Source of the DNA: Pontederia crassipes
Taxonomy: Eukaryota; Streptophyta; Magnoliopsida; Commelinales; Pontederiaceae
Assembly: GCA_030549335.1 (NCBI GenBank)
Contig: CM060197.1
Coordinates: 46,465,654 to 46,529,653, forward strand
Direction of reading: 5' to 3'
DNA: 64,000 bases
The notes under the pieces were generated by a model. It was not told the DNA's origin. It searched no databases and saw only the letters and a program-made list of their open reading frames with translations. Shown here piece after piece: positions 1 through 64,000 of this stretch (positions are counted from its first letter, which is position 1; each line of letters starts with the position of its first letter). The position numbers and the translations under genes were made by a program.

Positions 1-315
1 CTCCTAGCCATGGCTGCAGTCTTCTCTGCTGCTTTGTATGCTGCTGCTGCTGAGGATGATGAATATGGCGGAGCTCTGGGCATGCGAGTAGAACAAGGAC
101 AGCTCAATGGCTCCAGAGGACAACAATGGTCGTCGCCTGGTGGGTTGGAGGGGGAAGACGAATGGGCGCTGCCATCAGAGACGGCCAGGAGGTTCCTCCA
201 GTCGGGTAACCACATATCCTACAACGCTCTGGACAAGAATAAACAGGCAGAAGACTCCGGCAAAGGCAATTCTTACACCCGGCAGTGCGGTGCCGGAATT
301 TATAACTGCAGGTGA
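1..315 (+). CDS. RALF-like secreted peptide precursor, 5' end cut by window start
   Basis: The frame is open from base 1, and the hydrophobic run around the ATG at base 10 (LLAMAAVFSAALYAAAA) looks like the end of a signal peptide, so the true start probably lies before the window. Counting from that ATG, the subtilase (S1P-type) cleavage motif RRFL is at residues 60-63, the receptor-binding-like HISYNAL at 68-74, and cysteines at 93 and 100. RALF peptides are secreted, bind CrRLK1L receptor kinases of the FERONIA type, and alkalinize the apoplast. Canonical members have four cysteines; this one keeps only the C-terminal pair, with six residues between them where the other copies here have five. 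It is the only + strand copy and has the most canonical YISY region of the cluster. Family call is firm; function is by family only. Confidence 0.8.
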   Translation, partial: LLAMAAVFSAALYAAAAEDDEYGGALGMRVEQGQLNGSRGQQWSSPGGLEGEDEWALPSETARRFLQSGNHISYNALDKNKQAEDSGKGNSYTRQCGAGIYNCR

Positions 316-615
316 TAAGAAGCCATGATTCCGTAATCATGTCCAGGGCATGCATGCAAGGCTTGGTTTCTCTTTTGCGGTTTGGAATCTATGTCTGTAA
401 GATTGCAAGCAAGAAGAGGACGCCCCTTGCTAATTTCTCTTAGTGAATTAGTTGAAATATGTATGAATGACCTTGTCTTTAGGTAATATATATGATCCAG
501 TCAACGTACACTGAAACGTACAATCTCGTTGGAGATCCTGCATATCACAGTAACAACACTTCCTTAGTGTTCCACGTTTGTAGCTATTACTTCGTTAGTT
601 TATAACACCGATAAT

Positions 616-2118
616 CACTATAAGAAATATGGGGATTACAGATGGTTTCGACCGTTTGTAATTTCTCCACGATTTTTTGACGAAAATGGGACGTCCGAAA
701 AATGGTCGTCGCAAATCAATTTCCGACGGTTGAAAAATAAACATCAGAAATTTCGACGGATTTCCGACGGTCCTGATCGCCATTGAAATCAATTTGCGGC
801 GGTCGACGAAACCGCCAAAAAATTCGGCGGTCATGACCATCGATATTTACGGCGCAAATATCGGCGGTTGCTACTGCCGAAAATTTCGGCGGTCGACGGG
901 CGACTGCCGAAGTTTCGACGGTCAAAACCGTCGCCAAGAATTTTTATAATATAAAATAAAATTAGCTGGCCGACGGTCAAATTTGGCCGCCAGGCGGCCA
1001 GCGGCCGGATCCAGCCGCCAGCGGTCGAGTGGCCGGATCCAGCCGCTAGTCCGAACCCGGCCATTAGGGGCCAGATCCGACCGCCGCGAACGAATCCGGC
1101 CGCCAACGGCGAGATCCGACCTCTGGGGCTGGATCCGGTCGCCAGCGGCGAGATCCGGCCACCTGACGATCCGGACTAGAGAGAAAGAGAGAGAGACGCT
1201 AGCGGTCGACGCTGACATCCGGTCAGAGACTCGCCAGCTGGGAGAGGGAGAGGGAGAGAGAGAGAGAGGAGGGGTATTATATATATATATATATATATAT
1301 GTGGAAAGTTGAGAAAGGGAAAAACAAAAAAAAAAGTGGGATAACGAAATTTTAATTACCGTTGGCTCTGACAGTCGAAAAAGCAAATATTAATTATTTT
1401 TAAAATTACCGACGGTTGTGACCATAAAAAATTATTTAAGTGTAAAAATAAAATACTATATTTAGTTATATATAATATTTATTTTTTATTTTACCGACGG
1501 TTTGAACAGTCACTAATTATTACCGACGATTGGAACCGATGGAAATTACGACGGTTTGGACTATCGCAAATTATATTAATAAAATACTTCTCATATTATA
1601 TTATTATAAATTTACCGACGGTTATGACCGTTGGAAATTGCAACGGATTTTACGACGGATGGATATCCGTCGGAAATATCGACGTTCCTAATCGCCGAAA
1701 CATAAAATAATAATATAATAAATTATATAATTTATTATTTTCATTTCCGACGGTCATAATCGTCGAAAAATTCGTCAGAAATTGCGACGGATGGATATCC
1801 ATTGAAAATATCGACGTTCCTAATCGTCGAAAAATAAAATAATAATATAATAAATTACATAATTTATATTTTCATTTCCGACGGTCGTAACCGTTGAAAA
1901 ATCCGTCGAAAATTGCGACGGATGGACATTCGTCAAAAATATCAACGTTTCTAAATGTCAAAAAATAAAATAATAATATAACAAATTATATAATCTATTA
2001 TTTTTATTTCCGACGGTTGTAACTGTCAGAAAATCCGTCGAAAATAATTCCGTCGCAAAATTCGTCGCAAATTACGACGGATTTCTATCCATCGAAAAAT
2101 GGCAATTTTCTTGTAGTG
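616..2118. mobile_element. Non-autonomous CACTA (En/Spm) element A
   Basis: It begins CACTATAAGAAA and ends TTTCTTGTAGTG, complementary ends of the CACTA type, with a perfect 3-bp target duplication AAT (613-615 and 2119-2121). The subterminal regions are packed with short direct and inverted repeats around CCGACGGT/ACCGTCGG, the usual transposase-binding arrays. A GC-rich island (about 966-1170) of GATCCGGCCGCC-like repeats is followed by a GA-rich stretch and an (AT)n run near 1276-1300. No transposase is encoded; open frames over the island are composition artefacts. It is inserted in the 5' LTR of the element starting at 527. Confidence 0.9.
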
Positions 2119-2179
2119 AATTAATTTGATTTAATACTTTGTGTATATTTTCTTTTACTATAAATAGATGTAGTATGAT

Positions 2180-3361
2180 CAATGGCGGAGCCAGGTGGGT
2201 GCTAATGGGTGCAAGTGCACTCACTGAAAAATTTAAATACTTAGTATATAGTTATCAATATTAATATATTTTCTTCTTTGTCCTGGTGGTTTCGACGTAT
2301 CCATTAGCCAACAACGTCGCCGGGTTGAAACTTGTTGGCATCTGTATTTTTAATCCTACTATTATAGTTGCCCTTTCACATTTTTATTTTAGGGATTAAG
2401 AATTGTGTGGACTCAAAGCAGATCCACATATATGGACCACCATTGATCTATAAATCAATGTTAGTAATAAATTTATGATAAATTCATTTTAAAAAATATT
2501 TATCAAGGATCACCATTGATTTATAAATCAATGATGGATCCACATATGTGGATCTATTTTGGGTCCACATATTCCTTAAATCATTTTATTATCACAGCAA
2601 AGTATTAACTATAAAAATATAATTATATTTGTAGTATTTAGCTACACAAATTTTGTATATTTTTCTACTTAACTTTTTATTTTAATATTGCTATACCTTT
2701 TAGCGACCAAAAGGTTAACTTTTTTATTATTTAAATTATAACTTACTCATCATCTTGAATCAGTGATATTCAATTATTCTTCTATTTTAAATATATTAAT
2801 AATCAAATAAATCATTTGATATATTTATTCTCTTATTTCATTATGTGATTTCCTATAGATATCTAAAATTTATGAATGAAAATATCAGATATATTTAATT
2901 ATGTAATATAATATTTTTATTCAAGTATTTTTTTTCCTTCTAACATTGCTATAACTTTTGGAATCCAAAGGTTATTAAATTTTACTCTTTGAATTATAAT
3001 TTACTTATTATATTGAATCACTAACATCTAATCACTCTCCTCTTTCAATTAAAATTTTAAATAAATCATTATCCTCTTATTCAATTATGTGATTTTATAA
3101 ATTTTATGTCTACAAATGTTATTTATGAAATTTTAAATTTATGAGTGCAAAAAAATATAAAAATAAGTAAGGTTCATCATGAAATTTATAAAAATATTTA
3201 TTAATAATAAAGAAAAAACATAATGATATATGGTTGATCATTATTTAAAATTTTTTTGTTAATTACAAAGTTTATAATAATTATATATTTTCTTGAAATT
3301 GTACGATGCTTATAAGTATAGTTAGTGAACCCAGTGAAAATAATTTCTAGCTCCGCCACTG
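2180..3361. mobile_element. hAT-type non-autonomous element
   Basis: The ends CAATGGCGGAGCC and GCTCCGCCACTG are inverted repeats of about 12 bp and are flanked by a perfect 8-bp duplication AGTATGAT (2172-2179 and 3362-3369), the size typical of hAT transposons. The 3' LTR of the host element gives the empty site: there TAGTATG runs uninterrupted. The body is AT-rich and codes for nothing recognisable. A second element with the CAGTGGCGGAGCC start lies at 21893. Confidence 0.88.
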
Positions 3362-4742
3362 AGTATGATGTAATCCATCTTGACCGTTTGAATGAAATCA
3401 TCGTAGCTTATTCTTTCCTTTTTCTCCTCGCTTTTCCTTTCTTTTCTTCCTCTGCTTTTTTCTCTTCTTCGGTCAATCATCCGACGACACGATCTGATCT
3501 CCGGCTTAAGCTCAGGAGCTCACAAAACTTGATATGGTATGAGAGCACAGGGTGATTCGTCGACTTCCATGGCGCCCACAAATCCCGAGAAACGCAGATC
3601 TGGCCGATCTCTTCATCGATGCTCTTAATCTACTCGCTGATGTTGATCTCGTCATCGATGTCGAGTTTGCTCTACCGGCATCAAGATCGATGATTGGAAA
3701 CTGGTTCTTTGTTCCTCTCCATTTCTGTTCTTCCATCATTTCTTTCGTTCTCTGTCGACTTCTCAGCTCATCAGAATCAAGATCATTGGTTTTCTTCTTT
3801 TTTTTCCAATCACGTTCTTTATTTCGTTAGCTACTTCATTCTTTGATTGTCTGCGTCATATCTTCTTCCTCGTTTTCAATTTTCGCCATCAATAATCTGA
3901 TTTCCTCTCTCCGTTTGTTTCTTTCTTGTTTCATGATAATGTTCACAGTTATCATTCTCCGACGTTTTGTCGGATTCATCTCCTTTCATCCAATGGAAAT
4001 CACTGTAATCAGATGTCATCTTCATCGGATTGATCGCCCTTCGAGTTTTGTCACCTCGTCGGATGTCCTCTAGCATCTCATTTCAAAGTTTTGGCTTCTC
4101 TTCTTCTTCGGTCATCACTTCTCGACATGTTCTCCAGCAACCATGAAGGTCTTCATCTTCTATGTTTTCTTCTTCGTGTTCTTCCGTTTTCTTGATTTTC
4201 GATCGTGTTCTTCACCTACTCTATTCATCACTGCTTCATTCTTTGGATACTTCTTCTCTTCCACATTTCTAGTGGTCACGACCTTCTTTGAAAGTGTTCG
4301 GCACTAGTTCTTCTACGATCATGTGCAATCATCATCTTTCAATTTCTTTTCCTCTGTTTATGTTCATGTTCTTCTTCTACATCGTCGAGAACTATGAGAT
4401 CTGCACATCGGGTTCATGTTCTTTCGTGTGTCAATCTCCGATCATGTTTTCCACTCTCTCAGCTTCTTCCTTCTTTTTTTTCGACCTCGTATACTTTACC
4501 TCGACAGGCAAGTGGTTGACGTTCACGCTCAATTTCTCCTCTCTAGCTTCTCCAATAGTTATGTGACGTCGATTGGAACTTGCACTCATCCACTGTTCAT
4601 CTGTTGTGCGTGTCTTCATCATCAGTGTCTCCATCATCATCGACAACCTAAGCACGACTCTACAACTTTTCTTCGGTGCTCAACGAAATGTTCCTAGTAA
4701 CCGATGTTATTTGCTGTCGTGCATGTCACCAGCTTCATGTCT

Positions 4743-6208
4743 CGAGTAAATTTTAGTCATAGTCATTCAACTTAAGGGGTGTTCCCAGTAAGGTCATCCA
4801 ACTTCATTTCGTAACATCAAGATCATCTAACTTTAGAAATATTTCATCCTTGTTCATCACGACCGGTTATAGCTAGTAAACCTATTAACTGTTGATGTGG
4901 ATGTTTAAGTGACACCACGTCAGCATTGTCTCTCTCCTCCACGTCAGATTAAAAAAATAAAAAATGCCACGTTAGCATTTTTGTCTTGCTTTGTCCAAAT
5001 TTAATTTTGTATCTACATGATCATCCAACTTTTCAAAACTTTCAAACAAGGTCATTCAACTTTCCAAATTTTCAATCGTGGTCATTATTAAAAGTTTAAA
5101 ATAAATATATAATAAATAAATAAAAATAAAAAAATTGAAGGCACTTAGACTAACTCGGTATATTTTTTGGCACGATCCACTCGGATCGTGATGACCAAAT
5201 TTTTAATGTGTATTAAATACATAATACTATGACAATTAATAATTTTTAATTAAGGAAATAAAAAGTAAATTAATAACATATCGATTATATTTTTTGCCCT
5301 AAAATTTGAAATAATAAAAATACTATAATTAGAAAAATAAAAATATTTTTCACACCAAATTTCATCAAGGGCCGAACCAAATCGTACTAGATCATCCAAT
5401 GGGGTGCTGCGCACGGCCCAACATCCAACGGGTTGTTGAGCCATATATGCTTTTTTTATATAATATTATGATAATGATTAAGTTTGATATTTAATATTAT
5501 GATAATTAATAATTTGGCTCAACAATCCGTTGGATGTCAAATCATTTCCAACACTCCGCTAAACGACCCTATATGATTTGACTCAGCCTCAATAAAATCT
5601 CACACGAAAAAATATTATTATTTTCTAATTATAATATTTTTTATTATTTAAAATTTTAGGTAAAAAATATAATTCGTATGTTATTATTTTATTATTTTTA
5701 TTTTCTTAATTAAAAATTATTAATTATCATAATATTATATATTTAATACACATTAAAAATTTGGTCGTCTCGATTCGAGTGGGTCGTGCCAAAAAATGTA
5801 CTGAGTTAGTCTAAAGGGCTTTAGTTTTTTATTTATTTTCATTTATTTATATATTTTTTATTATTTTAATCTTTTAAGCATGACTGCGATTAAAAATTTG
5901 AAAAGTTGAATGACTTTGTCTGAAAGTTTTGAAAAGTTGGATGATCATGTAAAAACAAAACTAAGTTTGGAGAGAACATAAAGAAAAAATGTCTGACGTG
6001 GTGATGAGAGAAAATGTTTACGTGATGTCACATAAACATTTATGTCAGCGCCACATTAGCGGTTAATAGGTTTATTGGCTATAACCAGTCGTGCTGACCA
6101 TAAATGAAATATTTCTAAAGTTCGATGACATTGATGTTACAAAATGAAGTTAGATGACCTTACTGAAAACACCCCCTAAGTTGGATGACCATGGATGAAA
6201 TTTATCTC
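4743..6208. mobile_element. Mutator-like foldback element (MULE-MITE)
   Basis: The whole 1.47 kb is one long inverted repeat whose arms meet near 5475. The ends (CGAGTAAATTTTAGTCAT and its complement at 6190-6208) begin arms of roughly 700 bp, including the mirrored pair around 5400 and 5520 (CAACATCCAACGG and CCGTTGGATGT). The flanks TTCATGTCT (4734-4742) and TTCATCTCT (6209-6217) form a 9-bp duplication with one mismatch, as expected for Mutator-like elements. There is no coding content. It is inserted in the internal region of the LTR element 527-6742. A half copy lies at 55920-56522. Confidence 0.85.
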
Positions 6209-6769
6209 TTCATCTCTGATTGTGACTTCAGGTGTTTGATGGAAGTTTCCTCGTGCTCATCTCCGATGAACAAAATTGTTCATGATTTGCATCTCTACCA
6301 ATTTGATCACTGGTGTCTTCTACATGCTGCTGTAGGTTCGTCCGTTGTTCATCGTCTCTCAGCAAAGGGGCCGGTTGTCGAGTTGTTTGACGTCTCAGCG
6401 AGGGGGCATGTTGAAGATGCTACAAAGCACAATAATAGTCATCAGGTGTTCGTCGCTTCCTTTGTGTTCATCATTTGTAACTATTACTTCATTAGTTTGT
6501 AACATCGGTAATTCATCCAGTTTAATACTGTGTTAGTCACTTTGACTAAAATAGATGTAGTATGTTGTAATCCATCTTGACCTTTTGAATCAAATCATGG
6601 TAGTTTTCTTTATCCCTTTTTCTCTTATGTTGCTTTTGCTTTTCCTTTCTTTTCTTCCTTTACTTTTCCCTCTTCTTCGCTCAATCCTTCGGTGACACGA
6701 TCCCACCTCCGACTTAAGCTCAAGAGCTCACAAAACTTGACAAATGCCTAAATATCATGTTCTTCTTAC

Positions 6770-9060
6770 AACAGTGGTGATCAATTGGACTTAAATTTTC
6801 ATAACATCTAAAATAATCAAACTGAATTGAATGAGAGAAAACAGGGGTAGAATTGCGTAGGCAGACTATGAGGTAAACTCTAGATCATGTTTTCTAGTTT
6901 CTAGTTCTAATTTATTTTTCTTTATTTTGAACTTATAAACTGTCCCCCTGATCTAAATTAAAAAGTTTTCCTTTTAGCTAAAGAAAAGATGCATACCTTT
7001 TATCGAGTTAAAACAACATCCGTGAAGGCAGAGGTGAGAAAGGGGAGGCAATGTGGTTAATTTAGGGTTATGTTGTTAGAAGCAAAAATTATTTCAATTC
7101 AATAAAGAAGTGCACAAAATGAAGGCAACGCTCAATTACATCATTGCTGGGCCCCTATCGTGTTCCAACTATAGAAGATTTCAAATACTTTCTATCTGTG
7201 ATAGATGATAATTGTTAGCAGTTAACACAACATGTTTAGTGAATTGAAGCCCTACGATCATAATTGATCTCGAGATTTCTATTGAAATATGGTCAAACAA
7301 TTATGCTGATTATACTAATTAGAAATATTTTTGTTGTCCGATATATTATCGTGTCAACAAAAGAAAGTTGAAAGCAATGATCAAAGAATTTGGATATAGC
7401 ATAGGTGTAAAAGGTTACATAATATGAGATATATCCTTCAGAGCATAAGATTACTAATAACGATAATATATCATTTAACGCAGCATCTATGCTTCAGCAT
7501 AAAGCAAATATTGTTGACTCAGTAAATAAGAATGTTAACAAATAGATGGGGTTTGAATTAACTTCAATTCAGAATGACACAAAATGATCACACTAGGTTG
7601 AACAAAGAATCTAAAGCACAACCAGAAGAAACAACTTCATGTCTAGTTGCTAGATGTGCTCATAGGCAACTAGGTTCTTCTAGAAGTTATGACTTTGAGG
7701 ACATGATTGCATATACATTTCAAATAGCTGAAGAAGCAAAGTCGCTATAGCCATCGAGTTACAAAGATACTATTACATGTGCATAATCTTGTGACAATGA
7801 GTGTAGAGATGTATTTTCTTCATAAGAATCATACTTGAAAGTTAGTCAAATTACTAAAGGGCCGAAAGATGCAAATGAAATTTCAAGGAGAAGTACAGAA
7901 GTTGAAGGCATCATATACAAAACATATCTAGTTACTAAAGACTACTGTCAGAAAGAGAATAACTGCAATGAAATTTCCTCTCCAATTGTCAGGAACACTT
8001 CCATCCGCGTGCTATTTGCTCTTATATTACATCAAAATTTAGAGTTTTGAGCAATTAGACGTGAAGACAACATTTTTACATAGGAAAACGAAAACATCTT
8101 CATGAGTTAGCCAGAGAAATTCTCTATTATAGGCAAAGATAATCAAATCCGTATATTCAAAAGTCATTATATGACTTAAGGTAAACTCGTAAGGAGTGGT
8201 ACAATAGGTTTGACTATCACAATAAGGTGGAGGGTAAATGTAACATTGATGATATATTGATTGCTACTAGGAACATGTGAGACATTTAGAATTTGAAGAA
8301 GCTTACTAGTGAATAATTTGATAAGAAAGATCTTGGTGCAGAAAAAAATTTAGGGATGAAGATTTATAGGGATCGCCTAAAGAGTAACTCCTTATGTTTC
8401 AGAAAAGTTACATTCAAAAAATTTTATTCATATTCAGTAAGTTTGTAGCGAAGACCTTAAGGACTTCATCAGTTTCAAATGTGCACATTTCCACAATTGC
8501 ACTTATGTCTGATGAAAAAAAGGAGCACGTGTCTCGAGCTTTATATGCATGTTTAATCGGAAGCCTGATGTATGCTATGGTATGTATAACACCTGATATT
8601 GTACATGTTGTTAATGTAGTCAGTAAATTAATAAGAAACCCTAGGAAACGATAAAGCGTATTTATTGATATTTGAGAGGAACTTCTCATATTGGCCTCAT
8701 ATACAGAAGTGATAAAAGGTGTTTGATTGCAGATGTTAATGAGAGAATGTACATGTTATGTTTTCACTCTTAACAATTCTGTTATTAATTGGAGAGTTAT
8801 ACTACAGTTATGAGTTACATTATACACCACGGAGTCAAAAGACTTGACATTGATAGAAGCCGTTAAACGACTTTAGATTTTGGACTACAACAAGATTTTA
8901 GTGCAATATGCTTAGCCAAGAACCAAATACATCACGTCAAGTATCACTTCATCCATACTGAAAAGAGGATCAAAATGAATAACGTCGGCATAGATGACAA
9001 ATCATGTGACATGTTCAACATTATTTGGACTTGCTAAACATTGATAGTTGGCAGTAATCT
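6770..9060 (+). mobile_element. Decayed Ty1/copia polyprotein fossil
   Basis: Broken stretches on the + strand read as copia pol. In order they give part of the reverse transcriptase with the linker to RNase H, including GSLMYAMVC and PDIVHVV (about 8550-8610), then RNase H-like remnants and an IHHVKYHFIH-like end near 8930-8960. An upstream YDFEDMIAYTF-like stretch is near 7690. LTRs could not be paired with confidence. The element is heavily broken and old; it follows directly after the LTR element ending at 6742 but belongs to a different, once-coding family. Confidence 0.7.
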
Positions 9061-9726
9061 CAGTGTTGGGACCAGCGACGATAGAGGTTGTTAGATATCT
9101 ATTTGGATAATTCAATTTAAGGTGGATATTTACTTTAAAAAAAATTTAAGGTAGATATTTGTTAATAATGCCTTGAATCCAACCTTAACTGAAAACCATT
9201 CTGGTCTCCAAGACGTTTCGAAATAAAAAGCGCCCTCATACTTTGAAGGTACATTGATAGATGACATAATTTTAAGGGATTAATGTAGAGTGCTAGTTGG
9301 TTTATAATTTTCATCATCTATAAAAGAGTGCCAATATAAATTTCTTAGGGGTTTGAATAAAAAAATGATTGTAATTTTCTTTTATTTTCATAAAATAAAA
9401 TTTTGTGTCATCTTAAAATTTTGAAAGCATTGGTTGGTGGATAATTTTTTGGAAATGTAATAAAATTTAATGATAAACTTCAATATTACTTAGTATCCAT
9501 TCTAATCTTTCATGTACTATCTAGAGTTATGTATTTTTTAACAAATAATTTTTTATTTTATTTAATAAATTGTAGATAATGTATTATGAGAAAAAACAAA
9601 TCACATTTCACTTATATAAAAATGACATGGTTATAATAATTACATTAATAATACATATTGAACTTACATTTTGAAGTTTCAATATCATTTCTTATAATAT
9701 TTTAATCTTTTATGCACCATCTATAA
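9061..9726. other. AT-rich spacer, part of a local duplication
   Basis: I see no gene. A stretch near 9520-9600 (ACAAATAATTTTTTATT, then TGTATTATGAGAAA-like) recurs at about 10575-10650, so this spacer is repeated on both sides of the inverted-repeat element 9727-10577. The first part may include the 3' end of the copia fossil. Confidence 0.4.
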
Positions 9727-10577
9727 GATAAATTATGCCAAATATCCTCTAACTTTGATTGTTTTCCCAACACTATCATCTAACTTCATTTTGTAATAAG
9801 ACTACCCTCCATCTTTTAACTCATTTCACGAAATGTCCTTTTTACTTTTGATAGACGATTTTTTGGTCACCCTGTTGATGTGGTGCCACATGATAATTTC
9901 TCTCTCCTTCACGCAAGCAGCGCAATCCCAAGTGTCAGTACTAAAAAAATAAAATAATATTAAAAAATTAAAAATGAGACCGTCCATAATCAACTCGTTG
10001 GAAGGGGCGACCCCTTCCTAGCGCCGGGTGACGACGTAGGGAGAAGGGGGGGGGGGGGAACCCCACCCCACCCCCCCTCTCCCTGCGCTTGTCGTCGCAG
10101 GCGCAGGGAATGGGGCGACCTCGTCTGCGCTGGCGAGGTCACAGAGGGCGACCTCTCCTTGTGCTCGACCTCGCTGCCGACGTCCTTCGCTTTTCTTGAG
10201 CAGCCACAATAGAGGAGTACGGCACGTAGAGGAGGGGCGGCCACCCCCTTCCCCCCTCTCTTCTCCGTCGTCAGAGAGGATAAGGGGAGGGGGCGACGCC
10301 TTGCGTGGGGAGGGTGCCCCTGCCCCCTTCCCCCCTCTTCTCCGTCGCTGGAGAGGAGAGGGGGAGGCTTTGCGCGCGTGGGGGAAGGGGACCTCACCTC
10401 TTCTCCCCCTCTCTTCTTCATCGTTGAAGAGGAGAGGGGGAGGGGCGGCGGCCCCCTCCATTGCGCACGCGGGAATATAATTATAAAGATGGAGGATATT
10501 CAACGAAATGAGTTAAAAGATGGAGGATAGTCTTATTATAAAAATAAATTAATTGGAGGGTAGCACTGAGATATAGT
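9727..10577. mobile_element. Mutator-like inverted-repeat element with GC-rich core
   Basis: Inverted arms are clear: AATAAGACTACCCTCCATC at about 9797 matches, in reverse, GATGGAGGATAGTCTTATT near 10519-10537, and ACTCATTTC matches GAAATGAGT. The left end (GATAAATTATGCC, then AACTTTGA) resembles the ends of the Mutator-like element at 34420. The core (about 9990-10475) is very GC-rich with mirrored purine and pyrimidine blocks, and gives long open frames on both strands that I do not consider genes. No convincing target duplication was found, so the limits are approximate. Confidence 0.55.
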
Positions 10578-10770
10578 TATATATATTTTAACAAATATTT
10601 ATTTTATCTAATAAATGTTGATAATATATTATGAGAAATCAAATATCTTTTCATTTTTTATATAAAATAATATGTATTTTATTATATTAAATATTATTTT
10701 TTATTATATTATAATGTGCACTCGTTTTTTTTTCCTCCGCCATTGCCTATGCTCGTGCACCTTTCTCATC

Positions 10771-11090
10771 AACCCTTGACATTATTGGCGGTGGTTGGAA
10801 CTTGGACCCATTTATAACGTATTGATGGCTACATCGCTCTTCCTATTCCTGTCACCTTTTGCCCAGCTTGTCGATCGTCGTTATCGTAAAGCATGGAAGA
10901 ACATACATCTTTCATGAATTGAGGGATAGAAAAATGGCAACAGGGGAAACATGAAAGTGACGCTGCAGAAAAGTGGATCATGGCAAATGATCTTTTTCAG
11001 GTACGCCTGGAATGCATGTCCTGTTGGATCATGGATGACAAAATGTCGCTTGAGCTTGAAAATAATTCGCTGATCCTTTAACAAAAAAAA
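10771..11090. repeat. Conserved block 3' of RALF gene (copy 1 of 4)
   Basis: This block (ATTATTGGCGGTGGTTGGA, CGATCGTCGTTATCGTAAAGCA, GAAACATGAAAGTGACGCTGCA-like stretches) recurs at 18936-19290 and more loosely at 31311-31490 and 38470-38790. Each copy lies on the 3' side of a minus-strand RALF gene or remnant. No protein frame is shared by all copies, so it is probably part of the duplicated unit and not a gene. Confidence 0.6.
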
Positions 11091-11450
11091 AAAATCTAAG
11101 TTCTATCTTTAATTTCCTAAAAAAATAAGATTTTGTGATGGTTAGTAGTTCATCTAATTTTAATATGATATTATTTTAGGATCTTAAATTCGGATTTTAA
11201 TGATTCAGTTGTGCTCCCGCTTGAAGAAGAATATTAAGAGTACCTAATTAAGTAATCTCAAAGATATAATAGATTATATATATAATCATGATCGACTGCT
11301 TAGATTTGCTAAATGGATAGCGGTACGCTGCATGAAAAGTTAATTGCATGATACTTAAAAACTTTGCTATATAAGAGCATCACAATAACAATCTGGAGGG
11401 AGTCTAATCCAAACTTGGATATTATTTTCCACCATTAAACTTGATTAAAT

Positions 11451-11834
11451 TTAGCAGTGACCTGGATAAACACACTTACGAGTGTAAGGCTGTCCAGGTT
11501 TCTTGCCGAAACCTCCACCTGCCCGGTCTTTATCCAGAGGCCCGTAACCAATGTGCTTACTAAGGAGCTGCCTCCTCCTACTTGCCGAGGTTGACGACGA
11601 CGACTCTGACAGCGCCGGTAGTCCCCAGAGCTCCGCGTCCATTCCGAGGGATTCCGCGATGATGAAGGAGGACGACGAGCTGTTGAAGATCACTGCTACA
11701 TCATCAGTACTCTTCACGTACGGGGCGTCATTTGGAACGGGAAAAGTGGCAGCGTCGGCCGCGGCGACGGCGACGACGGCGAACAGGAGAGCGGCAGCTA
11801 ACAGTACCTGCTTAGATGATGATCTTGTTCCCAT
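11451..11834 (-). CDS. RALF-like secreted peptide precursor, 127 aa
   Basis: The ATG at 11834 was chosen because MG-SSSK plus a hydrophobic run (residues 9-27) is shared by the paralogs. The open frame continues 54 codons upstream but across the likely TATA box. Residues 1-27 are a signal peptide. The propeptide carries a serine run and the cluster motif AESLGMDAELWGLP (60-73). RRQL at 87-90 fits the S1P cleavage rule RRxL. The mature part has YGPL (97-100), a glycine-rich linker in place of the first cysteine pair, PYTRKC, and cysteines 121 and 127 (C-x5-C). The peptide is likely secreted to the cell wall and sensed by FERONIA-type receptors. Single exon, as is usual for RALFs. Confidence 0.85.
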   Translation of the reverse strand: MGTRSSSKQVLLAAALLFAVVAVAAADAATFPVPNDAPYVKSTDDVAVIFNSSSSSFIIAESLGMDAELWGLPALSESSSSTSASRRRQLLSKHIGYGPLDKDRAGGGFGKKPGQPYTRKCVYPGHC

Positions 11835-11927
11835 CCCCCCTTCAAGATATAAGGAGTTAAAGTAAGAAATTATATATGAGGTTGGGACTTGCCACCGTAA
11901 TATGCATATGAATGAGTTCTTCCTGAA

Positions 11928-11940
11928 GGATCTATATATG
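11928..11940 (-). promoter_or_regulatory. TATA box of RALF gene 11451-11834
   Basis: On the minus strand CATATATAGATCC lies about 100 bp upstream of the ATG, a normal position for a short plant 5' leader. The copies at 20426 and 24392 have TATATAGA-type boxes at about the same distance, so this promoter was duplicated with the genes. Confidence 0.5.
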
Positions 11941-12479
11941 GAGTACGAGTAGCTTGATTGAGGTCCAGTCATGCACATGTGATTTTTTGGTACCAAGAAC
12001 TAGCCAGATAAGACCGAGTGGTTGGGAGTAATGGGAGTTTTGGTTTTTTTTAGTCTTTGGTGTGTACGAAGTAGTCTGGACCGTTTAATGGCACTTCGGC
12101 CCAATTTGAATGTCGAAAAAGTTAATCTCCGATCACATTATCAAATTCGTAAATTACGATAATTTTTATTAGATTATAATGTATTTCATTCATTTTAAAG
12201 AATATCATAACATAAAAAATAACACCTGACAAGATTAAATATATACATTATAAATTATGCACGCATTATCTCTCACTAATTATAATCTATCTTGCATTTG
12301 ATTGTATTTTACAAATTATCTATTTAATTCAATAGATATTTCTCAACCAAAGAGCACCCTCACGTCACATACTTTAATTCGTGAGGCACTCAACAAAAAC
12401 ATTTTAATTTCATTTTTTACTTTTTAAAAAATTTACACTTGAGATCTTACTTAAACTATTTATCATGCTACCCAATCTT

Positions 12480-14420
12480 GTTGGTAGATTTGATTTTCAT
12501 TTAACGATAAAGGTCTCAATTCCCAGCTCCGAGGGTTACATTATTTTAAGACACTTTTTTGTTCCTATTTTTATTCTAATTTAGTTTGGATGTCGTACAC
12601 TATAAAAAAATTGAGTTTTTTCGACGGGCCATTTACGACGAAAAGAAATCCATCGTAAATTGCGACGGATAGTAATCCGTCAAAATTTTCGACGGTCACA
12701 ATCGTCAGAAATAAAAAAAATAGATTATGAAATCTATTATATTATTATTTTATTTTTCGATGGTTAGAAACGTCGAAAGTTTCGATGAATAGGAATCCGT
12801 CAGAACTTCTGACGGTCTTAACCGTCATTAAGATGAAAATATATTTAAATATAAATAATATAAGTATTATTTTATATTAATATAATTAGTGACAACTCAG
12901 ACCGTCGAAATTTTTGACAATCTGGACCGTCGGTAACTTAAAAAATTAAATATTATAACTATCGACAGTACATACAGTCAAAAGTTTCGACGATATGGAC
13001 CATCAGTAACTTTAAAAATAATAAATATTATATAATATACAATATAACTAGTATTTTATTATTATAATTAGCGACAGTTCATACCGTCAAAAGTTTTCAC
13101 GGTGTGGACCGTTGGTAATGAGAAAATAATTAAATATTATATCATATATATCATATTTTTGTATTTTCGACAGTCATAGCCGTCGGTACTTAAAAATAAT
13201 TCTCCCGCTGCATCCTTTTTCGTTTTCCCACTTTCCCTCTTTCTACCCCTATATATATCACCTTTTCTCTTTTTCCTTTTCTCTACTTCTTTCCCTCTCT
13301 CCCTCTCCTATCTTGCCGGCGTGATGACCTCCAGGACGACGACCCGCCGACGACCCTCCTATCGGGTCGCTGGCAGCCAGATTTGGCCGTCCGCGGCCAA
13401 ATCAGCTGCTTGGCCGGATCAGGCCGCTGGCGGCTGAATCGGGCCGTTGGCGGCCAGATCGGGCCGAGTGGCCGGATCAGCCGCCTGGCGGGCGATCTTG
13501 CTTGACGGCCGGAAGCGGCCAAACCTGGCTGAGCGGCCGGCCGGATCTGCCGCGACAAATATTTGTTATATTATAAATATTCATTGTGACGGTTGTGGCT
13601 GCTAGAATGTTTTGACGATGGCGGCCACCGGAACGTTTTGACAGTTGCGGCTGTCAGAACATTTCGACGATTGTCGCAATCGTCGGAACATTTTGACGGT
13701 TGTGGCCGCCCGAATGTTTTGACGGTTGCTACCGCTGGAGTTTTGCGACGGTTTCAACCATCGAAACTTTTGACGGATGCTTTTGAACAGTCGGAAATCA
13801 TTTTGCGACGCCCTATTTTTTGACATAATGCTTCCGTCGGTAAATCTGTCGAAAATAGAATTTCCGACGGTTTTCTCTCGATTTTTTGACGGATGAGACT
13901 GTCGGAAAAAACCGTTTTTCTTGGAGTGGTAGACCTACTTATAATTACTTTCATGGAGAAACATATCTATTTGCTATAAATTTAAAGAGAGTTATAATTA
14001 CTTTACATTCGTAGATCAATAATTTCGTTATACTTTTAATTGACAAAGAATTCGTATATATGTTTTTTTTTCGCAAAAATAGTCTGAATAAAGATAATCA
14101 TGAAATTGTTTCTTTCTATGATTAATTAGATGACACATGATTATTTATATTTTTATCTCAGTGATTTCGTATTTCCGTATTACAAAATATCTATAATTGT
14201 ACAAGGGCTTAATTATTATGGGACCATATAGTAACGTTCTTACTAAAAATATCTTTGCCGAAATTCCATGATTACTTATTCTATATGATGACTATAATTA
14301 CACCATTGTACACACATAATTCTATGTACACAAATACATAACAATATTTCTATGTAGAAATAATCATCTATAATCTATATATAGATTATTATATTCTATA
14401 CAATGGAGTAAATTTTAAAT
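12480..14420. repeat. Duplicated upstream block, copy 1 (interrupted by a CACTA)
   Basis: Flanks of the CACTA at 12598 match 28400-29050 and 59290-59990. Shared stretches include GGTTACATTATTTYAAGA, GGAGAAACATATCTA, AATCATGAAATTGT and a CTATGATTGACT-like tail. There is no coding frame in common. The two other copies give the CACTA-free state of the site. This block ties the RALF gene at 11451 to the units around 24027 and 58609. Confidence 0.6.
12598..13928. mobile_element. Non-autonomous CACTA element B
   Basis: It starts CACTATAAAAAAATTG, ends TTTTTCTTGGAGTG, and has a perfect 3-bp duplication GTA (12595-12597 and 13929-13931). Subterminal arrays of GACGGT/ACCGTC repeats fill both sides, and a GC-rich island with GGCCGGATC repeats (about 13370-13560) lies next to a pyrimidine-rich stretch. 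Compared with element A the island is in the reverse orientation relative to the window. Non-coding. Confidence 0.88.
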
Positions 14421-17400
14421 ATTTAGCAACCATAGAAAATTGCAAACTATATGTTTAGGATTAACTAACAAATCATATTAATCAGAAATTATATTTATGC
14501 ATTATTGTAATTGTGCGAAAGTGCTAGAGTTTCTTATTGAATATGCCTGATTAATACATTGAAGATTATACATCAATTATATATGGAACTTAGCTTGACT
14601 ACAACAATGAGGCAATCCCCTTGAAAAATTATTTAGCCTTTGCTCATCTGAAAGATTAAATAATATAGTACATGTTACATACTGCTACACACGTGTAACA
14701 CACTGAATTTTTATCAAATACATAAAACAATTAATTATGAAAATTAATGATTTCAAGGGGACAATTAAAATTGAACGGAAATAAAAGAGTAGTTAGCTAA
14801 GAGATAAGAAAGAAAGAAAAATATAAGTATTAATTAGAATAGGGAGACTAAATTAAGTTTAGGAATTCAACTTTGAACTGAAATTTAATCATAAGTTTAT
14901 GGCTAAGAGGACTTCCAAATACTTAAATTAAGAGTAAAATTTAAAATATTTTATAAAATTAAAATAAAAATGTTTTACTATTCTTAATTCAAAAAACTAT
15001 AATATATTGTATAAATTATCAAAACCTATGTTATTACTCCACTCATTTATGACAGATAATGAATAATTTTAGATTGCATATGTAATTCACATTTTTTATA
15101 AAATGATAATATGGATTGTCCATGAAATTCTCACTTGAGTGATAATATTTTTAGTTTTACTTTCAATTTTTTCCTTCAAATCTTTCTGTCCGTAGGCGCG
15201 GACGAATTATAGTAATTTGTTCCAATCCAAGACATAAACAGAGACAAGGGTAATCTAAAAAAGCTCGAAAAGCAGCAAGAAAATGGAGCCCTAGCGCAGT
15301 AGATAAAGTATAAAAACAATTAAAGAAATTATAAAACTAATGATATAAATTATAAAATTAATCAGATATTATATTATTAGTTATCACTATAATTTTATTA
15401 TCACCGAATAGATATTTATCAATTCTATTAATTGTATTATTATGATTGATTGATTTATTAATAAATAATAATATATTATTATTGTTAATTATATTTTATA
15501 GCAGTTCATAATAATTATTACGAATATAATATTATCATATTCTATAAAATATGATAATTACTTTATAAATTTTAACTTTTATGTGTTTAGATTATGCTAT
15601 TGTTATTTAAGATTATGGAATTCAAAATAAATGACATACAAATATTTAAATATATTTATGTTGACCAAGCGCATATTTGTAAATATTATATATTAATTAG
15701 TAGATTTATTTATATTGAAAACAACTAATATAGATTAACAAATAGATTACTTATGCATATAAATAAAATAATGCACATAGCTGATTATTTAATAAATGAC
15801 ATTTTTAGAGACAATTTAATTGTATTTCTAGCTAGGTAATATTTAATAGTAACATAGTGAACGCCCATAATCGTCATAGTTATATTATAATCTGAAAACA
15901 TTTTTCTTATTAAAAGGATCCCAATAGCCTCACCCTTCTCACCCCTTCTCCTCCCTCCACAATTTGAGTTTTCACTCTCTTTTCTCCTCTCACTTTGTGC
16001 AGCCTTTTCTCTCTGTTCAGAGAATGTGTGTGAGTCCAACCTCCATATAAAGAATTATGGTGTTCATCTAAAGATAGTTGTGACTAGAGTTTATGTGAAA
16101 GTTGAAGTCCAATATATTGAAAGATTTGTTAAAATCAAAGGTTTAAGGTAAAACAAAAAGGCAAATCAATATAAAGAAGTCTCTTAGGTCCTCATGCTAG
16201 AAGGCGAGCTTCGTCAAGTCATGATCAAAGTTCAATAAAAATGTATCGGAATTCCAATGTTGAAACTCAACTCGTGTTGATAGAACTTAGTTCAAGTTCT
16301 TCGGCCGTGTTACTTGCCCAATGTTGAGTCCGACCTAAATTCGCTAACCTGATCTAGGTTTATTCCTATCCATCCTAGGTTTAGTCTTAGAATGGAAAGT
16401 AAGGTTTGCGATCATCCAAGAAAAGTTGGTGCCATCATACCATACTTGAGTTCCCATGTAGAAAAATAGAAAATGTTATCCCGATATACCTAGACCGAGC
16501 TACCTCAAAATTCAGCTCAAATTTTTAAGAAATTTAAGAACAAGTTATCATTTAAAATCTCATTGTGTCCAGGTGATCTCGACCTTCATTTTGAAGGGTA
16601 CCCGATTTGAGTTATAGAAAACTTGGTTCGGCCTATATAGGAAGTTTGTTGAAAAGGATGAAAGTTAGAATTTGGAGCGATTACTAAACAATTAATTATG
16701 TGACCAATTTGTACTATATTTAATTATGTGATTACTAAACAATTACAAAGACAGATAAATGAATTAATCAAATAAAAGTTGTAAAAACTCAACTGCCATG
16801 TGTACTGATTGTACTATATGTTATATGAAAGTGCCATGACAAATCTATGAGTAAAAATTAAAGTAAAGATGAAGCACAACACACGAAGAAAAAACCAAAT
16901 AATGATAAATATGAAAATATCATTTTCATTTGGTAAAGTTCAATTTCATTTGATAAAGAAGTAAAGTTTATTGGTATCTCATAGATATCTGCTTGCAATT
17001 GATAAAGAAAAAAAATCGTCGTTCACTTGCATTTCAAGAAGAAGAGAATATCATTTTATAAAGATATGTAATTGATAAAGAAGAAAGGAAAGATGCACTA
17101 AGTTAAAAAAGAAAATTTTACTTGAATTTTATAAGGTTATTTACTACTTGTAATTCGATCTAATTGATCAATTGAATGTTTGTTATTTGATTATTTGACT
17201 AATTTCCACATGTTAATTGATAATTTGATAAAGTTTAATTATTTCTCTTAAGAAATATCACCCGTGTATAATATGTTGTATATTGAGTGTTATTCCTTAT
17301 GAAAATTTTATTTCTCTCTGTTTGAACTCATAAGTTAGTCATCCTTCTAAGTCAAGATGGAGGTGTGTGTGATGATGAACTTCATGGTGATGTTGAGTCA

Positions 17401-18089
17401 CACATGGAACCAAGTCATTAAAAGCATTTTGGGGTAATAATTATTTGAAAGTTAATTAGTCTTTGAAAGAGTAATAAGAAAAAAACATACAACATATTGC
17501 TGAGGATTTTGACTTGTAATTCTTCTCAAGTCAACTGTTTGGTTACTATATATTGTTGCTAAGTTCAATTTACTTTTTGGATCTATTCTTTGTTTTTTCT
17601 GCTCCAATTGTGTTCTTGTCGGAATTAATACTAGTACTAGGCCCAAAAATTTGGACCAAGCAAAAATAGTATCCGCACCAAGACAAATTGGGCTTGGATC
17701 CGAACCTAAATCTAATTTTGCTCTGGCCTAAAGGTTTTCAAAGAACGAGCATAATTAAATATTTTACTCTTGACTGTTTGTAAATTATTATACTCATCCA
17801 ATTTTCCTGTGAATATCTTCCTATAATGCCTTGTATATTACTAACCAATGAACTATAAGAATATATATATTTAAAACTGAGTTCACCTTGTATATCATGC
17901 ATACTTAAAACACCCTTGAACCAACTTCATCGTGTAATGTTAAATTTTATTGAACATAAAAAGTTCACACTCCTATCATTCATTTAAGATGACGATGCCT
18001 ACAATTACTTCTTCTTTAACTTTGAGCAACATCAAATAACAAATATTTATTTTTTTAAAAATGAAATTTGAAAGTTACCATGTCAATCT
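14421..18089. other. AT-rich gene desert
   Basis: I see no gene I can support. The segment about 16150-16680 is less AT-rich and has a different base composition (CAACTCGTGTTGATAG, GGTGATCTCGACC), possibly the remains of a retroelement, but no protein motif is readable. Short frames (15785-16039, 17452-17646) lack any recognisable domain. Confidence 0.5.
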
Positions 18090-18580
18090 TAAGGCTGAGC
18101 AGAACCGGCTGGTTTGGGTTTGGGTTAGTCTTAACCTCGTTCCAACTCGATTTTTTTCGAATCAATTTTTTTGAATTCAGTACCGGTCCCCACTATACTA
18201 GAATCGGGTCAAACTTGAAAATAAAATTAAAAATGGAATAAAAAATAATTGAGTATTTAAATAAATTAATATATCCTTATAATGATATTATTAATTATGA
18301 ACCAGGAATCAAGTAAAGATCGAAATTGGATTTAGGCCAAATTTTTTAACCCGAGTTGAAACCAATATAATAATAATATTATTATATTATATTACTACAA
18401 TTATACTTTATTTATTATTGTATCGGGGCCAGGGTTGGATTGTTTTATTTTGGATATGATCTTGACCCAGAACTGATCGAATTTTTTTAAAATAAAAACT
18501 GACCTCAGACCCACAATATACATCAGACCGTAAATAATTTTCTAAAAATTGGATCAATGCGGTCCTAGGTCCCTGCTGGG
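18090..18580. repeat. Possible hAT-like MITE
   Basis: The segment begins near GGCTGAGCAGAACCGG and ends near CCCTGCTGGGTAG, loosely inverted ends of the GGGCTGAGCA type seen in plant hAT MITEs. The interior has repeated GGTTTGGGTT and CCGAACCGA-like text resembling the hAT element at 23176. Limits and target duplication are unclear. Confidence 0.3.
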
Positions 18581-18935
18581 TAGAATGTGTGCGGAGAGGT
18601 GGGATGATATGTTGGGTTGTGTCAACCAGGCCTTGGCCCCCTACCTTGATGAAGAACTTTTTTTCTAAGAGCTCGGGCGGTGATCAATCTAAAGTTACCA
18701 GCAGTCAAATTAATTTGTTAGCGAGTCAAAGGACCTCTCCCGAAGAAAAAAAAAAATGCACAACAAAATGAGAAGCATCAAGGAGCTCAAAGTTGAATAC
18801 GATGGTAAAGAAGAATGACATATGCAAATTAACTTTTTCAATTGTGAAGAATATATACTTTGAAGAGGAGTTTGACGTCACAAAAAGTCAATCTCGAGAT
18901 GCCTTGTGGTGATGATTAAACACTATAATTAACAT

Positions 18936-19290
18936 CAGATCATCCTTGGCATATATTATTGGTGGTAGAATTGGACTCCTTAATTTATAACTTATGGATG
19001 GGTTCGTCTCTCTTTCCTACTCATAAAGCATGCAATTGAACTAATCATAACTTTTGTGCTGCCTTATCGATCGTCGTCATCATAAAGCACGCAAGAACTA
19101 ATCATGATCTTGCATGAATTAAGGAATAGAAAATGGCAACATGCGAAACATGAAAGTGACGCTGCAACGTTCCCGTTGACCACAAAGAAAATGGACCATG
19201 GCAAAATATCTTTTTCAGAGTCATATCAGAATGTCCTATTGGATCATGGATGAATAAATGTCGTTTGATTCTGAAAATAAGTAGATGACC
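18936..19290. repeat. Conserved block 3' of RALF gene (copy 2 of 4)
   Basis: It matches 10771-11090 over most of its length (GATCGTCGTCATCATAAAGCA, GAAACATGAAAGTGACGCTGC, GTCCTATTGGATCATGGATG). It has a small insertion (TTCCCGTTGACCAC) relative to copy 1. It lies 765 bp past the stop of the RALF gene at 20055. Confidence 0.6.
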
Positions 19291-20054
19291 TTCTAATAAA
19301 AAAAAGTCTAGTATCCTATTTATTTTTATCAAAATTAAAAAATATCTTAACAACTTGAGATTTTGCATGTGTTAGTAAATAACTCATCAAATTAATATGA
19401 TATTATATACAATCCAAGGATCTTATTCGAATTTTTAATTATTAAATGGAGTTCACACGTGAAGAAAAATATAAAAGTATCTAATTGATTAATGAAGCAT
19501 TGAAATGCGAGCAGAATAAATAAACTAATCTGATCATATTGAGTGAATTGACTATCTCAAACACATGACACTGAAAAGCCTATAAATATGTTATTATTAT
19601 TATTATCAGATACTTTTTTGGGTCACTTTAATTATGACAATATAAAATATATTATTTTATTACAAATTTTTTTATGATCTATCATTAGGTTAAATTTGAT
19701 AGTAATTGTTCTTAACTATTGGAAGGTGCTCAGTCAAGCTGCCTTGAAGAGAAAATAACTAAAAGCAGAAATGATGCCTTCATGCAACAAGAATTCAGCA
19801 CAATTCTATGAGATACAAAAGAAAATTTAGGGGCTTGTTTATTTCCCAAACCACCAACTTGGCCATGGTGGAAAACCCATGCACTTATATAATTAAGAAA
19901 GTAAAAAAAAAAAAAAAGAAAACGAAGTGCATTATTTTCATGATAAAAATGCAAATATAAGTATTAATACACATCACTGCATCACAATTACATTTCTGGA
20001 GAATCTTGAACCATATATATACTTTCCAAGATCAAATTTAATATGGTTGAAATT

Positions 20055-20426
20055 TTAGCAGCGACCTGCATAAGTACAGCCATGTGTGTAAGATTGTCCC
20101 GGTGCCTTGCCGAAACCTCCCCCTGCCTGATTAGGATTCAGAGCCCCATAGCCAAGCGTGCTCAGGAGCTGCCTCCTCATACTCGCCGACATCTCCGACG
20201 GCGCCGGCAGCCCCAGCAGCTCCCCCTCCATTCCGAGGGACTCCGCAATAACGGAGGAGGATGTTGATGAACTGCTTATGATCACTGCAACATCATCAAC
20301 CCCATTCATCTTCGTGGCCCGGCCGTCATTTGAACTGGGGAAAGTGACGGCGTCGGCGGTGACGATCAGGTCGGAGAACAGGAGAGCAGAAGATATGAAC
20401 AACAGCAGCTTAGATGATGATCCCAT
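20055..20426 (-). CDS. RALF-like secreted peptide precursor, 123 aa
   Basis: The start at 20426 gives MGSSSKLLLF, matching the paralogs; a longer frame exists (17 more codons) but begins without a signal sequence. Signal peptide residues 1-26, ending TADA. The propeptide has the serine run and AESLGMEGELLGLP (61-74). RRQL at 84-87 is a good S1P site. Mature region: LGYGAL (91-96), glycine-rich linker, QSYTHGC and cysteines 117 and 123. It has the cleanest family features of the minus-strand set and probably encodes an active peptide. A conserved 3' block follows at 18936-19290. Confidence 0.86.
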   Translation of the reverse strand: MGSSSKLLLFISSALLFSDLIVTADAVTFPSSNDGRATKMNGVDDVAVIISSSSTSSSVIAESLGMEGELLGLPAPSEMSASMRRQLLSTLGYGALNPNQAGGGFGKAPGQSYTHGCTYAGRC

Positions 20427-20526
20427 CTCCCCCCTCCTTGAAGACGAGAATTCAACTATTTGGTTGGCACTTGCCACCGGGTATGCACTGGATCAGATGC
20501 ACGCGTTGTTCTTCCAGTTTGCCTTG

Positions 20527-20548
20527 GCCTGTAGGATCTATATATTGC
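20527..20548 (-). promoter_or_regulatory. TATA box of RALF gene 20055-20426
   Basis: Minus-strand AATATATAGATCC lies about 110 bp upstream of the ATG, in the same position and wording as in the copy at 11834. Confidence 0.5.
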
Positions 20549-20964
20549 TCAGTTGAGGAGTACGAATACAAATCCAATCCAATCATGCATGTGCAGCATA
20601 ATGCACCTACCTACCAACTTAGCATTAGGTAAGGGTGGTTGGAATTGAAGGTTCTGATTTTTCATTCTTAATCTTGTATTATAAAGAACTTTGGATTTGT
20701 ACATCCAAATAATAAAGAACTTTCTTCGGTGATCTCGATGGTGACGTGGGCCACGGCCAAATATCTACTTTTTATTCATGGAGAACTAATATTTAACGAT
20801 ATAAATCAATATCCTCAGTAGGTTCTTTTATTTGAAAAATGCAATCATATTTCATATTTTGGAATTAATTATAAACCATCGATATTTAGTGGATTTTGAC
20901 AGTTTTGATGGATCAAAAGCAAAGGAGAATAAAGATTCTTTGTTCATATATCCAACACGCAAGA

Positions 20965-21031
20965 TGCATGGTTGGAGTTTTGAGTGGAACTTCAAAGTCG
21001 TTTATTATATTAGCCTAAAAGCCTTCCATTT

Positions 21032-21084
<53 letters not shown>

Positions 21085-21670
21085 TGATAAGTTGAATGCT
21101 TATAAGTATTTTATTGATTCAAATTTATTTTTACAAATAAGTAGTTATACGTTTTAATAAAATTAATTATATTAATAATAATTAATTAGTTATGATACAT
21201 ATTAATACATATAACTCACTTCTTAGATAGAATAAGTGGCCCTCTTTCTGTTTAATTTTTTACTTGTAAGTAGATTTGATATCTCCTTATATATTTTTTT
21301 CATCAAACCAGGCTGTTTTACTTGCACAACATACTATATAATCAAATAAAGAATCCATCCATTATTAATGAAATATAAGGAATTTTAAAGTCATTAAATA
21401 AAATTATATGTATAATTATCATTTATTTAATGACCTATTGATCATTATTGAACATTATTATCAAATCATTGTATGTCATCTAATCCCAATATGAATCACA
21501 TTGATTAGTTCCTTATATGATGTTCTCTTAAATGTTGTCATTGATCTTTTACTTAATTCATTGAAACTAATGTCTCTAATCATGATTTACTTTTTTATTC
21601 TATTATAAAAAATATTCATTTTTATTATTAGTGGTTAGCCAGATTAGACCACAAAACTCATGAATGACAA
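20965..21670. repeat. Duplicated upstream block, with its second copy at 47615-48312
   Basis: ATGGTTGGAGTTTTGAGTGG begins a stretch that recurs at 47615, followed by the same CGTTTATTATATTAGCCTAAAA and, much further, AGTGGTTAGCCAGATTAGA near 21632 and 48272. The homology then continues at 21690-22740 and resumes at 54010-54420, beyond the CACTA 48313-53924. The block has no gene. Confidence 0.75.
21034..21083. repeat. (AAT)n microsatellite
   Basis: About 16 uninterrupted AAT units. The duplicate block at 47615 has only AATAATTATAAT at this place, so the expansion came after the duplication. Confidence 0.95.
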
Positions 21671-21892
21671 TACACATAAAATTAACAACCTAGTTCTTTT
21701 TTCCTTATGTTATTTTATGAACCTTTTGGGATTTGTATTAACTTTTAGAGTTCCCATTTAAGACGTAGGTAATTTAATATAAAAATGCTTTGATTTTTTA
21801 CTTCATCATTCTTTCATTTACTCTTTTCTCTCTCCTTTTTTTCACTTTTTTTAGCATCACTATTACAATCAAAACTCTCGGTATAGAGGCAG

Positions 21893-22515
21893 TGGCGGAG
21901 CCAAAAATATTTCATAGGAGGTTCACTTTTCATTTTAATTTTAGAAAATTTTAAAATAATTATATAACAACACTAAATATTACTTAAAGAATTAATTTCA
22001 ACCATGTTTCACTTTTTGAAAATTGTCGATAATTTCACAATTTTCTGATATGGATGTGATCTTTTTTAAAATATTTCTTTAACACCATGATAAATTGTGA
22101 AAGAAATTTATTCTTTTTCAAGATATACCAAAGAAAATATGTCTATGATGAAATAAAAAGAAAAATTAAATTATGACTATAAACATATATTAATTGTTAT
22201 GAATTAAAAATTATATTAAAATATCTTGAGTTTTGGATGAAAGCATAACATATTATTCATGAAAAAATAAAATTAATTTAAAAATAATTTACAAAAAATA
22301 GATTAAAAAATAAGATGTAAAATACCTTGAATTAAAAGGTAGAGAAGAAGGCAAAATGGAATCCTAGTTTGAGGGAAAAATATTTCGGAGACTACAATTA
22401 AGAGGAAAAAAATAGAATATTAGCGCCTTACTAATACCTTAATACCTACTAAGATATATTTAGTTGGCCAGTGGGTGCAAGTATACTCACCGGCATCCAC
22501 GTGCCTCCGTCCAAG
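21893..22515. mobile_element. hAT-like element, degenerate
   Basis: The left end CAGTGGCGGAGCC equals the TIR of the hAT at 2180; the right end GTGCCTCCGTCC is a weak inverted match. The related block at 54180-54230 lacks it (GATATAGAAGATTATTAG is continuous there). No clear 8-bp duplication remains, so exact limits are uncertain. Confidence 0.5.
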
Positions 22516-22824
22516 ATTATTAGCGTCTTACTAATTATAATAAAAAATAGAATAATATTTTTATAATAAAGTGGTGAGTCCAGAATATTAAATCCGGATA
22601 TTCTTTTGATGACCTCTCCATGAGACATTATTAAAATTTATTTTAGATTGGCCGAACGTATATATAAAATTCAGGTGGATTGCTCTCTATCAATTTGTGA
22701 AGGATTTCATTTTCTCTACAAGCTTGCGGCTGATTTTTTTTTTCATTCCAAAGTCATATTTCTTCATGTTTTTTTTTCAATTTGTGTTACATGCGTCTAG
22801 GGGAAATTTTAATTCTGAAGTTTT

Positions 22825-22871
22825 ACTCCCACATCAATAATTATCATTAACAGATAATTATTAATAAGCTT
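22825..22871 (+). promoter_or_regulatory. USE-like plus TATA-like promoter of candidate ncRNA, copy 1
   Basis: CTCCCACATCA is a near match to the plant snRNA upstream element RTCCCACATCG, and is followed after about 22 bp by ATTATTAATAAG. In plants this USE-TATA spacing (about one helical turn shorter than in Pol II snRNA genes) marks Pol III snRNA-type genes. Both end positions of the USE are changed here, so this copy may be weak. Confidence 0.35.
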
Positions 22872-22884
22872 GTCGCTCAAGCCA

Positions 22885-23058
22885 AAAGATCGGGTTAGTG
22901 CGGTATTGATGAAGGGACAGTTAATTGGGCCGGACCAGTTTTCTGCAGTTTGATTAAACTGTCCCAAATGTTGGGCCGCATTTCCGTATTTGACTGCGCT
23001 ACCCACTGACCAATCAATAAGTAGGTCCCATAATCATCAATCCACCCAATCCCTTTTT
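22885..23058 (+). ncRNA. Candidate structured Pol III-type RNA, copy 1
   Basis: Starting roughly 25 bp past the TATA-like box, the segment holds ATTGATGA-A-GGGAC (22905-22918), which is complementary to GTCCC (23025-23029) and TCATCAAT (23034-23041), so the two ends can close one long helix. A TTTTT run at 23054-23058 would end a Pol III transcript. Between them are TTGGGCC and ACTGTCCCAA-like arms. Compared with the copies at 56975 and 57709 about 70 bases are missing inside. It matches no RNA I know (not U6, U3, 7SL or MRP by their hallmark motifs). The ends are inferred from motif spacing. Confidence 0.35.
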
Positions 23059-23175
23059 AATAATTCTTATAAACGATTACTAGGTCCCATTTTGATTTTT
23101 ATTCTTTTATTTTATAAAATAATTGATTTTATAATAAATTTATGATGCAAAAAAGAAAATAAAACAAAGATAATA

Positions 23176-23740
23176 GTCTAGAGGTGTAAGAAAAATCCGA
23201 CCAACCCAAAAAATTCATTCGACCCAAAAAAATCGAATCGAAAATTAGGGGTCCGTATATGATTTAGGACAATTTTCAATAAATTAAAATTCACCCGTTA
23301 AAATTAGGGCCCCATCCAAAAAAACCATAGGGGCCGTGGAGCTCAATTTTTATTTATGATTTTTTATTTATATAATTAATACATATGTTATTAATTCTTT
23401 TATTATAGATATAATATTTTTGTATAAAATTTCATACTTTTCTATCACATTATCAAACTCTAATTTAATAACTTTAAAATTTTTTTAGTATATTTTATAT
23501 TTAATATAAAATTAAATATTTTGATATTAATTTTAAGTTATTAAATATATTTTCAAAATATAATTATATAAAAGTAGGACTCTGAAAAAATCACCCGAAA
23601 AACCGACCCGCTAAAGGGTGGTTTTTATTTTTTTCAAAATGATTTTAGGGTGGTCTTTCTAATTTTAAAAATCGATCCGAAAAATAACGATTATTTTTTT
23701 AAATCGAAAACCCGAACCGACCCGAATTACTTTCGCCCCT
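23176..23740. mobile_element. hAT-type MITE
   Basis: It is flanked by a perfect 8-bp duplication AGATAATA (23168-23175 and 23741-23748). The related blocks near 33000 and 57375 read AAAGATAATACAAGG with no insert, giving the empty site. The ends GTCTAGAGGTGTAAG and TTTCGCCCCT are imperfect inverted repeats, and CGACCCGAA/TTCGACCC motifs occur near both ends. A related element is at 57996-58545. Non-coding. Confidence 0.85.
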
Positions 23741-24026
23741 AGATAATACAAGGATGTCTTAGATATCTCACTTAAAAAAAATAACAAATTTATTGTTACC
23801 TCAAATGATGATAAAGATTTTAATAAAAATCTGCAAATATAAAATCTCGCTCTATTATCATATGATCGTCATCCGACAGCTTAGGTTTGTTAAGTAATAC
23901 TGGTTGCACGAAAAATTAATCGATTGATACTTAAAAACTTAACATATGACAGCATCACAATTACAATATGGAAGGAGTTTTATCCAAAGCTTGAATATTA
24001 TTTTCGACCATCGAACTTGATCAAAT

Positions 24027-24392
24027 TTAGCACTTAGGTGGATAAGGGCACGGACGGATGTAAGACTTTCCACGTCCCCTGGCGAAACCTCCCCCTGGAT
24101 TGTTAGGATCCAGAACTGGGTACGGAATAACCGAGTCGAGGAGCTGCCTCCCCCTCCTTTCCAAAGTCGTCGCCGTCCTCGTCAGTGACGTCGGCAGTCC
24201 CCAGAACTCCCCTTCTGTTCCGATGGACTCGGCGATAATGGAGGAGGATGAGGAGTTGTTGAAGATCACTGCAACATGATCAGTGCTCTTCAGGTGTGGG
24301 GCAATATTTGGAACGGGAGCGTCAGCCACGACGACGACGAACAGTAGAGCGGACGCAAGCAACACCAGCTTGGATGATGATGTTGATCCCAT
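24027..24392 (-). CDS. RALF-like secreted peptide precursor with altered cleavage site, 121 aa
   Basis: The frame begins MGSTSSSKLV with a signal peptide to about residue 24 (VVVVADA). The propeptide keeps AESIGTEGEFWGLP (54-67). Where the paralogs have RRQL, this copy reads ERRGRQLL (78-85): an inserted pair destroys the exact RRxL spacing, so S1P processing may be changed or lost. The YISY/YxxL region reads VIPYPVL (88-94). Cysteines 115 and 121 close KSYIRPCPYPPKC. It sits in the unit that also carries the candidate ncRNA at 22885 and the hAT at 23176. Intact frame, probably expressed; the activity of the peptide is uncertain. Confidence 0.8.
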   Translation of the reverse strand: MGSTSSSKLVLLASALLFVVVVADAPVPNIAPHLKSTDHVAVIFNNSSSSSIIAESIGTEGEFWGLPTSLTRTATTLERRGRQLLDSVIPYPVLDPNNPGGGFARGRGKSYIRPCPYPPKC

Positions 24393-24489
24393 CCCCCCCT
24401 TTAAGATAAGGAATTGATGGAAGAAGTTGTATATTCGGTTGGGACTTAGCCACCACCCTAACTTGCATATGCATAATTCTTCTCCCTGG

Positions 24490-24504
24490 AGAGTCTATAT
24501 ATAT
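24490..24504 (-). promoter_or_regulatory. TATA box of RALF gene 24027-24392
   Basis: The minus strand has TATATATAGACTC about 105 bp upstream of the ATG. Further upstream, GCATGATTGGATCTAAAGAG and AGCATGCGCACTC-type text is repeated at 33380-33420 and 58800-58850, marking a duplicated promoter. Confidence 0.5.
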
Positions 24505-25966
24505 GATATGGGGGCTGAGTGCGCATGCTCTTTAGATCCAATCATGCAGGTGTGAAACCATGGACTAGATAAGATTGACTGGTTGAGAGATTTTGATTTT
24601 CATTTAGTAATAAGGTTCCAATTGGGTGTAGGACAGTGCGTGCACTTTATTATCATTCATATTACCTCCCAAAAAAGATTGTATAGTAAATGTTTTTGTT
24701 TAGTATGCGTAGTAATATAATAGAACTAGGGAATTCTCGAGCGCTTATAAAATGAAGGTCTGCTATCCCTTAATTTTTTTAATCATTGGATTGAAAATTA
24801 TGAATAATATTTGATTTATTTTCATTTAAGAATTTTTAATCTGATCTATATATTTTTATCTGCAAAAGATAAGGTACACAATGTTCTTCCTTTAAAAAGA
24901 GGACACCATTATTATGTCATTAGATTGAAATGTTTTTAGTATTTTTATATCTTAATATTCACACATATAACATATATATGAATTTAATTTGGTATTGAGT
25001 GCGCGCGATTTACTTTAGGAATAGTTTAGATTAGTTTAGATGATCATTGATGATAACAAATATTGGATACCCATAAATTTGTTAAGTGAATCATTTATGA
25101 ATCTTAGAATTGTCAATAAAAAATATTGGATACCTATAAATTTCAAAATTCTATTTGAACTTTTTTCTTGTCAAATCTTCATTTGGATAATCAATCATAT
25201 ATCATTTTTCATTAATTTAATAATGTAGCCATTTCATAAATAATGAATATTGATGTGAAATACTAAATGCCATGTTCAAGGCAAGTTACAAGTTAAATAA
25301 CTTTCCTACTTTCCTAGTTGATGTACTAAATAAATTATAAAGGATCAAACAGCAATGTCATTGCTCATAAAGTTGTCGTCCTTTGCTATTTCCTAGCATC
25401 TGATTCAATTCAGAAAGTCACTGATATAATTAGGGAGTATATATGCACACCTAAATCATCGCAGTTATAGGGTGCATTAACATAATAACAGAGCAAGAAA
25501 AAAGAAATGACCACTTCATAATGTTAATTGTCATTTATATACATAATCATTTGGATCATAAAAATGCCCATGCATGGGTTGCGCTCGTCTCCTATACCCA
25601 TTAATTAATTAATGCTTACTGGAGTGCATCAAATAAGAGTTGCACCCAAGATAACAAAAGTTTACGGTTCTTATCGTCGAATGCAAAGGGTCATTTTATG
25701 TAAAATACAAGAACAGGAAAATAGTAAATAGTACAACCACTTTTGTTGGCGCTAGGAAAGAAACTCTCCAAGTCTTGCTGTAACCTGCGATCATGGTCAA
25801 CAACCCACGGTGTTGGGACAAAAGCCAAGATTTCTCATTTGGCCTTGTCGTGTTTCTTCATTCCTCTAATGTACATTCCCAGGATATCAATGTGTATCAT
25901 GCGGGTGTGATGCATGAAGAATTGAAGAGTAAAAAACAATAAAAAGGTGGGATGTGAAGCATTCAC

Positions 25967-26057
25967 CGTTCTGGAGGTCGATGCTATTGCTATGGAAGTC
26001 GTTGAACGTCTCTGCTCGAAGCGCTGTGGAGGTGTACAAAACTTGTTGCTGCTCCAT
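25967..26057 (-). CDS. Possible first exon of an unrecognised gene
   Basis: On the minus strand a TATAAAAAG-type box (about 26092-26100) precedes an ATG at 26057 by roughly 40 bp. The frame reads MEQQQVLYTSTALRAE and continues to DLQNG, where CGGTGAAT could be a splice donor. No later exon was found and no domain is recognisable. A competing frame starts at 26083 but its ATG is too close to the TATA box. Weak evidence. Confidence 0.2.
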
Positions 26058-26758
26058 GCTGCTACCACGGGGACGCAAGTCATTGTTGCTCTTTTTATAT
26101 TCTTCCTAAATCACTAATGTCGTTTGGGATGTCCACGTTTGGAGGCCAATAAATTGGAAGACAATAACTTTTCTGCGTTATGACATGGGATCATGGGAGG
26201 AGGTTACAAATGGAAAGGTGATGGTCATGGGAAGAGGTTACACGTGAGAGGAAATAGATAGAAATAAATATGAAATAGAGATATGGATGATTTTATTAGA
26301 GAAGAGATGTGCTAATAAATAAAAATAAATGTTAACAATAGGTTACATGTAATTAATGATACCAATAGTGGGGAGGATAAATGCACGTGATTAATAATAA
26401 GATAGAGAATGCTATAAATAATGGAGAGAGAAACAATACATATAAATTTATAAAAAAACAATAACAAAAAACACAAATAGCAATGGCTCAATATTAGGAT
26501 TTTGAATCTTATATATAAATTTATTCTTTTTTGCATATAAAAAATGCTCAAATCTATGATGAATCCTTGGACACTCAAAAAATAGATTGTTAGACAATTT
26601 GTTGTGAATCCTTTAAAGATTGTTGTGAATCTTTGGAATTATTATTTTTTGCATAAAAAATTGTTGTGAATCCTTGAATCTATCTTTTTACATTATGTAA
26701 AAAATAGATTGTTAGATTTAAAAAATATTGTTGTGAATCCTTGGAATTATTCTTTTTT

Positions 26759-26986
26759 GCATAAAAAAATGTTATACACATAAATGTTAAAAATTGTCAT
26801 TTATAACATTTTGGTCATTTATAACATTCTTGAAACTTGCTATTTTTTTGCAATTAATACGTACCATTTATAACAATATTTAAAAAAATAAGGTGTGAAA
26901 ATTTTAAAAAATCTAGAAAAAAGATAAATAGGAATGCTGAGCAAAGAAATAATATAAACTATTTACAAAATTACCACTGAATCCTC

Positions 26987-27019
<33 letters not shown>

Positions 27020-27252
27020 GATTTGCATAAAAAAATGCTATACACATAAATGTTAAAACTTGTCATTTATAACATTTTGGTCATTTATAACATTCTTAAA
27101 ACTTGCCATTTTTTGCAATTAATACGTGCCATTTATAACAATCTTTAAAAAAATAAGGTGTGAAAATTCTAAAAAATATAGAAAAAAGATAAATAGAAAT
27201 GCTGAGCGAAAAGCAATGTAAATTATTTACAAAACTACCACTGAATCTTCAG

Positions 27253-27291
<39 letters not shown>

Positions 27292-27538
27292 CATAAAAAA
27301 ATGCTATACACATAAATGTTAAAACTTGTCATTTATAAAATTTTGGTCATTTATAACATTCTTAAAACTTGCCATTTTTTTGCAATTAATACGTGTCATT
27401 TATAACAATCTTTAAAAAAATAAGGTGTGAAAATTCTAAAAAATCTAGAAAAAAAATAAATAGGAATGCTGAGCAAAGAAGCAATGTAAACTATTTACAA
27501 AATTGTCATTGAATCCTCTGAATTATATATATATAGAT
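26759..27538. repeat. Three tandem copies of a 266-bp repeat with (AT)n tracts
   Basis: Copies start with GCATAAAAAAATGYTATACAC at 26759, 27025 and 27291. Each contains ACATTTTGGTCATTTATAAC and TAAGGTGTGAAAATT, and ends in CAGAATTATATATAT with a variable (AT)n tract. The third is slightly shorter. There is no gene. The array abuts the NPF fragment at 27545. Confidence 0.9.
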
Positions 27539-27544
27539 TTATGA

Positions 27545-27720
27545 ATTTAATGGTCATCCCACCTAGTGAAATGGGGACCATCCACCCTACGAATGTGTCC
27601 ATGGTCGCACCCTACTCGATAAAGAGGGAGGTCATTTGCGTGAAGACGGAGGAGTAGAGGATGGTCACGAGCCATGCTGGAAAAAGTTGGAACATGTATT
27701 TGAGCTCTTTCATCTGATGA
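27545..27720 (-). pseudogene. NPF (NRT1/PTR) transporter fragment, copy 1
   Basis: The minus strand reads KELKYMFQLFPAWLVTILYS, then SVFTQMTSLFIE, a stop codon, and GATMDTFVG. This is the pattern of proton-coupled nitrate/peptide transporters of the NPF family (VEELK...P.W...I.Y..V..QM.T.F.EQG..MD), a transmembrane-helix segment plus loop. Only about 58 residues are present and no other exon of the gene is near, so this is a dead gene fragment. A more diverged copy is at 59036-59232. Confidence 0.65.
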
Positions 27721-27772
27721 ACTCAAATAAGTTAATATAATATTATTTGATAATTTGTAAAGATTACATATA

Positions 27773-28385
27773 GGGGCCGTTTGTTTGCGGAACCGAGTGG
27801 GAACCGCGACCTTATTCTGCCCGATTCCGTCAAACACCGCTCCGAAATCAAATTTCGAGGCGAGAACAATATTGGTGGAACAGGGAGCCACACCCTTTCT
27901 TTTTTGCCTTTTGATGTTGACGTGACGTTTTCTCTTTTTTTTTCAAAATTCATTTTCTTTTTTCTTTTTCTTTCCTCTCACACAATATCTTTTCTAAAAT
28001 AAATTATTTAATAATTATAATAAGCAATTACTATAATATTATTTATTACCTATTTTTTCATTAAGGAAGTTTAATATTTCATTAAATATAATTAATTTAA
28101 AATATGATTTTTATATTTAAGTAATATAATTTTTAATAAAATTTTCCTATCAAAATTTTTTATTTTATAGTTTTATTTTAATTAATAATAAAATTATACT
28201 TTATAATTATAATAATAATTTTTAATTCAAAATTCATCCATCACAACTACTTTTTCCTATCACATCAACCACCTTATTACTCATCATCAAATTCCACTCC
28301 AACCAATACACCCCGAACTAATCTGTCAATTCAACTATACACTGAGAACTTAGGAAGAACCGCGATTCCGTTTCCAAACGACCCC
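27773..28385. mobile_element. Harbinger/Tourist-like MITE
   Basis: The ends GGGGCCGTTTG and AAACGACCCC are inverted repeats of a common plant MITE type. The paralogous site at about 59280-59295 (CATGTAGAGAAATG) lacks the element, which places the boundaries and suggests a 3-bp duplication (ATA left, GTA right, one change). Family assignment rests on TIR wording and the short duplication. Confidence 0.65.
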
Positions 28386-28399
28386 GTAGAAAAATGCTC

Positions 28400-29050
28400 C
28401 CTATATGTCAGTGAAACAATATGTACTAGTATTTCTAACCGAAAAAATGTTCCAATTAATCCTTGCTCAAAAGGTTACATTATTTCAAGAGACTATTTTT
28501 GTTCATACTTTGATTCTAGTTTGGAAGTTGTGGATCTACTCATATGGTCTTTTTTACGGAGAAACATATCTACTTACTATAAATATTGATTGAAATGTTA
28601 TTTACATTTGTAAATCAATACTTTTGTTATACTTTTAATTACCAGATAATTCATATATATGTTTTTCACAAAAAGTTGTCGATATCAACTAATCATGAAA
28701 TTGTCTCTTTCTACGATGAGATGACAAGAATATCCACATATATATTTAGACATGATTATTCATATTTATGTTGTAACAATTCATAATTTGTACTATAAAA
28801 TTTCTATAATTTCAAAGAGATTAATTATGTATCCTCTTAAGGCTTATTATGGATAAATATAAATGTCTATAATTTCTATAATTTCAAAAATATAAATGTC
28901 TAAATCCCAACATTATTTACTCTGTACAATGACTATAGTTATATCATCTTACATGCATAATTCTATCTGAATGAATACAGATTAATATTGCTATAGATGA
29001 TTGATTATATACTATAAAACTATGGAACTTAGTAGAGAAAAGGTAACAAT
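28400..29050. repeat. Duplicated upstream block, copy 2
   Basis: It matches 59290-59990 closely and 12480-14420 more loosely. There is no coding frame common to the copies. It lies between the MITE at 27773 and the LTR remnant at 29045. Confidence 0.65.
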
Positions 29051-29770
29051 TACCTAATCTATAAAGTAAAGTTCAGTATTCCTAAATTTGACCCATCACG
29101 AAATGTTACGTTTGGCTTTGATACTAAATGTTACGCCTCAAAATTCGACTATGTCACATGATAAAAACTCCTCTTAGTATGCGGCTCATCGATACTCTTT
29201 GACCCTTTCGTTGACCCAATTGGTTAATAAGGGTGATACGTAAGTTGAAGACTTAAAAGAATAAAAAAGTTACAACAATAAACATAAATATAGATGCTAA
29301 TAAAATAAATAAAATTAGAATCACATCGAACATCAACACTAGACATATAAAAGTTCATGCCATAATACAAATGGATACATAAGTCCTATACGTAACTAAA
29401 AATCAGACTCACAAGTAACCTAGGTATATATAATCTAAAAATAAACACTATAATAACCATTTACACACACCATCCAAGCAGACATCGCCGCACAAAAATC
29501 AGACTCACAAGTAACTTAGGTACCTACCGGGATCAACACAAAGGAGGGAACCCTCCTATTAGTATAAAGTTAAGTGTGAATTAAATATAATCATAAGGAT
29601 GATTCATAAGAGTAGGCACGAAGTAAAACATAATGCAAGTATAAATCATGAGAATCGTCATGGAGAACAATGGCATGGAGAGTTCATCATTCATATTTAT
29701 TTCTTCTCATCTTTCACTTGGAAAAGCGTCATGGAGAATACGCATTGAACAAGTATCAATGCGTACCACA
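29045..29770 (-). mobile_element. Ty3/gypsy-like LTR remnant with primer-binding site
   Basis: On the minus strand, an LTR end (complement of TGTTACGCCTCAAAATTCG at 29121) is followed by a primer-binding-like sequence (complement of GGCTTTGATACTAAA). The rest of the internal region is gone. The same structure is at 59990-61450, and a related LTR stands alone at 42869-45115. It is truncated where the RALF 3' flank begins near 29770. Old fossil. Confidence 0.6.
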
Positions 29771-29853
29771 GCATCACATAGAATTAGCATCTCTCTGGAG
29801 GGCGTTTTATCCAAGCTTGGACATTATTTTCGACCATCAAAATTTTGTTAAAT

Positions 29854-30207
29854 TTAGCAGCGAGGTGGATAAGCGCACCGACGGGTGTAAGGATTTCCAA
29901 GTCCAGTGCTGAAAACTGGCCGGTTTTTAAGCAGCGGTTCGTTCCCGATGGTGCTCAGGCGCTGCCTCCTACTCGTCGACGGGGAAGACGCCTCTGACAG
30001 TACTGCCGGTAGTCCCCAGAACTCTCCGTCCATTCCGAGGGATTCCACGATAATGGAGGAGGACGAGGAGCCGACGATGATCCCTGCAACGTCATCACCA
30101 TCGTCTATGTTCATGTCCGGGCCGTGATTTGAACTAGGAAAAGTGATGCGACTGCGAACAAGATGAAGAGCAGCGGCTATCACAACCAGTTCAGATGATG
30201 ATCCCAT
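29854..30207 (-). CDS. RALF-like peptide precursor with weak signal peptide, 117 aa
   Basis: It starts MGSSSELVVI like its paralogs, but the hydrophobic stretch is only about nine residues and is then broken by His and Arg (LHLVRSR, 14-20), so secretion is doubtful. The propeptide keeps VESLGMDGEFWGLP (54-67). The cleavage region is SRRQRLST (79-86): RRQR, not RRxL. The YISY region is lost (TIGNEPL, 86-92). GNPYTRRC and cysteines 111 and 117 are well kept. The mature tail is under the family pattern while the processing signals have drifted, so this may be a gene on the way to decay or one with changed processing. Its upstream DNA differs from all other copies. Confidence 0.7.
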   Translation of the reverse strand: MGSSSELVVIAAALHLVRSRITFPSSNHGPDMNIDDGDDVAGIIVGSSSSSIIVESLGMDGEFWGLPAVLSEASSPSTSRRQRLSTIGNEPLLKNRPVFSTGLGNPYTRRCAYPPRC

Positions 30208-30487
30208 CCCTCTCCCTTTCCCTCAAAATGAAGAGACTGTAGTAGATTTTGATTAGATAAAAATCAACTAACAAATAATATTTATTAAATATATATAAAA
30301 AGTACACGAGAGGACAACACTAGCTATGCACTCAACCTCTTAATATACAATTCTACACTCAACCTCTTAATATCACTACACCTATGCACACACACTCCAC
30401 TCACTCACGTACTACACTAACTACCACTCCACTCACTCACTCTATACTTGTTGCTATTGGATGATTACCATCGTACGAACACCCCCT

Positions 30488-30499
30488 CCCTATTTATAG
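30488..30499 (-). promoter_or_regulatory. TATA box unlike that of other RALF copies
   Basis: The minus strand has CTATAAATAGGGAGG, a classic plant TATA context, about 285 bp upstream of the RALF ATG at 30207. The usual TATATAGA promoter at about 100 bp is missing in this unit, so the gene may use this replacement promoter with a longer leader. Confidence 0.4.
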
Positions 30500-31310
30500 A
30501 TGGAAAAGGTCGGTGCTTCAAGCTATTTTGTCCACATATTATTATAATATATGTAACTTTCTAGATAAGTAATTTTCTAAATGTTAATGCTAGATGCTTC
30601 TAAGTAGGTCGGTGCTGATTTCAACAGAGATTATTTGGCTAGCATGCACTTGTATTTAATTGTATAATAATTGTATTTAACTTTATCAATTTATGTTAGT
30701 TTAACTCATATCTCACAAGTTAACAAATAAATTAACATGTTAGGATTTCTCAAATAAGCTAATTATTTCAAATTAATTTTAAAAATAAGTTAATTATTTG
30801 CACCCATTCACCATGGGGTCCTAGTTCGGCTCCTGCAGATGTTGCATGATGGAATTATATAGCGCAATTAATCAATCACTATATTTGGAAGTCTATAGCA
30901 CAAGAAAATTATATCTACTTTGCCGATTGACTAATTTTATATCTGTTAAAATAAAGAAAAAATAAATAAATATGAGATTTGCATATTTATCACCGCATGA
31001 AAATGTGGGTGCTCAAATAAATAGGGGATCAAATCCGTCGTTAACTTACATAGTATTTTTTTTAAAAAAATATACATTCAAAGTGTGTTACACTAAGTAC
31101 AACTAATTGAATTTAATAAGGTGTATAATTAATTTTTCCTACATTATATTTTGTTAATGTATGTTTTGTTAATTCTTCCTACAATAATCAGACTTAATTT
31201 TATATTATGAACTATGAAGTCGTCCAATGTGCCCATTTGATCTGTAAATACATAATGTTTCTACCATCCAATATTTATGTAAATATATAATTAATCGTCT
31301 ACATAATGTC
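30500..31310. other. AT-rich spacer
   Basis: Nothing recognisable beyond simple AT-rich sequence. Confidence 0.4.
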
Positions 31311-31490
31311 CATGCATCTTTCAGATCACCATTTACATGAATCATGTGGTGGTGGTGGTGGTTGGACTCTAATTTTGTGCTGCCTTGTCATCATTGTCAT
31401 AAAGCATGCGGTCCGACTAATTGGGCAGGAGTGGTGCTTCAGGAAAGAGACTAGGGACCAAAGAGTTCATTCTCAAGTTTTTAGCTAAAC
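31311..31490. repeat. Conserved block 3' of RALF remnant (copy 3 of 4)
   Basis: TGGTGGTGGTTGGACTC, TGTGCTGCCTTGTCATCAT and CATAAAGCATGCG match the copies at 18936 and 38470. The (GGT)n stretch is expanded here. Confidence 0.5.
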
Positions 31491-32524
31491 ATTATTTTAG
31501 AACTAATGTGAATCCTACATATAATAATTCATTACACCGAAAAAAATTTTAGAAACTAAACGCATTAGTCTTTAGAATTTCAATTTTAATCTTTCATATT
31601 TTTTTACAATAAAATATCTTGACTCAGTGACCAAGATTCTTTATTAATCCTTAAATAATGATTTTTTAGTGATCACGAATAAAATTTTGATTTTAAATAA
31701 ATAAGAATTTGAGACTAATATCACATTAGTCTTTAATATTTATATTTTTAAGAACTAAATTGATCCCTAAAAAATTTACCTTCAAATCATAATTTTGTTG
31801 ATACATGAGTTCTTCCTCTCAGAAGAACTATATTCCATGTTGAGAACATTGTTGTGTTAAGAAAATTATATTTTAGAACAATTTTAAAATATCCAAACGG
31901 GCCGTAGGAAAACAGGGACACGACCTAAGTTTGACTTTTATATTTTGTAGCCTTTGACTTTAGCCTTAATATTTTTAATCACATCCATGTTCCCTCTTTA
32001 CACTTGGGGAAAAAGAAGAGAGAGACGAAAGAAGCATGAAAAGAAAGGATCCACTGAGCTCATAAGAAAGTGGATGACAACAGAATGATAGGGAGTTTGC
32101 AGTGACAATAGAAAGAAAAAGTATATAGTCTTTTTTGTGAGTGGATGAGATTGGAAAAAATTAGTGTTGTACTGAAATTAAATCAATACATGTATAGATT
32201 AAATCTATACTTTAAAATAAAATGATATTAAATTAAATTAGCTCATAAGAATCGCCAGATATTCTTTATGACATGTATGGTCGTTTACGTACTTTCTGTA
32301 ATTAAATCTATACTTTAAAATAAAATGATATTTTCTGTAATTAAGCGGTGAGTTCAAAATATTAAATCCGGATATTCTTTTGGCGACGTCTCCATGCGAC
32401 ATTATTAAAATTTATTTTATAATTTTAATATCAATTTGCGGCTGATTTTTTTTTTCTTTCATCCCGAAGTCATATTTCTTTCGGATGTCATCAAATTTGA
32501 GATTGAATAAGACCTGAACTTATT

Positions 32525-32887
32525 ATCCCACGTCGGAGAAATTATTTGTGATAAAATTACACAAATCACCTTTTTTCCGGTCGTTGTGAATAAAATTGTT
32601 TATGGCCATCGTATACCTTTTTATGTTTTTTTTTTCAATTTATGTTACATGCGTCTAGGGGAAATTTTAATTCTGAAATTTTAGTCCCACATCGGGTTAG
32701 TGTTGTATTGACGAAGGGACACTTAATTGGGCCGGACCAGTTTCGTGTGCAGTTTGATAAATCTTGCCCAATATTGAATTGGTGAGGTGGCAACTGTTTG
32801 AAAGTGAGCGAGTTGGATGCCGACACGGATCCGACTGACCAATCAATTAGTAGGTCCCATAATCATCAATCCACCCAACCCCTTTTT
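32525..32887 (+). ncRNA. Candidate structured Pol III-type RNA unit, copy 2 (TATA lost)
   Basis: A perfect USE GTCCCACATCG is at 32684-32694, and a second USE-like ATCCCACGTCG at 32525-32535. About 55 bases between USE and GGGTTAGTG, including the TATA-like box, are deleted relative to copies 1, 4 and 5. The closing helix is ATTGACGA-A-GGGAC against GTCCC and TCATCAAT near 32857-32873, with one mismatch. A TTTTT run is at about 32883. This copy is probably dead as a promoter. It sits in the unit that carries the RALF remnant 33299. Confidence 0.3.
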
Positions 32888-33298
32888 AATAATTCTTATT
32901 TAAACGATTAGCAGGTCCCATTTTAATTTTTATTCTTTTATTTTATAAATCATTTATTTTATAATAAATTTACGTTGCAAAAAGAAGATAAAACAAAGAT
33001 AATACAAGGATGTCTTAGTTATCTCACTTTAAAAAAATAAAAAAAAATTGACAAATTTATTATTACCTCGAATGACGATAAAGATTTTAATAAAGATCTG
33101 CAATATAAAATCTCGCTCCATTATCATATGATCGTCATCCGACAGCTTAGGTTTGTTAAATAGATATTGCTGGTTGCACGAAAATTAATCGATTGATACT
33201 TAAAAAATTAACACATGACAGCATCACAATTACAATATGGAGGGAGTTTTATCTAAATCTTTAATATTATTTTCGACCATCTAACTTGATCAAATTTA

Positions 33299-33450
33299 GC
33301 ACAGGTGGATAAAGACACGGACGGGTGTAAGACTTTCCAGGTCCAATCACAATTACAATATGGAGGGTCTATATAATGTGGAGGCTGAGTGCGCATGCTC
33401 TTTAGATCCCATCATGCAGGCGTGAGACCATGTGGACTAGATAAGATTGA
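33299..33450 (-). pseudogene. RALF remnant: last codons fused to promoter remnant
   Basis: 33299-33344 encodes (minus strand) GPGKSYTRPCLYPP, the C-terminal end of a RALF like the copy at 24027, but with two bases missing before the final cysteine codon so that codon and the stop are lost. The rest of the coding region is deleted. After a filler that repeats ATCACAATTACAATATGG (33346-33367; original at 33223-33244), the gene's promoter follows (TCTATATAATG, then GGCTGAGTGCGCATGCTC to about 33450). Confidence 0.75.
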
Positions 33451-33642
33451 CTGCATGGGAGTATAAAATTAACATAATTATGATATTATTTTCTTTAACA
33501 CCCCTTCGTCTATAACTTTTTTTTTCACATTTAATTCTAAATTATAAACTTACAAATTTTAATTCCCAAACTTACCCAAACTTCATACTTAAGTCCTTTT
33601 GTTAAATTTTAACTAAATTTAATTGTGAAATGTCATTTTTAC

Positions 33643-36600
33643 CACTACAACAATATTACGGATCCGATCACTGGCGACCAGATCCGGCCGCCGACGCGCG
33701 GAGCTAACAGCCAGCGACCAGATCCGGCTGCCCGCGCGAGGATCCGGCAGCCAACGCGCAAACGAACGCCCGCGCGAGGATCCGGTAGCCAGCGTGCGGA
33801 TACGGCCGCCCGCGCGCGGATTCCGCCAGGGATTGGATCCGGCTGCCCGCGCGCGGATCAGGCAGCCAGCGACCGGATCCGGATGCCCGCGTGAGGATCC
33901 GGCAGCCAGCGCGCGGATCTGGCCGCCCGCGCGAGGATCCGGCAGCCAGCGTGCGGATACGGCCGCCCGCGCACGGATTCGGCCCCAGCGACTGGATCCG
34001 GCCGCCCGCGACCGGATCTGACTGCCTACACGTGGATTTGGCCGCCAGCGACCGGATCCGTCCGCCCGCGCGCAAATCCGGCCGACCGCGCGCATATCCA
34101 ACCCCCAACGCGTGGATCCGTCCACCAGTGATCGAATCCGGCCTCCCGCGCGCGTATCCGACCGCCCGTGCGCGTATCCGATCGGCCGCGCGCGGATTCG
34201 GCCACCGACGAGAGAAAGGGACAGGGAGAGGGAATGAAGGAGAGTGGTCGGAATTGTCAGGGAGTCGTCGCCGTCGTCGCCTTGGGAGAGAGAGAGGAGG
34301 AGGGTGGGAAATATAAGAAGAGAGGGGACGCGAGAAGGAGAAGGTGGGGGGGGGGGGGGAGTAGGTGAAAAAATATTTGAGTTAGTGATGGATACATTCT
34401 TCGAAATTAGTGAAGGATAGGGTAAAATTGTACGATTAGTCCCCCAACTTTGAGTCGATTTCAATTTGTAACCAAAACGTCCTTCATCTTTGATTTTCTT
34501 GCATGATTGGTCCCCTTAACCGGTAATAGTAAGTTTCTCGGTTACCTTGTGTACGTGGCTGCCACGTGAGTCATTTTTCTTTCATCCATGTCATTCAAGT
34601 CATCCACGTCATTTAACGCTACTAAACCGGATAATTATACAAATAGTCCCCAATTTTTGAGTTTATTTTTAAACAGTCCCCTAACTTCAATTTATAACTA
34701 GAACGTCCTCCAACTTTGATTTTATTGCACGATTCATCCACTTGACAAGCAACAGACAGTCTCTCGATTACCTCGCTGACATGGAATAATAAAATATAAT
34801 AAAAAAACTTTAATTTATTGACATGACATAATAAAAAAATATTATAAAAAATTAATAAAAAATAAATATGACAACGGGCGTCAACGAACTCGAGAGGCCC
34901 AATTCCCCCGTGTGAGCTCCGAGAGGGGGACCGATGCCAGCGCCCCTATCTACCAGCTCATCGGCGTCGAGCTGGGAGAAAGGGGCGTCGACCCTCCTTT
35001 TCGTTTTTTGCACGCGATGAGAAGCAAAAGGGGGGCCACACTCCAGTCTTCCAGCTCGCGCGTCGACGGACTAGAAGAGGGAGGCGCCGATCTTCCTTTT
35101 CGTCCTCACACGTGATGAGGAGCAAAAGGGGGGGGGGCGACGTTCTCCTTTGACGAGCTCGCATAGGGGGCACCGATGAGCTCAAGTCATTATTTTTATT
35201 AATTTTTATAATATTTTTTATTTTCATTATTATATTCTTTTTTATTGTGCAATGTCAATAAATTATTTTTTTATTATATTTTATTACATCACATCAACAA
35301 GGTAATTAAGAGACTGCCTATTAATGATCAAATGGACGAATCGTGCAATAAAATCAAAGTTGGGGGATGTTCTAGTTATAAATTGAAATTAGAAGACCGT
35401 TTAAAAATTGACTCAAAGTTGGAGGACGATCTGTGTAATTACCCATTTTAGTAGCGTTAAATGATGTGAATGACTTGAATGAAAGAGAAACGGCTGACGT
35501 GGCGGCCACGTACGCAAGGCAACCGGAAAACCTACTATCACTAGTTAAGGGGATCAATCGTGCAAGAAAATCAAAGATGAAGGACGTTCTAGTTATAAAT
35601 TGAAGTTGGGGGACCGATTATAAATCGACTCAAAGTTGGGGAACTAATTGTATAATTTACCCTGAAGGATATGATATCCGTCGGTAATAATATATCTTTT
35701 ATTTATATAAGAATTTTTTTATTAAATATTATAATAATATATATATATTAACATATTAATATATCTAATTAGAAACATTATTAATATCATATTATATTGT
35801 TAATAAATGATACTAATTATATATATATATATATAGATATATTGATAATAAATGATACTATTTTAATTATCGTATTTCCTTCGACATTACCGACGGATGT
35901 GAATCCTTCGGTAATTTCAAAGGCATTATCTTTCGGTAGTTACCAATGAGTTATGTCCTTCAAAATTATCGACGGATGCTAAATCCTTTGCTAATTGCGT
36001 CGGCGCTATCCTTCGAAAAATAAAATAATAATATATTATTAATGTCTTTAATTACCGAAGGAAAGCTTCTTCGAAATTACTGAAGGCTTTAAAATCCATC
36101 TATAATTTCGAAAGAAAATACCCATCGATAATTAAACTAATATCATATTAAAACCATATATTAACATTAATAATATTATATGAATTAATATATATGAATA
36201 TAAACATGAATACTATCGTATTATATTTATGAATATTTTAAGTAAATGGAAAAGATATGTATTATATTATAAACATTAATAATAAATTATTATTTTAATT
36301 ACTGAAGGAAAGATCCTTCGAAATTGTCAATAATTTCGAAGAAAAATACCCGTCGATATTAAAATAATATTATTCATTATCACTTTTTATAATACATGTC
36401 TATCTTTTTATATATTCTTTTCTTAATGCATTAATAAATATTTATAATATAACATAATATTACTAATTATTGTAATTATATAGAAGGACATCCATCGATA
36501 ATTTTGAAGGCATTTTCCGTCAGTAATTACTGACGGGTAATGTCCTTCAAAATTATCGAAGGATCTATCCTTTGGTAAATAAAATAATAATTTTATAATA

Positions 36601-36878
36601 AAATACTAAATATATATTTATATTATATTATTATAAATATAATTACTGATGGGTATTTTCTTTGAAATTACCGACGAATGTAAATCCTTCGGTAATTTTG
36701 AAGGCTATATCCGTCGGTAATTTATCGATGGGAGTTTTCCGTCCGTAATAACGAAGGCCGATTTGGCTTTCAGTAATTCGGAAAGAGTTTCATATCCGTT
36801 ACAACTGTCTTCAATAAATGAGAAGGATTTATTTCCTTCGAAAAATATTCGTCACAAATTTGTCATTTTCTTATAGTT
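33643..36878. mobile_element. CACTA element C with nested Mutator-like element
   Basis: It starts CACTACAACAATATTACGG and ends TTTCTTATAGTT (last base changed from G), flanked by a perfect TAC duplication (33640-33642 and 36879-36881). Arrays of CCTTCGGTAA and GACGGATG-like repeats fill the right part. The GC island (33658-34205) is a tandem array with a period near 20 bp of GGATCCGGCAGCC type, followed by a GA-rich stretch. The element is interrupted by 34420-35662. Long frames over the island on both strands are artefacts of the repeat. Non-coding. Confidence 0.85.
34420..35662. mobile_element. Mutator-like element nested in CACTA C
   Basis: The terminal inverted repeats begin GGGTAAAATTGTACGATTAG and, at the other end, GGGTAAATTATACAATTAG in complement. 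They extend for several hundred bases, including the CCACGTG/CACGTACG region. A perfect 9-bp duplication TGAAGGATA (34411-34419 and 35663-35671) is diagnostic of Mutator-like elements. The core (about 34870-35180) is GC-rich with GAGCTC-rich text similar to 45690-45930 and may be captured DNA; I recognise no protein in it. Confidence 0.92.
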
Positions 36879-36881
36879 TAC

Positions 36882-37071
36882 CCTTACGTTCATACTACAA
36901 AAAATATTTTTAAAATAAAAATCAATACAAGTAAAAGTAATAATTGATAATAATATTTTATGCAATATTATATTTATGTCAATATTTTTTTAATATTTTT
37001 ATTATATTTATTAGAGAATATATGTGTATTAATAGTAGATTTATGTTATATTGTGTGTGTTTATGAATGCT

Positions 37072-37111
<40 letters not shown>

Positions 37112-37129
37112 GTTTATGAATGCATAACT

Positions 37130-37176
<47 letters not shown>

Positions 37177-38469
37177 AGCCATAAAAAGTAAGTGACATAT
37201 ATCTTTCTTTAACATGATAAATACAAAAAAAAAGAATTATAAGGAACCATTTCAGGCTTAAAAAATTATAATGATGAACTGTTTTATAAATCACAAATGA
37301 CCCTTTAAAAGTATACAAAATCACATATTAGAAAGAACACATGTATCTTCATATTATATATCTTATTCCATAATGTTAATGTACATATAGTACTAATGTT
37401 AATCAATATGTGTACATAATATCCATATTATATATCTTAATATTATCATTAGATATAATTAGTTAAATAATAAGTGAATTGTTAGAACTTAGAGTACTTA
37501 TCATTCACAAATTTTAAATGTACTTTTTGGAAAAAAATATTTTTATGAATAAGAGGTAATCCATAAATTTATACTTATGATTAAAACTAATTTATATTTT
37601 GATTAAAATTAATTATATCTTGGATAGGAAGTGGACATATTTTAATAATTTTATATTTTAAATTTATTTATAATCTATATTCTATATTTATAAATATATT
37701 AAAGGAAAATGAGTAATAAGATAAAATATTAAAGATAATTATGAGAAAATTAAAAATAATTATAATTTATTTAAATATTATTTTATTAATGCATCAAAAA
37801 ATAATAAAAGTAAATGTAGAAAAAGAAAAATGTATTATATTATTTTATAAAAATTAATAATGAACTATTATTTTAATTATCGACGAACCTAGTTTTTGAA
37901 ATTATTGATAAATTTTTAATAATAAAATCGAAGCTAATCAAGTAAACTCTTCTATATAGTGTGGAATATAATTTTTTTTCTTATCCTCCTATTGCAATAT
38001 AATATTTTTTTTTTACAAAAAAAATGACATTCCGGAATGTTACTCAAAGAAACTTTAAAAATGTATAGCGTGAGTATGTAAATGACACAATAATAAATGC
38101 TAAAGAAAGTATACATCACTATTATAACTGGAAGTGTATAGCAGAAGAAAATTATATATACTATACCAATTGACTACTTTTAAATGTGTTAAAATAAAAA
38201 AGAAACAGCCCTCATTCTGCTATTCTTAATATTGATCAAATGAATTATTTATATTTATTCTTTTATTCTACTGAACGTTTTGCTCTTATGATTAAAAGAG
38301 TTTTACCACGTTAAAACTTCTCCGTTAATTATACTAGAGGCAGATGTAATGATCCATTGGCACAAATAATAATCCATGACTTAATTATCACTACAAAATT
38401 ATGATTAGTATTCCTCTAATACAATATATATGCATCTATGTACGCATGGTTAAAACTTTTAATTCCATA
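36882..38469. other. AT-rich spacer with a compound microsatellite
   Basis: No gene seen. The only clear structure is the (TTG)n/(GTTA)n pair at 37072-37176. Confidence 0.5.
37072..37176. repeat. Compound microsatellite (TTG)n and (GTTA)n
   Basis: About 13 TTG units (37072-37111) and about 11 GTTA units (37131-37176), separated by TGTTTATGAATGC. That same 13-mer also stands just before the first array, so the flank itself is duplicated around the TTG run. Confidence 0.95.
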
Positions 38470-38790
38470 AACCATGCACATTTTCAGATCATGTTTGACA
38501 TTATTGGTGGTGGTTGGACTCCTTTGGTTATAAGATATGGTTCTATATCGTTGGCTTTATCACCAAAAGTGTGATGCCTTGTAGTCATTATCATAAAACA
38601 CGTAGGTCCCATTAATTGATCAGGGACGGTGGTCGGTGAAAGAGACCAGGAAAGTAGGGACACGACCTAAGTTTGTTTTTTTTTTCATATTTATGTGGAC
38701 TCTCTTTGTAATCTGTAAAGAGACGAGAGAAACAAGAAAAGTGGATCAGTGCATGATTTTTCATGCCAGAGAGGAACGTTCCTCACAATG
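38470..38790. repeat. Conserved block 3' of RALF gene (copy 4 of 4)
   Basis: ATTATTGGTGGTGGTTGGACT, GTCATTATCATAAAACACG and AGTGGATCAGTGCATG match the copies at 10771, 18936 and 31311. It lies about 1.9 kb past the stop of the split RALF gene at 40715. Confidence 0.55.
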
Positions 38791-39409
38791 CAGTTAGATC
38801 GTAGTTGAAGAATGAGAAATATACATAATTGATCCTGCCTTACTATTATATCAAAAGACTAATCTCTTTCTTTACTCAAATGATTTTGTATAGGGCTATT
38901 GGTACCAGTAAATAGAACCATGGGTTTGGAGAAGATGATAGTTTGGTTTATTTAACAAGGTATTATATTAGGATTAAGAGATACCGAGTTCAAGTTTGGA
39001 TGAAATTTCCGATAAAACGCATTATTTCCATCTTGCAACGAGTTTAGTTAAATGAAAAATGTTAATAGCTCATATAGTTTAGTAAATATAAATATATAAT
39101 TAATTTAATATTATTTAAATTAAGAATTTAAAAGCGAATATGAACCAACTCCTCTCAGTGAAGGTCCCAAAAAATAGTACTATGAGCATTATTGCTGCTT
39201 GGGTGATTATCAATGTTCTCAAATTTATTTACTGCAGCAAAATTCATCCCTGTATATTTTTTTTTGGTGATCTATTGGATAAATTTTACTACGTACTTTC
39301 CAACTTTGACGTTTTTCATTGTTATTCTTTAATTTTATTTTGTTGGCTTCTCCTCATCTTCTTTCATCAAGAATAATCAATTTGTCGATTATTTCGCAGA
39401 TGTGACATT

Positions 39410-40070
39410 TTATTTTAAAATAAAAATTTGGAGGAGTGTCGCCCCTCAGCCTCTTCCCCTTGGCACCGGGGAGGAGAGGGGAATGGGGGCGGCACCTACC
39501 CCCTCCTCTGTGCGTGCACGCAGAGGGGAAGCCCGCACGGAGGAGGGGAAGGGCGCCTCCCCCCTCCCATTCTCTTATATTGCCGCGCCATCATCCTCAC
39601 AAAACCAAAGCTTAGGAAGCTGAGCGTGATGATGATCCATTGCCTTCTGTGTCGGCTTCTCCTCATGAAGCTCACTCAGTGGCTTCTCCTCCGGAACCTC
39701 CAGCACCAACGGGAGCAGCATGGCAGCAGGGGAGATGCAGCAGATCCCATCGATGACGACAAGGAGACCACTGAGGACGACGAAGTAGGCGATGACTTCA
39801 CCACCTGATCCTCTCTTCTTTTGTGGCGCTGTTGTCGTCACCTTCTGGTTCTCCACGTCCCTTGGCTTCCTCTCTCTCCCTTCTCCACCGGCGCTCCTCC
39901 TCTTCGACCTCCGACCGACTGCAATCTGGTGCCTGGAGAGGTCATCGGCTTCGGCGTGATCGGGCGGTACTAGAGTATGATCCAACCCATCCGCCAAGCC
40001 ACCTGGGCAGCATCATCACCTCCGGCGCCGCGATGCAGCACCCCCGGAGGGCCTCCTTTTTTCTTTTCTT
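39410..40070. other. GC-rich island in AT-rich DNA, possibly captured gene sequence
   Basis: Composition changes sharply at both edges. The island has open frames on both strands (for example minus strand 39575-39997 with a hydrophobic VIAYFVVLSGLLVVIDG), but no family is recognisable. The left flank (GGATAAATTTTACTACG, then CCAACTTTGACG near 39280-39310) resembles Mutator-like ends, so this may be the cargo of such an element; the right end was not found. Confidence 0.35.
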
Positions 40071-40852
40071 TTTTAATTTTTTATATTATTTTTATATTAG
40101 TTTAATGTTTTATATAATTTTAATTTAAAATTCGTGAAACCATTCGAAAGCTAGCTATTCTTGATCGCAAGAGTATTTAGCAAAATAAGTCAATAATTGA
40201 AGGTAGTAAGATTAGGAAGTAAAGTTGAAAAAATGAATAAAGTCGAAAGGTATTTAATCTTAAGGTGTTTTAAAATAAGAGCCATATTAAAAGTACTATT
40301 ATCATTCTAGTATATTAAACAAATAAAACTATGTACAATTAATATAAATGACAATAATTTTTTTGGGGGCAATGACAGTACTTAGAATAGACGAGGAGAA
40401 AATAAAGCAAAGTCTTGGACCCCCAAAAAAAGAATCAAATTGTGCATGGGTGATAAAAGAATTCAATAGAGGCCATAAGCAACAAATAAACGATCGATAA
40501 ATACTTACAATGAATCTTAAGATATTTCACGGCAAAAAATGAAACTTAAGATATCTTCATGATAGAAAAGCATTTATAAGGGATCATTTCAGGCTTAAAC
40601 AAGTGTCAATATGCTACACCACAGCTTATAGAACAAATATTACAATTATTTAATTGAGCACGGCCAATATTTATAATTCCCAACATTCAAATTTGGTAAT
40701 AATTAATCAACTTTTTAATAGCGACCTGGATAAGGACACGCGCGGGTGTAGCCCTGACCAGGTCCCCGGCTGGAAGCTGCCTGGTTCGCCTGCAGAGCCG
40801 CGTATCCGAGGGTGCTCTGGAGGTGCCCCCTCGTTGACAGAGACGACGTCTC

Positions 40853-42755
40853 TCTGTTAGAATTCAGGCATCGTCGTCGTCTGATCCTTTAGTTCATTGT
40901 TATAGTTGTAAAGTTGTAACACTAGTTATTTTCTAGCAGTGGTTGATATCGATTTAGTTAGTTGATATATCAGTTTCTTAGTAATATAAATAGGACATTA
41001 AGCCTATAGTTATAATCACTTTTACAGAAATGTAGACTAGTCCATTCTTTTTCCTCTCCGATCTAACCTCCAATGAACTATTGGAGCTTATGTGTCTTGA
41101 CATGGTACCAAAGCGAGGTTGATCGAGATCAACATGAGCTCCTTCCCCTTCGCAGATCGACATCGCAGCCTACCGAAAGCTCGCCTGCGGCTTCAAAGCT
41201 CATCATCTTTAGGCCATCTCAAGCCATATGGCGCCCGTGAGTCCAAGAGATGTCTGGCCATGATTGGCACAGATCTGGCGAATCTGAGTGCGGATGTTGC
41301 TCTCATCGTCAGATCTGGTTGATCTGCTCTCATCGCCGATGCTGCTCTCATCATCGACGCTGAGCTAGAGGTCCAGATCGGAAGCCTACTCTGCTTTGCC
41401 AGTATCAAGATAGATGAGTCGAGCTTTTCTGCTCCAATTTCCTTCTCCGATGGTCGAACCCGTTTCTTCCTCTTTCTTGATTCTTTGCTTTTCTAGTTTT
41501 TTTTTGTCCTTGTTTCTTCTTTTGGATATAGATCTAAATTCATTCTCTAGTTTTTTCACTTGTGATTGTTCTTCCTCTTTGATTTCAACTTTTAGTTGCT
41601 CGTTCTTTCACTTCTCTCGTCATCTTCTCTCTGCATTCTCACACTCTATTTTCTTCTTCACCGTTTCATTTTTCCTCCAACATTTTCTTCATTGGAATCA
41701 TCCTTCGCCTCGTCGGATGTCCTCTGGTATCTCATTTTGAAGCTTTGAGTTCTCTATAATCTAATCATCACTTCTTGGCGTCTTCTCTTGTAGCCGTGAG
41801 GTTCATCATCTTCTCTCCTTTTTCACGTTGGAGTTCACCGCCGTTCACTTCACCAGCCTATCGCCGGAGTTCTCCCTTTTTGGGATTCAATCGTTTCAGC
41901 TCCTCTAGCGAAAGTCACGTCTCTTCTCCTCTTCTCCGGCCGTAAGTTCGATCGTCACTTTTCGGTGACTTCTCCTGCAGCCATGAAGGTCTTCATCTTT
42001 TGTGTTTCCTTCTTCGTGTTCTTTGTCTTCTTTCCGATCTTATCCTATCATTTCCTATCGTGCACCCTCTAGTTTTCTCTGGTCATTGTCATAGATCTTT
42101 TTGTTCGCTACTCTTAATTCTTAGTTTCGATCTACTCACAGGTAATTCGAAGCTTATTTTCTTTCGATCTTCGTCATCTTTTAATTAGTCTTTGGCATAT
42201 CACCTTCGGCAACAATCGACAGCATCTGACTTCTTCTCATCATCTCCAACTGCCGTGAGTTGCCACGCATCATCAACTTCCACAAGTTGCCATGCATTCT
42301 CTTTACAAGTGCTTGATATCAACAAATTACATTATAGGTGCTCGACAAAATGTTCATACTAGCCGATGTTCCTCTGACGCCTTCATTCCTTCAAGTTGTT
42401 GCCGTCTAGTGTCTTCCCGACGTCAACTTGCGGGGACTGTTAGAATTCGGGCATCGTTGTCATCTGATCCTTTAGTTCATTGTTGCAGTTGTAGAGTTGT
42501 AACAATAGTTATTTCGTAGCAGTAGTTGATATTGAATTAGTTAGTTGATGTATCAATTTTTTAGTAGTATAAATAGGACATTGAGCATACAGTATTTGAT
42601 TGAAGCAGTTGTAATCACTTTTACAGAAATGTAGACTACTTTAGTTTTCTTCTATTTTCTCTGTTTCTTCTCTTCTTCTTCCTCTAGTTTCTCGCCATTC
42701 TTCTTCCTCTCCGATCTAATCTCCGGTGAACTATTGGAGCTTATGTTTCTTGATA
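40853..42755 (+). mobile_element. Non-coding Ty1/copia-like LTR element (copy 2)
   Basis: LTRs are about 40855-41102 and 42438-42755; both start TGTTAGAATTC and end TTGAYA, and the first is shorter by an internal stretch. The primer-binding-like TGGTACCAAAGC follows the first, and a purine tract GCGGGGAC precedes the second. The internal 1.3 kb has no gag or pol but matches the internal region of the element 527-6742. The target duplication is GTCTC, with two extra bases next to the left LTR. It is a fossil of a small non-autonomous family, inserted in a RALF coding region. Confidence 0.85.
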
Positions 42756-42868
42756 GTCTCCAATGGTGCCGGTAGTCCCCAAAACTCCCCCTCGATTTTG
42801 AGGGACTCCGAGATGATGGAGAAGGAAGTTGAGTAGCTGCCCACAGTGACGTCGTTGCCGTCATCCAT

Positions 42869-45115
42869 GTAACATCTTGAAATTTGACCCCGTCACATAA
42901 CGAAATCTCCTTTCGGTCATTACTTTCTTCGATCTTTCTTTGACCTAAATGGTTAAAAAAAGTGACACGTAAACAGAAAACTTAATGATTAAAATAATAC
43001 AATAATAAAAGAGATACATCCAACTGTCTCGATATGAAGCAAAGTGCGAAAGCAAATGACACATCCGATGGTCTCAGTATGAGATAATAAAAGTAAAAGT
43101 ATGAGTGCTAAACATAAAAAATCTGCGGTCATCCATGACCTGATATGTCTGTACCACCTAATACAACATAAAAACATGCGACTCATACTAGACTCAACCA
43201 TGACCATGTGCACATTCCACCAGAACTGTAGTTGTCATGCACACATCATCACGTTGCGTGCCATCATCATGTATTAATTAAAGAGCTCTTCAACTTTTCA
43301 AGGAGTACCATTGTAGGCACCCAAGAGTGCAGCTATCTAGACTATAGTGGGCCAGTGGGAGATTAGTGCTACGGTCAATCCCGTCGGCTGGAATGATATC
43401 GCACATGGAAACATTCATATGGAGAAACTCCCATCTAGATAGGCAAGTATTAGTCCTTTATCATTCTTGGACCTCTCTTTCAATTCGTAGATTAATTAAG
43501 GTTGTATGGAGAATAGTTCCATTTCTCTCTTTCAATCTGTAGATTGATAAGGCCGTATGGAGCATAGCTCCATTCCATCATTTAGTTCATATCATTTGTT
43601 CTCAATCAGGTGGACATGACTTTAGAAAATCATGGGTTCGATTAAAAATCATATTCTTTCTATCCAAATATTGGATGTCTGAAAGTCAAACGGTCATCCG
43701 CTTTAGGTTCATTCAGTGGTCATCCAAAAAGGAGCGATCGACCGTTAATCAGTGTCTTTCGGTCGATCGAAAAAGTAGCGATCGACCATTTTGCGCTCAT
43801 TCTTTATTCATGTTAGGGTCATATTCTTTCAGTCGGGTCATCCGTTTTCACATGAGAAATCATTCAGACTTTCAGTCACAAGTTTCGGTCAGTCGAAATT
43901 GGACCAGTCGTCCGTCATGAATAGTGTTGTCTTCTTTCTCAGTCAAACAAACTTCTCTGTGGACGGTCAGAAGTTCTTCCAATGAGATAATCCAGACCGG
44001 TTACCCAAAAAGTTTTCGATCGACCGACTAGTTATCATCATCATTAATGAGTCTCGACATTTTTTCAATTCAGTCATCGAAAGAATTTCGGACTTCCATT
44101 CTGGTCTATATCGGTCGACTGATCGAGTTTCGATCGTCCGATATGTCTGTCATTATACTCTTACCGAACTGAATTAGACGTCCGAAATAGTTTTGATCGA
44201 CCGCTCCAGTTCGATAGAGCCGCAGGCCATTGTGGGATCCTTACATTTTCAATCAGTTTTCACTATAAAACACTTCAAATCTTATACTAACATAAATTCT
44301 AACATCTATCGCTCTAGAAACATAACTACATATAACTCTCATCTTAAACATGTCATTTTTATCGATTTCTACAATGTGCAAGTAGCTTGTCGAACCACTA
44401 ATCATATGTCGTAAGAGATAATTTCAATCTTTCTCATTCATACCACCGAAACATCATTGATCTAAAATAGGCAATAGATCTATTTGTATCATATACCAGC
44501 TGATCTTTGAAATCCATCAAACAAAACATGTCATCATATCATGCATAATCAATCAGCCAAGACATAGTAATTGAAATCAGAGATGAAAATATCACGGCAA
44601 GTCAAAACATTTTATTGTATGTATTCTACCCCTCATACCATATGTTCCTCATCTAAATCAAGTCCTTAGAAGCATGCGAATTTCCCTAGGAAATAATCCC
44701 AGGACCTAAATCCCGAAAACACACATGAAGCCTACGATTTTTGTGGTTCATCCTTGCGATGGTTCATCCTCCACTTCGCTGCTGCCCTCTAACGTTGCCT
44801 GCACTCGTGGATGCCCCTGGCATTGCTCTTTTGTCTGCTCCGGCGCCGATGGGAACCATCAGTGTCATCCTCTCGTTCGTTGGTTGTGCACGTCGATGGG
44901 GAAGAGAAGAAATAGAGTGAGAGAGAGAGAGAGAGAGAGGAGAGGGAAAGCAGAAGAAAGAGTGCAGAGGAGAGGTTTTATGGGGGGTTGTTGCCCCTTG
45001 GTCTCCCCTCACTAGTGAACATGCTCGACATAATTGATGAGGGGAGAGAGATCTCTCTTCATTTCCTCTCCCTCCGCCCTTTCTTCTTTTTTTATTTAAA
45101 CTGTCAAGCGTTACA
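42869..45115 (-). mobile_element. Solo LTR, Ty3/gypsy-like
   Basis: It begins TGTAACATCTTGAAATTTG and ends AGCGTTACA, flanked by a perfect 5-bp duplication ATCCA (42864-42868 and 45116-45120). Its start does not recur inside, so it is one LTR of about 2.25 kb left by recombination. The first part resembles the LTR remnants at 29121 and 60036, including AAAGAGCTCT near 43280. Frames inside it are not genes. It is inserted in the RALF propeptide region. Confidence 0.82.
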
Positions 45116-45226
45116 ATCCATCTTCATGACCCGGCCGTGAGGGAAAGTTACAGCATCGGCCGCGACTACAAGGATGACGAATAAGACAGCAACTGCTATC
45201 AATACCAGCTTAGATGATGATCCCAT

Positions 45227-47089
45227 CCCTGATTCCCCACTTTATGATGAAGAGTTCATCATCATCATGATTGAGGAATCTTAATGTGCGCCCACACAAA
45301 TTGGGCACGAGCAGCTGCGATTAAAGCGCGATGAACCGCTAGTTCAGATTTGAAACACGATTCGGGTCATTAGACATTGAAGACTCGCCATTTTCAACTG
45401 AAGAAGAAAATTCCCACACCGGCGAACCACGCGATCCTCCTTTGCCAGTGCCACTAATTCCTCGTCGGAGGCTTCTTGCTCCCCAACGATCAAGTGACGA
45501 TCATTGCCGATCGTGCTGCCTAGATGACTACAGTGTCGACTTGAATTTCACAGTCCTCTTCGCCTCCTCTCCCCCTCTTTCCTCCCTATGTTGCAGATTC
45601 GATCGACGCTTCTCCTCCCTCGATGAGGGTCACCGTGTCTCGCCCGTCGACGAGATCGAGTTGGTGATCTTCTACTCGTCGGCGGGGCAGTGAAAAACAG
45701 GGGCGTCGTCCCCCCTCCACGAGCTCACGGAGGGGGGATGGTGCCCCCTTTCTCACTGCTGTGCCATTGCGGAAAAAAAGGAGGCATCAACCCCCTTCTT
45801 GAGCTCGCCAGCGAATGCACGGAAGGGGATCAATGCCCCCTTTTTTCTCTATCATGACGGTGACTGTGAAAAAGGGGACATCGGCCACCCTCCACGAGTT
45901 CGCAGAGGGGGCCGACACCGCCCTTTTCTTAGCGAGCCTGATCAGCGAGGGAGGAAGAACTGTGGCAAGGCCGGAGGAGGAGGAACGTTGTCGCATGCAG
46001 GTCGCTCATCGCACGCAGGTCCCTCATCATCATACGCAGGTCCCTCGTCGTCACACACAGGTCTCCAACATAGTTTGAAAAAGGAAATCGCGTGGTCGCC
46101 ATGCAGTTTGACCTCCCGCTCGCCGAATCGCCCTTTTTCTTGATGAAACACATGTCGAACCAGCTCCACCCTCTACCTTGAATCGGCGCGCACAAACCGC
46201 ATCTGTTCGTCACAAATCTAACTGACTTGTATCTGTGGACGTATAGTACGTGATACCACAAATGTGTTGTAGCACAATAATATTCCTCTCTGCACATATG
46301 TGATAGCACCCTGCGCCTAGGGTCGTCCGATGGACGGCCCTGACGTGTACGCTCCGATTCGAATGAAGCGGTGAAGTGGTTCATTTTTGGTTCAGAGGAG
46401 ACGTGTGGAACAGGAGATGCATGGAGCAGTTCAGCAGATTGTGGGGGTGGGAGGGGAAATGCGTGGAGGAGAGTGGAGACAGAGGGCAGCAGCGACACGT
46501 GCAGCGTTGAGGAGGTGGGCGAAGGAGGGCAGTGGCGAGAAGGTGGGCGAAGGAGGCAGGTGTCGAGGAGGCGAGCGAAGGTGGAGGCAGGCAAAGGAGG
46601 AGTCGGGCATCGAGGAGGCGGTCGAAGGAGGAGGCGGGAGTCGAGGAAGAGGTGGGCGAAGGAGGAGGCGGGCATCAAGGAGGTAGGCGAAGGAGGAGGC
46701 GGGCATCAAGGAGGTAGGCGAAGGAGGAGGCAGGCGTCAAGGACGCGGGAGAAAGAGGAGTCGGGTGTGAAGGAGGCGAGCAAAGAGGAGGGTGGCGAAG
46801 GAGGACGGCTGCTTCGAGGGGTGGGCAAAGGAAGGCGACGTCTAGGAGGTGGGCAAAGGAGGGCGGCAAGGAGGCGGGCGTGATCATTGCCCGACGCCAT
46901 CAGAGGAAGGGAAGAAGACTCATCCGCACGCAGATCGATCCCCTCCGCTCTCACAGGTCGATGATAGTCGCCCTCACATGTCGATGACCGCCACTATTTG
47001 CCCTCTTTCCTCCCTCTGTTGCAGATTTGGCCCGGCGCTTCTCCTCTCTCGACGAGGGTCACCATGTCTCCCCTGTTGACCTCCTTATT
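45227..47089. other. GC-rich mosaic upstream of split RALF gene
   Basis: Holds several GC-rich segments with long open frames on both strands that look compositional. A direct repeat joins 45565-45660 and about 46993-47075 (TTTCCTCCCT, TGTTGCAGATT, CTTCTCCTC, GAGGGTCACC). GAGCTC-rich text at 45690-45930 resembles the core of the Mutator-like element at 34870. The usual RALF promoter is not recognisable beyond the first tens of bases. It probably belongs to one or more elements ending at 47614. Confidence 0.4.
46530..46870. repeat. GC-rich minisatellite
   Basis: Irregular tandem units of about 15-30 bp built on GAAGGAGGAGGCGGGCATC and CAAGGAGGTAGGC. Long Gly/Arg-rich and Pro/Leu-rich frames over it follow from the repeat and are not credible proteins. 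Confidence 0.8.
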
Positions 47090-47614
47090 TCGAATATTAT
47101 TCCGAATGCGCCTTGTGAAGAAAATAACATTTTATTTTTTCGAGATCGCAGCTGTGGGAAGTTCCGACGACTGCAGCTGTGGAAAGTTCCGATGGCTGCA
47201 GCCATAGGAAGTTCCGACAATTGCGGCCATGGAAACACCCGCTTTATCATATAAAATATTTTTTTTATATTTCCCATGGCTAAAGCCATTAGAACTTCCG
47301 ATGGCTGCAGTCGTGGGAATGGCATCCGTTGCATACAAATGGGCGTTCATATAAAATATTATTTTATATTTCTCATGATTGCAAATGTCGAAACTTCTGA
47401 CGGCTTTTTAATTGTCAAAAGTTCTAGCGGTCGTAGCTACCAGAACTTGTGATGGTTAAGTCGTCATCAGAAATTATGGCAGTTTAAGCCATGGGAAACA
47501 TTTGTGTCGCTATTTCGGAAGGATATCATTAGTCGACGCAAAACCCGTCAGAACTTCGAGGGATATTCGATCGTCGATAATAGTTTGTCCGAAAATCACG
47601 ATTTTCTTGTAGTG
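47090..47614. mobile_element. CACTA right end, element F
   Basis: Subterminal repeats of GTTCCGAYGGCTGCAGC and GGGAAGTTCCGA type run to a terminal TTTCTTGTAGTG at 47603-47614. The following ATGGTTGG is continuous with the duplicated block at 20965 (GCATGGTTGG there), fixing the boundary. The left end was not found, so the full length is unknown; the GC-rich DNA at 45227-47089 may be its interior. Confidence 0.65.
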
Positions 47615-48312
47615 ATGGTTGGAGTTTTGAGTGGAACTTCTAAGTCGTTTATTATATTAGCCTAAAAGTCCTCCATTTTGAATAATTATAATCGATAAAT
47701 TGAAATGCTCATAAATATTTTATTGACTCAAACTTATTTTTAAAAATAAACAGTTATACGTTTGGGCAAAATTGATTATATTAATAATAATTAGTTAGTT
47801 ATGATACATATTAATATATATAACTCACTTATTTTCTTAGAAAAAATAAGCAGCCATATTTCGTTTATTTTTTTACATGTAAGTAGATTTGATATCATCC
47901 TTATCACTCATATTATAATGTTATCAACACTGATATTTTTCAAACTGACTTATAAGTTGCTTATAAGCTTACTCAAACAGAGCCTATCTTATTTGCATAG
48001 CATACCATATAATCTAATAGATGTTAATTGTACATATGATTTTATTTAATGACTTTAAAATTTATTATCATTTATTAAATGACCTAGTAATAATTATTGT
48101 ATCAAATAATTGTACATCATCTAATCCCAATATGAATCACATTGATTAGTTCTTTATATGATGCTCTCTTAAATTTTCTCATTGATCTTTTACTTAATTC
48201 ATTGAAACTAATGTCTCTAATCATTATTTACTTGTTTATTCTATTATAAAAATTTATTCGATGTTATTATTAGTGGTTACCCAGATTAGACAACAAAGCT
48301 CGAAAGAATTGC
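47615..48312. repeat. Duplicated upstream block (second copy), left part
   Basis: Homologous to 20965-21670, including CCCAATATGAATCACATTGA near 48125 and 21485. It is cut by the CACTA at 48313; the homology resumes at about 54000. Confidence 0.75.
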
Positions 48313-51300
48313 CACTACAATAAAATAGATTATTACAGACGGTCAGAATTATCTGTAATTTGGCCAGAACCGTCGGAAATGATATTTTCGGACGGTTTTT
48401 TTGACGGATAGCGTCCGTGAGAAAACAAGGCGTTGCAAACGATTTGTGACAGTTATTTTTGAACTGTCGATATCTTCGACGGTCCAGCTGGCAGGTGCGA
48501 CCGTCGAACGTTAAAGATTTAAGACGGTTTGAGCCATCGATATGTATCGACGGTTTGAACTATCAATACTATTGACGGTTTGACCCGTCGGCTCCACAAT
48601 TGATTTTCGACGGCTCAAATCGTCATTAACTTTAGACGGTTAAAATCGTCGATGCTTAGCGACGGTTGAGACCATCTATAAGTTTGCATGGACGATTAGA
48701 ACCGTCGATAAGTATTGAAAAAAGTATTTGTCGATAATTAATTTTTAGCTATTTCCGACGGTTCAAAATGTCGGAAACAAAAAAAAATTGCTGAAATTGA
48801 CTGTCCGATGAGATAATACAACACAATATCCAAACATTTGGATCATAATATGTAACAAAGATTTGTTGTTTCCATCACATAATAAATCAACACAACACAA
48901 TATCCAAACATAATATCCAAGCATAATATCCAAACACAACCCATAATATCCAAACACCATTCGAAACCCAACACATAATTGTCCAACACCATTCCAAACA
49001 TGTTAATGTTTTAGAAACATAAAAATGGTAAGCAAAGCAAAGAGAAGTCTTAGTCACGATGAAGATGGACACATGGGCCGAGCAAAGAGATGTCTCGCCA
49101 TTCCCATCGGATCTCAAGAGCTTTTCGCAAGGCAATTCGAACATCACTGCATAGCACGAAGAGTCGGGAGAAAGTTAGTACCTTCTTCAAAAAAACTAGG
49201 AGAATGTGTACAAAACCTAGGGGAAGAATTTGAATTCAACAACTATAGCAACTTCTTCTAGACACCTTCTGGTTTTAATTAATGAAGAAAATGCAGCAAG
49301 AAGTAAAGTTTTCATGAATATGTGACAATCATGACTTTTCATGCCAAATAAACGCAAGTTATTCATGTCCACACATCGGGTCAGATTTGATGCATAACCA
49401 TCTGGCATTCTCAGCGCTTGGATCCATCGACACACTTGAGTCTTCTGCTCTTTAGTGAGAACATAACTTGTCTTTGGCTTAGATAATCTACCATTAGGTA
49501 AAGTAGCTGAGTGCAACTCTAGCCTTCGATAGTACTCCTTCAAATCTAGTCTCGCCTTTAGGTTGTCCTTTGTTTTACCCTTAATATCCATTACAGTGTT
49601 GAATATATTTTCAAACACATTTTTTTCAATGTGCATGACGTCCAAATTATGACGTATCAAACAATCAGACCAATAAGGTAAATCCTAGAATATACTTTAT
49701 TTGATCCAGTTATGACAAACACCATACTCATTGTATGTGACATTTGGATCGTTGACAATTTTACATAAAACATTGATAATGCGACGTAATTGAGCTCTTG
49801 AGCGTCTGACCGGAGCCATGTCTTCTACAACCCTATTCCGTCGAAATGCATTTCGATTATTTCTATACGGATGATCAACTGTAAGAAACTATCTATGGCA
49901 GTCAAACCAACTATTTTTACTCCCATTTCTCAAAGTGAACGCATCTGAGTGTTTCATGCAACATGGAGGAGCTAATTTCCCTGCGGTCATCCAACCAGAC
50001 AACATCCCACAGGCAGGAAAAACATTAATGGTCCACAATAAGACAACTTTCAATGTGAAGTTTTATTTGGTCGACACATCATAAGCGATGACACCATCCA
50101 CAGTTCTTTTAACTCGTCTATTAGAGACTGTAAATATACATCTATCCTCCGTTTAGGACTGTGAGAGTCAGGAATAATGCATGTCAAAACATATAAGGTG
50201 CGGACATATAAATCTCAGGTGGTAAATTATATGGTGTTACTATGATCGGCCAACAAGAATAAGGAACTGAAGTCTGACCATATGGTGTAAAACTATCCGC
50301 GCATAATCCGAGCCTTATGTTCTTTTCGTCCCTAGCAAAATTTGCATGCTTATGATCAAAATGTTTCTACGCTTCACCATCTGATGGGTGAAGCATGACA
50401 TCTTTAGAAGTATTATGCTGTGCATGCCACTTCATTTGCGACGCTGACCCTATAGACGAGTATAGTCTTTTAAGTCTTGGAATAACATGCAAATAATGCA
50501 TTCTTTTCACAGCCACTTGAGTCTTATTAGTCACTCTATATCGTTCGGCCCCATAAAATTTGTATTCATTTAGATTGATGTCATCGTCGTAATATAACAT
50601 ACAACCATCACGACAATAATCTATTTTAGTTAAGCCAAGACCAAGTTTACTAACCAATCTTTTTGTCCTATAAATTTTTTTTAGGAATGCGAGTCCCAGT
50701 TGGTGTGACCTCTTTTAAAATATCTAGACATGCATCAAAACATGCATGTGAAATATTGTGCTCGACTTTCAGATTCAATAATCTAACAACGAGTGATAGT
50801 TCCAAACGACTTTCACACCCGGATCATAAGGGTTGGCTCGATGCATTTAGCAAGTCATAAAAATCTCTTGCTTCTCGATTTGGTGTCTCTTCATACTGCT
50901 CAAATCTAATATTCTCATACTCAGTTGCAGCTGCGTCGTAAACTAACTATTCATATTGCAAAGTAAATCCTTCTTGAGGATCGATAAAATGGAGACTTAA
51001 ATTTGGTACGCTTGTCGAAGGTGCTCCTTCACATAAATCATCTCATTGTTAATAATTGTGTTTGAAACCCTTTCTATATAAGTGAACCTTAACTGTCTCT
51101 GGCGTTTGTAACTTTGTGCTAACACATTTCAAGCAAGGACACCTAATTGTTTCCTCCCGTTGATATTGCAAAGACTGACAAACCACACTAACATATTAGT
51201 CAACGTCATCTATGAACTCGTGTCAAACCTCTACGACCGGGATTATTTTTATTGTACATGCATCGACGATGATTCAAGTATGACATAATGTCTGCATTAT

Positions 51301-53924
51301 TTGCAAGTTATAGTAATTAAAAATTTTGTAATAAAACCGATCAAAAATTGACAATCAGTCCAAAGGTTCACATATTGAATTTTAAATAAAGCATCGAAGA
51401 AACATAGTAAACACTAATTACAACTAATCATGAACAAATCATAAACACTCTTGTGAACTAAAAAAATAGAAATAATCAGGAATATCATAAACACTAATTA
51501 CAAATAATCAGGAACATCATAAACACTAATTAAAAATAATCATATTTGCACTACAAAATAACAAATAAGAACTAATGAATAAAATTTAAAGGAACAAACA
51601 CACAAAAAATTGACATCATTTGGAGTGACAGAATTAAAGTAATCATTGCCAACACATGTAAATAGTAATGACTTAAACACTTACGTCGTTTAGAATGACA
51701 ACGACAACAATGTTATATTTCAAAACCTGCATGTAAATATGTGATTGAATTTAATATCTTTGGAACAATACAGAGCAGATTCTTGAACACTTAGTTAATG
51801 CTAGAGGGCTTTAAATTTTAACGAAGAAGAAATTCAGCAGCAGATTAAATCACAACTCTGGGAATTTTGGTTATTGTTTTTGAGCATCTGTCTTAGTTCT
51901 TTAAGAGAGAGAGAGAGAGTCATCATTAGCCATGACTATGTAATCAGAAGAAAGGAGCAAATTTTCATAAGGTCACGTGAAGCAACAAACTTGCAACAGA
52001 GGAGTGTGATCTCCAGACATGTTAGAAGTGACAGGAAGTGCATCATAAGACAAATGATAGGAAGTATTCTAATAGTACTAGACAGATACTTGTATCTAAC
52101 TGCCTTATGTGAAGCACTTGAATAATGCATTTTCATTTAATCTTTTTTTTTCCACAGAAAAGCAAAGTGCAAATGATGGCACTTTAATATCTTGGGGTCC
52201 TAATGCATCATATCAGCATTGTGCCCTGTACTTAGCATGGCAACAAAAGTTTATTAGAATCAAAGTGAAGGAAAAAAATAAAGTAACATACCTTCTAGCT
52301 CAATGTCCGATCAATTTGACCAACAACATATGACGCCAGACCAGAATCATTAGCCTGCAATGTGACAAAAATGCATTAGAAGGATGATGCGGGCGGCTGG
52401 TAATTGAAGCAAGCAGCGCTACAGAGGGAATTGGAATGAAGAGCTCAAGGCCGAGTTAAAAGGGGGGGAGGAGGTGATGTCACAATCAAGTGGTTGGGAT
52501 TGAGTTGAAATTTTTCTTCTCTTTATTCTGCTTTTAAATATTTTTTCCTGTCTCTCTCCTTTTTTTCTTTACATTCATCTGATTACTTGTCTGTTTGAGT
52601 GCATTGTGAGGATTAATATCCATGGCTACATCATATGTAAAATGCTTCACAAGTAGTAACTAACCCAGTAAGATTATGAAATCTGAATAGAAGGAGCAAA
52701 AAGTACATAACTGTGAGGTTAATTTAGTTTCTCTTCTTGTCGCATGCAATCCATACTGGTACTATTTCTCAGAAGCATCTGATCGTATAAATATATCAAC
52801 TACAGACGGTCGGATCAAACCACCGCGGCCGGATCTGGCCGCCGCGGTGGCCGGATTTGGCCTCTGCTGCGGCCGGATCGAACTGCAGCGATAATGAGGC
52901 CGGAAGATGGGCCGGGGAGCCTACTTGCGCCGTAGATGGAGGATGCGGCGGCGGTGGCAGCTGGTCGAGCTGCTGGCAGCGGCGGCTGGTCGAGCTGCTG
53001 ACGGCGGCAGGACGCGGTCAACCGCAATGCGGGCGGCGGACAGTCTCCCTCACAGCAGCCGGCGGCCGATGGTCCAGGTGGCCAATGTTTGGCCGAGCGC
53101 GGCGAGATTTTTTCGCTCGCATGAAAAAGAAAGAGAGGGAAACCGAAATAGTGGCAGTAGGGTCAAATATTTATATAATCCATTTGGCAGTAGGGTCGAA
53201 ATAGTGGCGAGATTTTTTCGCTCGCGTGAAAAAGAAAGAGAGGGAAACCGAAATAGTGGCAGTAGGATCGAAAAGATGGTAAATATAATAAAATATTAAT
53301 TCAAATGCAGACAATCAAACCTGCTGGACGAACCGTCGAAACATTTGACGGTTCTCTAAATCGTCGCACCTGTTGACGGTTGTAATCGTCAAAATATATG
53401 ACAATATATATCAAAGAATTGTATAAATTATAAATATTCTCTATCGACGGTCCAAACCATCGAAAAGATTTAAAATGGAATTATAATTAGTTAACATTTC
53501 GACGTTTTCGACTGCCAAAATATCGATAATTTCGTGAAACGTCGCAACTTTCGACAGTCGGAACCGTCGAAAATGAAATTACAGGTAACATATTAACGTT
53601 AAGATATTTCGACGGCTAAAACCGCGGGAACTTTCGGCGGATACGTTAACTGTCGAAACTTTCGACGGTCAGAACCGTCGAAAGACAAGCATCTTCGCTG
53701 GCCACCCGGTTTTCACATCTTCGACGGTTATGATCATCGATTTTTCGACGGAAAGTTTTGATGAATTTTTAATCGTCGTAAGTTCAGACGGCTAGAACCG
53801 TTGAAAAGTTATCCGACGATAATTTCGACGAATAAGTTTATCCGTCGAAAAATCCGTCGGTATTTCCGACGGATTTACGCCCGTCGAAAAATAACCGTCG
53901 GAAATCGACGTTTTTCTTGTAGTG
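48313..53924. mobile_element. CACTA element D, 5.6 kb, with TNP2-type transposase remnant
   Basis: It starts CACTACAATAAAATAG, ends TTTTTCTTGTAGTG, and has a perfect TGC duplication (48310-48312 and 53925-53927). Subterminal GACGGTTTGA/CCGTCGAAA arrays are dense on both sides. It carries a decayed transposase gene at 49217-51290 and a GC island with GGCCGGATC repeats at 52800-53100, the same island type as the short CACTA copies here, which makes it the closest thing to their parent. A direct repeat of about 75 bp (TTTTTTCGCTCGCRTGAAAAA) occurs at about 53108 and 53212. Confidence 0.92.
49217..51290 (-). pseudogene. TNP2-like transposase (Transposase_21 family), decayed
   Basis: Read on the minus strand from about 51290, stretches fit the CACTA TNP2 layout. 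First comes a Transpos_assoc-like part (MYNKNNPGRRGLTRVHR; IRCPCLKCVS; VHLYRKGF). Then the acidic linker (EYENIRFEQYEE) and LVVRLLNLKVEHNISHACFD (near 50770). Then KIDYCRDGCMLYYDDD to WHAQH and LHPSDGEA (50657-50367). Last comes LDVMHIEKNVFENIF to PDGYASNLTRCV and KSHDCHIFMKTLL (49660-49217). Several frame changes and stops separate these (at least between 50367 and 49660 and before 50657), and the C-terminal part is missing. The gene cannot make a working transposase. Confidence 0.88.
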
Positions 53925-53999
53925 TGCACCTGTATCTACAGGGATACGTTTGTGATGGGTAGACAACAACGACGCTCGAGCTATGACAATTTACATAAA

Positions 54000-54650
54000 T
54001 TTAAAAACCTAATTATCTTTTGCTTATGTTATTTTATGAACCTTTTGGGATTTGCATTACCTTTTAGAGTTCCTATTTAAGACGTTGCTAATTAAATGTA
54101 AAAATGATTTGATTTTTTAGTTCATCGTTCTTTTGTTTACTCTTTTCTCTCTCTTTTTTTTTCCATTTGACTTTTTTACATCCTTCCAGACTCTCGATAT
54201 AGAAGATTATTAGCATCTTATTAATTCAAAATTATAATAAAAAATAGAATGATATTTCAAGTGACGACTCCATAATATTAAATCTGGATATTCTTTTGAT
54301 GACCTCTCCATGAGACATTATTAAAATTTATTTTAGATTGGCCGAACGTATATACAAAATTCAGGTGGATTGCTCTCTATCAATTTCTGAAGGATTTCAT
54401 TTTCTCTACAAGTTTGCGGCTATTTGTTTTTCATCCCAAAGTCACATTTCTTTCGGATGTCTTGAAATTTGAGATTGAATAAGACTTGAGCTTATTATCC
54501 TAGGTCGGAAAACTTATTTGTGATAAAATTACACAAATCACTTTTTTTAATAGTTGTGAATAAAATTATTTATGGCCATCGTATACCTTATTATGGTTTT
54601 TTTTTTCAATTTATGCTACATGCGTCTAGGAAAAAATTTAGTTCTGAAAT
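54000..54650. repeat. Duplicated upstream block (second copy), right part
   Basis: TTATTTTATGAACCTTTTGGG, GATGACCTCTCCATGAGACA and GGCCGAACGTATATA match 21705-22660. Between 53925 and about 53985 there is extra DNA (ACCTGTATCTACAGGG) not seen in the other copy. The hAT at 21893 is absent here. Confidence 0.75.
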
Positions 54651-54653
54651 TTT

Positions 54654-54955
54654 AGTCCCACACCGATAATTGTCATTAACAGATAATTATTAATAAGCTT
54701 GTCGCTCAAGCAAGAAAACCGGTTTGGTGTGGGATTAATTTAAGGGACGGTTTATTGGGCCGGGCCAGTTTCGTGCAGTTTGATTAATCTGGCCCAAGAA
54801 CTGGATTGGTGAGGTGGCAACTGGTTGATAAGTGTGCGCCTCGGATGGCCGACACGGAAGCGTGGCTTCAAACTGGGCCGTGTTTCCGTATTTGATTGCG
54901 TTTACCCACAGACCAATCAATTAGTAAGTCTCATAATCATCAATCCCTTTTTTTT
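54654..54955 (+). ncRNA. Candidate structured Pol III-type RNA unit, copy 3
   Basis: USE-like GTCCCACACCG (54654-54664, one mismatch) is followed by ATTATTAATAAG after about 22 bp. The body contains TTGGGCCGGGCCAG with CTGGCCCAA (hairpin), GGTGAGGTGGCAACTG, CACGGAAGCGTGG and a terminal ATAATCATCAATCC, then a long T-run (about 54946-54955). The 5' closing arm has drifted (GGGATTAATTTAAGGGAC), leaving GGATT/AATCC and a GGGAC/GTCTC pairing. Transcript start is inferred at about 54715. Confidence 0.35.
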
Positions 54956-54959
54956 ATAA

Positions 54960-55919
54960 GAATGTAATTAAAATCATAATTTATATCTTAAGTGGGAAGT
55001 TAATTAGTAATTTAAGATCAAATAATTTAAATAGTTTAAGGGAAAAAATAAGAGATCTAGCAAATTACTAATCTTTTAAACACTAAAGTAATTTACGTAT
55101 ATACTCAAGTACGAGGAGATAAATAAGATATCAAAAGTCTAGAGATCATAGATTCGTAATTAAAAATAATTATATTTATTGTTAGTATTTTTAATTATGT
55201 TTCAAAGAATATTAATATGAGATTAGTATAAAGGTGCTTAACGGATTGGAGAGGCTCCTAATAGATTTGGACAATCGGACGTTGACCGGATATCGGATGG
55301 ACCCGGCCCACCCGTTATCTTATTGGGCGGACATCGGGTTGCCCAATAAGTGTCTAAGCTTGTCCGTCCCGTTAAGATCTATCGGACCTTAATGGTCGGA
55401 CCGACAATTAGACGGGTCGAACTAGTCCATTAATATTTTAATTTTTTTTATAATATCTTGAAAATTATCTATCTCATAATATGTAGTAAAAGGACACCAT
55501 AATATGTTATTCAAGGTACAATTCGATTTAGCATTGAAAGTTCAAAAACCATTTTTTGTTGAAGTGCACGTTGAATCCTTAATTTCATATTTGAATGCAA
55601 TAATTATAGAGTGGACTACTCCCACGTCAATTTAAAACTCAACAAACTTATAAAATTAAAAATTAATAACAAGTAATAAGATATTATCATATTATTATAG
55701 AAGAATAAAAGTTAGAATGATGCATTTTGCATAACCAATTAACATTAGCCAAATAACATAATGACATCACATGAATTAATTAAAATAAATTTGTACAGTA
55801 ATAATTCATATTATTTTAATAAGTTTAATCTATTAACGGTTAACAGAAGGATTGATGGGTGGCTTATAAATTATCGGTATCGGACAAACGGATGAATAAC
55901 CTTGTCCTGCTTGATACAT
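54960..55919. other. AT-rich spacer
   Basis: No gene. A short GC-richer stretch near 55250-55440 (GGGCGGACATCGGGTTG, GGACCGACAATTAG) is of the name-repeat style found in hAT MITEs, but its ends were not found. Confidence 0.4.
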
Positions 55920-56522
55920 GATAAGAAAATTATGATAATTAATAACTTTTAATTAATGAAAATTATTAATTATAATATTATTACAAAAAGGATGATAAAA
56001 TTATTAATTATTATAATATTATATATTTAATACACATAAAAAATTTGGACAACTTAATCCGAGTGGGTCATGCCAAAATATGCACCGAGTTAGTCTAAGT
56101 ATCTTTAATTATTAATTATTAATTATTTATTATTTATTTTAAAGTTTTAATGATGATCGTGATTAAAATTTTGAAAAGTTAAGTGATCTTATTTGAAAAT
56201 TTTAAAAAATTGGATGATCATGTAAATATAAAATTAAATTTGGACAGAGTAGAGAAAAAAATGTTGACGTAGTATTTTTTGTTTTTTAATATGATGTGAA
56301 GGAAAGAGAAAATGTTGATGCGGTGTAAGCATCCACGTCAATTATTTATAGATTTACTAGCTCAAATCGGTCGAAATGATCGCGGCCGAAATATTTCTAA
56401 AGTTCAATGATCATGATATTACAAAATGAAGTTGAATGACCTTACTAAAAATACTCCAAAGTTGAACGATCTTAGTAGGAATACCTCCTAAATTAGATGA
56501 CCATGACTGAAATTTACTCCCA
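55920..56522. mobile_element. Half of a Mutator-like foldback element
   Basis: This matches the right arm of 4743-6208: CCGAGTGGGTCATGCCAAAA, GCACCGAGTTAGTCTAAG, ACAAAATGAAGTTGAATGACC and the terminal GACCATGACTGAAATTTACTC. Near the end the CCTTACTAAAAATACTCC segment is repeated once more. The left arm is missing apart from the innermost AT-rich part, so the element is broken and immobile. Confidence 0.75.
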
Positions 56523-56974
56523 TAAATAATAATCAATTGATCAATAGTAATAATTATATATATCGTTAATTACTAATGTTCAATATCTATTCAATTCAAT
56601 ATCAATTATATCTCGCAATAGTTTACGGGAGGTTTAAAATATAACCCTTCTTGATTATGATGTCTTGATGACATGATGTGGTAAGAATAGTTAGAGGAAT
56701 GGTTTATATGTTGACTTATGCAGTGGATGTGGAAGGAGAAGTAGAAATTGACTTTTTGTCATATTTCTTTCGGATGTCTCCAAATTTGAGATCGAATAAG
56801 ACCTGATCTTATTATCCTAGGTCGGAGAAATTATTTGTGATAAAATTACACAAATCACTTTTTTTTAGTCCTTGTGAATAAAATTGTTTATGGCCATCGT
56901 ATACCTTTTTATGATTTTTTTCTTTTTCAATTTATGTGACAGAGGCCTAGGAGAATTTTAATTCTGAAATTTTA

Positions 56975-57279
56975 GTCCCACATCGATAATTGTGATTAAC
57001 AGATAATTATTAATAAGCTTGCGTCTCAAGCCGAAGGATCGGGTTAGTGTGGTATTGATTAAGGGCCAGTTAATTGGGCCGGACCAGTTCGTGCAGTTTG
57101 ACTAATCTGGCCCAAGTATTTGGATTGGTGGCAACTGCTTGAAAGTGAGCGCGTCGGAGGCCGACACGGAAGCGTGGATTTAAAACTGAAGTGGGCCGCG
57201 TTTCCGTATCTAATTGTGCTACCCACTGACCAATCAATAAGTAAGTCCCATAATCATCAATCCACCCAACCCCTTTTTT
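56975..57279 (+). ncRNA. Candidate structured Pol III-type RNA unit, copy 4 (best preserved)
   Basis: Perfect USE GTCCCACATCG (56975-56985), then a TATA-like ATTATTAATAAG about 22 bp on (57006-57017). The inferred transcript starts near 57035 (around AAGCCGAAGGATCGGG) and ends in a T-run at 57274-57279, about 245 nt. Helices visible by eye are TTGGGCCGGA against TCTGGCCCAA, CACGGAAGCGTG with a GAAG loop, GGAAGCG against CGCGTTTCC, and a closing stem using GTATTGATTA and TCATCAAT. The 5' arm reads AGGGCC here in place of AGGGAC, so the GTCCC pairing has one weak position. Confidence 0.4.
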
Positions 57280-57708
57280 AATAATTCTTATTTAAACGTT
57301 TAGCAGGTCCTATTTTGATTTTTATTCTTTTATGTTATAATAAATTTACCATGCAAAAAGAAAATAAAACAAAGATAATACAAGGATGTCTTTGTTAAAG
57401 ATTTTAATAAAAATCTTTAATACAAGGATGACGATAAAGATTTTAATAAAAATCTGCAATATAAAATCTCCCTTAATTTTTTTGCCATCCCAAAGTCATA
57501 TTTCTTTCAGGTATCTTCAAATTTGAGATTGAATAAAACCTGAGCTTATTATCCAAGGTCGAAAAATTTATTTGTGATAAATTTATACAAATCACCTTTT
57601 TTTAGTCATTGAGAATAAAATTGTTTACGGCCATCGTATACTGTGCTAAGGTTTTTTTTTCAATTTATGTCACATGCTTCTAGTGGAAATTTTAATTATG
57701 AAATTTTA

Positions 57709-57981
57709 GTCCCACACCGATAGTTGTTATTAGCAGATAATTATTAATAAGCTTATCCCTCAAGCAGAAAAAAAGCGGGTTAGTGTGGAATTGATGAAGG
57801 GACGGTTAATTGGGTGCAGTTTGATTAATCTGGCCCAAATATTGGATTGGTGAGGTGGCAACTGTTTGAGAAGTGGCGCGCTTCGGATGCCCAACACGGA
57901 AGCTTGGATTTACTGGGCCCGTTTGCATTACCCACAGACCAATCTCTCCTATAATCTCATCAATCCACCTAATCTCTTTTT
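57709..57981 (+). ncRNA. Candidate structured Pol III-type RNA unit, copy 5
   Basis: USE-like GTCCCACACCG (57709-57719), TATA-like ATTATTAATAAG about 22 bp on. The 5' arm AATTGATGAAGGGAC is intact, and the 3' arm TCTCATCAATCC pairs at its distal end. GGTGAGGTGGCAACTGTTTG and CACGGAAGC are kept. The first hairpin is truncated (TTGGGTGCAG). A T-run is at 57977-57981. It follows copy 4 in tandem, the two units being joined near 57480. Confidence 0.35.
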
Positions 57982-57995
57982 GATAATTCTAAAAA

Positions 57996-58545
57996 AGGGT
58001 GTAAGAAAAACTCGACCATCCGAAAAATCTATCCGAATCAAAAAATACTCATCTGAATTGAAAAAAAATCGAATTTTAGGATTCCAAATATGATTTAGGG
58101 TAGTTTTTCATAAATTAAAAATCATCCGTTAAAATTAGGGGCCCACTCGAAAAAAATCGTAGGAGCTCGTTGAGTCCGTTGTTTATATCATTAATTCATA
58201 AGTTATCTATTTATATATATATATATAATACTTTTTGTATAAAATATCATACTTTCTTATAATTTGGTAAATTTAAAATATTAATAGTATATTTTATATT
58301 TAATATAAAATTAAATATTTTTAGTTTTAATTTCAATTTAATATATAATTTTATAAAATATAATTATATAAAAGTAGGGGTCCAAAAAACTATTCGAAAA
58401 ATCGATCCGTGAGAGGGTGATTTTTATTTATTTTAAAAATGAGTTAGGGATGATTTTTTTAATTTAAAAAATTAATCCAAAAAATAATAAATGACTTTTT
58501 TGGACCGAATATTCGACCCGACCCTAACTACTTTTACCCTTATTA
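57996..58545. mobile_element. hAT-like MITE related to 23176-23740
   Basis: GGGTGTAAGAAAAACTCGACC-like start and CTACTTTTACCCTT end, with the same interior order (AAATATGATTTAGGG, TATAAAAGTAGGG, GACCCGACCC) as 23176-23740. It sits at a different place in the unit (after GATAATTCT) so it is a separate insertion. The target duplication is unclear. Confidence 0.65.
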
Positions 58546-58608
58546 ATTACTAGGTCCCATTTTAATTTTTATTCTTTTATTTTATAATATATTTATAATA
58601 AATTTACA

Positions 58609-58696
58609 TGATCAGTGCTCCTCAGGTATGGAGCAATTAATATTTGGAACGGGAGAATCGGCCACGTCGACGATGGGACGATGATCTTGATCCCAT
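58609..58696 (-). pseudogene. RALF N-terminal remnant with its promoter
   Basis: The minus strand begins MGSRSSS at 58696, then runs into VPNI-like and EEH codons of the propeptide after a deletion that removes most of the signal peptide and changes frame. Everything after about codon 40 of the family is gone. Upstream, 58700-58920 matches the promoter of the copy at 24392 (CTTAGCCACCCTAACGTGCA, GGCTGAGTGCACATGCTC), including a TATA region near 58795. Confidence 0.75.
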
Positions 58697-59035
58697 CTCC
58701 CCTTAAGATAAAGAATTGATGTAAGAAGTTATATATTGGGTTGAGACTTAGCCACCCTAACGTGCATATGCATAATTCTTCTGCCTGCAGGGTCTATGTG
58801 ATATGGAGGCTGAGTGCACATGCTCTTTAGATCCAATCATGCAGGTGGGAAACCATGGACTAGACAAGATTGACTGGTTGGGACATTTTGATTTTCATTC
58901 AATAATAAGGTTCCAAGGGTGTAGGAATAAATTACTTTTTGATTTTATTATCATTCAGGTTACCTTCCAAAAAAAATTTATAGTAAATGTACATTACTTT
59001 TGTTTAGTATGTATAGTAATAAATCGGAATTTATG

Positions 59036-59232
59036 AATTTAATGGTTATCCCCCCTAGTGAAATGGGGAACCATTCACCCTACGAATGTTGTCCATGATC
59101 ACACCATGCTCGATGCAGCGGGAGGTCATTTGCGTGGAGATGAAGGAGTAGAGGATGGTTATGAGCCATATGGACAAGGGCTGGAACATGCATTTGAGCT
59201 CCTTCACCTGCGTCACTCCATAAGCAATGTGA
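59036..59232 (-). pseudogene. NPF (NRT1/PTR) transporter fragment, copy 2
   Basis: The minus strand reads GVTQVKELKCMFQPLSIWLI, then TILYSFISTQMTS and EHGVIMDN, the NPF pattern VTQVEELK...IW...I.YS...QM.T..EQG..MD. It extends a few residues further at the N side than the copy at 27545 (VTQV is visible), then goes out of frame after MDN. It directly follows a RALF promoter remnant, as a duplicated passenger. Confidence 0.65.
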
Positions 59233-59289
59233 TGTATTTAGATAATTTAATATAGCATTATCTGATAATTTATAAAAATTACATGTAGA

Positions 59290-59989
59290 GAAATGCCCCC
59301 TATATGTCAGTGAAACATATGTATTAGTATTTCTAACCGAAAAGATGTTCTAATTCCTTGCTCAAAAGGTCATATTATTTCAAGAGACTATTTATGTTTA
59401 TACTTTGATTCTAGTTTGAAATGTTGTGGATCTACTCATATGGTCTTTCTTTCAATGGAGAAACATATCTATTTACTATAAATTTAAGGATACTTCAATT
59501 TAAGGACCGGTATAAATATTTATTAAAATGTTATTTACATTTGTAAATCAATACTTTCTTATATTTTTAATTACCAGATAATTCATATTTTTTTCACACA
59601 AAGTTGTTGATATCAAATTATCATGAAATTGTCTCTTTCTATGTCGAGATGACAAGAATATCCACATATATATTTAGACATGATTATTCATATTTCTATC
59701 GTAACAATTCATAATTTTGTACTATATAATTTCTATCATTGCAAAGAGATTATTTATGCATCCTATAAGGCTTATTATGGGTTTATATAGTGACGTGCTT
59801 AATAAAAATATAAATGTAGAAATCCCAACATTATTTACTTTGTACAATGACTATAGTTATATCATCTTACATGCATAATTATATCTGAATGAATACATAT
59901 TAATATTCCTATAGATGATTATATTCCATAAAAATATGGAACTTGGTAGAGAAAAAGTAACAATTACCTAATCTATAAAGTATTCCTAA
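59290..59989. repeat. Duplicated upstream block, copy 3
   Basis: Matches 28400-29050 nearly throughout, except that the MITE at 27773-28385 is missing just before it. No gene. Confidence 0.7.
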
Positions 59990-61450
59990 ATTTGACCCCA
60001 TTACGAAATGTTACATTTGGCTTTGATACTAAATGTTACACCTCGAAATTCGACTCTGTCACATGGTAAAATCTTCTCTCAAAATAGTATGTGGTTCATC
60101 GAATACTTCTTGACCTTTTCATTGACCCAATTGGTCAATAAGGTGATACATAAGTGGAAAACATAAAAGAATAAAAAGGTTACAACAATAAACATGAAAA
60201 CAAATGCTAATAAAATAAATAAAACCAGAATCACATCGTTCGAACATCAACATTGGACATTTAAAAGTTTATGTCATAATACAAACTGATACATAAGTCT
60301 TATACGCAACTCGATGACATATAATCTAAACATAAACACTATAATAACCATTTACACACACCATCCAAGCAGACATCGCCGCACACATATCAATCGGACT
60401 CACAAGTAACCCAAGTACCTGCAGGGATCAACACAGAGGAGGGAACCTCCTGTTAGTATAAAATTAAGTGTGAATTAAATATATGTCATAAATACGATTC
60501 ATAAGAGTAAGCACGAAGTAAAACATAATGCAAGTATAAATCATGAGTATCATCATGGAGAACAATGGCATGGAGAATTCATCATTCAGCGTTATTACTT
60601 CTTATCTTTCACTTGGAAAAGGATCATTGTGTCATTTCATTTGATAAGTACATAGTCCTTTTATTTTCTTTATTCATTCTTTAGATATTTCCTTTATCCA
60701 TTATTTATATCTTTTTCTTTAATTGAAAGAGCTCTCCACTTTTAGGGAATATCATTGTAAACACACAAGTAATTTCTAATATTTTTTAAGGTCATGAAGC
60801 AATATAGACCATTTTGAATACTCTTTTTAAGTTTGGATAAAAATTCTAAAAAAATCAGCCCTTCTCGAAAAGTTTTGAAAACTCTATGTTGACTAAACGG
60901 GACAATTTTGAGTACTCTCGAAAGGTCTAATTTTTTAGAAGGCACATTTTTAGATTTCTTAGTGGGGATGGAAGTCTTGAGGAATTTTTATAATTACAAA
61001 AAAATAAGTATTTTGAGAATCGGAGGAAATGAAAAACACATAAAACATGAAATGCATTGCCCTACCTTCTCGAGCCCTTCGTAACGCTTATTTTTTGTGG
61101 CAATCCGAACGAGGACCGTAGAGAACTGGTCATTTCTATTTCAAAAATTTGTTCATTTTATTGAATTTCTTTCGACCTTCGATCTCCATGATTCTTGTGC
61201 GGTTGGAGAGCTTTCGTCGATCTCTATGATCTGATTCTATAATTTTCATTTCAACTGATTCCCACCGGATTCACATTGGCGAGCATCGGAAGCTTTTTTT
61301 TCTAGGTTCTTAATTCTAGCCTCCTAAAATCGTCAAAAAATATTGAAAAATTTGTGTTGTTGTAATCTATAAGTGATACAAATTTCACGATGATCTGACG
61401 GTAGGATCTCCAAAAATCATCATTTGAATCCTATGAAAAATGAAGAAGCA
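59990..61450 (-). mobile_element. Ty3/gypsy-like LTR remnant with primer-binding site
   Basis: The same arrangement as 29045-29770: a primer-binding-like stretch (GGCTTTGATACTAAA on the + strand) next to an LTR end TGTTACACCTCGAAATTCG at 60036. It continues further than the other copy; AAAGAGCTCT near 60728 matches the solo LTR at 43280. The far end is uncertain. Old, broken fossil. Confidence 0.55.
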
Positions 61451-61555
61451 CTATTTCCCAAATTTTGAAATTTGAGAATTAGAGTATAATGTATGAATAC
61501 CATGGTATATTAATTTTTGTATATTATATAATAGAATAATATAGTATCATATGGT

Positions 61556-61740
61556 GTGTAATATAATATAGTTAAGTATAGTATATAGTATTGTATAGTA
61601 TGTATATGTATATGTATGCGAAGTAGCGTTGCGATGGCTTTGCATATGTATGTATACGTATATGTATGTGTGTATATGCATATGTACGTATATGTATATT
61701 TTATGAGTATATGTATATGTATAATTAATATAGGTACCAT
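61556..61740. repeat. TATG/TATATG-rich simple repeat
   Basis: Irregular runs of TATGTATATG units on both sides of a short unique stretch (AAGTAGCGTTGCGATGGC). The open frame across it is a repeat artefact. Confidence 0.75.
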
Positions 61741-61869
61741 ATATATGTTTGTATTGAGTATAAATAACATATGTAGTTATATAAATTAATATTTCCTAAA
61801 TATGAATAATAATTAACATTACTTATATAAATACTTGTATATTCTTATATAAATAACACATGTATATTC

Positions 61870-62345
61870 TAACGTTGGCGCCGCATTAGCTTCACATTAG
61901 CGTCCCAAAGTCTTTAACGTCACATTAGCATTGACTCATGTCAATGCCAACACAGAATCTAGCGTCAACGTAGCGTCACCCCTTGTCGACGCCAATACAA
62001 TGCAAGTTGCGAACGTCAAAATCGCCTCCTAAACTTGTGTCGATTTAGCACCACATTATTGTCGACGCTAACGTGCGTCGCATCATATCGACGTTAATAC
62101 AACGCTATAATTAACCGTACAATTTCAGTCTTGACGTGTGATAATAGCGTCTACATAGTGTTACTATGGCGCCGACTTTGGTGTCGACTTTTTATAACGC
62201 GAATGTGACGCTAAATCGAAGCTACTGGGAGGCAATTAGTGTATGATCTTGTGGACCCAACGTCGTCTCTATTCAGACGCTAGTAGTATCAAATTAGTGT
62301 CGCATAGTTTTGCGTCACTAAATGACAAATTTCTTGTATTGTAGT
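61870..62345. mobile_element. CACTA-like right end of a different family
   Basis: Dense repeats of CACATTAGCG and GCGTCGAC/GTCGACGC types run to TTTCTTGTATTGTAGT at about 62330-62345, resembling a CACTA right end (TTTCTTGTAGTG) with a four-base insertion. The subterminal repeat differs from the CCGACGGT families here. The left end was not found. Confidence 0.4.
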
Positions 62346-62579
62346 ATAGAAATGTTTAGTACATCAAGTAAAAATTACTTGATATGTCTAACAAATATAA
62401 AGTTAGCGTTGAGCGGGGAGTGGGTTAGAGTTGGATACTAACTTCATCTAGAAATTCTCAAGCTAACATTTTCTAGAATAAAAATCCTTTGCCAACAAAA
62501 TTAACTGGAAGCTTTCATAAGCTTCATCTTGAATTAAATAGCCCTACTAGAATATTCTAGCTATAAGTATCCCAAATCA

Positions 62580-64000
62580 CACTATAAGAAAAATGAGAAT
62601 TATAGATGGTCGAAATCGTCTGTAATTTTTCGAAAACCGTCGGAAATGACGATTTTCGATGGTTTTTTCGAGGGAATCGATTCATCCGAAATATGATCAT
62701 CGCAAATCAATTTTTGACGGTTAGGAAAAAAACATCGGAATTTCTGACGGATGTCGACGGTCGTGACCGTCGATATTTTCGGCGATCGCGAATCGTCGAA
62801 AAGTTTCGATGGTCTACCGCCGATATTTTCGGCGGTCACGAACCGTAGAAACTTTTTGACGGTCGCGATCGCCCATATTTTTGGCGGTCGACGAAACCAT
62901 CGAAAGTTTCGGCGATCGTGATCGACGAAACTTGTGATCGACGAAACTTTTGACGGTCAAAATCGTCGCAAACAAATTTTATAATATAAAAAAAATTAGC
63001 CGGCCGTTGGCGGTCGATCCGGCGGCCAGCGACCAGATTCGATCGCCAGGCGGCCAATCCGAATGCCAGTGGCTAGATCCGGCCGCTGCTGGATGCGCCC
63101 ATGGCTGGATGCGGCCGCAGCTGGATGTGCCCGCGGTCGGATCCGGCCCCCGCGGCCGATCCGGCCCTCAGAGGCTGGATCTGGCTGCCAAGCGGTCGAT
63201 CCGGCCGCCAGCGGCTGGATCCCAGCCACCAAGGGGCCGATCCGACCGCCCGCGAATGGATCCGGCCGCCAGCGGCCGGATCTTGGCCGCCCGCGGCTAG
63301 GTCCGACCGCGGGGGCCAGATTAGCCGGATCTGTCCGTGGGAGAGGGAGGGGGAGAGGGAGAGAGAGAGATAGGGGGGAGAGGGCCGCCGACAAGAGAGG
63401 GTCGTCCGGGAGAGAGATCCGGTTGTCGACGGGAGATGTCATCGTCCGGGAGGTATATGGTCGTCGGCATAATAGGAGAGGGAGAGAGAGAGGAGAGAGG
63501 TAAACATATCAAAAGTGAAAGGAAGTGGAGATATATATAGCGGGAAAGTAAAAATAAATAATAATAAAAGTAGCGGGAAAACGAAAAAAATACAACGGAA
63601 GAATAATTTTTAATTATGATGGCTATGACCGTCGGAAATTAAACATTTAAATTAATTTGATGGTTTAGACTATCGCTAATTATATTAATAAAATATTTTT
63701 TATATTATATTTTTTTCATTTACCGATGGTTAGAATCGTCAGAACCAATAGAAATTACGATAGTTTGAATTATCGTTAATTATATTAATAAAATAATATA
63801 ACAAATTTGACATTCCTGATCGTAAAAAATAAAATAATAATATAATAAATTAAATAATTTTTTATTTTTTATTTATCGATGGTCCGGAGCATCGAAAATT
63901 GCGACGATTGGATATCCTCGAAACTTTCAACGTTCCTGATCGTCGAAAAATAAAATAATAAATTATATAATTTATTATTTTTTATTTACCAACGGTCCGG
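62580..64000. mobile_element. CACTA element E, right end beyond the window
   Basis: It begins CACTATAAGAAAAATGAG. Internal order matches element A (616-2118): ACCGTCGGAAATGAC-like repeats, a GC island with GATCCGGCCGCC repeats (about 62995-63330), a GA-rich stretch, then ATAAAATAATAATATAAT blocks between GACGTTCC repeats. The window ends before the right TIR, so the 3-bp duplication cannot be tested (left candidate TCA, 62577-62579). Confidence 0.85.

Follow-up and report, generated by a model that had tools for sequence, protein, structure and literature searches.

Comparison with described loci

Interface-induced MIRNA loci of Cuscuta campestris, which Hudzik et al. reportedly described in 2023, have a U6-like promoter. 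These loci are many, and each has a USE 54 to 55 bp ahead of the start and a foldable transcript that ends in poly-T, according to PMC10745700 (in excerpt) and PMC10226582; the former gives the USE-to-start distance of 54 to 55 bp as a mark of Pol III in plant USE genes. Plant type 3 Pol III genes carry the USE RTCCCACATCG, a TATA-like box close by, and a T-run, and their TATA box lies one helical turn nearer to the USE than in Pol II genes, where the spacing is four turns, as stated in the excerpted text of PMC9845283. Plant telomerase RNA (AtTR/AtR8 and its orthologues) also has a USE, a TATA box, and a terminator, with a transcript of approximately 260 nt in Arabidopsis (PMC6765143, in excerpt).

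The 64-kb stretch of DNA analyzed in this study (the window) contains five copies, A to E, of an element that has, at the sequence level, a USE, a TATA-like box at the Pol III spacing, and a T-run. The USE, the TATA-like box, their short spacing, and the T-run are as in the type 3 genes for U6 and U3 (excerpt of PMC9845283), whereas the body contains no recognizable U6, U3, 7SL, MRP, or other Rfam family and decays between copies. The USE, TATA box, and terminator are also shared with plant telomerase RNA, and the predicted length of approximately 235 nt compares with approximately 260 nt in Arabidopsis (excerpt of PMC6765143); unlike telomerase RNA, the candidate locus has no permutation of the telomere template on the transcript strand. 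The Cuscuta MIRNA loci are similar in the USE-to-start distance of 54 to 55 bp, the foldable body, the poly-T end, and the multiplicity of loci, but the predicted body is branched and approximately 230 nt long (folds judged by eye), in contrast to the compact precursor hairpin of Cuscuta.

As stated in the initial annotation, no hallmark of U6, U3, 7SL, MRP, or telomerase RNA was found: the window gave no Rfam match at the gathering score, and lenient Rfam scans of all five copies gave sub-threshold matches only, the best of which was snoR09 with 23.7 bits against 50. The sub-threshold matches, i.e., sR20, snoR09, sR11, Afu_300, a viral frameshift element, a Pseudomonas sRNA, and an lncRNA exon, were rejected. 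The telomerase template was sought on the transcript strand as a telomere unit extended by one base, and no exact permutation of six telomere units was present on the + strand of any of the five copies; CTAACCC is found on the - strand of A, B, D, and E. A C/D snoRNA (TGATGA and CTGA, by eye) was dropped because CTGA lies far from the 3' end and TGATGA falls inside the closing helix, and a MIRNA reading, in which the closing helix would enclose a very long loop (by eye), was also set aside. Four stretches were examined for stop-to-stop frames of 45 aa or more. The Pfam search covered one of the frames through the elements, 57102 to 57278, which matched no family with an E value of 0.01 or better, so a coding reading may still apply. 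In the search for further relatives, a 20-mer had no match in viral contigs, and an 18-mer matched 9 viral and 24 prokaryote stretches. These 33 loci were not accepted as relatives; their profile matches are weak and short (best E 0.008), coincide with the seed 18-mer where positions were compared, and are read as chance. Literature matches to exact USE and USE-like 11-mers included no plant Pol III or transposon title among the matches listed.

Copies and their common origin

The five copies start at positions 22826 (A), 32684 (B), 54655 (C), 56975 (D), and 57709 (E), and all are homologous and located on the + strand, which agrees with the like orientation of the five in the initial annotation. 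Profile searches of the 64-kb window returned these five copy sites, and all other matches had E values of 0.89 or worse. Parts have been lost in four of the five copies, of which D is the most complete. Copy A (22826 to 23058) ends in T5 and is missing approximately 70 nt of the body. Copy B (32684 to 32887), which also has T5, is without the 56-nt leader that includes the TATA box and without approximately 50 nt of the 3' body, and ATCG is found at both borders of the stretch in D that matches the missing leader. Copy C (54655 to 54955) has a long T-run and has lost the 3' CACCCAA arm, and copy E (57709 to 57981) has T5 and has lost one side of hairpin 1 and the GTCCCATAA arm.

Homology extends past the element on both sides, i.e., approximately 250 to 300 bp upstream of the USE and also downstream. 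Within the window, the segments 54441 to 54946, 56758 to 57263, 57495 to 57990, and 32469 to 33117 are mutually alignable, and 22513 to 22764 aligns with 54203 to 54452. Downstream of the element, A, B, and D are still homologous, with 91 to 94% identity over approximately 45 columns, and the homology of copy C is weak (66.9%). In copy E, a 545-bp segment (57998 to 58542) lies between the element and the point at which homology is regained (58546 to 58607). The tree of the five copies, which sets C and E apart from A, B, and D, contains two short inner branches, neither of which has full support. Since the flanks are homologous on both sides, the copies count as one ancestral event; they are one ancestral stretch of a single origin that was spread by segmental duplication.

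The 545-bp segment of unit E is related to a segment of unit A (23183 to 23741); the two are AT-rich, approximately 550 bp long, 72% identical, and located at different points of the duplicated unit. Units B and D retain the empty site that corresponds to the segment of unit A, which is bordered by GATAATA on both sides, so insertions that followed the duplication are recognizable in these units. The AT-rich segment resembles a non-autonomous DNA transposon that entered the units once they had been duplicated.

The initial annotation spoke of RALF units with which a promoter relic may have been duplicated. One ORF (10 to 315, + strand) does match Pfam RALF (E 1.7e-5), but four clustered ORFs on the - strand (11451 to 11996, 20055 to 20477, 24027 to 24392, and 29854 to 30207) did not match RALF even at an E value limit of 10. 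One of the four weakly resembles the RALF ORF (E 4e-4 in a single comparison), and these ORFs could be RALF-like genes that have diverged or could be of another kind. The window further contains a GC-rich minisatellite with a 20-bp period (33660 to 34223) and, on the - strand, an ORF (49217 to 49660) that we take by eye to resemble a CACTA transposase fragment and that matched no Pfam family with an E value of 0.01 or better.

Promoter-like motifs

The USE RTCCCACATCG or a near match in each copy, a TATA-like box approximately 22 bp beyond it in four copies, and a T-run of five or more, all described in the initial annotation, were recovered. Copies B and D carry a perfect USE; a single mismatch is present in C and in E, and two mismatches are present in A. 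In every copy except B, which has none, the TATA-like TATTAATA begins 22 nt past the USE, and a T-run of at least five is found downstream in all five copies. In copy D, the USE-like GTCCCACATCG (56975 to 56985, + strand) is an exact match, TATTAATA is at 57008 to 57015, and the terminator-like T6 run is at 57274 to 57279, both likewise on the + strand. The longest invariant run among the columns in which A, C, D, and E all have a letter is CAGATAATTATTAATAAGCTT, which spans 21 columns including the TATA box and is reached by 127 of 5000 column shuffles; copy B was omitted from this test because it has no leader. On the other hand, the USE itself is not specially conserved, with 3 variable columns of 11 against 98 of 311 in the rest (p=1).

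With at most one mismatch allowed, the USE has five matches in the window against 1.17 expected, and a single homologous family accounts for four of them. In 150 runs, order-3 Markov simulation gave 0.027 exact USEs per 64 kb, 0.0067 combinations of exact USE, TATA, and T5 per 64 kb (one event in 150 runs), and 0.047 such combinations per 64 kb when one mismatch was allowed. The composite is unusual for one window, and a 500-Mb genome would, by this model, hold tens to hundreds by chance. An unlikely alternative is that the element is ordinary intergenic or Pol II promoter-like DNA in a duplicated unit, in which the USE, the TATA-like box, and the T-run occur by chance. T5 at the required distance is present for 51% of places and the TATA-like word for 8.5%, as this alternative would have it, whereas the rarity of the exact composite argues against it, as does the coincidence of the predicted start, the helix foot, and the T-run in copy D.

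Organization of copy D

The start of copy D was predicted from the rule of 54 to 55 bp between the USE and the start, as given in the excerpt of PMC10745700. The position 55 nt past the USE is G57041, and the predicted closing helix, formed by GGGTT with AACCC, begins at this base. The predicted body extends from this base to the end of the closing helix (57041 to 57272, + strand), and the T6 run starts one base beyond the helix; a T5 run within 2 nt of CCC is found at just 2.9% of CCC sites in the window. The promoter-like anatomy that was initially proposed is borne out in copy D, in which the predicted start is the foot of the closing helix. The agreement of the predicted start, the helix foot, and the T-run, a post hoc observation on the descendants of one ancestor, would be the strongest point in favor of a Pol III gene.

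Two hairpins are predicted within the body on the + strand. Hairpin 1 (57074 to 57115) has a 10-bp outer stem of TTGGGCCGGA and TCTGGCCCAA (z -3.59), and hairpin 2 (57166 to 57207) pairs ACGGAAGCGTGG with CCGCGTTTCCGT (z -3.91) as an alternative to CACG-GAAG-CGTG. The 149-nt 5' part of the copy folds no better than shuffled sequences (z -0.06). Three of the 22 TGGGCC/GGCCCA sites in the window are in copy D (57075, 57109, and 57192), and hairpins that arise from palindromic motif pairs, e.g., TTGGGCC with GGCCCAA, are consistent with ordinary DNA.

The pairing arms and hairpins that the initial annotation assigned to a shared body do exist as motifs, but they are scattered among the copies, none of which keeps every part. 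ATTGATGA, GGGAC, GTCCCATAA, and TCATCAAT are found together only in copy A, which also has the worst USE, and copy D has neither an exact ATTGATGA nor an exact GGGAC, with one substitution in each of these 5' arm motifs. TTGGGCC and GGCCCAA occur in the same copy only in C and D, and CACGGAAGCGTG is likewise confined to C and D. The observed/expected CpG ratio of the bodies is 0.56 to 0.91 against 1.08 in the window, as methylation decay would produce.

Conservation of RNA structure

The initial annotation proposed a new structured Pol III RNA family. The anatomy, the internal hairpins, and the whole-body z (-2.99) of copy D, the invariant TATA segment, and the mean pairwise identity of the body (0.839, compared with 0.793 in the upstream block and 0.634 in the downstream block) would be in line with a living family of this kind; we nevertheless regard such a family as improbable, since no copy is complete, no Rfam family is matched at the gathering score, the 5' part of copy D folds only as well as shuffled sequences, and the comparisons below gave no sign of a preserved structure.

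Covariation, whose absence the initial annotation had named as a refuting result, was detected neither by pair counts nor by RNAalifold among the five paralogues, a sample that gives the structure tests low power. None of the 39 pairs in the closing stem, hairpin 1, and one small hairpin was changed on both sides in the five copies. In the same stems, 92.6% of 175 cells were paired compared with 92.8% after shuffling, and the covariation score was 0.054 compared with 0.055. A control in which the structure was slid by one column gave one double-changed pair with far fewer cells paired. The covariation term of RNAalifold was unfavorable (+4.82), and the one double-changed pair among its 42 is within a short side hairpin.

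The stems are not detectably more conserved than the other parts of the body (18 of 66 and 48 of 133 columns variable, respectively; p=0.26), nor is the body detectably more conserved than the 5' flank plus leader (68 of 200 and 30 of 111, respectively; p=0.25), with alignment columns of fewer than four letters left out of the counts. The 3' flank, in which 32 of 47 columns are variable mainly since C and E depart there, was omitted from the comparison of body and flank because of the insertion in E and the weak alignment of C; were it included, the body would appear more conserved than the flanks.

The whole body of copy D folds with a z of -2.99 on the + strand and -3.75 on the - strand. Among 160 random places in the window, 11.3% have a z of -3 or lower, and the + strand value of copy D in that run (-3.86) is reached by 7.5% of places; in a GC regression over 320 windows, copy D stands at 8.75%. 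The + strand folds of the other four copies are matched by 22 to 31% of random places, and the - strand folds of the five copies by 7 to 40%. For this window, the fold of copy D is unremarkable, and the opposite strand folds with about the same strength. The former result fits ordinary DNA, and the latter fits an inverted-repeat element. With no covariation, no detectable excess conservation of stems or body, an unexceptional fold, and decay in four of the five copies, the proposed RNA family is left unsupported; the structure tests are an absence of support and not a disproof.

Inverted repeats of the element

A single insertion of a MITE-like or fold-back element into the ancestral unit, whose imperfect inverted ends mimic a closing helix and whose edge matches the USE by chance, is a somewhat doubtful explanation and the main rival of the favored one. 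In the consensus, pairing between the inner arms exceeds that of 997 of 1000 shuffled sequences, and the outer inverted pair, formed by the USE-TATA leader with the sequence after the T-run, is reached by 12 of 1000 shuffles, or by 33 of 1000 with wider arms. GTCCCA flanks the outer arms on both sides (by eye). Related fold-back sequence is present elsewhere in the window, where a 1.46-kb palindrome (4747 to 6204) that is 76% self-complementary and a related arm (55997 to 56469) constitute a fold-back element. However, in the inverted-repeat test of the individual copies A, C, D, and E, from which B was left out, 1000 resampled sequences scored as well as the extended repeat 9 times for A, 97 times for C, 14 times for D, and 107 times for E, and the four copy scores (16.6 to 21.5) are below the 95th percentile of random window positions (25.1). 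The five copies in the window all share their flanks and offer no different insertion sites among them, and neither an empty site nor a target duplication was established for the element.

Origin and possible transcription of the locus

The explanation that we favor, at somewhat short of an even chance, is a relic: one Pol III type 3-like locus with a USE and a TATA box was duplicated, and its copies are decaying, with transcription possibly persisting at copy D. It was anticipated by the initial annotation as a promoter relic duplicated together with RALF units; a relic duplicated with its neighboring units fits best, and the RALF part is only partly confirmed. The relic is preferred over a new RNA family because there is one duplicated ancestor and no sign of a preserved RNA fold. 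The exact USE in B and D, the equal spacing of TATTAATA in four of the five copies, and the T-run of at least five in all of them point to such a relic, and the USE, being no more conserved than the rest, and the chance composites expected elsewhere in a plant genome speak against it, as does the lack of a relative among known RNAs in the Rfam scans of the window and the copies.

The ancestral locus would have consisted of a type 3-like Pol III promoter (USE plus TATA), an inverted-repeat-rich body of approximately 230 nt, and a T-run, and we infer that it was transcribed by Pol III. A larger unit containing the locus would have been multiplied by segmental duplication, after which the copies decayed. 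If transcription persists, SNAPc and TFIIIB would assemble on the USE and TATA box of copy D, and possibly of C and E, and the RNA would be initiated near 57041 and terminated within the T-run (57274 to 57279), with a length of approximately 235 nt. Such an RNA need not have a conserved fold or function. It is very improbable that copy D is an active Pol III gene whose product, approximately 235 nt long, is a fast-evolving RNA not described before, with its start at G57041, a closing helix, and a T6 end, in which the promoter and the ends would be kept and the body would be free to change; a gene of this type would be comparable to the USE-driven MIRNA loci of Cuscuta.

If copy D is transcribed, the few plant Pol III RNAs with USE-driven expression would gain a non-housekeeping member, and such promoters would be seen to multiply via segmental duplication. 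If the locus is a relic, a module of USE, TATA box, and T-run can be inherited five-fold by duplication without a conserved RNA, which would be a caution for promoter-based searches.
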